From Oscillospiraceae bacterium (GTDB lineage: Bacteria > Bacillota > Clostridia > Oscillospirales > CAG-272), in assembly GCA_015064355.1 (NCBI GenBank), contig SVSJ01000023.1, positions 1 through 41,318 on the forward strand: 41,318 nucleotides of DNA, written 5' to 3'. Below the pieces are notes generated by a model, which did no database searches, was not told where the DNA came from, and saw only the letters and a program-made list of their open reading frames with translations. The translations under genes were made by a program, and so were the position numbers. Below are positions 1 through 41,318 of this stretch, piece after piece (within the stretch, counting starts at the first letter, position 1; every line of letters begins with the position of its first letter).

Positions 1-4
1 TTAT

Positions 5-26
5 CTGTTCGACATATTGGAATTTG
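5..26 (-). repeat. 3' inverted-repeat arm of the YdeI cassette-like unit
   Basis: On the minus strand this begins CAAATTCCAA and contains GTCGAACAG. It starts five bases after the stop codon of the YdeI-family gene. It resembles the site at 1585-1608 behind the GNAT gene and is an imperfect inverted copy of the leader repeats at 606-629, 1475-1498 and 2466-2489. It may extend beyond the window edge. Confidence 0.7.
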
Positions 27-31
27 ACATC

Positions 32-592
32 TTAACCATAATATTTGTCTATTCCGCCAAAGCCGACAATCAATTTTCCATTACGAGTCTTTTTAATAAA
101 ACTTTCAAGGCGTTTTTTGAACTCGTCGGGGCGTTTTCTCGCCGCATCAATGTAAGCAACACGAATGCGTTTGTATGGCTCGGATAATTTCTCATAGTTT
201 TCCCACGCAACAATGTCTTCTTTTATAGCATCAATGATATCAGCAGGAAAAATATACGGAGTACGAATCAAAGGCAATACACTATCTCTTACGCTTGGAT
301 GAAGCATCCCCTGTCTTTCCAGCCAAATCAGTCTTTCTATATTCGGGCGTGAATACGGACTACCTTTCTTTCTCGGTGTAAACCGTTGTGCACGATGCGT
401 AGGGTCAATGTGTTTTATAGTACTATCAATCCAACCAAAACATAGTGCTTCTTCTACTGCATCATTGTAGGTAAGCGCTTTATCACCTGATTCCTTCATT
501 GGAAATACAAACCATATTTCACTCTCTGTTTCAAAGTGTTCAGCAAGCCACTTTCGCCATATATCTCGTTCACTTGTATAAAATATCTTCAT
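32..592 (-). CDS. YdeI/OmpD-associated family protein
   Basis: Predicted 186-residue soluble protein with no signal peptide or membrane segment. The N-terminal half has the family signature: a WRKWLAEHF-type start, EIWFVF, YNDAVEEALCFGWIDS, a RFTPRKKGSPYSRPN stretch and NIERLIWLERQG. The C-terminal half is basic (RIRVAYIDAARKRPDEFKKRLESFIKKTRNGK). These proteins are linked by annotation to bacteriocin protection in some bacteria, but their biochemical role is unsettled. The ATG is preceded by AGGGAT eight bases upstream. A complete TTGAAA-N17-TATACT promoter lies just upstream at 640-668, so the gene can be expressed alone. It is the last of three small accessory genes with shared flanks. Family call is firm; function is not. 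Confidence 0.85.
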   Translation of the reverse strand: MKIFYTSERDIWRKWLAEHFETESEIWFVFPMKESGDKALTYNDAVEEALCFGWIDSTIKHIDPTHRAQRFTPRKKGSPYSRPNIERLIWLERQGMLHPSVRDSVLPLIRTPYIFPADIIDAIKEDIVAWENYEKLSEPYKRIRVAYIDAARKRPDEFKKRLESFIKKTRNGKLIVGFGGIDKYYG

Positions 593-605
593 TCTTTTAT
601 CCCTA

Positions 606-629
606 CAAATTCAGTTTTATCGTTCTGTT
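606..629 (-). repeat. leader repeat in front of the YdeI-family gene (copy 1)
   Basis: 24-base leader repeat ending CTGAATTTG on the minus strand, 14 bases before the start codon. It matches the copies at 1475-1498 and 2466-2489 except for AA in place of TT near its 5' side. The copies before the YdeI and GNAT genes also share the promoter just upstream. Confidence 0.8.
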
Positions 630-639
630 TCCCACACCC

Positions 640-668
640 AGTATATCATAAGCATGCTGTATTTTCAA
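640..668 (-). promoter_or_regulatory. promoter of the YdeI-family gene (repeated module)
   Basis: Minus strand: TTGAAA (663-668), 17-base spacer, TATACT (640-645). The spacer holds GCATGC. The same promoter, spacer included, recurs at 2501-2529 before the GNAT gene. It overlaps the 3' end of the methyltransferase gene, whose stop codon lies within it. Confidence 0.75.
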
Positions 669-1431
669 TTGTGAAAAACAATCGTGGGAAATTAAGGATT
701 ACTTTACCGTTTCTTTGCAAAGGATAATTTTTTTTAATCTCTTCCATAATATCTTTCTTAAATTCATCCTTCATTGATTCACCAATTTGAGAAAGATAGG
801 GTCTTAAACCTGTTCCCTCGTACCAAGACCAAATTGCTTCATGTGATGGAAGCACATGATGGTAAGTAGTTGTCCAGATATCAAATTCATCAGACAAAGC
901 AGAAATAACATCAAAGTACGCTTCAACACTGCTCATAACATAATTTCTCTGATGTTTAATAATTGTTTTCCACTTCTCACTGGTAACTACTTTATGAATC
1001 AAATGATGAATCGGCTCATCAAAATTGCAAGGAATCTGAACAGCCATAATTCCATTATCATTCAAAAGTTTATAAAGATTTATGATGGTCTTAAACTGAT
1101 TAGGAAGCCACTGAAGGCATGCATTTGAAAAGATTAAATCAAATTTTTGACTAGTCTCCTCTGTAAACACATCTGCATCCCACTGTTCAAATGTTATATC
1201 AGTATAATCCTTCTTCGCTCTTTCTATCATGTCAGCAGAAAAATCAATTCCCAATATATCTGCATTTGGAAATATATTCTTTATCACAACAGAACTGTTT
1301 CCTGGACCGCATCCAACATCAAGGACTGATGACACATTTCGCCCTTCAACTCGCTTGACCAAATCAATCGCTGGCTGAGTTCTTTCTTTCTCAAACTTCA
1401 AATATTTTTCCGAATTCCATTTATTCATCAT
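646..1431 (-). CDS. class I SAM-dependent methyltransferase (trans-aconitate methyltransferase-like)
   Basis: Predicted 261-residue cytosolic methyltransferase. Motif I is VLDVGCGPGNSS near residues 36-47, followed by LGIDFSADMIERAKKD, an acidic WDADVF motif and FDLIFSNACLQWLPNQ, the usual order of a Rossmann-fold SAM domain. The tail NGKVILNFPRLFF resembles the C terminus of trans-aconitate 2-methyltransferases, so Tam-like activity is the best guess, but small-molecule methyltransferases are hard to assign. The ATG has AGGAGG eight bases upstream. The last residues (about ENTACL) are encoded inside the repeated promoter module of the next gene, so the 3' end appears to have been joined to that module. 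A leader repeat lies upstream at 1475-1498 and a dispersed palindrome at 1510-1537 sits where a promoter is found in the sister units. Confidence 0.88.
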   Translation of the reverse strand: MMNKWNSEKYLKFEKERTQPAIDLVKRVEGRNVSSVLDVGCGPGNSSVVIKNIFPNADILGIDFSADMIERAKKDYTDITFEQWDADVFTEETSQKFDLIFSNACLQWLPNQFKTIINLYKLLNDNGIMAVQIPCNFDEPIHHLIHKVVTSEKWKTIIKHQRNYVMSSVEAYFDVISALSDEFDIWTTTYHHVLPSHEAIWSWYEGTGLRPYLSQIGESMKDEFKKDIMEEIKKNYPLQRNGKVILNFPRLFFTIENTACL

Positions 1432-1474
1432 AGGCTAATCCTCCTATCCGTAGCTATTTTGGTATAGATATATT

Positions 1475-1498
1475 CAAATTCAGTTTTATCGAACTGTT
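1475..1498 (-). repeat. leader repeat in front of the methyltransferase gene (copy 2)
   Basis: Same 24-base leader as at 2466-2489, ending CTGAATTTG on the minus strand, 43 bases before the methyltransferase start. The promoter found upstream of the other two copies is absent; instead the sequence enters the dispersed palindrome at 1510-1537. Confidence 0.8.
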
Positions 1499-1509
1499 TT
1501 CATATATTC

Positions 1510-1537
1510 GTAGGGGACGGCGTCCTCGACGTCCCGC
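1510..1537 (+). repeat. dispersed palindromic repeat, copy 1
   Basis: Reads GTAGGGGACGGCGTCC and ends TCGACGTCCCGC. GGGACG and CGTCCC can form a stem. Near-identical copies are at 29986 and 34093, variants at 6872, 7019 (minus), 25911, 27981 (minus) and 40961. All are intergenic. Confidence 0.85.
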
Positions 1538-1584
1538 TTCGTTGGCTTTCGCCGTACAATAGCCCAGGCAAGCCTCTGCTCCTT

Positions 1585-1608
1585 AACTGTTCGACAAGTT
1601 GGAATTTG
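1585..1608 (-). repeat. 3' inverted-repeat arm of the GNAT cassette-like unit
   Basis: On the minus strand it starts CAAATTCCAA and ends GTCGAACAGTT, 28 bases after the GNAT stop codon. Together with 1475-1498 it forms an imperfect inverted repeat (shared CAAATTC and TCGAAC blocks) enclosing the palindrome at 1510-1537. Confidence 0.75.
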
Positions 1609-1636
1609 TTGAATACTCTAAACTAATCGGCGACAA

Positions 1637-2410
1637 CTATTTGTTCATATCATCCACAAATGCAGCAGATTTAACTGTCATTTCTACCCACGCAGGACGA
1701 AAACCACTTTTGATTGCATTTTTTGCAGATTTTAGATTCGACCATGCACAGCAGTAAAACGGGATTTTACCTCTTTCCAATATTTCTATTGCCAGTCTGC
1801 TGGTCAACGCTGATGCCACTCCTTTTCTTCGATATTCAGGGAGCACATCTACTCCGATTTGCCACATTGTTTCGCAATCAGCGGAGCACGCAGCCAATCC
1901 TATGAGATTTTCATTATGATATGCACCAACACCAAGAACATCAAGTTCCTTGCGGTCTTCACATAATGCATTGCTCCACTGTTCTGTATATAGGTCTCCG
2001 AAATCCTTTGCTGATAAAAGCTTGAGTTTATAGTTACAAGGCAAAGCACGCAATAGTTGCACATCTGGCAAGAAATACTCTGCCATAAAGCAAACGCGGT
2101 AACCCGTTTTTTGAAAAGCATCATTTAAAATATGCAAATTAGGTGTCTCGAAACAATGTTCCAAAGGGTACTTATCTATGTATTCCCTGACAATATGCTC
2201 GTATTCTTCTGAAATGGTTGCCACAATATTATTTCCGTATGAAATCAAGTTGCAGATGTGCGGTAGTTTCAAATACCTTCTCGCAGAAACATTTTCTTTT
2301 GAAATAACAATCACATTATCTGTACGAGAAAAGTCATCAACATTACAATTCGCATCTATCGCAGATTGTTGCATAGCAATCTGAAATATGTTTTCATTTG
2401 TTAATCTCAT
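1637..2410 (-). CDS. GNAT family N-acetyltransferase
   Basis: Predicted 257-residue cytosolic acetyltransferase. The GNAT fold is in the C-terminal half: GVGAYHNENLIGLAAC is the beta2-beta3 hairpin and IGVDVLPEYRRKGVASALTS is motif A with the acetyl-CoA pyrophosphate loop RRKGVA. AWSNLKSAKNAIKSGFRPAW is the usual C-terminal motif. About 120 N-terminal residues are a less conserved extension. The ATG at 2410 is chosen because GGAGAGG lies nine bases upstream; in-frame ATGs further upstream lack a good ribosome binding site. Substrate is unknown. The gene sits between a leader repeat with promoter (2466-2529) and a 3' inverted-repeat arm (1585-1608), so it has the most complete cassette-like structure here. 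Confidence 0.88.
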   Translation of the reverse strand: MRLTNENIFQIAMQQSAIDANCNVDDFSRTDNVIVISKENVSARRYLKLPHICNLISYGNNIVATISEEYEHIVREYIDKYPLEHCFETPNLHILNDAFQKTGYRVCFMAEYFLPDVQLLRALPCNYKLKLLSAKDFGDLYTEQWSNALCEDRKELDVLGVGAYHNENLIGLAACSADCETMWQIGVDVLPEYRRKGVASALTSRLAIEILERGKIPFYCCAWSNLKSAKNAIKSGFRPAWVEMTVKSAAFVDDMNK

Positions 2411-2465
2411 TTCTGTTTTCCTCTCCAAGTTCATCTTTATACTGATGCGGTGCAAATCCGTTAGA

Positions 2466-2489
2466 CAAATTCAGTTTTATCGAACTGTT
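2466..2489 (-). repeat. leader repeat in front of the GNAT gene (copy 3)
   Basis: 24-base leader, ending CTGAATTTG on the minus strand. In this copy CAGTT and AACTG could form a five-pair hairpin around CGATAA; copy 1 breaks that pairing, so the hairpin is probably not what is conserved. Confidence 0.8.
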
Positions 2490-2500
2490 TACTCAAACCC

Positions 2501-2529
2501 AGTATATCATAAGCATGCTGTATTTTCAA
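2501..2529 (-). promoter_or_regulatory. promoter of the GNAT gene (repeated module)
   Basis: Minus strand TTGAAA (2524-2529), 17-base spacer, TATACT (2501-2506). Identical in hexamers and spacer to the promoter at 640-668. Confidence 0.75.
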
Positions 2530-2574
2530 TCTGCTTGTCATTCGCTTCACAAAATGTTTACTTGTTTGAACCGA

Positions 2575-3270
2575 TCAGCATCCTTTATTCTGCCTGGTCT
2601 TCATTTTCTGCCAGCTGATAAACCCGTAAATGTCATTCACAAAAAACGCCGCAAAGCAAACAGCCACCGAAATATACCTTGTATCGCAAATACTTGCCAG
2701 TACCCACAGAATGATCAGAATAATATCGTTTGCAGCATATGCCAAGGCAAAATACGGGCTTCTTCTGAACGTAAGATAGACCGCAAGGAAGCTGGTTGTT
2801 ACAGACAGTGTACTCGGAACTATATTTGCTGTTTCAAAGTGCTCCAGTATGAAATAGAACAAAACGGTAACCACTGCCGTAAGTCCCCACATAAGCACAC
2901 TTTCCCTTTTGCTGATCGTGTTCACTCGAACCTCGGCTTTGTTGCCGTTGTAAGGATTTCTCAGCCAAGACACAAGGGCAAATACAGCCATTGGCATTGT
3001 CATCCAGAGATAAGTGATCATCTCTCCGTAATAAGCAAATGTAAAGGAAATGATCCCGTACAGCAAGCTGAAGATCACCATCAGAAATTGGCCAAACGGA
3101 TTTCCTTTCGCATTGAAAATAAGAGACGTAACACCAATCAGCGAAGCAAACAGCGTCAGATAATTCTCCCCATCAAAGGCACAGAATGATACTACAATAA
3201 GCGCAGCCGACGAGCACCACAACGCGATCTCCGCCCTCGAAAAATACCTTGCAACTTTTTTATTAACCAT
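2575..3270 (-). CDS. pnuC: PnuC-type nicotinamide riboside/vitamin transporter
   Basis: Predicted 231-residue integral membrane protein with about seven hydrophobic segments. Family features include YGIISFTFAYYGEMITY, a Trp-rich loop FALVSWLRNPYNG, and the C-terminal NDIYGFISWQKMK helix end. PnuC transporters carry nicotinamide riboside by facilitated diffusion; related members carry thiamine or riboflavin, so the substrate is inferred. ATG at 3270 is preferred because AGGAGT lies five bases upstream; an ATG at 3291 would fall inside the leader hairpin. The gene has its own strong promoter (3386-3414) and a leader of about 110 bases with a terminator-like hairpin, suggesting ligand-controlled attenuation. 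No NAD biosynthesis gene is adjacent. Confidence 0.85.
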   Translation of the reverse strand: MVNKKVARYFSRAEIALWCSSAALIVVSFCAFDGENYLTLFASLIGVTSLIFNAKGNPFGQFLMVIFSLLYGIISFTFAYYGEMITYLWMTMPMAVFALVSWLRNPYNGNKAEVRVNTISKRESVLMWGLTAVVTVLFYFILEHFETANIVPSTLSVTTSFLAVYLTFRRSPYFALAYAANDIILIILWVLASICDTRYISVAVCFAAFFVNDIYGFISWQKMKTRQNKGC

Positions 3271-3280
3271 AATAACTCCT

Positions 3281-3362
3281 AAAAAAAGCATTCGCAGGCA
3301 TATCTTCTAAGACCTAATGATATGCAAACGAATGCTTTGAACATTCTACTACTCGGTAGCAG
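3281..3362 (-). promoter_or_regulatory. attenuator-like structured leader of pnuC
   Basis: In transcript order: hairpin 1 pairs CTGCTAC (3356-3362) with GTAGTAG (3346-3352), loop CGA, with one G-U pair. Hairpin 2 pairs AAAGCATTCG (3329-3338) with CGAATGCTTT (3285-3294), then a 3x3 internal loop, then GCATATC (3319-3325) with GATATGC (3298-3304) around a 14-base loop. Hairpin 2 runs straight into seven Ts (3281-3287) and the ribosome binding site AGGAGT. This is a terminator shape inside the leader, as in transcription attenuators and riboswitches. The ligand is unknown; NAD or nicotinamide riboside would fit the gene. Confidence 0.6.
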
Positions 3363-3385
3363 TTTATACTATATTATTTTTTCTT

Positions 3386-3414
3386 ATTATACCACACTGC
3401 TGTCATATAGTCAA
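3386..3414 (-). promoter_or_regulatory. promoter of pnuC
   Basis: Minus strand TTGACT (3409-3414), 17-base spacer, TATAAT (3386-3391). Predicted start of transcription near 3379. Confidence 0.85.
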
Positions 3415-3420
3415 CCTTAC

Positions 3421-3456
3421 AAAAAACAAAACTCCGCTTTGGTAAACGGAGTTTTT
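3421..3456 (-). terminator. terminator after solute-binding lipoprotein 1
   Basis: Minus strand ACTCCG/CGGAGT stem followed by a T-rich tract, 11 bases past the stop codon and just before the pnuC promoter. Confidence 0.85.
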
Positions 3457-3466
3457 GTTGATTTAA

Positions 3467-5047
3467 TTATTCGCCGGCACCGGCGTACTGGGCTTCAAGC
3501 GCTTCCTTTACGAATTCGTAATCGGATATATACTGTTCAAGTTCGGTTTCAGCGCTTCCGATGTATGACTTGTAGTAGGAAGAGAAAGTATTGTCGTTGT
3601 GATATACGCTATCGTGGATACCGTGGGTAAAGATATTGTTTCCTTCAGGAATATCCCAGATGTAGGGAAAAATATTACCGGGGTTATCGTGGATAAGCTG
3701 GATCATATCAGCATTTGCGGAATCACGTGCGTAGCGAATCTTAAGAGTGGATTCGTAATACTTGGGGATAACGGTTTCTGCAGAGATCTGGTTGAGATAT
3801 TCAACAACTGCACTTACGTAGTCAAGGTTAGCAAAGGATACAGTTGAAGGAATGAAGCCTACTTCAGAAACAGATGTTGTATTGTAGTTTGTCTGGAACT
3901 CGTCAAGCTTCGGATAAGGCAGTACCGCAAGGTTAACTTCGGAGTTTGCGTAAAGCTCGGATTCAAGGTCACCAAGCTTCTGGTTTGTAAGGAAAAGGAT
4001 TCTTCCTTCAGTGAAGGAAACAACAGTGTCTGTAGCGTCCTTGTGAACCTGAACCGCAGTGCTGGGTGTGTGGAACAGAGTGTTGAGCTTTTCAACAAGG
4101 CTGATTGTACGCTCGTTGTTGACGGTGATAACGGGGTATCCATCCTCATCTCTCACCATAAACGTGTCAGGGTCACAAGCTGTGATGAACGGGATCATAG
4201 GTCCCCACCACTGCCACATTACAATACCCCACTGGTCACGTCTGTCCTTTTTCTTGTTACCCTGGTTATCAATGTATGTTCCGTTGTAAGGATATCCGAC
4301 TTCGCCGGTCATATAGTTGTATGACTCCGAGCCGCCGTTTACGATGGAAATCAGCGCGTCAAGGGTCCATTCGCCTTTTCTTACAAGATCATAAATCGCT
4401 TCGGGATCGCCACCCATCTGGGATAACAGATCCTTGTTCATAACAAGACATTCACTGTGGCGGATAACGTCAATGAAGTAGTCACCTGCAAGGAGGTAAC
4501 GTGTGTTGGAGTTAAGAGAAGAGCTTTCCATAAACCCGTCATACCAGTAAGGCTGACTGAAATCGAAGAACTTACCGTATGTAGCATCGTGGAGCAGACC
4601 TTCAGCAGAAAGTCTTGCGCAACCAGAGTCGTTGATAATAAGATTGATTTCGTCAACACCTGCCTTGATTACGTCACGAACCTTTGAGCCAACCTCATTA
4701 AATGCAAAGTCAGATTCAACGTACTGGAATCTGATGTTAAGGTCTTCCTCAACCTTCTTGTTTCTCTGAAGAGCGGAGTCGGAAGCCTTGTCGCCTACTA
4801 CCTCTTCAGCACCCTGAATAAGATAGTTGGAGGATTTTGTTGCCTCTGATTCATGGGCATCAACGTTAATGGATGTGTGAACTGTAAAGGTTGCTCCCTT
4901 GTAGTCAAGATCAGCAAGGTCCACCTCTTCGGGTTCGGTATCCTTAGTCCCTGTGTCCTTGGGATCAGCCTCATTGTTGCATCCCACAAAGGAACCGCAC
5001 AGGGTTACAATGGCAAGAAACAACGCGAGAAAACGAGTGAATTTCAT
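3467..5047 (-). CDS. extracellular solute-binding lipoprotein, paralogue 1
   Basis: Predicted 526-residue lipoprotein. MKFTRFLALFLAIVTLCG is a signal peptide and the lipobox ends FVGC, so the mature protein should start at Cys23 and be anchored outside the membrane. An acidic Thr-rich linker follows, then a periplasmic-binding-protein-like body with INLIINDSGCARLSAEG, LAGDYFIDVIRHSECLVMNKD and GEWTLDALISIVNGG, the last typical of carbohydrate-type binding proteins. The C terminus ends LEAQYAGAGE. The paralogues at 10873-12471 and 12681-14282 are collinear with it. No ABC permease or ATPase for this class is in the window, so it may share a distant transporter or act as a surface binding or sensing protein. 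It is monocistronic, with its own promoter and terminator. Ligand unknown. Confidence 0.85.
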   Translation of the reverse strand: MKFTRFLALFLAIVTLCGSFVGCNNEADPKDTGTKDTEPEEVDLADLDYKGATFTVHTSINVDAHESEATKSSNYLIQGAEEVVGDKASDSALQRNKKVEEDLNIRFQYVESDFAFNEVGSKVRDVIKAGVDEINLIINDSGCARLSAEGLLHDATYGKFFDFSQPYWYDGFMESSSLNSNTRYLLAGDYFIDVIRHSECLVMNKDLLSQMGGDPEAIYDLVRKGEWTLDALISIVNGGSESYNYMTGEVGYPYNGTYIDNQGNKKKDRRDQWGIVMWQWWGPMIPFITACDPDTFMVRDEDGYPVITVNNERTISLVEKLNTLFHTPSTAVQVHKDATDTVVSFTEGRILFLTNQKLGDLESELYANSEVNLAVLPYPKLDEFQTNYNTTSVSEVGFIPSTVSFANLDYVSAVVEYLNQISAETVIPKYYESTLKIRYARDSANADMIQLIHDNPGNIFPYIWDIPEGNNIFTHGIHDSVYHNDNTFSSYYKSYIGSAETELEQYISDYEFVKEALEAQYAGAGE

Positions 5048-5088
5048 AATTCCCTCCTAATAAATGGATTTAGGATATATACAAGAAA

Positions 5089-5117
5089 AGTATACCACAC
5101 TTCAGCTAATATTTCAA
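5089..5117 (-). promoter_or_regulatory. promoter of solute-binding lipoprotein 1
   Basis: Minus strand TTGAAA (5112-5117), 17-base spacer, TATACT (5089-5094). AGGAGGG lies five bases before the ATG at 5047. Confidence 0.75.
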
Positions 5118-5254
5118 GGACCTTTTTGGGTATTTTCCGCTTCTCTGACGATTTTTTGCCACTTGTATGCAGTTTTATGAAATATTATACATTATCACCC
5201 GCGTTTTTATCCATATTTCTATAATATACACAATTGATATTTGCATAAAGCTTG

Positions 5255-5283
5255 TTGACTTATTGCACAAACTATGGTATAAT
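5255..5283 (+). promoter_or_regulatory. promoter of the Re-citrate-synthase-like gene
   Basis: TTGACT (5255-5260), 17-base spacer, TATAAT (5278-5283). It drives the rightward gene and is divergent from the lipoprotein promoter at 5089-5117. Confidence 0.85.
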
Positions 5284-5326
5284 CTATGGTAAACACAGTA
5301 ATTTATGAAGGATTGAGGTGTTAATT

Positions 5327-6748
5327 ATGCAAAATGAGGAAATGAAAAATAATACAACAAAGAACGAGCCGATAATCCGTGAGCACGATACAAAGTTCGA
5401 GTATTCAAACACAACTCACCTGATCGAGCAGTCCTCTTACCGCTACTCCCTCCAGGAGAGACCGAATCCTAATCTTTACAGAGAGCTTTACGACTACGAA
5501 TCTGTGCCGAAGGTTTCCTTCAACCACCGCTTCGTGCCTGTGAATATGCCTGAGAACATCTGGATCACAGACACCACATTCCGCGACGGTCAGCAGGCAG
5601 CCGAGCCTTTCACCGTACGTCAGATCGTAGATCTTTATAAAATGATGCACCGTCTCGGCGGTCCCAAAGGTCTCATCCGCCAGTCCGAGTTTTTCGTTTA
5701 TTCCGAAAAGGACAGAGAAGCACTTCTGGCCTGCAAGGAGCTTGGATACCAGTTCCCCGAGATCACCACTTGGATCCGCGCCACAAAAAGTGACTTCGAG
5801 TTGGTTAAATCTCTGGGCATTCGCGAGACCGGTATTCTCGTAAGCTGCTCCGACTATCATATATATAATAAAATGAAGCTTACCCGCCGTTCTGCTCTCG
5901 ACAAGTACCTTGGGGTCATCAAGGAAGTGCTTGATATGGGTATCTCCCCCCGCTGCCATTTCGAGGATATTACTCGTGCGGACTTCTACGGCTTCGTTGT
6001 TCCTTTTGCTGAAGCTTTGTCCGACCTTTCCGCTAAGTATCAGATCCCCATCAAGATCCGCGCCTGCGACACTATGGGCTATGGTGTTTCCTTCCCCGGT
6101 GCGGCACTGCCCAGATCTGTTCCCGGTATCGCATACGGTCTTAACCACTACGCGGGCTTCCCCTCTGAATTGCTTGAGTGGCACGGTCACAACGACTTCT
6201 ACAAGGCAGTTTCCAACAGCTCTACCGCTTGGCTCTACGGTTGCTCATCCGTTAACTGCGCCCTCCTCGGCATTGGTGAACGCTGCGGAAACACTCCCCT
6301 TGAAGCTATGATCATGGAATACGCCGCCCTCCGCGGAACAACCGACGGTATGGACACCACCGTTATTACCGAGATCGGCGAATACTTCAAGAACGAAATG
6401 GGATACAACATCCCCCCTCGCACACCTTTCGTTGGACGGGACTTCAACGTAACAAAGGCAGGCATCCACGCGGACGGACTTATGAAGGACGAGGAGATCT
6501 ACAATATCTTCAACACAGAAAAGCTCCTTAACCGTCCCGCGCAGGTAACAATTGATGCACACAGCGGTCTTGCGGGAATCGCACACTGGCTGAAGCATCG
6601 TTGCCCCGATGAGCAATCTGCGGAAATCGACAAGCATTCCCCCATCGTTCTGAAAATGAAGGAAAAGATCGACGCCCTTTACGAGTCCGGCAGAACCACA
6701 TCAATGAGCGACGCCGAGCTATTGGACATCTATCACTCCGCTAAATAA
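5327..6748 (+). CDS. Re-citrate synthase-like enzyme (isopropylmalate/homocitrate synthase family)
   Basis: Predicted 473-residue cytosolic enzyme of the DRE-TIM metallolyase family, which condenses acetyl-CoA with a 2-oxo acid. DTTFRDGQQ (residues 82-90) has the metal-binding Asp and catalytic Arg; HGHND (286-290) supplies the second metal site. It lacks the long C-terminal LeuA regulatory domain of true 2-isopropylmalate synthases. The wording of conserved blocks (IRQSEFFVYSEKDREA, GISPRCHFEDITRADFYGFV, PPRTPFVGRDFNVTKAGIHA) matches the Clostridium Re-citrate synthase clade as I recall it. If correct, the gene starts the oxidative branch to 2-oxoglutarate and glutamate in an anaerobe without Si-citrate synthase. 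ATG at 5327 is chosen because GAGGTG lies six bases upstream; an in-frame GTG at 5318 overlaps that site. No aconitase or isocitrate dehydrogenase is adjacent. Family certain, exact acceptor substrate inferred. Confidence 0.8.
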   Translation: MQNEEMKNNTTKNEPIIREHDTKFEYSNTTHLIEQSSYRYSLQERPNPNLYRELYDYESVPKVSFNHRFVPVNMPENIWITDTTFRDGQQAAEPFTVRQIVDLYKMMHRLGGPKGLIRQSEFFVYSEKDREALLACKELGYQFPEITTWIRATKSDFELVKSLGIRETGILVSCSDYHIYNKMKLTRRSALDKYLGVIKEVLDMGISPRCHFEDITRADFYGFVVPFAEALSDLSAKYQIPIKIRACDTMGYGVSFPGAALPRSVPGIAYGLNHYAGFPSELLEWHGHNDFYKAVSNSSTAWLYGCSSVNCALLGIGERCGNTPLEAMIMEYAALRGTTDGMDTTVITEIGEYFKNEMGYNIPPRTPFVGRDFNVTKAGIHADGLMKDEEIYNIFNTEKLLNRPAQVTIDAHSGLAGIAHWLKHRCPDEQSAEIDKHSPIVLKMKEKIDALYESGRTTSMSDAELLDIYHSAK

Positions 6749-6752
6749 ATAT

Positions 6753-6776
6753 CCACCCGCATAGCGGGTGGTTTTT
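6753..6776 (+). terminator. terminator after the Re-citrate-synthase-like gene
   Basis: CCACCCGC / GCGGGTGG, eight base pairs with loop ATA, followed by TTTTT. Confidence 0.9.
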
Positions 6777-6871
6777 CATTTTCGGGCATAGCCCTATCTA
6801 AACTGATTGGACCTGTCAGTCATGCATTTTTTACTTGATACCCGTAAACGGGATGTCTCAACAATTGTATT

Positions 6872-6899
6872 GTAGGGGGCGACGTCCCCGACGCCCCGC
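6872..6899 (+). repeat. dispersed palindromic repeat, copy 2 (variant)
   Basis: Starts GTAGGGGGCGACGTCC and ends GACGCCCCGC. It differs from copy 1 by substitutions on both arms: GGGGCG pairs with CGCCCC, so the hairpin is kept by compensating changes. Confidence 0.8.
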
Positions 6900-7018
6900 T
6901 TGTGCAAAAATCGCAATACTCATTAATGATGTATATTCTGCTTAACTTTTCTTTACAATTTTTAAAGTATATATTATTTTGGAACACCATTGCACTAATG
7001 CTATTTTTTCGATTGGAA

Positions 7019-7045
7019 CGGACTGTCGAGGACGCCAGTCCCTAC
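7019..7045 (-). repeat. dispersed palindromic repeat, copy 3 (inverted)
   Basis: On the minus strand it reads GTAGGGACTGGCGTCC and ends ACAGTCCG. The arms GGACTG.. and ..CAGTCC again pair although their sequence differs from copy 1. Confidence 0.75.
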
Positions 7046-7142
7046 CACAATCCTATACTTTTGCTTCCCCCCTTCTCATTTCTGCTTACCGGCTATAGCC
7101 TCCTCTGTACCACGCGACTATCGCGTGGTTTTCGGTATACAA

Positions 7143-7176
7143 GAAAAAACACACTCGAAAACCGAGTGTGTTTTTT
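7143..7176 (-). terminator. terminator after the lectin-fold protein gene
   Basis: Minus strand CACACTCG/CGAGTGTG stem with a TTTTTT tract. The plus strand also ends in Ts, so it could work in both directions. Confidence 0.85.
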
Positions 7177-7181
7177 CTTTA

Positions 7182-7787
7182 TTATTCAGCTTCTTCAGCG
7201 TCGATTGTGAAGTCGTAGAATCTGTTAACGCCCTCACAAGCGGTGAGACCTACATGGAATACGTCGGGAATGTGCTCGTTCTCGGTTTCAATGGTCTGGC
7301 CGTTCATTGTAACCTTGATCTTCTTGCCGATAACCTCAACGGTCATATCAACCATTTCGCCGCCCTCGATAACGAATTCGCCAAAACCGATCTTGGGTGT
7401 TGCGATAGGCGTGCGGGAGCCTGCCGGCAGGGGATAAATGTGCCAGATGTTGCAGCCCTTTTCGTAAGCAACTACTTCGAAGTGGAGACCGTAGAAATTG
7501 TCGCCCTTTTCGTCAGTTGTGTAATCATTGGAGAAAACGATAATGGGTGCGCCGTACTTTTCAAATGTGCAGTGTGTGCTGAGCTTTGCACCGTTTTTGT
7601 ACTTCTTCTTTGTGAGAATGCTGATGTAATCCCAGTCTTCGATATCGGGATTGTAGCTATTCTTGATGCAGTCTTCCATTACTTCAAAGTGCTTGTCAGT
7701 CTTCTTGAAGTAAGGTGCGAGGGAGGACACGTAGAAGAAATCCTTGTCGAGATCAGTGTCCTTGTTGAAAACGTACTTTGTGATCAT
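7182..7787 (-). CDS. unknown protein, probable LamG/concanavalin-like beta-sandwich
   Basis: Predicted 201-residue protein without signal peptide or membrane segment, so probably cytosolic. It is beta-rich: KLSTHCTFEKYGAPIIVFSND, NFYGLHFEVVAYEKGCNIWHIYP, MVDMTVEVIGKKIKVTMNGQTIETE and FHVGLTACEGVNRFYDFTI are alternating strands of the kind seen in laminin-G-like or DUF1080-like jelly-roll domains, where the last strands follow the pattern 'hydrophobic-G-hydrophobic, polar, FYDF'. No catalytic residues can be named. Such domains often bind carbohydrate. GGCGGA precedes the ATG by eight bases, and a perfect promoter lies at 7826-7854. It is monocistronic. Fold assignment is moderate, function unknown. 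Confidence 0.7.
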   Translation of the reverse strand: MITKYVFNKDTDLDKDFFYVSSLAPYFKKTDKHFEVMEDCIKNSYNPDIEDWDYISILTKKKYKNGAKLSTHCTFEKYGAPIIVFSNDYTTDEKGDNFYGLHFEVVAYEKGCNIWHIYPLPAGSRTPIATPKIGFGEFVIEGGEMVDMTVEVIGKKIKVTMNGQTIETENEHIPDVFHVGLTACEGVNRFYDFTIDAEEAE

Positions 7788-7825
7788 AATAATTCCGCCT
7801 TTCGTTTTGTGGAATATTTTTCTTA

Positions 7826-7854
7826 ATTATATCACGTGTATTGTCGTTTGTCAA
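7826..7854 (-). promoter_or_regulatory. promoter of the lectin-fold protein gene
   Basis: Minus strand TTGACA (7849-7854), 17-base spacer, TATAAT (7826-7831): both hexamers are consensus. Confidence 0.9.
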
Positions 7855-8080
7855 TGAGAGGTCGAAGAGGGATTATATCTTGTCAAATGTCTTTTTCTAT
7901 CAAACGGCTACAAGGAATATTTTGGTAAAACCGACGGAAAAAAGCAAAAAATTCTACAATAAAACCGCAAAATATCCGCAGCGTTTCTGATAATGACGCG
8001 AATATTTTGGTCATTCCTACGAAAAGTGAAAATATTTCGTCAAGGAAGACCCGTAATGCATTTTTTGCCAGTTTGTCCCC

Positions 8081-8108
8081 TTGAATAATTCGGCCAATAT
8101 GGTATAAT
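8081..8108 (+). promoter_or_regulatory. promoter of the calcium ATPase gene
   Basis: TTGAAT (8081-8086), 16-base spacer, TATAAT (8103-8108). The rest of the 7855-8080 gap shows no gene; GAATATTTTGGT occurs twice there (near 7915 and 8000), a possible weak direct repeat. Confidence 0.75.
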
Positions 8109-8143
8109 ATTTATTGTAAACAATTTTTTTGGAGGTAGAACCT

Positions 8144-10810
8144 TTGATTGCACATCATATTCCAGAAGCGGACGTTATCCGTCAGCTTGACACCAATACT
8201 GCAACGGGTCTGACAGAGGCTCAGGTATCGGAAAGACAGGCAAAGTACGGTGAAAACAAGTTACGCGAAAAGAAAAAGAAAACTAATCTCCAGCGTTTCT
8301 TCGACCAGTTTAAGGATGCAATGATCCTCATCCTCCTCGCGGCGGCGGCAGTTTCATTTGTGATCGCCTGTGTCGAGAGAAACCCCAAGGAGTTCTTCGA
8401 GCCCCTCCTCATTTTGCTCATCGTTGTGCTTAATGCAGTGATGGGTGTTATGCAGGAATCCAAAGCAGAAAAGGCCCTGGATGCCCTGAAGAATATGTCG
8501 GCTCCTCATGCCAGAGTGATCCGCGACGGCAAGGAAATGGTAATTGATGCGGCAGCACTTGTTCCCGGTGACATCATCCGTCTTGAAGCCGGCGACTTTG
8601 TTCCCGCAGACGCTCGCCTCATCCGCTCGGTAAGCATTAAGAGTGAAGAGTCCGCCCTGACCGGTGAGTCTGTTCCTTCCGAAAAGGACGCGACCGCAGA
8701 GGTTAAGGAAAACGCTCCTCTCGGCGACAGAACAAATATGGTATTCTCCGGCTGCTCCATTACTTACGGTACCGCTCTCGCAGTAGTTACCGCTACAGGT
8801 ATGGACACGGAAATGGGTAAGATCGCAAACCTTCTCGAGGGTGAGGAAGAAACACAGACTCCCCTTCAGAAGAAGCTTGCACAGCTCGGCAAGTATCTTG
8901 GCTTCCTTGCTCTCGCAGCCTGCGGTGTTATCTTCGTAGTTGGTATTGCAAACAACATTCCTCCCCTTGAGATCTTCATGACCGCGGTTTCTCTTGCAGT
9001 TTCCGCTATTCCTGAGGGACTTCCCGCTATCGTAACTATCGTTCTTTCAATCGGCGTACAGCGCATGGTTAAGAAGAACGCAATCATCCGTCGCCTCCCT
9101 GCAGTTGAAACTCTCGGCAGCGCATCCATCATCTGCTCCGATAAGACAGGTACTCTCACACAGAACAGAATGACTCTGGTTAAGGCTTACCTCGACGGTG
9201 CTGACGAAGCTGTTGCCATTACCGCTGACAACGACGACAATATCTGCAACCTCCTCCGCTACGGTACACTTTGCTGTGACGGCTCTGTTGTATTCGGTGA
9301 AGGCGGCGAAGAAAAGCACATCGGCGACCCCACAGAAACAGCAATCGTTCTTGCAGCTCACAGAAACGGCATGCCCAAGGATGATCTCAACCGCGATTAT
9401 CCCAGACTTGCGGAGATTCCCTTTGACTCTGACCGTAAGCTGATGACCACTGTTAACAAGATCGACGGCAAGAACGTAGTTATCGTTAAGGGTGCCTTCG
9501 ACGTTATGGCTGCCCGCTGCACCGCAGGTGACATCGAAAATGCCCGCCGCGTATGTGATGAAATGAGTGAAAACGCTCTCCGCGTTCTCGCAGTAGGATA
9601 TAAGGTTATTGATGAAATTCCCGCAACTCCTACATCTGACGAGTTGGAATGTGACCTTACATTCATGGGTCTCGTTGGTATGATCGACCCGCCAAGACCT
9701 GAAGCAAAAGAAGCTGTTGCTGTTTGCCGTAAGGCAGGTATCAAGCCTGTTATGATCACAGGTGACCACGTTGTTACAGCCTCCGCTATTGCACGTGAGC
9801 TTGGTATTCTCCTCCCCGGCGACCGCGCTATCACAGGTGCAGAGCTTGACAAGATGACTGACTCCGAGCTTGACGCTGTGGTTCAGGAAATCTCCGTTTA
9901 TGCCCGCGTTTCTCCCGAAAACAAGATCAGAATCGTAAAAGCTTGGCAGCGTAAGGGTCAGGTAGTTTCCATGACAGGTGACGGCGTAAACGACGCTCCC
10001 GCACTCAAGGCTGCTGACATCGGATGTGCGATGGGTATCACAGGTACCGACGTTGCAAAGGGTGCCGCTGATATGACTCTCACAGACGACAATTTCGCTA
10101 CGATCGTTGACGCAGTTCGCGAAGGTAGAGGTATTTACGCTAACATCAAGAAGGTCGTTGGCTTCCTCCTCGGAACAAATATCGGTGAGGTTATCACAGT
10201 ATTCGCCGCAATGCTTATGTGGCATACATCTCCTCTCCTTTCTATGCAGCTTCTCTGGATCAACCTTGTAACAGACTCCCTTCCCGCTATTGCCCTTGGC
10301 ATGGAAGCAGTTGAGAAGGACGTTATGGAAAGAAAGCCCAAGCCCAAGAACGAGGGCATCTTCGCTCACGGCCTCGGCATCCGCGTAGTACTCCAGGGTG
10401 TAATGTTCGCAGTTCTTACACTGGTTGGCTTCTGGCAGGGTACAGGACTTCCTCTTTCTGATATGTTCAACGGTGTTCTCCTTGACGATGCTCACGAGCT
10501 CAATCTCATGGGCGGCCAGACTCTCGCATTTATGGTTCTCGCTCTTTGCCAGATCGTTCAGGCGTTCAATATGCGCTCCGAGCATTCCCTCTTCAAGATC
10601 GGTCCCTTCGGCAACAAGACGCTCAATCTTGCAGCTCTCGGTTCCACCGCTCTTATGGCGCTGGTAATGTTCACACCCGGTATTCAGAACATGTTTGGCC
10701 TTGTATACCTCACAGGCAGACAGTACCTCATCGGCGTGATCCTCATCTTCATCCCGCTGGTTGTTATGGAACTTTCCAAGCTCCTCGGACTTATCAAGCA
10801 TCATAAGTAA
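8144..10810 (+). CDS. P-type calcium-transporting ATPase (P2A/SERCA-like)
   Basis: Predicted 888-residue membrane pump that exports Ca2+ using ATP. Order of features: N-terminal cation ATPase domain (TGLTEAQVSERQAKYGENKL), TGES actuator loop at 173-176, PEGLP in the fourth membrane helix at 290-294 typical of calcium pumps, phosphorylation motif DKTGTLT with Asp333, KGAFDVM of the nucleotide domain, TGDH, and GDGVNDAP at 612-619. The last six helices include NIGEV and LLWINLVTDSLPAIALGME, carrying calcium ligands. Length matches bacterial PacL/YloB-type pumps. The start is TTG at 8144: GGAGGT (8131-8136) is seven bases upstream, and the in-frame TTG at 8129 overlaps that site. Monocistronic, with its own promoter and terminator. 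Mn2+ or another divalent ion is a less likely substrate. Confidence 0.95.
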   Translation: MIAHHIPEADVIRQLDTNTATGLTEAQVSERQAKYGENKLREKKKKTNLQRFFDQFKDAMILILLAAAAVSFVIACVERNPKEFFEPLLILLIVVLNAVMGVMQESKAEKALDALKNMSAPHARVIRDGKEMVIDAAALVPGDIIRLEAGDFVPADARLIRSVSIKSEESALTGESVPSEKDATAEVKENAPLGDRTNMVFSGCSITYGTALAVVTATGMDTEMGKIANLLEGEEETQTPLQKKLAQLGKYLGFLALAACGVIFVVGIANNIPPLEIFMTAVSLAVSAIPEGLPAIVTIVLSIGVQRMVKKNAIIRRLPAVETLGSASIICSDKTGTLTQNRMTLVKAYLDGADEAVAITADNDDNICNLLRYGTLCCDGSVVFGEGGEEKHIGDPTETAIVLAAHRNGMPKDDLNRDYPRLAEIPFDSDRKLMTTVNKIDGKNVVIVKGAFDVMAARCTAGDIENARRVCDEMSENALRVLAVGYKVIDEIPATPTSDELECDLTFMGLVGMIDPPRPEAKEAVAVCRKAGIKPVMITGDHVVTASAIARELGILLPGDRAITGAELDKMTDSELDAVVQEISVYARVSPENKIRIVKAWQRKGQVVSMTGDGVNDAPALKAADIGCAMGITGTDVAKGAADMTLTDDNFATIVDAVREGRGIYANIKKVVGFLLGTNIGEVITVFAAMLMWHTSPLLSMQLLWINLVTDSLPAIALGMEAVEKDVMERKPKPKNEGIFAHGLGIRVVLQGVMFAVLTLVGFWQGTGLPLSDMFNGVLLDDAHELNLMGGQTLAFMVLALCQIVQAFNMRSEHSLFKIGPFGNKTLNLAALGSTALMALVMFTPGIQNMFGLVYLTGRQYLIGVILIFIPLVVMELSKLLGLIKHHK

Positions 10811-10826
10811 TATAAACCATAAGAAA

Positions 10827-10859
10827 AACTCCCGAACCTTTCACAGTCGGGAGTTTTTT
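10827..10859. terminator. bidirectional terminator between the ATPase and lipoprotein 2 genes
   Basis: ACTCCCGA/TCGGGAGT stem flanked by As on the left and TTTTTT on the right, so it can end both converging transcripts. Confidence 0.9.
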
Positions 10860-10872
10860 GTTTCATTTTTAA

Positions 10873-12471
10873 TTATTTTCCTGCGCCGGCGTACTGGGAT
10901 TCAAGGTCAGCGCGGACCACTTCGTAGTCGCTGATGTAATCATCAAGAGCAGACTGTGCACTGTTTTCGGTTGCTCTGTAGTGGGAAGCGAAGAGGGTAT
11001 CGTTTTCTTTTACAGAGTTGTAAATTCCGGTTACGAATACGCTGTCACCGTCAGGCAGGCCCCAGACAAGGGGGAACGTATTGCCGTAAGAATCGTGGAT
11101 AAGCTGGATCATATCAGCGTTCTTGGATTCGCGTGCGTAGCGGATCTTCAGAGTGGATTCGTAGTACTTGGGCATTACGATGTCAGCCGTCATCTGGTTG
11201 AGATACTCTACAACAGCGGAAACAAACTCAAGTCCATCGAAAGATACAGTTGAAGGGATATATCCAACCTCAGTGGTGTTGTGGATAGTGGAGATGTAAT
11301 CCGGCTGCAGCTCGTCAAGCTTCGGATAAGGAAGTATTGCCATATTGAGGTCAGCGTTTGCGAATACTTCAGATTCGAGGGAACCAAGTCTCTGGTATGT
11401 GAGGAACAGGATCCTGCCTTCAACAAAGTTTGTGATAGTATAGGGATTGTCTTTATGCACTTCAACGGCGGAGTTCTGGGAGTGATACAATGAGCGGAGC
11501 TTGTCTATAAACTGGAGTGTGCGCTCGTTGTTTACGGTGATCTCGGGGTACCCCTCCTGATCTCTCGCGATATATCCTGGGTCGGATGTGGTAAGGAACG
11601 GAATCATTGTGCCCCACCAGCCGCACATTGCGATACCCCACCGGTCACGGCCGTCCCTCTTCTTGTTACCAGTTACGTCGACGTATGTGCCATTGTATGA
11701 GTAGCCTTCTTCACCCGTCAGATAGTTGTAGGCATCCTCACCGCCGTTGATTATGGAAAGGAGGGCATCAAGAGTCCATCCGCCCCTTTCAACAAGGTCG
11801 TAAATGAGTTCGGGATCTCCGCCTATCTCTCTGTAGAAGTCTTTGTTCATAACAAGGCAGTGGCTGTGACGGGTTACGTCGATAAAGTAGTCACCCGCAA
11901 GAGCAAAACGGGTATTTGTATTAAAAGAGGTGCTTTCCATAAGTCCATCGTACCAGTATGGCTGATCGAAATCGAAGTACTTGCCGTATGTAGCATCGTG
12001 GAACAAACCGTCAGCGGAAAGTCTTACAACGCTTATATCGTTGATGATCAGATTGATACCGTCAGCGCCCGCCTTGATTATGTCGCGAATATCGGAGTTA
12101 ACTGTGCCGTAGCCGTAATCTGATTCGATAAATCTGAAAGTGATGTTGAGGTCTTCTTCAACCGTCTTGTTTCTCTGCAGTGCAGATGCAGCGGCCTTAT
12201 CCGCTACCACCTCTTCAGCGCCCTGAATAAGGTAATTGGAGGACTGGTAGGAGGACTGCTGGTCGTCGTCAACATTGATGGAAGTATGAACGGTAAAAAG
12301 CTCTCCGTCAAAGTCCAGATCTTTCAATATTTCCGTCTTGTTCTCTGTTTCACCGGGGGTGTTTGTCTCTGCCGGATCGTCAGTGTTATGGCAAGAAACA
12401 AGGGGAAGCATAAAACAAACAGCAAGAATCACCGAAAGAAAACGTGTAGTGTGCTTTTTGAGGTTAATCAT
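10873..12471 (-). CDS. extracellular solute-binding lipoprotein, paralogue 2
   Basis: Predicted 532-residue lipoprotein. The signal peptide ends in lipobox LVSC (Cys27), followed by an Asp/Thr/Glu-rich linker. The mature body closely follows paralogue 3: FTVHTSINVDDDQQSSYQSS, SNYLIQGAEEVVADKAA, INLIINDISVVRLSADG, LAGDYFIDVTRHSHCLVMNKD, GGWTLDALLSIINGGEDAYN and C-terminal LESQYAGAGK. Like the other two, it has no permease or ATPase beside it. GGAGAG lies six bases before the ATG. Tandem position with paralogue 3 and their greater mutual similarity point to a local duplication after the split from paralogue 1. Each copy has its own promoter and terminator, so expression can differ. Ligand unknown, probably an oligosaccharide by family. 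Confidence 0.85.
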   Translation of the reverse strand: MINLKKHTTRFLSVILAVCFMLPLVSCHNTDDPAETNTPGETENKTEILKDLDFDGELFTVHTSINVDDDQQSSYQSSNYLIQGAEEVVADKAAASALQRNKTVEEDLNITFRFIESDYGYGTVNSDIRDIIKAGADGINLIINDISVVRLSADGLFHDATYGKYFDFDQPYWYDGLMESTSFNTNTRFALAGDYFIDVTRHSHCLVMNKDFYREIGGDPELIYDLVERGGWTLDALLSIINGGEDAYNYLTGEEGYSYNGTYVDVTGNKKRDGRDRWGIAMCGWWGTMIPFLTTSDPGYIARDQEGYPEITVNNERTLQFIDKLRSLYHSQNSAVEVHKDNPYTITNFVEGRILFLTYQRLGSLESEVFANADLNMAILPYPKLDELQPDYISTIHNTTEVGYIPSTVSFDGLEFVSAVVEYLNQMTADIVMPKYYESTLKIRYARESKNADMIQLIHDSYGNTFPLVWGLPDGDSVFVTGIYNSVKENDTLFASHYRATENSAQSALDDYISDYEVVRADLESQYAGAGK

Positions 12472-12548
12472 AAGATCTCTCCCTTCCTCTCATTGAATTA
12501 AGTTTTGATTCACAAGTCCAAACTACATTATTAGCTCGCCTCAACTAT

Positions 12549-12577
12549 AGTCTATAACAATAGACCAGATTTGTCAA
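12549..12577 (-). promoter_or_regulatory. promoter of solute-binding lipoprotein 2
   Basis: Minus strand TTGACA (12572-12577), 17-base spacer, TAGACT (12549-12554). The -10 is weaker than in the sister genes. Confidence 0.65.
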
Positions 12578-12634
12578 TATCTTTTTTGTATTTTTTTGAA
12601 TTTCATCATTATTTCTGTAGATTATTATAAAGAA

Positions 12635-12660
12635 AACAAAAAACTCCCCGAAGGGAGTTT
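12635..12660 (-). terminator. terminator after solute-binding lipoprotein 3
   Basis: Minus strand ACTCCC-TTCG-GGGAGT with a stable TTCG tetraloop, then TTTTTTG. Confidence 0.9.
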
Positions 12661-12680
12661 ATGTTGATTTTTATTTTCAA

Positions 12681-14282
12681 TTATTTTCCTGCGCCGGCGT
12701 ACTGGGATTCCAGATCAGCGCGGATCTCTTCGTAGTCAGTAATGTAGTCTTCGAGAGCGGACAGTGCACTTGTTTCACTGGATCTGTAGTAAGATGCAAA
12801 TACAGAGTCGTTCTGGAATACGGACTGGAAGATACCTGTTGTAAAGATGTTCTGTTCTTCAGGAACACCCCAAACGAGCGGGAATACGTTGCCGTAGGAG
12901 TCGTGGATAAGCTGGATCATATCAGCGTTCTTGGACTCACGAGCGTAACGGATCTTAAGAGTGGATTCGTAGTACTTGGGCATTACGATCTCAGCAGTCA
13001 TCTGGTTGAGATATTCTACAACAGCGGATACGAATTCAAGGTCGCCAAAGGACATTGTTGCAGGAATGTAACCAACTTCTGTTGTGTCATGGATTGTGGA
13101 GATGTAATCCTTCTGGAGCTCGTCAAGCTTCGGATAGGGGAGAATTGCCATGTTGAGGTCAGCGTTTGCGAATACTTCAGATTCGAGAGAGCCGAGTCTC
13201 TGGTATGTGAGGAACAGGATTCTGCCTTCTACGAAGCAGTCGATTGTGTCGGGATTGTCCTTGTGAAATTCAACAGCAGTGTTCTTTGTGTGATACAGAG
13301 TTGTGAGCTTGTCAACAAACTGTGTTGTACGCTCGTTGTTTACAGTGATTTCGGGATAACCGTCAGAATTTCTTGTGATGTATCCGGGATCAGATGTGGT
13401 AAGGAAAGGAATAACAGTTCCCCACCAGCCGCACATTGCGATACCCCACTGGTCACGTCTGTCCTTCTTCTTGTTACCCTGGTTGTCAATGTATGTGTCG
13501 CTGTAGGTGTATCCTTCCTCGCCTGTCAGGTAGTTGTAGGCATCCTCACCACCGTTGATGATGGAGATAAGTGCATCCAGGGTCCAACCGCCACTTTCAA
13601 CAAGGTCATAAATGAGCTCAGGGTTTCCACCAAGCTGTGTGTAGTAGTCCTTGTTCATAAGGAGGCAGTGGCTGTGACGTGTTACGTCGATGAAGTAGTC
13701 ACCTGCGAGAGTGAAGCGTGTAGCTGTATTAAGGGACATGCTCTCCATCAGGTTGTCATACCAGTAAGGCTCGTCAAAATTGAAGTACTTACCGTATGTA
13801 GCATCGTGGAACAGACCTTCAGCGGAAAGTCTTGTAACACCAAGGTCGTTGATGATAAGGTTGATACCGTCAGCACCTGCCTTGATAAGGTCACGGATAT
13901 CGGAACCGGAGGTACCATAGCCAAAGTCGGATTCAATAAAGCGAATTGCAATATCCAGATCCTCTTCAACCTTCTTGTTTCTCTGAAGAGCAGAGTCGGA
14001 AGCCTTGTCACCCAAAACCTCTTCAGCACCCTGAATGAGGTAGTTGGAAGACTTGTAGGAAGACTGCTGGTCCTCGTCTACGTTGATGGATGTATGAACT
14101 GTGAAGAGTTCACCGTTAAAGTCAAGATCCATCAAAGAAACTTCATCAGCTTCTGTTTCGCCGCTGTTGTCCGGCTTGTCACCCTTATCGCCTGTATCAT
14201 TGCCGCAAGCAACCATACCAAACGCCATGCAGATAACAAGCAGAAGTGCAAGCGCACGAGTAATAATTATCTTGGAATTCAT
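12681..14282 (-). CDS. extracellular solute-binding lipoprotein, paralogue 3
   Basis: Predicted 533-residue lipoprotein with signal peptide and lipobox MVAC (Cys26), then a Gly/Asp-rich linker. The binding-protein body has the same blocks as paralogues 1 and 2: SNYLIQGAEEVLGDKASDSA, LIKAGADGINLIINDLGVTR, LAGDYFIDVTRHSHCLLMNKD, GGWTLDALISIINGGEDAYN, LESEVFANADLNMAILPYPK and C-terminal LESQYAGAGK. GGAG lies eight bases before the ATG, with a near-perfect promoter upstream. No transporter partner is next to it. The downstream M23-like gene at 14584 is divergent and probably unrelated. Ligand unknown. Confidence 0.85.
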   Translation of the reverse strand: MNSKIIITRALALLLVICMAFGMVACGNDTGDKGDKPDNSGETEADEVSLMDLDFNGELFTVHTSINVDEDQQSSYKSSNYLIQGAEEVLGDKASDSALQRNKKVEEDLDIAIRFIESDFGYGTSGSDIRDLIKAGADGINLIINDLGVTRLSAEGLFHDATYGKYFNFDEPYWYDNLMESMSLNTATRFTLAGDYFIDVTRHSHCLLMNKDYYTQLGGNPELIYDLVESGGWTLDALISIINGGEDAYNYLTGEEGYTYSDTYIDNQGNKKKDRRDQWGIAMCGWWGTVIPFLTTSDPGYITRNSDGYPEITVNNERTTQFVDKLTTLYHTKNTAVEFHKDNPDTIDCFVEGRILFLTYQRLGSLESEVFANADLNMAILPYPKLDELQKDYISTIHDTTEVGYIPATMSFGDLEFVSAVVEYLNQMTAEIVMPKYYESTLKIRYARESKNADMIQLIHDSYGNVFPLVWGVPEEQNIFTTGIFQSVFQNDSVFASYYRSSETSALSALEDYITDYEEIRADLESQYAGAGK

Positions 14283-14316
14283 TTTGGAATCTCCTTTTGT
14301 GATTTTTCTCTACTCT

Positions 14317-14345
14317 ATTATATACTCAAAAGTCAACCGTGTCAA
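14317..14345 (-). promoter_or_regulatory. promoter of solute-binding lipoprotein 3
   Basis: Minus strand TTGACA (14340-14345), 17-base spacer, TATAAT (14317-14322). A second TTGACT lies inside the spacer. Confidence 0.85.
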
Positions 14346-14481
14346 TAATAAAAATGACCAATTAGAAGCCAAAAGTGTAAAAATTTAATAAATAGTTGCG
14401 TTACATCACATATCCTATCATCCAATCCTCCCCTCTCCCTGGGGAAAAATGTTAAAAATCTTCGGTTTATATATATGGTAC

Positions 14482-14511
14482 TTGATTTTTCGACTCGGAG
14501 TGTGCTATAAT
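14482..14511 (+). promoter_or_regulatory. promoter of the M23-like gene
   Basis: TTGATT (14482-14487), 18-base spacer, TATAAT (14506-14511). The 14346-14481 part of the gap shows nothing further. Confidence 0.75.
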
Positions 14512-14583
14512 GTATTTATCTATATGGTACGCAATTCTCCGCCCTTATAGTGGCGATATTTTTTTAGTAGAGAGGATCAAGCC

Positions 14584-16230
14584 GTGAAAAACAAACTGAT
14601 AATCATACTGGTGGTATTGCTTTGCTTTATTCCCACAGTAATCGCAGTAGTAAGCTTCAACAATACCAAGAACGCACCTGTTGACAGCACAAACGCTGTA
14701 TCCATCACCATAAATGACATCAACAATAAACAGTACACTCTTGAGAAGGAACAGGACGGCGACGAAGCTGACCAGCTCATTTCCTACTTCCTTGGACTTA
14801 CGGAAAAGTCTCAGAAGATCGTTGCTCTTCCCGATTCCATTATGACTCAGAAGTTCTTTAAAGTAACGATCTCCACCCCAGTGAGAGATGAAAGCTACGA
14901 GTTCTACTTCTCAATCGACCCGAACACCAACTATTTCATCTCCCCGAGCGGTCACTACTACAAGATCTCTGAGGCAGATGCTACAGAGTTTATCACATCC
15001 TCTTACGCAGAGTGCCTTTATGATAACTCTACAGTTCCCGAGCTTACTATTTCCGGTATTTCAGCGGTAGCACCCGATGTTGCCACATGGAAGTACAAGA
15101 ACTACACCGGTACATACGTTGAAGCTGACACGACCGGACTTGTATCCTCCAATCAGGAAACATACAACGTTGAGGGCGGACTGGATCTGGAATTTGACAT
15201 CGTTCCCGACCTTTCCTCCGTTAAGGTTGTTGACGAAGACGGCTCCGTGCTCTACGAGGGCTCTATTGATAATCTCTCAATTTTCACAATTACATCTTCA
15301 AAGACTGTTACAGTTACAGTTACCGCAAAGTGGTACGAGGATGCTGCCCGCTCCTTCTGTGGCGAGCTTAACTATTCCTTTATCTCTAACGTTCTCGCTC
15401 CCGCTGAGTTCTTCCTCGGTCTCACATCTGTAGAGTCCGGCAGATTCACCGCTATCACCGCGCTGAACGTAACAGATCCCACAGCTATTGAGTTCTCAAC
15501 CACAATGCCCGGAACCACAGCTCCTACTTTCTACTCTATCGGCAACAACACCGCTGTAGCTCTTCTGCCCGTTCCCATGGACACAGAGACAGGTCACTAC
15601 ACCCTCTCCTTCAAGTACGGCGGAATCACTCAGGATACAATAATCGCTGTAAAGAATGCAGGTGAAAAGGTTTCTTATTACACCGTTCCCGAAGCAACCA
15701 TCGCTACATATCGCTCCAAGGCTGCCCTCGATCAGTTTGAAAAGGCTGCAAAGGATATTATGAGCCACAGCGAGACAACCCGTCACTTCTCCGGCTACTT
15801 CAGCCAGGGAATCGTTGGCGCACAGCTCCAGAGAGGCTTCGGACGTGACATTTACTTAAACGGCAGCAACACCTCCGCTTACCGCAACAACGGTGTTGAC
15901 TATGCTTGCAACGTTGACATTGACGTAACCGCTTGTAACGCAGGCGTGGTATGCTACGCAGGCTCTCTTGATTACACCGGTAACATCGTGGTCATCGACC
16001 ACGGCCTCGGCCTCAAGACTTGGTACTACAACATGGGTTCCGTTTCCGTTTCCGTTGGTGACACAGTTGCTCGCGGAGACAAGATCGGCGTAACCGGTCG
16101 CACAGGCTTCACCGGTTCAAACGGTGTTCACATCGCAATGTCCGTAGGTAACCAGTTCGTATGTCCTTACGACACATGGCAGGACAGCGAGATCGCCGGC
16201 AAGGTAGTTATCGCCAAGGTTGACGAGTAA
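14584..16230 (+). CDS. membrane-anchored M23/LytM-like protein with degenerate zinc site
   Basis: Predicted 548-residue protein. Residues 5-25 form one hydrophobic segment, so it is probably anchored with the rest outside. Residues 40-400 are beta-rich extracellular sequence. The C-terminal domain (about 430-535) keeps the LytM/M23 outline: GVDYA, NAGVVCYAG, GNIVVIDHGLGLKTWYYNM, VGDTVARGDKIGVTG. The metal site looks lost: the first His is Asn435, Asp439 remains, the catalytic His after the 'TxY' strand is Asn483, and HxH is H516-I-A518. It is therefore likely non-catalytic, like regulatory LytM factors (EnvC, NlpD) that bind or activate cell-wall hydrolases. GTG start with GAGAGG eight bases upstream. 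Monocistronic. No amidase partner is nearby. Confidence 0.82.
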   Translation: MKNKLIIILVVLLCFIPTVIAVVSFNNTKNAPVDSTNAVSITINDINNKQYTLEKEQDGDEADQLISYFLGLTEKSQKIVALPDSIMTQKFFKVTISTPVRDESYEFYFSIDPNTNYFISPSGHYYKISEADATEFITSSYAECLYDNSTVPELTISGISAVAPDVATWKYKNYTGTYVEADTTGLVSSNQETYNVEGGLDLEFDIVPDLSSVKVVDEDGSVLYEGSIDNLSIFTITSSKTVTVTVTAKWYEDAARSFCGELNYSFISNVLAPAEFFLGLTSVESGRFTAITALNVTDPTAIEFSTTMPGTTAPTFYSIGNNTAVALLPVPMDTETGHYTLSFKYGGITQDTIIAVKNAGEKVSYYTVPEATIATYRSKAALDQFEKAAKDIMSHSETTRHFSGYFSQGIVGAQLQRGFGRDIYLNGSNTSAYRNNGVDYACNVDIDVTACNAGVVCYAGSLDYTGNIVVIDHGLGLKTWYYNMGSVSVSVGDTVARGDKIGVTGRTGFTGSNGVHIAMSVGNQFVCPYDTWQDSEIAGKVVIAKVDE

Positions 16231-16279
16231 GAAAAGTCGATTTGAGCCAATCAAATCAAACTAATCATAATAATATAGA

Positions 16280-16330
16280 AAGCACTTATGATAACGGCGT
16301 AAACCATTTATAATAAGTGCTATTCTTTTT
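16280..16330 (+). terminator. terminator-like hairpin after the M23-like gene
   Basis: AGCACTTAT (16280-16288) pairs with ATAAGTGCT (16313-16321), followed by ATTCTTTTT. The loop is long (24 bases) and partly pairs internally. Confidence 0.65.
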
Positions 16331-16375
16331 CTCAGAACTACGCGGTGAATGTCCAAGGACTCTTGTGTCGAATTT

Positions 16376-16393
16376 GCACTACGCGTGAGTCGC
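16376..16393 (+). repeat. short dispersed motif GCACTACGCGTGAG
   Basis: GCACTACGCGTGAGTCGC. Relatives are at about 29151, 29475, 29727 and 29773 in the 29 kb non-coding region, so the 16331-16465 gap upstream of addB probably contains a decayed piece of the same repeat family. Confidence 0.55.
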
Positions 16394-16465
16394 ACAGGAC
16401 ATACAAATCTAAAAACTTCCGTAACGTTTTCCTCGCGTGCGGTTGTCAATAATCGGAGTCTGACT

Positions 16466-19400
16466 ATGATCAACTTTATAATCGGTCGCGCAGGCAGCGG
16501 TAAAAGCCACACCGTTGAAGCAATGATCTCAAATGAAATAAAGAATTCAGACAGGCAGATCGTCTTTCTTGTACCGGAGCAGCAAACCGTGGTCTGGGAA
16601 ACAAGAATGGCAAAAATACTCCCTGTCTCAGCTAACCTGCGCCTTGAAATAACAAACTTCACCCGTCTGTCCAACTCCGTGTTCCGTGAGTATGGCGGCC
16701 TTACCGACACCCTTATCGACGAGGGAAGCCGTGTGCTGCTTGTTTGGCGGGCTATGATCTCTGTTATGGAGCATTTGACTGTGTATAACAGCGGTCACGA
16801 GGACAGAAACATCCCTCATCTCACAAATGCAATCGACGAACTGAAAGCCAGCGGTATTACTCCCGCAGAAGCGGAGGCTGCTCTTGGTAAACTGCGCGCA
16901 CAAAGGGGTAACGGCAGCAGCCAGACCGGGGACTTGGTCTCCCGACTTTCCGACGCAATTATGGTGTACTCCGCCTACGAGTCAATTCTCCACGAGGAGC
17001 ATATTGACAAAGGAGATCTTCTCCAGAATCTCGCAAGGGTTCTCGAAGAAAGCGGATACTTCAAAAACAAATCCGTTTATATAGACTCATTTTTCTCCCT
17101 CACCGCAGCAGAGGAGCGAATTCTCGCCCGGATCATCAGTCAGGCTGAAAATGTCACTGTAACATTCTCCTGCCCAACCGAGTACAAGGCAGGATTTGAG
17201 GAAGTGCAGTTTTCGGAGATCCGCCAGTTTATGAAAAATACAGCAGGGGCTGCCGCAAAAGCCGGTGTGGAGATAAACAAGATCCTCCTTCCACACAACC
17301 GTCGCCACGCAGATTCAGCGGAGCTATCCCTGATCGAAAAAGAGCTGTTCAACTACGCTGAAGGAAATAGTGATGCAGACGCACCCGACCTCATATCCGC
17401 AGAAGACGTAAAAATCATAAAGTGTGCTGACAAGTTCGACGAAGCAGAGGCGGCCGCGGCAATTATCGAAAAACTCCACCGCCAAGGATACCGAAATTCC
17501 GATATTGCTGTGGTAACGGGAGATATTTCCTCAAGGGAAGGAATAATCGACACAGTCCTTCGCCGCCACGGTATAAGCTGTTTTATGTCCGAGCCCGAGA
17601 GCGTCAGCACCTCCCCCGCAGTTAAGCTTGTCCTTGCGGCGCTGGGAGTAGCTATCGGAGGCTGGCAGAGAAAAAATATAATCCATCTTCTGAAAACCGG
17701 TATGACCCCGGCAGGCAAGGGCATGGATCCCGAAACAGATACTGCCGAATTGTTCGAGGGCGACTTCTTCGAGACCTACACCGGCACTTGGAACATCCAC
17801 GGCAAGCGTATGTACACAGGCGACGACTGGTGCATGAATCCCGACGGATATTCAGCGGAAATCACAGACAGCGGAAAAGTAGTCCTGCGCTTGGCAAATC
17901 AGGCAAAAAATAAAATAATTCCGCCACTTCAGCGTTTCCTCAGCGTGTTCGACAATGGCGCGGCCCCCGTGCGGGAAATTTGCGAGAGTATCGTTTACTT
18001 TGCGGAAGAATACGGTGTTTGTGACTCACTTGAGCAGATGGCAGAGGAATACAGGGGTATCGGTATGCCCGCAGACGCGGAAAAAACCGAGGCAAGCTGG
18101 GACTGTGTGTGCGAGATCCTTGACAAAATGGTCGCGATGCTTGGTGATACCAATCTTGACGCCGCACGTTTTTCCGGACTTTTTGCCCGCGTTGCCGCAT
18201 CAATGGACGTTGGCACGATCCCCACGGGAATTGACGAGGTAGTTCTGGGCAGCGCAGAATCTGTTCGCTTTGACACAGTAAAATGCGTAATCATTCTGGG
18301 TTCAGTCAGCGGTGAATTCCCCCGTGCTGTACGTGACGGAGGCGAATTCTTCAATGACCGTGACAAGACCGAGCTTGAATCCGTTGGTATCGAGCTTACC
18401 TCCCCCGACGGTGAAATGAAGACCGCCCGTGAGTATTTTATGTATTATCGCGCCGCTGTTTCCCCTGCAGAAAAGCTGTACGTTCTTGCACCTGTGGGAG
18501 ACGGAAGCGAGCTGTCCGAGGGCGCGATCCGTATAAGAAAGATCCTTGAATCAATGGGACGTGAATCTGTCACATCCTTTGCATCAATGCCCCTGTCTGA
18601 AGTGGTATTTTGCAAAGCAGGTGCGGAATATCAGCTTTCCCGCCGACGCGACCCTGAAGAAGTCGCAATAATCCGCGCGCTCCTTGACGAAGGACAGGGA
18701 GAATACAAGGTTCCTCTGACTGCGAGATTTGACACTATCAGATCCACCATAGCAGACGCGGATAACATTAACCTTTCCCAGTCAAAAATCGACAGCTTTA
18801 TCCATTGTCCATTTAATTACAGCTGCAAATATATAATGAAGATAGCTCCCGAGCCCAAGGCAGAGATAGGCTCCCTTGATGTGGGTACGTTCATTCACCA
18901 CGTTATCGAGAAGTTCTTTGTTGAGGTGCCGGGGGAGCGGATCCGTTCCGGAGATATTTCAGCCGAGGAGCTTTACGAGATATCCGACAGAATAATCGCG
19001 GATTATCTCTCCACCCTGTCCATATTCCCCAATGGAGGGGCTGACGGCAGAATTGACTATTTGTTCATAAGACTGAAGAGATACGTTCCCCTGTTCCTTG
19101 AAGCAATACTCCGTGAGCTTGCGCAGAGTGAATTTTTCCCTGTGGCACACGAGCTTCCCATTGGACCGGAGCCCGGGGACGTGCCCCCTATAACCTTTGT
19201 CACAGACGACGGAACACAGGTAACCCTGAAGGGTATCGCTGACCGGGTTGACCTGTGTGAAAAGGATGGGGTGACTTACGTGCGCGTAGTAGACTACAAG
19301 ACAGGCAAAAAGGTCTTCTCCTTGGACAACGTTTCCCGTGGCATCGACATTCAGCTGCTCCTATACCTTTTCACCTTGTGGAAATTCGGCGTACCGGAGC

Positions 19401-19828
19401 TTGGTATCCATGATGCGTTGCCTGCGGGAGCAGTGTACCTGAACGTGCGGCCAAACGCAAATCCCGTTACGTCACTTCTTTCAGCAGAAGAGGCGGCAGA
19501 ATTCACAATAGATAACGTAGAGCGAAGCGGAATCTTCCTTGCCGACGAAGACGTGCTCACGGCAATGGACAAGGAACTTTGCGGCAAGTACGTCAGCGTT
19601 ACAAAATCAGGCACAGGGCTCAAAGCCACCGCAGGCACCACCATTATGACACTTGACGAGCTTGGCGGTCTTTACAGCCGGCTTGAAGAGATCATCAAGA
19701 GGGTCGCTACGGATATGAAGGCAGGTCACTGTGAAGCCGCACCTCTTGGCACAGGTGACGACAGCCCTTGCAAATATTGCGACAACAAATTCATCTGCAG
19801 AGTGATAGCAGGCAGGAGGGATGACTGA
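16466..19828 (+). CDS. addB: ATP-dependent helicase/nuclease subunit AddB
   Basis: Predicted 1120-residue subunit of the AddAB helicase-nuclease that resects double-strand breaks and loads RecA at Chi-like sites. GRAGSGKS at residues 7-14 is the Walker A motif; the helicase-like core follows, with degenerate motifs as expected for the Chi-scanning subunit. The C-terminal RecB-type nuclease has VVDYKTGKK. Four cysteines that hold the 4Fe-4S cluster are in place: C781, C1102, C1105 and C1111 (C-x2-C-x5-C), closely matching the spacing known for Bacillus AddB. ATG at 16466 has GGAG eight bases upstream; an upstream in-frame extension would run through repeat-like DNA and lacks homology. It is the first gene of an addB-addA operon and abuts addA. 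Confidence 0.95.
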   Translation: MINFIIGRAGSGKSHTVEAMISNEIKNSDRQIVFLVPEQQTVVWETRMAKILPVSANLRLEITNFTRLSNSVFREYGGLTDTLIDEGSRVLLVWRAMISVMEHLTVYNSGHEDRNIPHLTNAIDELKASGITPAEAEAALGKLRAQRGNGSSQTGDLVSRLSDAIMVYSAYESILHEEHIDKGDLLQNLARVLEESGYFKNKSVYIDSFFSLTAAEERILARIISQAENVTVTFSCPTEYKAGFEEVQFSEIRQFMKNTAGAAAKAGVEINKILLPHNRRHADSAELSLIEKELFNYAEGNSDADAPDLISAEDVKIIKCADKFDEAEAAAAIIEKLHRQGYRNSDIAVVTGDISSREGIIDTVLRRHGISCFMSEPESVSTSPAVKLVLAALGVAIGGWQRKNIIHLLKTGMTPAGKGMDPETDTAELFEGDFFETYTGTWNIHGKRMYTGDDWCMNPDGYSAEITDSGKVVLRLANQAKNKIIPPLQRFLSVFDNGAAPVREICESIVYFAEEYGVCDSLEQMAEEYRGIGMPADAEKTEASWDCVCEILDKMVAMLGDTNLDAARFSGLFARVAASMDVGTIPTGIDEVVLGSAESVRFDTVKCVIILGSVSGEFPRAVRDGGEFFNDRDKTELESVGIELTSPDGEMKTAREYFMYYRAAVSPAEKLYVLAPVGDGSELSEGAIRIRKILESMGRESVTSFASMPLSEVVFCKAGAEYQLSRRRDPEEVAIIRALLDEGQGEYKVPLTARFDTIRSTIADADNINLSQSKIDSFIHCPFNYSCKYIMKIAPEPKAEIGSLDVGTFIHHVIEKFFVEVPGERIRSGDISAEELYEISDRIIADYLSTLSIFPNGGADGRIDYLFIRLKRYVPLFLEAILRELAQSEFFPVAHELPIGPEPGDVPPITFVTDDGTQVTLKGIADRVDLCEKDGVTYVRVVDYKTGKKVFSLDNVSRGIDIQLLLYLFTLWKFGVPELGIHDALPAGAVYLNVRPNANPVTSLLSAEEAAEFTIDNVERSGIFLADEDVLTAMDKELCGKYVSVTKSGTGLKATAGTTIMTLDELGGLYSRLEEIIKRVATDMKAGHCEAAPLGTGDDSPCKYCDNKFICRVIAGRRDD

Positions 19829-19829
19829 T

Positions 19830-22800
19830 ATGGCAAAAATCAAATACACCCCTGCCCAGAAAACCGCTGTTTACTGGAAGGGTGGCAACCTCCTCCTTTC
19901 AGCCGCCGCGGGAAGCGGTAAAACTGCTGCCCTCACAGGGCGTATAGCGGAGCTTGTCAAGGAAGGCCACGATCTCCATTCCATGCTTATTGTGACCTAT
20001 ACCAAAGCCGCTGCCGCGGAAATGCGCGGAAGGATCTCCGCCGCTCTTGAAAAATCACTTACAGAGCAGGCTGATAATCCCCAGGTGCTCTCGCGGATCA
20101 GCCGTGCCATCACCAAGGTTCCTTCAGCGGAGATCTCCACTATCCACTCATTCTTGTATCGCACGCTCAAGCCCTACTTCCCCGTTTTGGGATTCCCCCA
20201 GGACTCGCGAATTGCAGACGAGAAGGTAGTTCTCACTCTGAAAAACGAAATAATCAGAAACATAGTCGACGACAGCTTCGCCGCAGGTGGAGACCGCAGC
20301 CGCAATCTCACCGATCTCGCCGATATTATCGGGCAGGTGAGAGATACGGAATCTGTAGACAGGGAGCTTTTGTGGATCGCCAACCGCCTTACATCTGTGG
20401 GCCAGGATCACACTGCCCTTTTGCATTACGCAGAGGAGCTTGAGAAGATCGCAGAAAGCGGGGAGGTCACTGACAATATCTATGGCAAGATCATAGACGA
20501 GCATCTCGACGCCTTTTACTTCCATTACAGAAAGATATTCCTCACTTTGGCAGACGAGCTGGAAGCACTCCCCGAAGTCCGTGCCAAGTACGGCGACTGC
20601 GTTGGCTCTATTCTCGAGTGGCTCGGCGAAGGCTACGGTATCTTCGAGAATAAGCCTTGGGATTTCGATCTTTTGTCGGCTCATTTTGCTAATGTCAAAG
20701 GAAAGATCACCGCTCTGAACAAACTGTCCCCCAAGCATGCCTGCGACACCTCTGCCGCAATCAAGATATTCAAAGACGAGCTTATCAAGGACACCGAAAG
20801 GATCAGCAAAAATTTCTTCAGCTGCAGCGCCTGTGATATTCCCGTGGTTGCCGCAAGAACCGCACGGGTAATGCGTATGTGCGCTTTGGTTATCGGGGAA
20901 TATTTCGATGCCTTAAGTCAGCGCAAAAAGGAAATGTCCATAGTTGACTACAATGACCTTGAAGCCCTTGGCCTCCGACTCCTTGTAGACGAAAACGGAG
21001 AGCCCACTCCTACGGCACTTGAGGTGGGATCCAAATACAAATTCCTGTTTATCGACGAGTACCAGGACACAAACTCCGTTCAAGACAGCATTTTCCGTGC
21101 AATATCCACGGGAGCAAGACGGTTTATGGTTGGCGACATCAAGCAGTCGATTTACCGTTTTCGCGGTGCCTCGCCGGAGGTATTCTCCCATTACAGGCAG
21201 ATCTGGGAGACCACCGACCCCATAGAGGATATTGAATCCGCCGCCTGGGAAGAGGATTTCGATCCGGCAGAAGGAAGAGCTCTGTTTATGAGCGAAAACT
21301 TCCGCTGCGATCGCCCTGTGACACAGCTTGTGAATTTAGTGTCCGGGTATATGCTAAAGCACGGCGGTATTCCCTACGAAGACAGAGACGCCCTGGTCTA
21401 CGCAAAGAACGACGGCGAGACCGTTCCCACATCCCCTGCCGCAGAGGTGTGCCTCATAAGCAGCAAGGGAACAAGAGCAGCAAACAAATCAGACGACACA
21501 CCCGCCGATACCGAAGCGGAATATGTAGCAGACAGAATAGCCGGAATGATCGGTAAGTACTCCCACGACGGTCAGCGGATCATAAAGCCCGGGGATATCG
21601 CCATCCTCCTCCGCAGTCCAAAAGCTGACGGCGAAAAATTCAGAGATGCCCTCTCCCGCCGTGGTATCACCTCCGCCCTGAAGGTCGAGCACCCTCTCTC
21701 ATCGTTCCCATCAATTATGCTCCTTTGGTGCGTGTTGAATTTCATTGACAATCCACTCCGTGACATTTACGTTACAGGAGCCCTGCGCTCACCAATCTTC
21801 GGCTTTACCATGAGTGAGCTGTTGAAGATCAAAGAAGAGAGCGACTCTCCTTTGTATCTGGCAATACTTGACAAGGCCGCAATGGGCTACAGGAAATGCG
21901 CCGACACTGTGGCGTGGCTTGAAAAGCAGAAGGCTGTATCACGGGGAATGAGAATTGACAAATTCCTCGAATACCTCATCGACGAGATCGGACTATACTC
22001 AATCGACGGCATTCGCGAAAACGGTGCTGAACGTGACGCAATAAACCGATTCTGCAACCTTGCGGCAGATTTCAGAGCCGGAAGCGTTGGGATAAACAGA
22101 AGCTCGGACATTTCAGCTTTCCTTGATTATGCCGCAGGTATTATCGACTCCGACGACAGCGATAAGAAGGGCGGTGGCGGGGATCAGTCTGTGTCCATTA
22201 TGAGTATCCACGCTTCAAAAGGTCTTGAGTTCCCTGTGTGCTTTGTTTCCTGCTGTTCAAAAATACGGAACAACAAGGACGAAACCCGCTCCATAATCTA
22301 CCACGGAGACATGGGCTTTGGAATGCACCTGCCCGACGACAGCAAGCTTGTAAGATGCGACACACATATCCGCAGAATCATCGGCGAGAGAATACGTCAG
22401 GACTCGGTTTATGAAGAAATGCGTATGCTTTACGTTGCCCTGACCAGAGCCCGAGAGCATCTGATCGTCACAGCGAAAATGTCAGATCCCGACAAGAAGC
22501 TTCTTGCAGCATCAATCCAGGCTGAATTCTCCGACAAGCACCGTGTGACCGGCATCTCTTCCTACATTGATTGGATACTTGAAGCAGCCGGCGGAAGAGA
22601 GCGTAATTGGCTCAAAATAAACGTTATGGACTCACCGGACGGCACTTCAGATGGTATCGAGCCTGCGGAAACTCCAGTAGAAAGCCGGGCAGATGACATC
22701 GAGGCCATAGCAGAAGAATATCGCCGCCGCTTCACCTTTGAGTACCGGTATGATTATCTGCGCGGTATCCCGTCAAAGCTTACAGTTTCCAAACTGAATC

Positions 22801-23474
22801 CCCAGATCCTCGATGATTCCGAGGAAGGTGAATTCTTCTACTTCGGAATAAAAGCCAACGAAGAGAGTGAAAAGCCCCGGCGGAGACCCGGGTTTATGTC
22901 AGACGGGGGCAACACTCACACCGCTGCAGACCGCGGAACTGCAACTCACGTGTTTATGCAGTTTGCGGATTTTGCCGCTTTGCGAAATTTCGGTGTCAAA
23001 TATGAGCTTGACCGACTGGTGAGAGAGAGATTCATCACACCGGGCAGCGCAGAGCTTATTAACCTTCGCCAGCTTGAACGATTTGCAGAAAGCGGGCTCC
23101 TTGACAAAATGCTCCGCGCCCCGCTGCTCAAGAGAGAGTTCAGATTCAACGTGCTCCTTGATGCGTCAAGATTCACAAGAGATCCGGAAATGAAGAAAAA
23201 GCTCGCGGACGGACAGATCAAAGTAACCGTTCAGGGTGTGGTGGACTGTGTGTTCCGTGATCCTGACACAGGAAAACTGGTACTGGTTGACTACAAGACA
23301 GACTCCATCACCGACGAAGAGTGGAAGGATCTATCCCGTGCTGAAGAAAAGCTCCGTCGCCGTCACCGTGATCAGCTCACCTATTACAGGGAGATCTGCT
23401 CGGAAATGTTCGGCGAAGAGATCGAGGATGCCCTTGTGTACTCAACAGTCCTCGGCAGAACGGTAAAGGTATAG
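19830..23474 (+). CDS. addA: ATP-dependent helicase/nuclease subunit AddA
   Basis: Predicted 1214-residue UvrD/Rep-type 3'-5' helicase and nuclease. Motif I is AAAGSGKT (25-32); motif II FIDEYQDTN; motif III GDIKQSIYRFRGA; motif V SIHASKGLEFPVCFV; motif VI LYVALTRAREHL. The C-terminal nuclease domain has D1139 (VVDCVF) and D1154-Y-K1156 (DYKTD), the metal and catalytic residues. With AddB it processes broken DNA ends for RecA-dependent repair. ATG at 19830 is chosen because GGAGGG (19815-19820) is nine bases upstream; the ATG at 19821 touches that site and would overlap addB by eight bases. Only one base separates the addB stop from this start, so translation is probably coupled. Confidence 0.96.
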   Translation: MAKIKYTPAQKTAVYWKGGNLLLSAAAGSGKTAALTGRIAELVKEGHDLHSMLIVTYTKAAAAEMRGRISAALEKSLTEQADNPQVLSRISRAITKVPSAEISTIHSFLYRTLKPYFPVLGFPQDSRIADEKVVLTLKNEIIRNIVDDSFAAGGDRSRNLTDLADIIGQVRDTESVDRELLWIANRLTSVGQDHTALLHYAEELEKIAESGEVTDNIYGKIIDEHLDAFYFHYRKIFLTLADELEALPEVRAKYGDCVGSILEWLGEGYGIFENKPWDFDLLSAHFANVKGKITALNKLSPKHACDTSAAIKIFKDELIKDTERISKNFFSCSACDIPVVAARTARVMRMCALVIGEYFDALSQRKKEMSIVDYNDLEALGLRLLVDENGEPTPTALEVGSKYKFLFIDEYQDTNSVQDSIFRAISTGARRFMVGDIKQSIYRFRGASPEVFSHYRQIWETTDPIEDIESAAWEEDFDPAEGRALFMSENFRCDRPVTQLVNLVSGYMLKHGGIPYEDRDALVYAKNDGETVPTSPAAEVCLISSKGTRAANKSDDTPADTEAEYVADRIAGMIGKYSHDGQRIIKPGDIAILLRSPKADGEKFRDALSRRGITSALKVEHPLSSFPSIMLLWCVLNFIDNPLRDIYVTGALRSPIFGFTMSELLKIKEESDSPLYLAILDKAAMGYRKCADTVAWLEKQKAVSRGMRIDKFLEYLIDEIGLYSIDGIRENGAERDAINRFCNLAADFRAGSVGINRSSDISAFLDYAAGIIDSDDSDKKGGGGDQSVSIMSIHASKGLEFPVCFVSCCSKIRNNKDETRSIIYHGDMGFGMHLPDDSKLVRCDTHIRRIIGERIRQDSVYEEMRMLYVALTRAREHLIVTAKMSDPDKKLLAASIQAEFSDKHRVTGISSYIDWILEAAGGRERNWLKINVMDSPDGTSDGIEPAETPVESRADDIEAIAEEYRRRFTFEYRYDYLRGIPSKLTVSKLNPQILDDSEEGEFFYFGIKANEESEKPRRRPGFMSDGGNTHTAADRGTATHVFMQFADFAALRNFGVKYELDRLVRERFITPGSAELINLRQLERFAESGLLDKMLRAPLLKREFRFNVLLDASRFTRDPEMKKKLADGQIKVTVQGVVDCVFRDPDTGKLVLVDYKTDSITDEEWKDLSRAEEKLRRRHRDQLTYYREICSEMFGEEIEDALVYSTVLGRTVKV

Positions 23475-23480
23475 ATATAA

Positions 23481-23516
23481 ATCCCATGAGCCCCCAAAAA
23501 GGCTTGTGGGATTTTG
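23481..23516 (+). terminator. terminator after addBA
   Basis: ATCCCATGAGCC pairs with GGCTTGTGGGAT (one internal mismatch region), then TTTTGTGTTT. Confidence 0.75.
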
Positions 23517-23615
23517 TGTTTACCCTTTGTTTGCCAAAAGGCAAAAAATTGTTATTGTATATTATTTGTCCGTATGTTATACTATATAATAGGATGAAAT
23601 ATTATAGGTGGTACT

Positions 23616-25172
23616 ATGGCTTTACTGAAGGAAAAGTTTTTTGAATCTCTTTCATCCGTGCTTCCCATATCTGCGATCGTGCTTCTTTTATGCATCACAA
23701 TCGCCCCGGTGAGCACGGGTGTTTTCGTGTTATTTTTACTGGGGGCGTTTATGCTGATATTCGGCATGAGCCTCTTCACCTTGGGCGCAGACATGTCAAT
23801 GCAGCCCATGGGCGAAGGCATCGGTGTTGTTATCAGCAAAAGAAAAAAAGCTTTCTTCCCCATCGTTATTTGCCTGGCTCTCGGTATTATCATTACCATA
23901 GCAGAGCCTGACCTTACGGTTCTTGCAAATCAGATCCCCGCAATTCCCAATATGGTCCTTATTCTTGCCGTTGCTGTAGGCGTTGGGCTGTTCCTCGCGC
24001 TCGCCTTCCTCCGCAACTACCTTGGAATTAAGCTCGCAAAGCTTTTACTTGTGTGCTACGCCATAGTTTTCGCCCTTGCAATATTCGCACCAAATAATTT
24101 TATCCCCGCAGCCTTTGACTCCGGCGGAGTTACAACAGGGCCAATCACAGTTCCCTTTATTATGGCTCTCGGTATCGGTATGGCGTCAATCAGAAGTGAC
24201 AAGAGATCTGCCGAGGACAGCTTCGGTCTCGTTGCACTCTGCTCTGTTGGACCTATTATGTCCGTGCTTATTCTGAGCATTTGCTTCAAGCCTCAGGCGG
24301 GCACCACCGAAACCGTTATCCCCGAGGTCATCACCACAAAGGACGCTATAATGCAGTTCGTGCACCAGATTCCGCATTATATGGAAGAGGTTGCCATAGC
24401 GTTTTTACCCATCGTAGGGGTGTTCATTATATTCCAGCTTATTTCCCGAAGATTCCAAAAGCACAAGCTTCTCAGAATCTCGAGCGGTTTCCTTTATACA
24501 TACGTCGGACTGGTTCTGTTCCTCACAGGTGCAAACGTAGGCTTCATGCCGGCAGGTTCTCTCATCGGCGGTGCTATCGCAGGCGGTAACTTCAAGTATC
24601 TGCTTATCCCTGTCGGTATGCTGGTTGGTTACTTTATCGTAGCTGCCGAGCCTGCGGTTGCTGTGCTGAAAAAGCAGGTTGAAGAGATCTCAAACGGCAG
24701 AATGTCCGGCAAATCCATCGGCATCGGCCTCTCTGTGGGTGTTGCAATTTCCGTTGGTATCGCAATGCTCCGCGTGCTGACCGGTATCCCCATTATGTAT
24801 TTCCTCGTTCCCGGATATATCATCTCCCTTGTGATCAGCTTCTTCGTACCGCCGATCTACACGGGCGTGGCGTTTGACTCCGGTGGAGTTGCAAGCGGTC
24901 CTATGACCTCCGCCTTCCTGCTGCCATTTGCGGTGGGCGCTTGTACTGCCCTTGGCGGAAACCTTATGACAGATGCCTTCGGTATCGTCGCAATGGTTGC
25001 TATGACTCCCCTTATTACCATTCAGTCCATCGGTCTCTATTCCGAGATCAAGATGAAGAGACTGCACAAGCTGGCAGCGGAAGAGATCAGCAAGATCGAC
25101 GACTGCATTATTTTCTACGACGATCTTTACACAGAAGACAACGTAAGCGAGGAGGTGAGCGTTCGTGGCTGA
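23616..25172 (+). CDS. DUF1538 family multi-pass membrane protein
   Basis: Predicted 518-residue membrane protein with about 12-14 hydrophobic helices in two similar halves. Each half has the DUF1538 signature: GADMSMQPMGEGIG and NNFIPAAFDSGGVTTGP in the first, GANVGFMPAGSLIGGAIAG and YTGVAFDSGGVASGPMTSAF in the second. The twice-repeated FDSGGV-x-x-GP loops suggest a two-fold pseudo-symmetric transporter with paired re-entrant loops. The substrate is unknown to me. The start ATG has AGGTGG close upstream. The last eight bases overlap the start of the PII-like gene, so the two are translated together, and the partner is probably its cytosolic regulator. No confident -35/-10 pair was found in 23520-23600. 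Confidence 0.88.
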   Translation: MALLKEKFFESLSSVLPISAIVLLLCITIAPVSTGVFVLFLLGAFMLIFGMSLFTLGADMSMQPMGEGIGVVISKRKKAFFPIVICLALGIIITIAEPDLTVLANQIPAIPNMVLILAVAVGVGLFLALAFLRNYLGIKLAKLLLVCYAIVFALAIFAPNNFIPAAFDSGGVTTGPITVPFIMALGIGMASIRSDKRSAEDSFGLVALCSVGPIMSVLILSICFKPQAGTTETVIPEVITTKDAIMQFVHQIPHYMEEVAIAFLPIVGVFIIFQLISRRFQKHKLLRISSGFLYTYVGLVLFLTGANVGFMPAGSLIGGAIAGGNFKYLLIPVGMLVGYFIVAAEPAVAVLKKQVEEISNGRMSGKSIGIGLSVGVAISVGIAMLRVLTGIPIMYFLVPGYIISLVISFFVPPIYTGVAFDSGGVASGPMTSAFLLPFAVGACTALGGNLMTDAFGIVAMVAMTPLITIQSIGLYSEIKMKRLHKLAAEEISKIDDCIIFYDDLYTEDNVSEEVSVRG

Positions 25173-25872
25173 TACAACTAACTCTATCGAAAGAGTACGC
25201 GCGCTCCTTGCAATAACACAGCGTGGCCACGGTAAACGCCTTGTGGAGTTTATGAGCAAAAAGGGGGTCGGATACAACCTCCGTTGCCGCGGACTTGGTA
25301 CTGCATCCTCCGAAATGATGGATATTCTCGGTCTTGGCTCGAGCGACAAGGATATCGTGATCAGCCTTGGAAAGCAAAGCGCCGTTGAGCAGGTCGTCAA
25401 GGAGTTCAGCGATTCCTTGAGTCCCGTCCGCACAGGTCGCGGTATTATGATGCTTTTCTCCCCCAATGCCGTGGGAGGACTTCTCGCAACTATCCTTACT
25501 AAAGTAAAATCTCAGCCCGCGTCCGCAGGAACGGATATGGGCAAGGAAGGAGCTGAAATTATGAAAAACGAGCACCGTCACAGTCTTATACTGATTGCAG
25601 TAAATCAGGGCTACACCGACTCCGTTATGCAGACCGCCAGAAAGGCAGGTGCTACAGGCGGCACGATCATCAAGGCACGTCTTGACTCCGAAGAGCTTTC
25701 CGAAACCTTCAGAGGTATTTCCTTTGACTCCGAAAAGGAGATTCTGGTAATTCTGGCTCCCGACAGCATCAAGGAAGAAATAATGAACTCGGTAAACACA
25801 GAGCACGGTCTCCGCACCGAAGCTCAGGGTATGGTTTGCTCCCTGCCCGTCGACAAGGCATTCAAAATATAA
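25165..25872 (+). CDS. tandem PII-like signalling protein paired with DUF1538 transporter
   Basis: Predicted 235-residue soluble protein built of two ferredoxin-like halves. Half 1 (about 10-105): RALLAITQRGHGKRLVEFMSKKGVGYNLR. Half 2 (about 124-230): HSLILIAVNQGYTDSVMQTARKAGATGGTIIKAR, where GATGGTIIKAR matches the beta-strand/loop before the PII T-loop. Classical GlnB/GlnK have one such half of about 112 residues and assemble as trimers; a tandem protein would build the oligomer differently. No Tyr uridylylation motif is apparent in the second T-loop region (LDSEELSETFRGISFDSEKE). GTG start with GGAGG nine bases upstream and an eight-base overlap with the membrane protein gene. By analogy with GlnK-AmtB it probably gates the neighbouring transporter in response to a nucleotide; this is inference. 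Confidence 0.8.
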   Translation: MADTTNSIERVRALLAITQRGHGKRLVEFMSKKGVGYNLRCRGLGTASSEMMDILGLGSSDKDIVISLGKQSAVEQVVKEFSDSLSPVRTGRGIMMLFSPNAVGGLLATILTKVKSQPASAGTDMGKEGAEIMKNEHRHSLILIAVNQGYTDSVMQTARKAGATGGTIIKARLDSEELSETFRGISFDSEKEILVILAPDSIKEEIMNSVNTEHGLRTEAQGMVCSLPVDKAFKI

Positions 25873-25880
25873 CGAAAAAT

Positions 25881-25910
25881 AAAAAGGATCCCGAAAAAGG
25901 ATCCTTTTTT
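25881..25910 (+). terminator. terminator after the DUF1538/PII-like pair
   Basis: AAAAAGGATCC pairs with GGATCCTTTTT around CGAAAAA, ending in TTTTTT. Confidence 0.9.
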
Positions 25911-25933
25911 GTAGGGGTCAACGTCCCCGACGA
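25911..25933 (+). repeat. dispersed palindromic repeat, copy 4 (truncated)
   Basis: Starts GTAGGGGTCAACGTCC and stops matching after CCCGACGAA. The downstream GTTTAAA-containing flank resembles that at 29986 and 34093. Confidence 0.7.
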
Positions 25934-25990
25934 ATTTTTACGACGTGCGATGTAAACCCAACGTCGGTTTAAATATCTCTTATCTTTTAT

Positions 25991-26014
25991 CTAAAAAAGA
26001 CACCCCAGCGGGTG
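25991..26014 (-). terminator. terminator of the KDG operon
   Basis: Minus strand GGCACCC-GCTG-GGGTGTC (one G-U pair) followed by TTTTTT, 15 bases past the kdgK stop. Confidence 0.88.
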
Positions 26015-26028
26015 CCTTTTTCTTTTAT

Positions 26029-27057
26029 TTATCTCTGGATTCTGCCGGAGCCGTCGCCGCCTGCAAGCTTTTCAACTTCAGCAACTGTAACCATGTTGTA
26101 GTCGCCTTCGATAGAGTGCTTCAGTGCAGATGCAGCTACCGCAAACTCAACGGCTGCCTGTGTGGACTTGCCGGAGAGGAGGGAGTAGATCAGACCGCCA
26201 CCGAAGGAGTCACCGCCGCCTACGCGGTCAATGATGTGGAGGTCGTACTTCTTGGAGAAGCAGTACTCGTCAGCCTTAACGTCGAAGAGCATAGCGGACC
26301 AGCCGTTATCAAATGCGCTGCGGCTTTCACGAAGGGTAATTGCAACGTACTCAAAGCCGAACTTGTCAGCCAGCTGCTTTGCAACGGACTTGTAACCGTC
26401 GTGGTTCAGCTTACCGCCGTAAATATCGGTTGCTTCAGCTTCGATACCGAACACGTCCTTTGCGTCCTCTTCGTTGGAGATGCAAACGTCAACGTACTGG
26501 CAAAGCTCAGTCATAGCAGCTCTTGCCTGGTCTCTTGTCCAGAGCTTGCCGCGGTAGTTAAGGTCGCAGGAGATCTTGATTCCTCTTGCCTTAGCTGCAA
26601 CGCAGGCCTGCTTGCAGATCTCAACAAGGTTTCCGCCCAGAGCAGGAGTGATACCGGTGAAGTGGAACCAGTCAGCGCCTTCAAAGATCTTATCCCAGTC
26701 GAAATCTTCAGGAGATGCCTTAGCGATAGCGGAGTTTGCTCTGTCGTAGATGCAAACGGAGCCACGCTGGGATGCGCCCTTTTCGTTGAAGTAGATACCT
26801 ACTCTGTCCCCTCCGCGGGTGATGAGGCTGGTGTCAACGCCGTAACGACGGAGGCTGTTAACAGCAGACTGACCGATCGCGTGTGTGGGGAGCTTTGTAA
26901 CGTAAGCTGCGTCCATACCGTAGTTGGCAAGGGAAACAGCAACGTTAGCTTCACCGCCGCCGAATGTGAATTCAACGTGGTCACACTGTACGAATCTTTC
27001 GTAATTGTAGGGCTGGAGTCGGAGCATAAGCTCACCGAATGTTATAACTCTTTTCAT
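26029..27057 (-). CDS. kdgK: 2-keto-3-deoxygluconate kinase (PfkB family)
   Basis: Predicted 342-residue cytosolic sugar kinase. The N terminus MKRVITFGELMLRLQP and FGGGEANVAVSLANYG are the PfkB N-terminal motif; DRVGGGDSFGGGLIYSLL is the C-terminal signature, whose GGGDSF holds the catalytic Asp and anion hole. Other conserved blocks (WFHFTGITPALG, SCDLNYRGKLW, SNEEDAKDVFG) are those of KDG kinases rather than ribokinase or fructokinase. It phosphorylates KDG to KDPG, which the upstream aldolase cleaves. AGAGGA lies seven bases before the ATG. It is the last gene of the minus-strand eda-SGNH-kdgK operon, 120 bases after the SGNH gene, with an inverted repeat in between. Confidence 0.9.
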   Translation of the reverse strand: MKRVITFGELMLRLQPYNYERFVQCDHVEFTFGGGEANVAVSLANYGMDAAYVTKLPTHAIGQSAVNSLRRYGVDTSLITRGGDRVGIYFNEKGASQRGSVCIYDRANSAIAKASPEDFDWDKIFEGADWFHFTGITPALGGNLVEICKQACVAAKARGIKISCDLNYRGKLWTRDQARAAMTELCQYVDVCISNEEDAKDVFGIEAEATDIYGGKLNHDGYKSVAKQLADKFGFEYVAITLRESRSAFDNGWSAMLFDVKADEYCFSKKYDLHIIDRVGGGDSFGGGLIYSLLSGKSTQAAVEFAVAASALKHSIEGDYNMVTVAEVEKLAGGDGSGRIQR

Positions 27058-27105
27058 TTGTATATCCTCTCTTGTTTTATTTTATCTTTCTCACAATTAC
27101 ATTAT

Positions 27106-27162
27106 GTGTTCCCGCCCTCTCCCGGAGGGAGCCTTATGAACATGGCGTTTGTCCGGGGACAC
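27106..27162 (-). repeat. inverted-repeat structure between SGNH and kdgK genes
   Basis: GTGTTCCC (27106-27113) pairs with GGGGACAC (27155-27162) with one G-U pair; inside, CCCTC (27115-27119) pairs with GAGGG (27125-27129). No T-run follows, so it looks more like an RNA-processing or stabilising hairpin, or a repeat remnant, than a terminator. Confidence 0.5.
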
Positions 27163-27177
27163 AAAGTAGAATTGGAA

Positions 27178-27936
27178 TTATCCTTTATACATTCCGCCGT
27201 CCACGTCGAGAACCTTGGGTCCTGTGTATGGCTCGCCGAAAATTGTCTCGTAAAGGGACTCTGCAAACAAAGCGTGCATTTCTCTTGTGGGGTGGTTGAT
27301 GTAATTTGCCAGAAGCTGTGTTACGTCAACACCGCTTTCGTAAAGTGCCTTCCATTTTGCGTAGCAGTCGCACACAGCAATACCTTTGGACAGTGCCAGC
27401 TCTTTTGCCGCGTTAATGTACTCGTCCAGTCTGCCGCCAAGCTGGTATTCCATTGTAACCTTGGCATATCCAGCTTCGCCTTCGTTGGCGTAAAGGCTTG
27501 TCTCTACCAAAGACGTGTTCATCATATTGGGGGTCATGAAGATGCAGTCTGCACCAAGCTCGTTGACCTTGTCGAAAAACGTGCCCAAGTTCCCGAGATA
27601 ACTCTCGAGGGGGTCGTTTACGTCGTTGAGACCGTAGCAGATAATAACCAGATCCGGATGGTGGCAGGCGACGTCCCGCTCGAAATTCTTTACGGCGTAT
27701 TCTGCCCACATACCGCCTACGCCGTTGTTGATAATGTTAACGGGAATGTCGGGGTAGGCTGTGTTCAGCATCATACGAAGACGTGCGTGGTAAACCGTGT
27801 CGAAGTGGTTACCCAGGTGATTGACGCAGCCGTGGGTCACGCTGTCGCCGCAAACGACCACATTGATGGGGCCGTGGTTTATATGATAATCAAGGGAGCC
27901 TTCGCGTAGGCCTTTTGCAATGTTAAATTCTTTCAT
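27178..27936 (-). CDS. SGNH/GDSL-family hydrolase
   Basis: Predicted 252-residue hydrolase without a signal peptide. GDSVTHG carries the nucleophile Ser32; NNGVGGMWAEYA holds the oxyanion Gly; YGLNDVND supplies Asn104; NHPTREMHALFA carries catalytic His215. The usual Asp three residues before the His is not present in YINHP. These enzymes are typically carbohydrate or lipid esterases; in this operon, between KDPG aldolase and KDG kinase, removal of acetyl groups from an oligouronide is a reasonable guess. ATG at 27936 is chosen because it starts right before the conserved core; the Shine-Dalgarno match is weak (AGAAAGAAA), and a longer start at 27987 would run through a dispersed repeat. Confidence 0.82.
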   Translation of the reverse strand: MKEFNIAKGLREGSLDYHINHGPINVVVCGDSVTHGCVNHLGNHFDTVYHARLRMMLNTAYPDIPVNIINNGVGGMWAEYAVKNFERDVACHHPDLVIICYGLNDVNDPLESYLGNLGTFFDKVNELGADCIFMTPNMMNTSLVETSLYANEGEAGYAKVTMEYQLGGRLDEYINAAKELALSKGIAVCDCYAKWKALYESGVDVTQLLANYINHPTREMHALFAESLYETIFGEPYTGPKVLDVDGGMYKG

Positions 27937-27980
27937 AATGTTGATTTTTCTTTCTGAACATAAGATGTGCCCGAACAAAC

Positions 27981-28005
27981 GGACCATCGGGGATGCCGGC
28001 CCCTG
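27981..28005 (-). repeat. dispersed palindromic repeat, copy 5 (inverted, diverged)
   Basis: Minus strand GCAGGGGCCGGCATCC ending GATGGTCC. It lies between the aldolase stop and the SGNH start, inside the operon. Confidence 0.6.
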
Positions 28006-28015
28006 CTTTTTAAGA

Positions 28016-28975
28016 TTACTTTACAAGGTGATAAGCGAAACCGTTGATCTCGTCTGCAAGATAGATGAACTTCATGGAGCCGTCCTTGTCGAATGTTGCG
28101 GAATCCATATCGAACTTCACGCCGCGACGGCTGAGGTGATATACTGCACGGTCAACGCTGTTTGTGGAAATAGCGATGTGGCCGCACTTGCCTCTGCCCA
28201 TACCGTTCATTACTTCAAACTCGGGAGAAACAAATGTGCTTGCAGATCTCTTGTCTGTGGGGAAGGAGAAAATGGAATTCAGAGCGTTTACGTTGTCCTG
28301 TGCTGCGTTTTCATCAGCAGAGTTGATACCGATATGGCGGAACTTGAAGCCGAGCATTGCGTCAACAGCTTCGCGAACCAACTTTGCGATACCGTCAAAG
28401 TCGCCTGCTGCGATCATTTTTGCATCAACCATCCAGCTACCACCGCAGCAGAGGATCTTGTTGAAGGAGAGGTAGTCGTTTACGTTGCCGGGGTTAACAC
28501 CTCCTGTGGGCATAAACTTAACGCCGCCGTAAGGGGCAGCCATAGCTTTGATCATCTTGATGCCGCCGGACTGTTCTGCGGGGAAGAATTTTACAACGTC
28601 GAGACCAAGGGACAGAGCCTGCTCGATACCTGTGGGGTTATTGATACCGGGAACGATTGGGCAGCCCTTTTCCTGACAATATTTAACGATCTCGGGGTTG
28701 AAACCGGGGCTTACGATGAACTTTGCGCCTGCTTCGATGGCGTCGTCAACCTGCGCCTTTGTAAGAACGGTGCCTGCGCCAACGATCATTTCAGGGTACT
28801 CTTTAGCGATAATGGAGATAGCTTCTTTAGCGGCAGCGGTACGGAAGGTAACTTCAGCGCAAGGAAGGCCGCCCTCGATAAGAGCCTTTGCAAGAGGAAC
28901 TGCGTCCTTTGCGTCGTCGATCTTGATTACCGGCACGATACCGATAAGGGATAATTCTTTGATAATATCGTTCAT
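28016..28975 (-). CDS. KDPG/KHG aldolase fused to a C-terminal VOC-like domain
   Basis: Predicted 319-residue cytosolic protein. Residues 1-207 are a complete class I KDPG/KHG aldolase: E41 in AEVTFRT, GAGTVLT, SPGF and the Schiff-base Lys129 in VVKFFPAE, then FMPTGGV. It cleaves KDPG to pyruvate and glyceraldehyde 3-phosphate. Residues 208-319 are an extra domain: GFKFRHIGINSADENAAQ, GKCGHIAISTNSVDRAVYHL and GSMKFIYLADEINGFAYHLV have the beta-alpha-beta-beta-beta pattern of vicinal-oxygen-chelate (glyoxalase/bleomycin-resistance) domains. Normal Eda is about 210 residues. The role of the extra domain is unknown; oligomerisation or ligand sensing is possible. ATG at 28975 has AGAGGT six bases upstream; an in-frame start at 29035 lies upstream of the -10 box. 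First gene of the operon. Confidence 0.88.
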   Translation of the reverse strand: MNDIIKELSLIGIVPVIKIDDAKDAVPLAKALIEGGLPCAEVTFRTAAAKEAISIIAKEYPEMIVGAGTVLTKAQVDDAIEAGAKFIVSPGFNPEIVKYCQEKGCPIVPGINNPTGIEQALSLGLDVVKFFPAEQSGGIKMIKAMAAPYGGVKFMPTGGVNPGNVNDYLSFNKILCCGGSWMVDAKMIAAGDFDGIAKLVREAVDAMLGFKFRHIGINSADENAAQDNVNALNSIFSFPTDKRSASTFVSPEFEVMNGMGRGKCGHIAISTNSVDRAVYHLSRRGVKFDMDSATFDKDGSMKFIYLADEINGFAYHLVK

Positions 28976-29022
28976 TTTCTTACCTCTTTTCTGATTGGGA
29001 AAAATCATATTTTTACGTATAT

Positions 29023-29051
29023 ATTGTACTACCAAACGCGGTTATTGTCAA
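29023..29051 (-). promoter_or_regulatory. promoter of the aldolase-SGNH-kdgK operon
   Basis: Minus strand TTGACA (29046-29051), 17-base spacer, TACAAT (29023-29028). Leader of about 45 bases. Confidence 0.8.
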
Positions 29052-29150
29052 TGGGAAAAAGTGCAATTAGGGGGAGATTTATACTTGCTATACGCACCGA
29101 GCACAGGAATACTCGCTCCGTTGCTCTGCCGAGGTTGCGCAACGTAAAAC

Positions 29151-29376
29151 ACTGCGCGTGAGGCGCAATATTTGCCTACGCGGCTGGCGCACAGGGATAC
29201 TCGTGTCGTACCCCTGTGAACCCCGGCACCAAAGAGTAGAGGAACACTTGCGTGTTCTGATTCTCTCCTCTTTGGAATCTCCTCTCTTGGCACAACGTGC
29301 AGGTTAAATTCGTTAGTTCACCTTCCGTGGCTTCACCAGTTTAGTAAGGCTAAATCGTTTGTTGGGTTTCGAATTA
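29151..29376 (+). ncRNA. structured repeat element, unit A (candidate RNA)
   Basis: No credible coding sequence. Stems: CACAGGG (29190-29196) with CCCTGTG (29212-29218) plus inner TAC/GTA around TCGTGTC; AAAGAG (29231-29236) with CTCTTT (29268-29273), extended by AGAG/CTCT, with an apical AACAC-TTGC-GTGTT hairpin; AGGT/ACCT around ATTCG (29301-29323); and TTTAG-TAAGG-CTAAA (29340-29354). Unit B at 29727-29967 has the same order, loops and spacing but different stem sequences that still pair, so structure rather than sequence has been kept. Strand is inferred from GNRA loops in the neighbouring cluster. It may be an RNA or a palindromic mobile repeat. Confidence 0.6.
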
Positions 29377-29384
29377 GCATAGTC

Positions 29385-29710
29385 AATTAAACCTATGGTT
29401 TAGTTTTTCTGAATTTAGAAAAGCCAATGTTAGTGAAAACATCTGTGCCAAATCGAACCGAGGCGGGCGAGTTTTCACTATGCGTGAAGACTGTAAGCCA
29501 AGGACGACCACACTAATAAGCTTCTACTCTCGTTGAAAACAAAGGGGGAATTCTTAAAGGGGGAAATTGAGCCTGCTCCTTTCCCCCTTTAAGTGCCTGG
29601 ATTCATAAGGAGGTGGCATGAACCTCCTTATGTTCCGTGCGAAAGCACGGGTGGTATATATCGCTTTGTGCGAACAAAAAGAATCCCACCCCCGAGGATT
29701 TCATCCTCGG
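29385..29710 (+). ncRNA. cluster of strong hairpins between units A and B (candidate RNA)
   Basis: Successive stems: TAAACC-TAT-GGTTTA near 29388-29402; TTTTCT/AGAAAA near 29406-29422; TAGTGAAAAC (29431-29440) with GTTTTCACTA (29471-29480); 14 perfect pairs between 29553-29566 and 29580-29593; 11 pairs between 29604-29614 and 29622-29632; CCGTGC-GAAA-GCACGG (29635-29650); TTTGT-GCGA-ACAAA (29665-29678); and CCGAGGAT-TTC-ATCCTCGG (29692-29710). GAAA and GCGA are GNRA tetraloops only when read on the plus strand, which points to a plus-strand RNA. Short reading frames here are repeat artefacts. Confidence 0.55.
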
Positions 29711-29726
29711 TTCGTTCGGTTTTTGC

Positions 29727-29967
29727 ACTGCGCGTGGGGCGCAATCTTTGCCTACGCGGCTGGCGCAAAAAGCACTACGCGTGAGGCGCCCCAGGAGGTT
29801 CGTGCCACTCCCTGGGGAACCCCGGCTCTCAAGGAGGGAGGCTTGCGCTGATTCTCCCTCCTTAAGAATCCTCCCTCTTGGCACCACGTGCACAGCAGAT
29901 TCGCAAGGATGCTGTCCGTGGCTTCACCAATTTAGTAAGGCTAAATTGATAGTTGGGTTTCGAATTA
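29727..29967 (+). ncRNA. structured repeat element, unit B (candidate RNA)
   Basis: Stems: CCCCAGG (29789-29795) with CCTGGGG (29811-29817) plus inner GGT/ACT around TCGTGCC; AAGGAGGGAG (29831-29840) with CTCCCTCCTT (29854-29863), ten perfect pairs, with apical GC-TTGC-GC; ACAGCA (29892-29897) with TGCTGT (29910-29915) enclosing ATTCG; and TTTAG-TAAGG-CTAAA (29931-29945). Conserved single-stranded blocks shared with unit A include AACCCCGG, TTGC, CTGATT, CTTGGCAC and CCGTGGCTTCACCA. The end, GTTGGGTTTCGAATTA, is identical in both units. Confidence 0.6.
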
Positions 29968-29985
29968 ACACAGGGGTTTTAAATT

Positions 29986-30013
29986 GTAGGGGACGGCGTC
30001 CTCGACGTCCCGC
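29986..30013 (+). repeat. dispersed palindromic repeat, copy 6
   Basis: Same core as copy 1 (GTAGGGGACGGCGTCC). It is followed by a TCAGGTTTAAACC flank and, at 30076-30104, by a nine-pair hairpin CGAGGTTTC/GAAACCTCG that recurs in modified form after copy 8. Confidence 0.85.
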
Positions 30014-30139
30014 CTATCAGGTTTAAACCGCACGACGGACTGTCGGGGCCTGAGTATTGCCTAACGCCAAATTCGCGAGGTTTCCATGACACGGAGAAAC
30101 CTCGGATATCTATTATCTATTATCTTTTTTATTCCCCAG

Positions 30140-30168
30140 TTGACATATAAGTTGTTTTTTGCTATTAT
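30140..30168 (+). promoter_or_regulatory. promoter of potABCD
   Basis: TTGACA (30140-30145), 17-base spacer, TATTAT (30163-30168). Confidence 0.8.
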
Positions 30169-30205
30169 ATAGTTAATAGTTTAATTTTGGAAATGAGGCG
30201 AAAAG

Positions 30206-31306
30206 ATGGATATGGCAAGCACCGGCTCAGGTGAGATTTTGCAGGTTGTGGGGCTCTCAAAATCATTCGGAGACACCAACGTTATCCGTGACCTTTCTTT
30301 CACGGTAAACCGCGGGGAATTTCTCACGGTTCTTGGTTCATCCGGTTGCGGTAAGACTACCCTCCTCCGCCTTATCTCCGGCCTTGAAGAAGCTGACGGA
30401 GGCAAAATAATCCTCGACGGCTGTGACGTTACCGAAAAGGAGCCTAATCTCCGTCCGGTCAACACGGTTTTCCAGAATTACGCCCTCTTCCCCCATCTTA
30501 ACGTTTTTGACAACATCGCCTATCCCCTGAAGATAAAAAAGCTCCCAAAGGACGAGATCAAAAACAGAGTTTTCGAGGCACTGGACCTTGTGCAAATGAG
30601 CGGATACGAAAGACGTTACCCCGCCTCACTTTCAGGCGGTCAGCGTCAGAGAATAGCCATCGCTCGCGCAGTCGTGTCTCACCCGGAGATCCTTCTCCTT
30701 GACGAGCCTCTCGGCGCTTTGGACCTGAATCTTCGTCGCGCAATGCAAACAGAGCTAAAAAATCTTCAGAAGCAGCTTGGGATCACCTTTATTTACATAA
30801 CACACGATCAGGAAGAAGCCCTGAACATGTCTGACAGAGTGGCTGTTATGAAGGATGGCCGGTTTATCCAGCTTGGCACACCGGAGGATATTTACGACAG
30901 ACCGGACTACGCATACGTTGCCAGATTTGTGGGAGAAGCAAACCTTCTTCCCGGGGTTTACGCCGGGGAAACTGACGGCGGCGCTTTGGTGAAATTCGGG
31001 GACGCCACCCTGAGAGTGCGTCAAGGTAAGATGCCTCACAACCTCTGCGACCTTGTTCACGTTGCCCTCCGCGGCGAGAAGATCACCGTTTCTGACAAGG
31101 CAACTGACGAGGGCTCTGTCTGCGGTACTGTAGAAGAGTTGAACTTTGCCGGCGGCGTTATGCGCCTGACTGTAAACTCTGACGGCGTGCGGATCACCGC
31201 CATGCGGTACGGTCTTGACACCAGCATCCGTGTTGGTGAGCAGGTATGGCTTACAGCACCTGACCTCTCCGGCATTATCTGCGGAAACGACGAGGACGGA
31301 AAATGA
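30206..31306 (+). CDS. potA: spermidine/putrescine ABC transporter ATP-binding protein
   Basis: Predicted 366-residue cytosolic ATPase. Walker A is LGSSGCGKTT near residues 43-52; the Q-loop is in NTVFQNYALFPHL; signature LSGGQRQR; Walker B LLLDEPLGALD; switch His in YITHDQEEALNMSDRV. A C-terminal TOBE-like region follows (about 235-366), as in PotA and other CUT1/POPT-type ATPases. It powers uptake of polyamines with PotB, PotC and PotD. GAGG lies eight bases before the ATG. First gene of a four-gene operon; its stop overlaps the potB start by four bases (ATGA). Confidence 0.95.
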   Translation: MDMASTGSGEILQVVGLSKSFGDTNVIRDLSFTVNRGEFLTVLGSSGCGKTTLLRLISGLEEADGGKIILDGCDVTEKEPNLRPVNTVFQNYALFPHLNVFDNIAYPLKIKKLPKDEIKNRVFEALDLVQMSGYERRYPASLSGGQRQRIAIARAVVSHPEILLLDEPLGALDLNLRRAMQTELKNLQKQLGITFIYITHDQEEALNMSDRVAVMKDGRFIQLGTPEDIYDRPDYAYVARFVGEANLLPGVYAGETDGGALVKFGDATLRVRQGKMPHNLCDLVHVALRGEKITVSDKATDEGSVCGTVEELNFAGGVMRLTVNSDGVRITAMRYGLDTSIRVGEQVWLTAPDLSGIICGNDEDGK

Positions 31307-32145
31307 GCAAGAAACGCAATATTGCTGCCACCCTCGGCACACTTCCAATGTACCTGTTCACGATAGTGTTTGTCCTTGGTCCCTTGTTCCTTATGCTGGC
31401 CCTGTCATTTTTTCAAGTTGACGGCTGGTCATACAAGGCCGTATTCACCCTCGAGAATTACATTTCAGCCTTCTCGGGCACCTATCTCCAAACTCTGACA
31501 ACGTCCTTGAAGCTTGCCCTTATTTCAACCGTATTCGTTATTCTTCTGGGCTATCCCTTCGGGCTTTGCACATCGTTTTTATCCCCGCGGATGCAAAAAT
31601 TCATTATGACCTCCCAGATGATCCCTTACTGGGTCAACTCCCTCCTACGTCTCTACGGCTGGATCATAATTTTCCGCGCCAACGGGCTTCTTGACAAGAT
31701 CCTTATGGGGCTTCGCATAACAGATGAACCCCTGAAGCTCCTTTACACATACCCCGCTGTTGTGGTTGGTATGATATACGTGCTGATACCATTTATGTTT
31801 GCCTCGGTTTATCAGGTGGCGGGAAGGCTGGACTACTCCCTCATCGAGGCGGCGCGAGATCTTGGCGCATCACGGACAAAGGCATTTTTGTCTGTCACCC
31901 TGCCCCTTACTCTCCCCGGACTGAAAACCGGTATAGTTCACACGTTCATCCCCTCTATGGGACTCTTCTTTATTGCAGATATTCTCGGCGGAAACAAGAT
32001 CGTTCTCACGGGTAGTTTAATTAACGATCTTCTCACAAAGGCGCACAATCAGCCCCTTGCCGCCGCTCTCGCAACAATACTTATGGCGCTGACAGGTGCG
32101 ATTTGTATTCTCTTACTGAGGAAGCCTGAGCATGAAAGACAATAA
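31303..32145 (+). CDS. potB: spermidine/putrescine ABC transporter permease PotB
   Basis: Predicted 280-residue inner-membrane permease with six hydrophobic helices. The ATPase-coupling EAA loop is LIEAARDLGASRTKAFLSVTLPLTLPG (about residues 184-210). YWVNSLLRLYGWIIIF and FIPSMGLFFIADILGG are typical PotB/PotH segments. It starts inside the end of potA and its 3' end overlaps potC by 14 bases, so all three are translated together. Confidence 0.95.
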   Translation: MSKKRNIAATLGTLPMYLFTIVFVLGPLFLMLALSFFQVDGWSYKAVFTLENYISAFSGTYLQTLTTSLKLALISTVFVILLGYPFGLCTSFLSPRMQKFIMTSQMIPYWVNSLLRLYGWIIIFRANGLLDKILMGLRITDEPLKLLYTYPAVVVGMIYVLIPFMFASVYQVAGRLDYSLIEAARDLGASRTKAFLSVTLPLTLPGLKTGIVHTFIPSMGLFFIADILGGNKIVLTGSLINDLLTKAHNQPLAAALATILMALTGAICILLLRKPEHERQ

Positions 32146-32941
32146 ACTACACATAATAAGAAAAAAGCGCGGCTTCTTTAAGGTGATCTACCCTATCCTT
32201 ATGACCGTCCTTACCTATCTGCCCATTCTCATGGTGGTGATCTATTCCTTCAACGGAAGCAGGATCTCCTCTGTCTGGAGCGGATTTTCTCTGAAGTGGT
32301 ACTCCCAGTTATTCAGAGACGATGCAATTTTCGAGGCTTTGGGCAACTCCCTGATCCTGGCTCTGGCCTCATCCCTTATCGCGGCAGTTATCGCAACCTC
32401 AGCCGCATTATTCATCGGAAGAGCGAAGCTTCCATTCAAGTGGGCTGTGGAAAAAATGTCTCTCGCCCCCCTCATTATCCCGGAGATAATTCTGGGTATG
32501 GTATTTCTCGCGTTTTTCTCCTTGCTGGGTCTCCCATTTGGAATGATATCACTGATCATCGCACACACCGCGTTCTGTATCCCTTACGTTTACAATCAGG
32601 TAAAGGCGCGACTTGAGGTAATGGACAACACGGCGGTTGAAGCGGCGCGGGATCTTGGTGCGTCCCCAATGAAGGCATTTCTCACCGTGACCCTGCCAAT
32701 GCTTATGCCGGCTATTGTGTCGGGTATGTTTCTCTCTTTCGCCATGAGCTTTGACGATGTGATCATCTCGATTTTCGTAACAGGCGTGGACGTAAACACC
32801 CTGCCGATCATTGTGTACACATCTCTCAAAACCGGCGTAACCCCCAAGATCAACGCGATCTGCACCCTTATGCTCGGCGTGACCGTTATCTGCTACGTGA
32901 TCGCGGGAATAATCGGGAGAAAGACAAAAGACAAGAAATAA
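32132..32941 (+). CDS. potC: spermidine/putrescine ABC transporter permease PotC
   Basis: Predicted 269-residue inner-membrane permease with six helices. The EAA loop VEAARDLGASPMKAFLTVTLPML (about 169-191) contacts PotA. The N-terminal YLPILMVVIYSFNGSR and FAMSFDDVIISIFVTG are hallmark PotC/PotI segments. AGGAAG precedes the ATG inside potB. Partner of PotB in the heterodimeric channel. Confidence 0.95.
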   Translation: MKDNKLHIIRKKRGFFKVIYPILMTVLTYLPILMVVIYSFNGSRISSVWSGFSLKWYSQLFRDDAIFEALGNSLILALASSLIAAVIATSAALFIGRAKLPFKWAVEKMSLAPLIIPEIILGMVFLAFFSLLGLPFGMISLIIAHTAFCIPYVYNQVKARLEVMDNTAVEAARDLGASPMKAFLTVTLPMLMPAIVSGMFLSFAMSFDDVIISIFVTGVDVNTLPIIVYTSLKTGVTPKINAICTLMLGVTVICYVIAGIIGRKTKDKK

Positions 32942-32973
32942 TATATAAAATTAACATAAATAGGAGAATTATT

Positions 32974-34041
32974 ATGAAAAAGCAACATTTCAAGAGAATT
33001 CTTGCACTGGTTCTTACCGCCCTGCTCCTTTCCTCCGCGCTGATTCTTACAGGCTGCGGTGAAAAAGGTGACAGAACCCTCAATCTTTTCACTTGGGCGG
33101 GAATGTTCCCCGACGAGCTTCTCCGCGACTTTGAAAAGGAAACCGGCATCACCGTAAACTACATCAGCTTTGACACCGACGAAACAATGCTCCAGAAGCT
33201 CCAGGTAGCAGAGGGCGGCGACTATGACCTGATCATCGCTGACGACTACATCATTGAAGTTGCAATCAAGGAAGGTCTTGTTCAGAAGCTTAACAAGAAA
33301 AAGCTCCCCTCCATAGACAACGTTAACCCCCTTTATCAGGGTCAGTTCTACGATCCCACCGACGAATACACCGTACCTTTTGGCGCGGGCGTTCAGACTA
33401 TCGTTTACAACCCCGCAAAGGTTGACATTGACATTACCGGCTACGCTGACCTGTGGGATCCCGCTCTCAAGGGCAAACTGGGTATCATATCCAACTACCG
33501 TGTTATCAACGGTATGGCGCTGAAGACCTTTGGCTACAGCTACAACACAACCGATATTTACGAGATCAACCGGGCAGGCGCACGCCTCACAGAGCTTGCA
33601 CCCAACATCCGCCTTATCAAGGATGACAACATCCAGGACGACCTTCTCTCCGGCGAGATCGACGCAGCAATTATGTATACCTCCCAGGTAACTCTGGCAA
33701 AAATGACAGACCCATCTCTGGAGATCGTATTCCCCAAAGAAGGAATTGGCTTTGGTATTATGGGAATGTTCGTGCCTGTTAACGCTCCCGACAGCAGCGC
33801 AGCTCACGAGTTTATCGAGTACGTTCTTGATCCGGAGCGCGGTGCTACCTGCTTCGAGTGGCTCGGCTACTACTGCACATTCGCCGCATCTGAAGAGCAT
33901 ATCTCCGAAGATTTCCGTTCATTCCTCACTCTTCCCGATGAATTTAACAAGGAAGACATGGAAATGATCCAGAACGTAACCGCAGAGGCAGAGCAGGCTC
34001 ACCTGACAAACTGGACAATGTTCAGAAGCAAATGCAAATAA
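32974..34041 (+). CDS. potD: spermidine/putrescine-binding lipoprotein PotD
   Basis: Predicted 355-residue extracellular binding lipoprotein. The signal peptide has a lipobox LTGC, with lipidated Cys near residue 28. The mature part has LNLFTWAGMFPDELLRDFEKETGI, YDLIIADDYIIE, YTVPFGAGVQTIVYNPAKV, NYRVINGMALKTFGYSYNT and IDAAIMYTSQVTLAKM, the standard PotD fold with acidic and aromatic polyamine-binding residues. AGGAG lies eight bases before the ATG. A strong terminator follows. Relative affinity for putrescine and spermidine cannot be told. Confidence 0.95.
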   Translation: MKKQHFKRILALVLTALLLSSALILTGCGEKGDRTLNLFTWAGMFPDELLRDFEKETGITVNYISFDTDETMLQKLQVAEGGDYDLIIADDYIIEVAIKEGLVQKLNKKKLPSIDNVNPLYQGQFYDPTDEYTVPFGAGVQTIVYNPAKVDIDITGYADLWDPALKGKLGIISNYRVINGMALKTFGYSYNTTDIYEINRAGARLTELAPNIRLIKDDNIQDDLLSGEIDAAIMYTSQVTLAKMTDPSLEIVFPKEGIGFGIMGMFVPVNAPDSSAAHEFIEYVLDPERGATCFEWLGYYCTFAASEEHISEDFRSFLTLPDEFNKEDMEMIQNVTAEAEQAHLTNWTMFRSKCK

Positions 34042-34050
34042 AAAAGCAAA

Positions 34051-34076
34051 AAGAGACTCTTTGGAGTCTCTTTTTT
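34051..34076 (+). terminator. terminator after potABCD
   Basis: AAGAGACTC-TTTG-GAGTCTCTT followed by Ts. Confidence 0.92.
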
Positions 34077-34092
34077 AAGTAATCAATTTACC

Positions 34093-34120
34093 GTAGGGGA
34101 CGGCGTCCTCGACGTCCCGC
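34093..34120 (+). repeat. dispersed palindromic repeat, copy 7
   Basis: Same core as copy 1 (GTAGGGGACGGCGTCC), followed by a GTTTAAACC flank as after copy 6. Confidence 0.85.
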
Positions 34121-34174
34121 AACGTGCAGTTTAAACCTAACGTCATCTCGCACCGTATCTTTTATTTATTATCT

Positions 34175-34195
34175 AAAAAAAGACCCCGAAGGGCC
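34175..34195 (-). terminator. terminator after the GH106-like gene
   Basis: Minus strand GGCCC-TTCG-GGGTC followed by TTTTTTT. Confidence 0.9.
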
Positions 34196-34208
34196 TTTTT
34201 TTCGTTGC

Positions 34209-37136
34209 TTATCTGATAAGTCCAAACTTGACGAATGAATAGCGTTTTTTGTAGACGGGGCATTCTCTGCCGTTCCACTCATTCTCAAAGGTCCACATCT
34301 GGCGGCCTACAAGCTCAAGCTCGTCATCAATATAGTGGTGGGGACCCATTGTGTTTCGCATAGCGCAGGTCAGGCGAACATTGATCTTGTTCTCCCCTGC
34401 CTTGAGGAATGCACCGAGGTCGATCTCCTTGTTCCACATAACCTTAATCGGCTGGCCGCCGTTTACGCTAACCTGAGCTGTGGCGTATCTGCCGTCCAGC
34501 TTCAGCACCGTAGCACATCCCGGCGCGTAATCGTAGTCAAATTCAAGCTCCATTGTTCCGCCGAAGAAGGGGAAACCGCAGGTTACGGTATCATTTGCTG
34601 AAACGGTGTCGGGAACCCGGGTCATTGTAAATCCACCGTCGAACAGGGTGGTTTCTGCATCTCCCGCACCCGTGTCACCGTCAAGGCGGAGACCAAAATC
34701 ACCAACCAAATACATTGATTCGATCTCTGTGTCGAAAACAATGCAGTTGCGGAGAGCCTCGGACACGCCGCCGTAGAGAACGTAGTAAACGTAGTCGCTC
34801 TGGTGATGGTTCACTTCCACGATGATCTCATTGTCCCCGGTCTTCACCAGCTTTGCAATATCGAATGTGGTAAAGGAGCGGTCAAACCACCAGCCGCCGT
34901 CGGTCACAACTTCCGTGCCGTTGACTGTGATCCGCTGATACATGGGTTCAGCCACCAGCTTAAGTGTTTCGGGCAGGTACTCTGCCTTGAAGTTAAACTT
35001 CAGGTACACAACCCCGTCGTATCTCTGGCGAAGGAGCATATCGCGGACACCCATTATGTAAAGGGGCTCATCGTAATTCACGCCGTCATAAGACAGAGCA
35101 GGCATATCAAGGGTCATAATATTGTCAGGCTTTTTCGCCAGGCGCACGGTGCCTGGAACAGGGATAAACTCTGCAACCTTCTCGGGTACGGGTGCGGTCT
35201 CGCCTGCAGTGCAATCGCACTCCACAAGCACATGGGATTCGCCGTCCGCAAAGGAGAGGTACACGTCGGTGCAGTTTTCACTCTTAATCTGCGCCACAGG
35301 CTTTACTGTAAGAGTATGTACGTCAAGCTCTGCCCAGTTTCCACAGGAGAGGCTCACTTTCACAGGACAATGGTCGCCCTTGCCGGTAGAGGTAAGGTAA
35401 ACGATCCGTCCTTCCTCGGTATGGCGGGTCATTTTGCGCAGACCCGGGATGTTCTTACCGTTTTCAGAAATAACAGCGTCGCGGTATGCGAAAATATCAT
35501 CCTGCGTTACGGTGGAGCGGAGGAAGTCGAGCTTATCTCCACGGTCCTCGCCGTCCACGTAAGGAGGAAGCCCATCGTAGAGCCACACCTTGCCGCCGTT
35601 TTCTGTAAACTGACGGAGGAGATTTATGGTATTTGTGTCAAGCGAATAAGTAAAGGGCACGATCACCGCCTCATATTCGCAAAGGCCAACCTTGATACGG
35701 TCGCCGGAAACCGTTGCCATTCTTTCCATCATCCACTCGTCGCCGTAGTGATAGGGTATCTGATTGTCGCCCAGGAGCCGGGACATTTCAAAAAGCTTTG
35801 CCTCAATCTCGTCAAGGGAGTCGGTATCCTTGCGGTACTTGCAGAACGCACCGTGAGAGGGGTGGATCACAAGAATGGGAGCGTATTCAAGGCCGCGGGA
35901 AAGGACAGCTCCAAGATTTGTGAAATAATCGTTGAACTCTCGCATATCATCTGACCAAGGATTGTGATCGGAGTAGTGAAGGGGATAGTCTGTCTTTCTC
36001 TGTCCTCGCTCGGAGTAGGGGTACAGATGCTGGCACATCATATTGATGCCGGATGCGTACTGAACCTCCGCCACTTTTTTCAGCTCAGTGGGGGAAACAG
36101 CCCAGCCGCAGCAGGCGAACATTTCAGAAATGGCTTTCTTCTTGCCAAGTTGTGCGCAAGCGGATCCGAGCTGCTTGAATGAAAGATCGTCAAGCACCTG
36201 GCGTCCAAGATAGTCAACTCCGGGAATTGTCTCGTATTCGTAGAAAGGCATAACGCTGCCTGTGCACATCATCTGGTAGTTGAGGGTTGTTTCTTCAACT
36301 GCGTGGCCCGTGAGTCCTACGCCGTTTTCCACGCACCAATCGTAGAGCTTTTTAATGAAGTTGTTTATAAACAGCTTGTGGATCAGATAGTAGTAATCAA
36401 AGCGGAACTTGTCAGCCCCCTCGAAATTGAAGAAAATCGCCGGGAGCTTGTCAAAAATCGAGTAGCCGTAAGCTGCCTCAAACTGCTCGGGGAGGGTGTT
36501 TGAGTAGGGATTACCCCAACGGTAGTACTGTGGCTCGTCGGTGAAGAACCCGGGCATGGGCTTTCCCTCGCCAAACTTGTCGGCAGGGATCCTGCGCTTG
36601 TATTCCTCGTGAGTTGCGGCGATGAACTGATCGGCGATATCGGGATTCAGGGTGTCAACGTAGCTCTCGTCGTATCTCTTATAGAGGATCAGATATTCTT
36701 CCGCGCCGCAGTCGGAGGTAACACGGGTAAATGATCCATCGGCGTTCTTTATGTAAACGGAGATAATATCATCATCAATTGCGGGGAACGCGCCAAAGCG
36801 ATACTCAATAGCAAGGGCGTGGTTCTTCTTATCCTTAAGAAGAACCCCTCCTGCAAAGCCGCTGGGCCAGCCGTTTTCGTCGTATGCCCAGGCCTCCATA
36901 CCCAGCTTTTCAGCCTCATCCATGCAGGCGCGGACGCAATAGAACCACTCATCAGACATATATTCTGTGAGAAGTCCTCCGCGGGCGTGCATAAAAAATC
37001 CCTTCATTCCAAGAGACTTCATATCTCTGATCTGGCGGCGAAGCTCTTCTTCCTCAAGCTTGTCGTTCCAGCTCCAGAACGGGATACTCGCGTACTCGGG
37101 GGCAACCTCTCTGATTTCGTCAATTATTTTTCTCAT
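34209..37136 (-). CDS. GH106-like glycoside hydrolase (alpha-L-rhamnosidase-type)
   Basis: Predicted 975-residue protein. The N-terminal third has the GH106-like TIM-barrel signature: PFWSWNDKLEEEELRRQI, MKGFFMHARGGLLTEYMS, WAYDENGWPSGFAGG, FFTDEPQYY, AISEMFACCGW and HLYPYSERGQR. Glu in TDEP and SEMF are candidate catalytic residues. The C-terminal half is beta-rich, with an accessory sugar-binding-like sandwich (YQRITVNGTEVVTDGGWWFD and similar). Known GH106 enzymes remove L-rhamnose from rhamnogalacturonans. No signal peptide is evident with this start, so it may act on imported oligosaccharides. ATG at 37136 has GAGGT five bases upstream; an upstream in-frame extension to 37325 would cross the promoter. 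The KDG operon at 26-29 kb fits a pectin diet, but the two are not adjacent. Confidence 0.82.
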   Translation of the reverse strand: MRKIIDEIREVAPEYASIPFWSWNDKLEEEELRRQIRDMKSLGMKGFFMHARGGLLTEYMSDEWFYCVRACMDEAEKLGMEAWAYDENGWPSGFAGGVLLKDKKNHALAIEYRFGAFPAIDDDIISVYIKNADGSFTRVTSDCGAEEYLILYKRYDESYVDTLNPDIADQFIAATHEEYKRRIPADKFGEGKPMPGFFTDEPQYYRWGNPYSNTLPEQFEAAYGYSIFDKLPAIFFNFEGADKFRFDYYYLIHKLFINNFIKKLYDWCVENGVGLTGHAVEETTLNYQMMCTGSVMPFYEYETIPGVDYLGRQVLDDLSFKQLGSACAQLGKKKAISEMFACCGWAVSPTELKKVAEVQYASGINMMCQHLYPYSERGQRKTDYPLHYSDHNPWSDDMREFNDYFTNLGAVLSRGLEYAPILVIHPSHGAFCKYRKDTDSLDEIEAKLFEMSRLLGDNQIPYHYGDEWMMERMATVSGDRIKVGLCEYEAVIVPFTYSLDTNTINLLRQFTENGGKVWLYDGLPPYVDGEDRGDKLDFLRSTVTQDDIFAYRDAVISENGKNIPGLRKMTRHTEEGRIVYLTSTGKGDHCPVKVSLSCGNWAELDVHTLTVKPVAQIKSENCTDVYLSFADGESHVLVECDCTAGETAPVPEKVAEFIPVPGTVRLAKKPDNIMTLDMPALSYDGVNYDEPLYIMGVRDMLLRQRYDGVVYLKFNFKAEYLPETLKLVAEPMYQRITVNGTEVVTDGGWWFDRSFTTFDIAKLVKTGDNEIIVEVNHHQSDYVYYVLYGGVSEALRNCIVFDTEIESMYLVGDFGLRLDGDTGAGDAETTLFDGGFTMTRVPDTVSANDTVTCGFPFFGGTMELEFDYDYAPGCATVLKLDGRYATAQVSVNGGQPIKVMWNKEIDLGAFLKAGENKINVRLTCAMRNTMGPHHYIDDELELVGRQMWTFENEWNGRECPVYKKRYSFVKFGLIR

Positions 37137-37164
37137 CTCGTACCTCGCGGTAGTATTTTTATTG

Positions 37165-37193
37165 ATTATATCACGGTTTTGCCTTTTTGAAAA
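37165..37193 (-). promoter_or_regulatory. promoter of the GH106-like gene
   Basis: Minus strand TTTTCA (37188-37193), 17-base spacer, TATAAT (37165-37170). The -35 is poor, which would fit an activator-dependent carbohydrate gene. Confidence 0.55.
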
Positions 37194-37244
37194 GGTGGGC
37201 GGCGTATTTTTTCGTTTTTTCTTCCATTGGGCCTTAAGGTATGG

Positions 37245-37250
37245 TATAAT
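37245..37250 (+). promoter_or_regulatory. -10 box of the vanZ-rnr-luxS gene group
   Basis: TATAAT within GGTATAATAAAG, 44 bases before the VanZ-like start. No good -35 hexamer at 16-18 bases (TTCCAT at best). Confidence 0.5.
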
Positions 37251-37294
37251 AAAGAAAGATAAAGGATAATCCATAAACGATATGGAGGTGCGAA

Positions 37295-37759
37295 ATGAAA
37301 GGCAAGGTCGGAAAAACAATAACATACATAGCTTTCGGAATATATGGACTGGCTATGTGTATCCTCCTTTTCGGACGTGTACCAATGGAGCGAGCAGCGA
37401 TAAATCTCGTTCCTATGAAAACGGTTATCAAATGCATTGATTTTCTTTTCTCGGACAGTTATATGGTTCGCCACGGTGTAATAAACCTTTTTGGAAATAT
37501 CGGTATGTTTATACCACTTGGATTCTTCCTCGCGACTATATGGAATCAGCTTCGCCTGTTCCCATGTCACATACTCACAACAGCGGTAATAATCATAGCT
37601 GTAGAGGTGGTACAACTTATCACTCTCACAGGCTCAGCGGACATTGACGATCTGATCTTAAACGTGTTGGGCTCAGCCGCCGGCTTTTGGGTTTATAAGG
37701 TATACGAAGCTATAAGAAATCGCATAATAAATAAAAAATCGGAGAAGCAAATTGGCTAA
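37295..37759 (+). CDS. VanZ-like membrane protein
   Basis: Predicted 154-residue membrane protein with four hydrophobic segments. VanZ-family motifs: AAINLVPMKTV, NLFGNIGMFIPLGFFLA and EVVQLITLTGSADIDDLILNVLGSAAGF. VanZ gives low-level teicoplanin resistance in enterococci by an unclear mechanism; most VanZ-like proteins in Clostridia have no proven role and there are no van resistance genes here. ATG has GGAGGTG six to seven bases upstream. Its last eight bases overlap the RNase R start, so the two are coupled. Confidence 0.87.
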   Translation: MKGKVGKTITYIAFGIYGLAMCILLFGRVPMERAAINLVPMKTVIKCIDFLFSDSYMVRHGVINLFGNIGMFIPLGFFLATIWNQLRLFPCHILTTAVIIIAVEVVQLITLTGSADIDDLILNVLGSAAGFWVYKVYEAIRNRIINKKSEKQIG

Positions 37760-39959
37760 ACACAGAACAAACAAAACAAAGCGAGAGAAGCAGATCTCCC
37801 GCTCAATGGGTAAATACAAATCGAAATCCTCGGACAGTCGCAGACGCTCATCTGCTGCAGAGAGATTTGCCAGATACGCAAGTGAGGCATACGAGCCTCG
37901 GGTAAGCAAAAGAGAACGGAAGAGATACGGGGATGACGTGTTCGTTACCGGTACGTTCTCCTACAGCGGCAAGGGATTCGGCTTCTGCGTTGTAGACGAA
38001 GAATACGGAATGGAAGATATCTTCATTTCCCCTCGCAAGACAATGGGGGCTATGACAGGAGACCGGGTGCGAGTCAAGGTTTACGAAAACTTCGACGGCA
38101 CAAAAAGCACCGAGGGCGAAGTGGTTTTCGCTGAATATTCATCTGACGCAATAATCGGTACCTTGTACGTGAAACGTGGCTACGCTTACGTTATCCCCGA
38201 CAGAGGTCGTTACGGCGTGGTGATCTACGTTCCCGAAAAGGATGTGGACGTCTCAGGAGCAGCCGACGGATACAAGGTCGAGGTTTGCCCCTCCGGCGAG
38301 CCTTACTTCACCAGAACCAGATCAATAACCGTGCGCGGGCCCAGAAATATGCCATACTTTGACACAATGGGCAGAATTACCCGAGTGTTCGGCAGTGCCC
38401 TTTCAAAGGATGCAAACTACGCGGCGATCCTTCATTCCGCAGGGATCCGTACCACTTTTCCCGAATCCACCCTCGCCCACGCAGACGCAGTCTCAAAAGA
38501 GCCTATCGTGCACGGCGACCGCGTGGATCTCCGCGACAAGCTGATATTCACTATCGACGGCGCAGGTGCAAAGGATTTGGACGACGCGATCTCCCTCGAG
38601 CTCCGCGACGGCAAGCGGATACTTGGAGTCCATATAGCGGACGTGTCACATTACGTGAGACAGAACACCCCCACGGAAGAGGAAGCGCGGCTCCGAGGCA
38701 CAAGCGTGTACTTTACCGACAAGGTAGTGCCAATGCTGCCGGAGGCCTTGTCAAACGACGCCTGCTCGTTGAACGCGGGAACGGACAAGTATGCCCTTTC
38801 TGCGGAGATCACCCTTGACGAAGACGGCAACCGCCTTGGAACGCGGATATTTAAATCCATTATTCGTTCATCTGTCCGCGGGGTGTATCACGAGGTCAAC
38901 GACCTGTTTGAGAACGGCGAGAAAAGCGAATTTTACGAAAAATATGAGGCGGCATATCCCACCCTCACGGAAATGCACCGCTTGTATCTGCAGCTCAAGG
39001 AGAAGTCCGCCATACGCGGCGTTCTTGAGCTTGAGGACAGCGAGGCGGTGATCCTTCTGAACGAGGCAGGCCAGCCTGTTGACATAGTACGTCGTGAGCG
39101 TGGGGACGGTGAGAAACTCATTGAACAGTTTATGCTCCAGGCGAACATGGGTGTTGCGGAGGTTCTGAAGAGCCTCGGTCTCCCGTGTCTGTACCGCACA
39201 CACGAAGAACCAAGCGAAGAAAAGATCAGCGCCTTTGCCAAGTTTGCCCACAACGTAGGTCTTGATACCCGCGAGATCACAAAGGCCTGGGGTGACACAG
39301 GCAAAGAAAGAGCCGAGGCACTTATGAGTGGCCTTGGAAATATTCTCAAGGAAGCTGACGGCCGCGGCATCGCCGGCATTATATCTGAAATGATGCTTCG
39401 TGCAATGATGAAAGCGAAATACCAGTCCGTATGCGCGCCTCACTTCGGTCTTGGAGTTGACACCTACTGTCACTTCACATCCCCTATTCGCCGCTATCCC
39501 GACTTGTTCGTCCACACGGTGATCACCACGGTGCTGGAGAAGACCGGCGCGGGAGTTCTTTCTGCCGAATCTGACAAGGAGGCGGCAAAGAGGGCGGTCA
39601 CTATTCTCGAAAAGGTGGCAGACGACCGTGGTATCTCCTCCTCCGACTGCGAGGTTCGGGCGCAAAACGCGGAGCGTGAGATCGTAGATATGTATATGAC
39701 TCTCTACATGTCCGAAAAGGTGGGAGAGACCTTCTCGGGTGCGGTCAGCGGAGTTATCAGAAGCGGCATTTTCGTGAGACTGGACAATTTGGTTGAGGGA
39801 TTCGTTCCTGTAGCGTCATTCCCCGGCGCGAAGATCAATGATGAGCTGATGACTATGCATCACGATGGCAAAACTTACACCCTCGGCACAAGAATTGACG
39901 TGGTCTTAGTCGATGCTGACGTGTCCACGGGGAAGATAACCTTTGGGAGAAAAATATAA
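37752..39959 (+). CDS. rnr: ribonuclease R (RNB family 3'-5' exoribonuclease)
   Basis: Predicted 735-residue exoribonuclease that degrades structured RNA processively. The first 60 residues are basic (KHRTNKTKREK, RRRSSAAERFARY) and replace the usual winged-helix region. Cold-shock OB domains follow (VTGTFSYSGKGFGFCVVDEE, EDIFISPRKTMGAMTGDRVRV). The RNB catalytic domain has the Asp cluster DGAGAKDLDDAISLE and HFTSPIRRYPDLFVHT; the C-terminal S1 domain is GETFSGAVSGVIRSGIFVRLDNLVEGFVPV. Length is slightly below the Bacillus enzyme because of the shortened N terminus. TTG start at 37752 with GGAG seven bases upstream, overlapping the VanZ-like gene by eight bases. Confidence 0.94.
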   Translation: MAKHRTNKTKREKQISRSMGKYKSKSSDSRRRSSAAERFARYASEAYEPRVSKRERKRYGDDVFVTGTFSYSGKGFGFCVVDEEYGMEDIFISPRKTMGAMTGDRVRVKVYENFDGTKSTEGEVVFAEYSSDAIIGTLYVKRGYAYVIPDRGRYGVVIYVPEKDVDVSGAADGYKVEVCPSGEPYFTRTRSITVRGPRNMPYFDTMGRITRVFGSALSKDANYAAILHSAGIRTTFPESTLAHADAVSKEPIVHGDRVDLRDKLIFTIDGAGAKDLDDAISLELRDGKRILGVHIADVSHYVRQNTPTEEEARLRGTSVYFTDKVVPMLPEALSNDACSLNAGTDKYALSAEITLDEDGNRLGTRIFKSIIRSSVRGVYHEVNDLFENGEKSEFYEKYEAAYPTLTEMHRLYLQLKEKSAIRGVLELEDSEAVILLNEAGQPVDIVRRERGDGEKLIEQFMLQANMGVAEVLKSLGLPCLYRTHEEPSEEKISAFAKFAHNVGLDTREITKAWGDTGKERAEALMSGLGNILKEADGRGIAGIISEMMLRAMMKAKYQSVCAPHFGLGVDTYCHFTSPIRRYPDLFVHTVITTVLEKTGAGVLSAESDKEAAKRAVTILEKVADDRGISSSDCEVRAQNAEREIVDMYMTLYMSEKVGETFSGAVSGVIRSGIFVRLDNLVEGFVPVASFPGAKINDELMTMHHDGKTYTLGTRIDVVLVDADVSTGKITFGRKI

Positions 39960-39969
39960 GGGGGCACCT

Positions 39970-40389
39970 ATGTCTGATAATATTATCATCGAGCGAATCT
40001 GGGAAGACGACTCTTTTTTTGAGATAAAGATCACCGCTCAAAATGAAAATATATGCGCAGCATCAAAAGTTTACGTTCAAAACGAGACGATAGATGATCT
40101 GCGCGAGAAGATAAAAGATATTGTTTCTCTCAAGGAAAGCAAAGCCTTTTGGCAGGCAGGAAAACGCGGGGATGCAACACCCCCTTCGGTATCCTTGGAA
40201 TTTGCACGGGACGGTAGAGGTCACGTTATCATTGACGTTTATATGGAGCTTGACGACGGCGGCAAATTATCGGCTCACAACTGCTCTTTCTACGTTAAAA
40301 CCGAGATGGGATTGCTCGAGAATTTCGCCATTCAGCTGCAAATTCTGAAGACTGACGGTGTGGGCGCAAAAGCGCAGCTGTCCGAGTAA
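39970..40389 (+). CDS. hypothetical protein downstream of rnr
   Basis: Predicted 139-residue acidic cytosolic protein that I do not recognise. No signal peptide or membrane helix. The pattern alternates strands and helices: NIIIERIWEDDSFFEIKITAQN, VYVQNETIDDLREKIKDIVSLKE, PSVSLEFARDGRGHVIIDVYMELDDGG and MGLLENFAIQLQILK. The start at 39970 (ATG, with GGGGG about six bases upstream) lies ten bases after the rnr stop, so it is in the same operon; an earlier in-frame start at 39943 would overlap rnr. Confidence 0.75.
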   Translation: MSDNIIIERIWEDDSFFEIKITAQNENICAASKVYVQNETIDDLREKIKDIVSLKESKAFWQAGKRGDATPPSVSLEFARDGRGHVIIDVYMELDDGGKLSAHNCSFYVKTEMGLLENFAIQLQILKTDGVGAKAQLSE

Positions 40390-40409
40390 ATCTAATTTCA
40401 ACGCAAAAG

Positions 40410-40450
40410 GGGAGGAGTGAATGTTGCCTTCGGCAAATTCTGCCCCTCCC
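40410..40450 (+). promoter_or_regulatory. leader hairpin upstream of luxS
   Basis: GGGAGG (40410-40415) pairs with CCTCCC (40445-40450); inside, GAAT/ATTC and TTGCC-TTC-GGCAA stack with one bulged G. No T-run follows. It lies 41 bases before luxS and could be a leader element, an RNA-processing site in the operon, or a short repeat. Confidence 0.5.
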
Positions 40451-40491
40451 ATACAAAAACCTTCCGAATAACACAACACAGGAGATACATT

Positions 40492-40947
40492 ATGAAAAAA
40501 ATCGCAAGCTTTACTGTTGACCACGACCTGCTGGATCCCGGTATTTACGTTTCCCGGGTTGACGGGGATATTACAACCTATGATCTGCGCACACGCAAGC
40601 CCAACGGCGGCGATTACATGGACAGCCGCACTATGCACTCAGTGGAGCACATGTTTGCAACCTACGTGCGCAATTCTGAAATCAAAGATTCCGTTATCTA
40701 CTTCGGACCTATGGGCTGCCGCACGGGATTTTATCTTATCACCCGTGACGTGCCAAACGAAAAGGTGCTGGAGGTTACTCTTGACGTCCTTCGCAAGATA
40801 ATTGCACATGAGGGTGAGGTTTTCGGTGCAAGTCGCAAAGAATGCGGAAACTATCTTGATCTGGACCTTTCCGACGCGAAGTGGGAGTGCGAAAAGTACC
40901 TCGCTGTACTTGAAAACAAGGTGAATGACTTTAAGTATAGGGGATAA
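40492..40947 (+). CDS. luxS: S-ribosylhomocysteine lyase LuxS
   Basis: Predicted 151-residue cytosolic metalloenzyme. It cleaves S-ribosylhomocysteine to homocysteine and DPD, the precursor of autoinducer-2, in the activated methyl cycle. Metal ligands H49 and H53 with catalytic E52 form MHSVEHMF; the active-site Cys76 is in GPMGCRTGFYL and the third metal ligand Cys118 is in KECGNY, all aligning with Bacillus LuxS. ATG at 40492 has AGGAGA seven bases upstream; a longer in-frame start at 40417 would cross the hairpin at 40410-40450. No pfs, metH or metE lies beside it in this window. Confidence 0.96.
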   Translation: MKKIASFTVDHDLLDPGIYVSRVDGDITTYDLRTRKPNGGDYMDSRTMHSVEHMFATYVRNSEIKDSVIYFGPMGCRTGFYLITRDVPNEKVLEVTLDVLRKIIAHEGEVFGASRKECGNYLDLDLSDAKWECEKYLAVLENKVNDFKYRG

Positions 40948-40960
40948 AAGCGCCAAAATC

Positions 40961-40988
40961 GTAGGGGATGGCGTCCTCGACATCCCAC
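40961..40988 (+). repeat. dispersed palindromic repeat, copy 8
   Basis: Starts GTAGGGGATGGCGTCC and ends TCGACATCCCAC. The C-to-T and G-to-A changes relative to copy 1 fall on opposite arms, so GGGATG still pairs with CATCCC: a compensatory pair of changes. Confidence 0.85.
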
Positions 40989-41030
40989 TGTCAGGCTAAA
41001 GATATACGACGTGGGTTCAATCCCAACCGC

Positions 41031-41058
41031 CGAGGTTCCTTTCCGCATAGGAACCTCG
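41031..41058 (+). repeat. hairpin in the flank of palindromic repeat copy 8
   Basis: CGAGGTTCCT (41031-41040) pairs with AGGAACCTCG (41049-41058), ten pairs and an eight-base loop. It corresponds to the CGAGGTTTC/GAAACCTCG hairpin after copy 6 (30076-30104), with a compensatory change (TTCC/GGAA versus TTTC/GAAA). Confidence 0.65.
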
Positions 41059-41187
41059 CGGATTTGGCGCAGCCAATATCCACCGTTCGAATCCCTCTTC
41101 CAAACTCAAACGAAACAAAAAAGAAGCACTCCTTTCTCCCTGCATTCTTAGCGGAGAAATAGAGGGTACAAAATATCGGCAGGGAAC

Positions 41188-41216
41188 TTGCTTTCTCTGC
41201 CGATTTGTGGTATAAT
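41188..41216 (+). promoter_or_regulatory. rightward promoter with inverted repeat around the -35
   Basis: TTGCTT (41188-41193), 17-base spacer, TATAAT (41211-41216). ATCGGCAG (41175-41182) and CTGCCGAT (41197-41204) form an eight-base inverted repeat spanning the -35, a possible operator. The gene it serves is beyond the window. Confidence 0.6.
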
Positions 41217-41232
41217 GGGGTTAGCAAAAAAG

Positions 41233-41275
41233 CCTTCCTCCGGGAGGAAGGTGGCACGCGAAGCGTGACGGAAGG
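41233..41275 (+). repeat. palindromic repeat at the right edge
   Basis: CCTTCCTC-CGG-GAGGAAGG followed by CACGC-GAA-GCGTG and GGAAGGAG. Its GGTGGCACG segment and two-hairpin order resemble 29604-29650 (GAGGTGGCATG, then CCGTGC-GAAA-GCACGG). It begins about 17 bases after the -10 box at 41211-41216, so it would be in the 5' end of that transcript. Confidence 0.6.
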
Positions 41276-41318
41276 AGCCCGCGTAACTTTGAAGTTTTGA
41301 TATGTTTTATTGTCACGC

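What the first reader, a model, noticed from the sequence alone, without database searches (positions are those of the whole stretch)
29151..29967. Two-copy structured element with compensatory changes in at least three stems
Units A (29151-29376) and B (29727-29967) share single-stranded blocks (AACCCCGG, TTGC, CTGATT, CTTGGCAC, CCGTGGCTTCACCA) and identical ends, but their stems differ and still pair: CACAGGG/CCCTGTG versus CCCCAGG/CCTGGGG with the same 15-base loop span; AAAGAG/CTCTTT versus AAGGAGGGAG/CTCCCTCCTT; AGGT/ACCT versus ACAGCA/TGCTGT around a shared ATTCG. Retained pairing despite sequence change indicates selection on structure. GGCAC after stem 2 could pair with the GTGYC loop of stem 1, a possible pseudoknot. 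I know of no described RNA with this layout.
Basis: seen in the sequence. Interest (0 to 1): 0.78.

Follow-up and report, generated by a model that had tools for sequence, protein, structure and literature searches.

The report
Dispersed foldback repeat with swapped hairpins
The two look-alike units are pieces of a non-coding, mirror-symmetric DNA repeat scattered between genes of this bacterium and some relatives, in which hairpins change sequence yet stay paired; it resembles known scattered palindromic repeats but matches no described family that I could find, and what it does is not known.

Summary
In detail: units A and B share joints, differ in stems, and the stems still pair. But they are not a two-copy RNA. 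Each is the left half of an inverted-repeat element of about 450 bp (mirror half at 29539-29638, minus strand). Searched stretches of the window's genome hold 45 half-elements in 20 places. A covariance model of the half (hairpin H1, joint, hairpin H2) matches 24 of 395 family genomes (E<=1e-4), 18 of 394 order genomes (E<=1e-6) and, of 398 phylum genomes, only the own. Pairing is kept across genomes: 95.4% of cells, 144 two-sided changes against 40.5 in shuffles. Hairpin alleles are recombined as blocks and homogenised within a genome, so exchange among copies or template switching could give much of the covariation. No Rfam match. In the own genome odd pairs lean to G.U on the minus strand (11 vs 2 distinct changes, p=0.02), which also folds better: an RNA from that strand stays possible. 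Best reading: a new family of BIME/REPIN-like foldback repeats, mobilising enzyme unknown; REP/RAYT membership not met. Mobility is inferred, not shown.

The parts
29151..29190 (+). outer repeat of the element's left end: CACTGCGCGTGAGGCGCA, then TTTGCCTACGCGGCTGGCGC
   Evidence: direct repeat with 29726-29767, 95% over 42 nt; similar letters at left ends of several own copies
29184..29289 (+). left half-element of unit A (H1 29190-29218, joint, H2 29229-29275, pyrimidine-rich strand)
   Evidence: R1 cmsearch 86.8 bits, E 2.7e-25; the window's halves are in the model's seed
29301..29338 (+). third hairpin AGGT/ACCT and CCGTGGCTTCACCA block
   Evidence: sequence; similar block in many of the own copies printed
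29441..29507 (+). partly conserved centre block (CAAATCGAACC ... CTGTAAGCCAAGGAC)
   Evidence: 13 aligned elements, 8 own and 5 SIG667; a 12-mer of it with up to 2 substitutions was not found inside the element in 14 loci of other genomes
29539..29638 (-). right half-element, inverted copy of the left half (H2' 29553-29593, H1' 29604-29632)
   Evidence: R1 cmsearch 95.0 bits on minus strand, E 7.7e-28
29650..29710 (+). spacer hairpin module GGTGGTATAT...AATCCCACC and CCGAGGATTTCATCCTCGG between elements
   Evidence: similar modules at other own loci
29727..29790 (+). outer repeats of unit B (two copies of CACTRCGCGTGRGGCGC, one TTTGCCTACGCGGCTGGCGCA)
29783..29880 (+). left half-element of unit B (H1 29789-29817, H2 29828-29866); no right half follows it
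   Evidence: R1 cmsearch 101.4 bits, E 7.6e-30; no minus-strand full-length partner to its right
29892..29929 (+). third hairpin ACAGCA/TGCTGT and CCGTGGCTTCACCA of unit B
   Evidence: sequence

Best explanation
A family of non-coding, dispersed, imperfectly palindromic intergenic DNA elements (foldback repeats, BIME/REPIN-like in organisation). The unit is two half-elements in inverted orientation, each with two hairpins, around a centre of about 240 bp; units also stand in arrays and as truncated pieces. Shown: copy number, inverted architecture, a two-hairpin fold kept in several genera, hairpin alleles recombined as blocks, and same-genome copies more alike than copies at shared loci in the sister MAG. 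Inferred: copies spread in the past through a folded single-stranded or cruciform DNA form whose hairpins are the recognised feature, and are homogenised within each genome by recombination and gene conversion, so that stems often change as whole cassettes and stay paired. The mobilising enzyme is not identified.
For: 29 matches to unit A and 51 to the middle in the own genome; 45 own and 34 SIG667 half-elements, many in opposing pairs; left and right halves of one element align with mean score 24.9 against -8.8 for shuffled letters; 8 own elements with both halves measure 441-452 nt, one of them cut by a contig end. Covariation: A2, 43 halves, 92.7% of cells paired, 178 two-sided cells vs 51.9 shuffled and at most 45 slid; A3, 29 rows from the window and 11 other genomes, 95.4%, 144 vs 40.5 and at most 25. 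H1 and H2 alleles occur in several combinations. Multi-copy in 8 genomes of the genus, own included, and in G066, G092, G223 and G250 of other genera; 0 of 397 other phylum genomes at E<=1e-6. 8 of 20 own stretches share at least one flanking gene with a SIG667 element stretch, yet in 7 of 7 scored pairs the counterpart half is not the closest SIG667 half.
Against: No target-site duplication, empty site or excision was shown: the aldolase loci of G019, G012 and G024 hold no copy of the other flanking gene. No transposase is tied to it: the own genome has one Y1 transposase, IS200-like, and 8 of 11 other element-bearing genomes have none; R1 finds no half-element in the four Y1 loci. Other transposase families were not searched. 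Sharing of loci with SIG667 fits vertical inheritance as well as mobility. Part of the centre is conserved between two species, unusual for a pure MITE (general knowledge). The strand lean of odd pairs is not predicted by a purely double-stranded DNA role.
Confidence: 0.45

Rival explanations
1. A large structured non-coding RNA (about 450-500 nt, multi-copy) made from the minus strand of the window, with hairpins under selection as RNA.
For: Minus strand folds better for both units (z -3.9, -4.2 vs -2.5, -2.1). Own left halves have 43 A.C and 1 G.T cells on the plus strand, i.e. G.U on the minus strand; collapsed over own halves, 11 G.U vs 2 A.C distinct changes on the minus strand, p 0.022. 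So on that strand G.U intermediates do exist. Partly conserved centre; fold kept across genera.
Against: Promoter-like sites for both flanking genes lie outside the element and face away (29051-29023 minus, 30140-30168 plus), and no terminator-like site was found, by consensus scan only. Alleles are swapped as blocks. Recombined copies are not independent and biased deamination could give the same lean; the middle folds equally on both strands (z -5.5 and -5.4); in half orientation the other genomes show no such lean (13 A.C, 7 G.T), but their strands were not resolved. No expression data.
Confidence: 0.25
2. No selection on structure: palindromes are created and repaired by template switching in replication, and copies are mixed by homologous recombination; the covariation is a by-product.
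For: Two-sided changes outnumber one-sided ones (G.U plus A.C): 178 vs 76 cells in A2, 144 vs 24 in A3; mosaic alleles; known mechanism (PMC8794818, abstract seen); other palindromes sit inside hairpins of some SIG667 copies.
Against: Does not by itself explain why the same layout (two hairpins, GAATC-type joint, inverted mate) is kept in genera with otherwise unlike sequence.
Confidence: 0.2
3. Host-useful chromosomal sites (gyrase or nucleoid binding, bidirectional termination), kept in place because they work there.
For: Loci shared with SIG667; in G008 (both ends of two elements) and G015 (one end) terminator-like hairpins lie at the element's ends, by eye.
Against: Own loci include divergent, convergent and tandem gene pairs (longest-ORF reading by eye); no terminator-like site in the window copy; only 24 of 395 family genomes show a match (a lower bound).
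Confidence: 0.1

Closest known systems
BIME / REP doublets (REPINs) of proteobacteria and some other bacteria (PMC2817692, PMC3116915, passages read)
   Same: extragenic, many copies, palindromic units in inverted pairs and in arrays, modular, compensated arm changes
   Different: half-unit of about 100 nt with two hairpins instead of a short single-palindrome REP; unit of about 450 bp; no REP-associated transposase found beside it
BOX elements of Streptococcus pneumoniae (PMC3049150, passages read)
   Same: modular composite repeat in a Firmicute, strongly folded, inverted ends, variable module number
   Different: no sequence comparison made; the modules here are two-hairpin halves and occur in several genera
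MITEs with terminal inverted repeats (general knowledge; bcr elements of Bacillus cereus recalled only)
   Same: non-coding, inverted ends, dispersed
   Different: no target duplication or parent transposon shown; inverted ends are long and themselves folded

Membership tests
REP/REPIN (RAYT-mobilised) | extragenic palindromic units in inverted pairs, many copies | tested here: met
   intergenic setting from longest ORFs on each side
REP/REPIN (RAYT-mobilised) | a REP-associated Y1 transposase gene flanked by the repeats | tested here: not met
   one PF01797 gene in the own genome, IS200-like by eye; PF01797 in 3 of 11 other element-bearing genomes; no half-element in the four loci around these genes, about 1.5 kb each side where the contig allows; MAGs incomplete
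MITE | terminal inverted repeats | tested here: met
   inverted halves
MITE | target-site duplication / empty site | tested here: inconclusive
   none obvious by eye in the few elements read; no syntenic empty site at the window locus
MITE | related autonomous transposon with the same ends | not tested
   only PF01797 was searched genome-wide
Rfam RNA families (ROOL, GOLLD, OLE, HEARO, raiA and the rest of release 15) | score at or above the gathering threshold | tested here: not met
   0 matches in the window; one permissive match, 18.9 bits against 44 needed; in 12 related loci two tRNAs and one S10 leader, none on a half-element
structured non-coding RNA | transcribed from one strand | not testable with these tools
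   no RNA-seq available
BOX elements | sequence similarity to boxA/boxC | not tested
   no BOX model was at hand

The most novel reading that the evidence does not exclude
An order-wide class of large, multi-copy, nearly mirror-symmetric structured RNAs (or single-stranded-DNA replicons) transcribed or copied from one strand, whose hairpins are exchanged as cassettes while part of the centre is kept: a selfish structured element with its own unknown copying enzyme.
Probability: 0.17. Interest if true: 0.85.

Novelty: new variant of a known kind. Interest (0 to 1): 0.5.

Why it matters
It shows, in one genome and its relatives, that strong covariation can belong to a dispersed palindromic repeat whose hairpins are swapped as blocks, so covariation alone should not be read as proof of a functional RNA. 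It also gives these metagenome-assembled genomes a repeat family, with a model, that probably breaks assemblies and can be traced between species; what spread it, and whether one strand is transcribed, are open, testable questions.

Tried and rejected
Two-copy RNA: rejected, 45 half-elements. Pseudoknot GGCAC/loop: not supported. Rfam: none on the element. REP/RAYT: transposase feature not met. Coupling of left and right halves of one element: not above permuted partners, p 0.27. Conserved places across genera near gyrB and rnpA: first taken as shared places; by eye the element lies on different sides of these genes in G066 and in the own genome, so I dropped it. RNAalifold on 13 whole elements was weak (-21.87 kcal/mol), as the alignment between species fails in the left half; the minus-strand alignment was not folded. 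Family search with the 1021-nt query: 87 of 295 genomes, two candidates scored per genome; nearly all listed matches outside the own genome are a separate small palindrome (query about 911-989; the exceptions are G001 at 524-614), so not used as element counts. First automated pair count gave G.T 33 and A.C 28 over six patterns, with the H1 pattern matching nothing and others catching unrelated sequence; replaced, where left and right halves were assigned by hand from allele type. Exact 20-mer scan of genome contigs found nothing.

Rows dropped: of 79 half-element hits, 55 were near full length and 51 of these distinct; 49 went into A1 (two long ones left out) and 43 into A2 (six SIG667 halves with a long H2 insert left out; with them A1 gives 90.2% paired). 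A3 holds two L144 stretches twice, once on each strand. Nine own/SIG667 pairs were tried, seven could be scored. Integron attC and hammerhead ideas were considered by eye only and dropped.

That holds only for G.U on the half's own strand (16 of 989 cells in A2); A.C cells are 60 of 989 and would be G.U on the other strand. I therefore lowered the DNA-repeat reading from 0.50 to 0.45 and raised the RNA rival from 0.20 to 0.25 and the novel case from 0.15 to 0.17.

Literature: searches showed no title that describes this element; I judged from the listings (one search listed 10 of 74, 10 of 14), read passages of PMC2267715, PMC8040213, PMC2817692, PMC3049150 and PMC3116915 and the abstract and start of PMC8794818. 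The library lacks most subscription journals.

Full report
The window is contig C19 of a 2.17 Mb, 57-contig genome (79.9% complete). The finding lies in the intergenic space between a KDPG-aldolase gene on the minus strand (28019-28975, PF01081) and an ABC-transporter ATPase gene on the plus strand (from 30206, PF00005). The best promoter-like sites for the two genes (11 of 12 matches each, consensus scan only) are outside the element and face away from it, so the element appears to sit between two divergent promoters.

The units are not a pair. Unit A has 29 matches in the own genome and the sequence between A and B has 51. A profile built from eight seeds and iterated once gives 45 half-elements in 20 own stretches and 34 in the fetched stretches of a second MAG, Oscillospiraceae bacterium SIG667. 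SIG667 was found through an 18-base pattern (24 stretches, of which 12 SIG667, 11 Cephaloticoccus, 1 Acidobacteriaceae; the 5 of 11 Cephaloticoccus copies read have a different context). It seems to be G005 of the same genus, since hits in G005 and in the SIG667 handle have the same contig coordinates (inference). In the window the halves are +29184-29289, -29638-29539 and +29783-29880 (86.8, 95.0, 101.4 bits). A is therefore the left half and the middle the right half of one element of about 450 bp; B is a further left half with no right half after it. Eight own elements with both halves measure 441-452 nt (one cut by a contig end); their left and right halves align far above shuffled letters, but no better within an element than between elements (p 0.27).

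Each half has hairpin H1, a joint, hairpin H2 and a pyrimidine-rich strand. On 43 aligned halves (36 own, 7 SIG667) 92.7% of 989 cells pair, with 178 two-sided changes against 51.9 in shuffles and at most 45 in slid controls. Keeping six SIG667 halves with a long H2 insert, which misalign, gives 90.2%. On 29 rows from the window and 11 other genomes of five genera, aligned to the model and so leaning towards it, and with two L144 stretches present on both strands, 95.4% pair, with 144 two-sided changes against 40.5 in shuffles and at most 25 slid. Fold conservation thus reaches other genera.

How the stems change matters. Two-sided changes outnumber one-sided ones: in A2 178 cells against 16 G.U and 60 A.C, in A3 144 against 8 and 16. 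H1 and H2 alleles occur in different combinations, for example CCCCAGG with both the CTCAAGG and the CCAAAG type of H2. At 8 of 20 own stretches at least one flanking gene (70-100% amino-acid identity, the 100% over only 59 residues) also flanks an element stretch in SIG667 (only fetched stretches were compared). In all 7 pairs that could be scored, of 9 tried, the counterpart half (80-87%) was not the closest SIG667 half (91-95%), and in 6 of 7 it was below the median likeness to other own loci, with a tie in the seventh (a gap-lenient identity). Copies within a genome are homogenised. Recombination or gene conversion among copies, or template switching (PMC8794818, abstract seen), would give this, and it weakens covariation as proof of an RNA.

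There is one sign for single-strand folding. In own left halves the odd pairs are 43 A.C against 1 G.T on the plus strand, that is G.U on the minus strand; collapsed to distinct changes, own halves give 11 G.U and 2 A.C on the minus strand (p 0.022). Recombined copies are not independent, and strand-biased deamination would give the same, so I treat it as a hint. In SIG667 (8 A.C, 3 G.T distinct changes in half orientation) and in the other genomes of A3 (13 A.C, 7 G.T cells) the strand was not resolved.

Distribution by covariance model R1, own genome included: 24 of 395 family genomes at E<=1e-4, 8 of them of the genus, with at least 12 other genomes of the genus in the sample listed without a match; 18 of 394 order genomes at E<=1e-6, 14 of the 17 others with a single match; 1 of 398 phylum genomes, the own. 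Ten candidates per genome were scored, with strict filters, so these are lower bounds, and weak single matches may be chance. Unit A as plain DNA was found in the own genome only, 1 of 25 of the genus. Five order-level loci were read: L199, L201 and L202 have an inverted mate, spanning 429, 548 and 370 nt; L198 has a weak adjacent one; L200 none.

Comparison. It is organised like REP doublets and BIMEs, whose reports also note preserved palindromes and compensated changes (PMC2817692, PMC3116915, passages read), and like modular BOX repeats (PMC3049150, passages read). A REP-associated transposase was not found: one IS200-like Y1 gene in the own genome, Y1 genes in 3 of 11 other element-bearing genomes, and no half-element around any of these four genes. 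Other transposase families were not searched. Mobility itself is inferred, not shown. No Rfam family matches the element.

Verdict: a real, structured, dispersed foldback repeat family, new as a family as far as these searches show, of a known general kind; RNA function possible but unproven.

Noticed in passing
29987-30013: Small palindrome TAGGGGACGGCGTCCTCGACGTCCC right of unit B; short matches to it account for nearly all listed matches outside the own genome when 87 of 295 family genomes matched a 1021-nt query. It looks like a separate, much wider palindromic repeat.
   Followed up: no
L106 and L089 (SIG667), around the element: Other palindromic modules sit inside hairpin loops or arms of the element, giving nested palindromes.
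   Followed up: no
L084, L087, L088, L090, L094 (Cephaloticoccus capnophilus): The 18-mer CACTACGCGTGGGGCGCA lies in 11 stretches of this unrelated genome; in the 5 that were read it is followed by GCCGCAGGCTG: apparently another dispersed repeat.
   Followed up: partly
L165:1293-1374 and 1988-2069 (G008): An element lies between two tRNA genes with identical scores, apparently a duplication around it.
   Followed up: no
C41:1, C55:1 and the end of C5 in the own genome: These element copies run into contig ends, so the repeat probably breaks the assembly and true copy number is higher.
   Followed up: no
L141, L165 (G008) and L145 (G015): Terminator-like hairpins with an A run before and a T run after lie at both ends of the element in L141 and L165 and at the one end visible in L145, by eye.
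   Followed up: no
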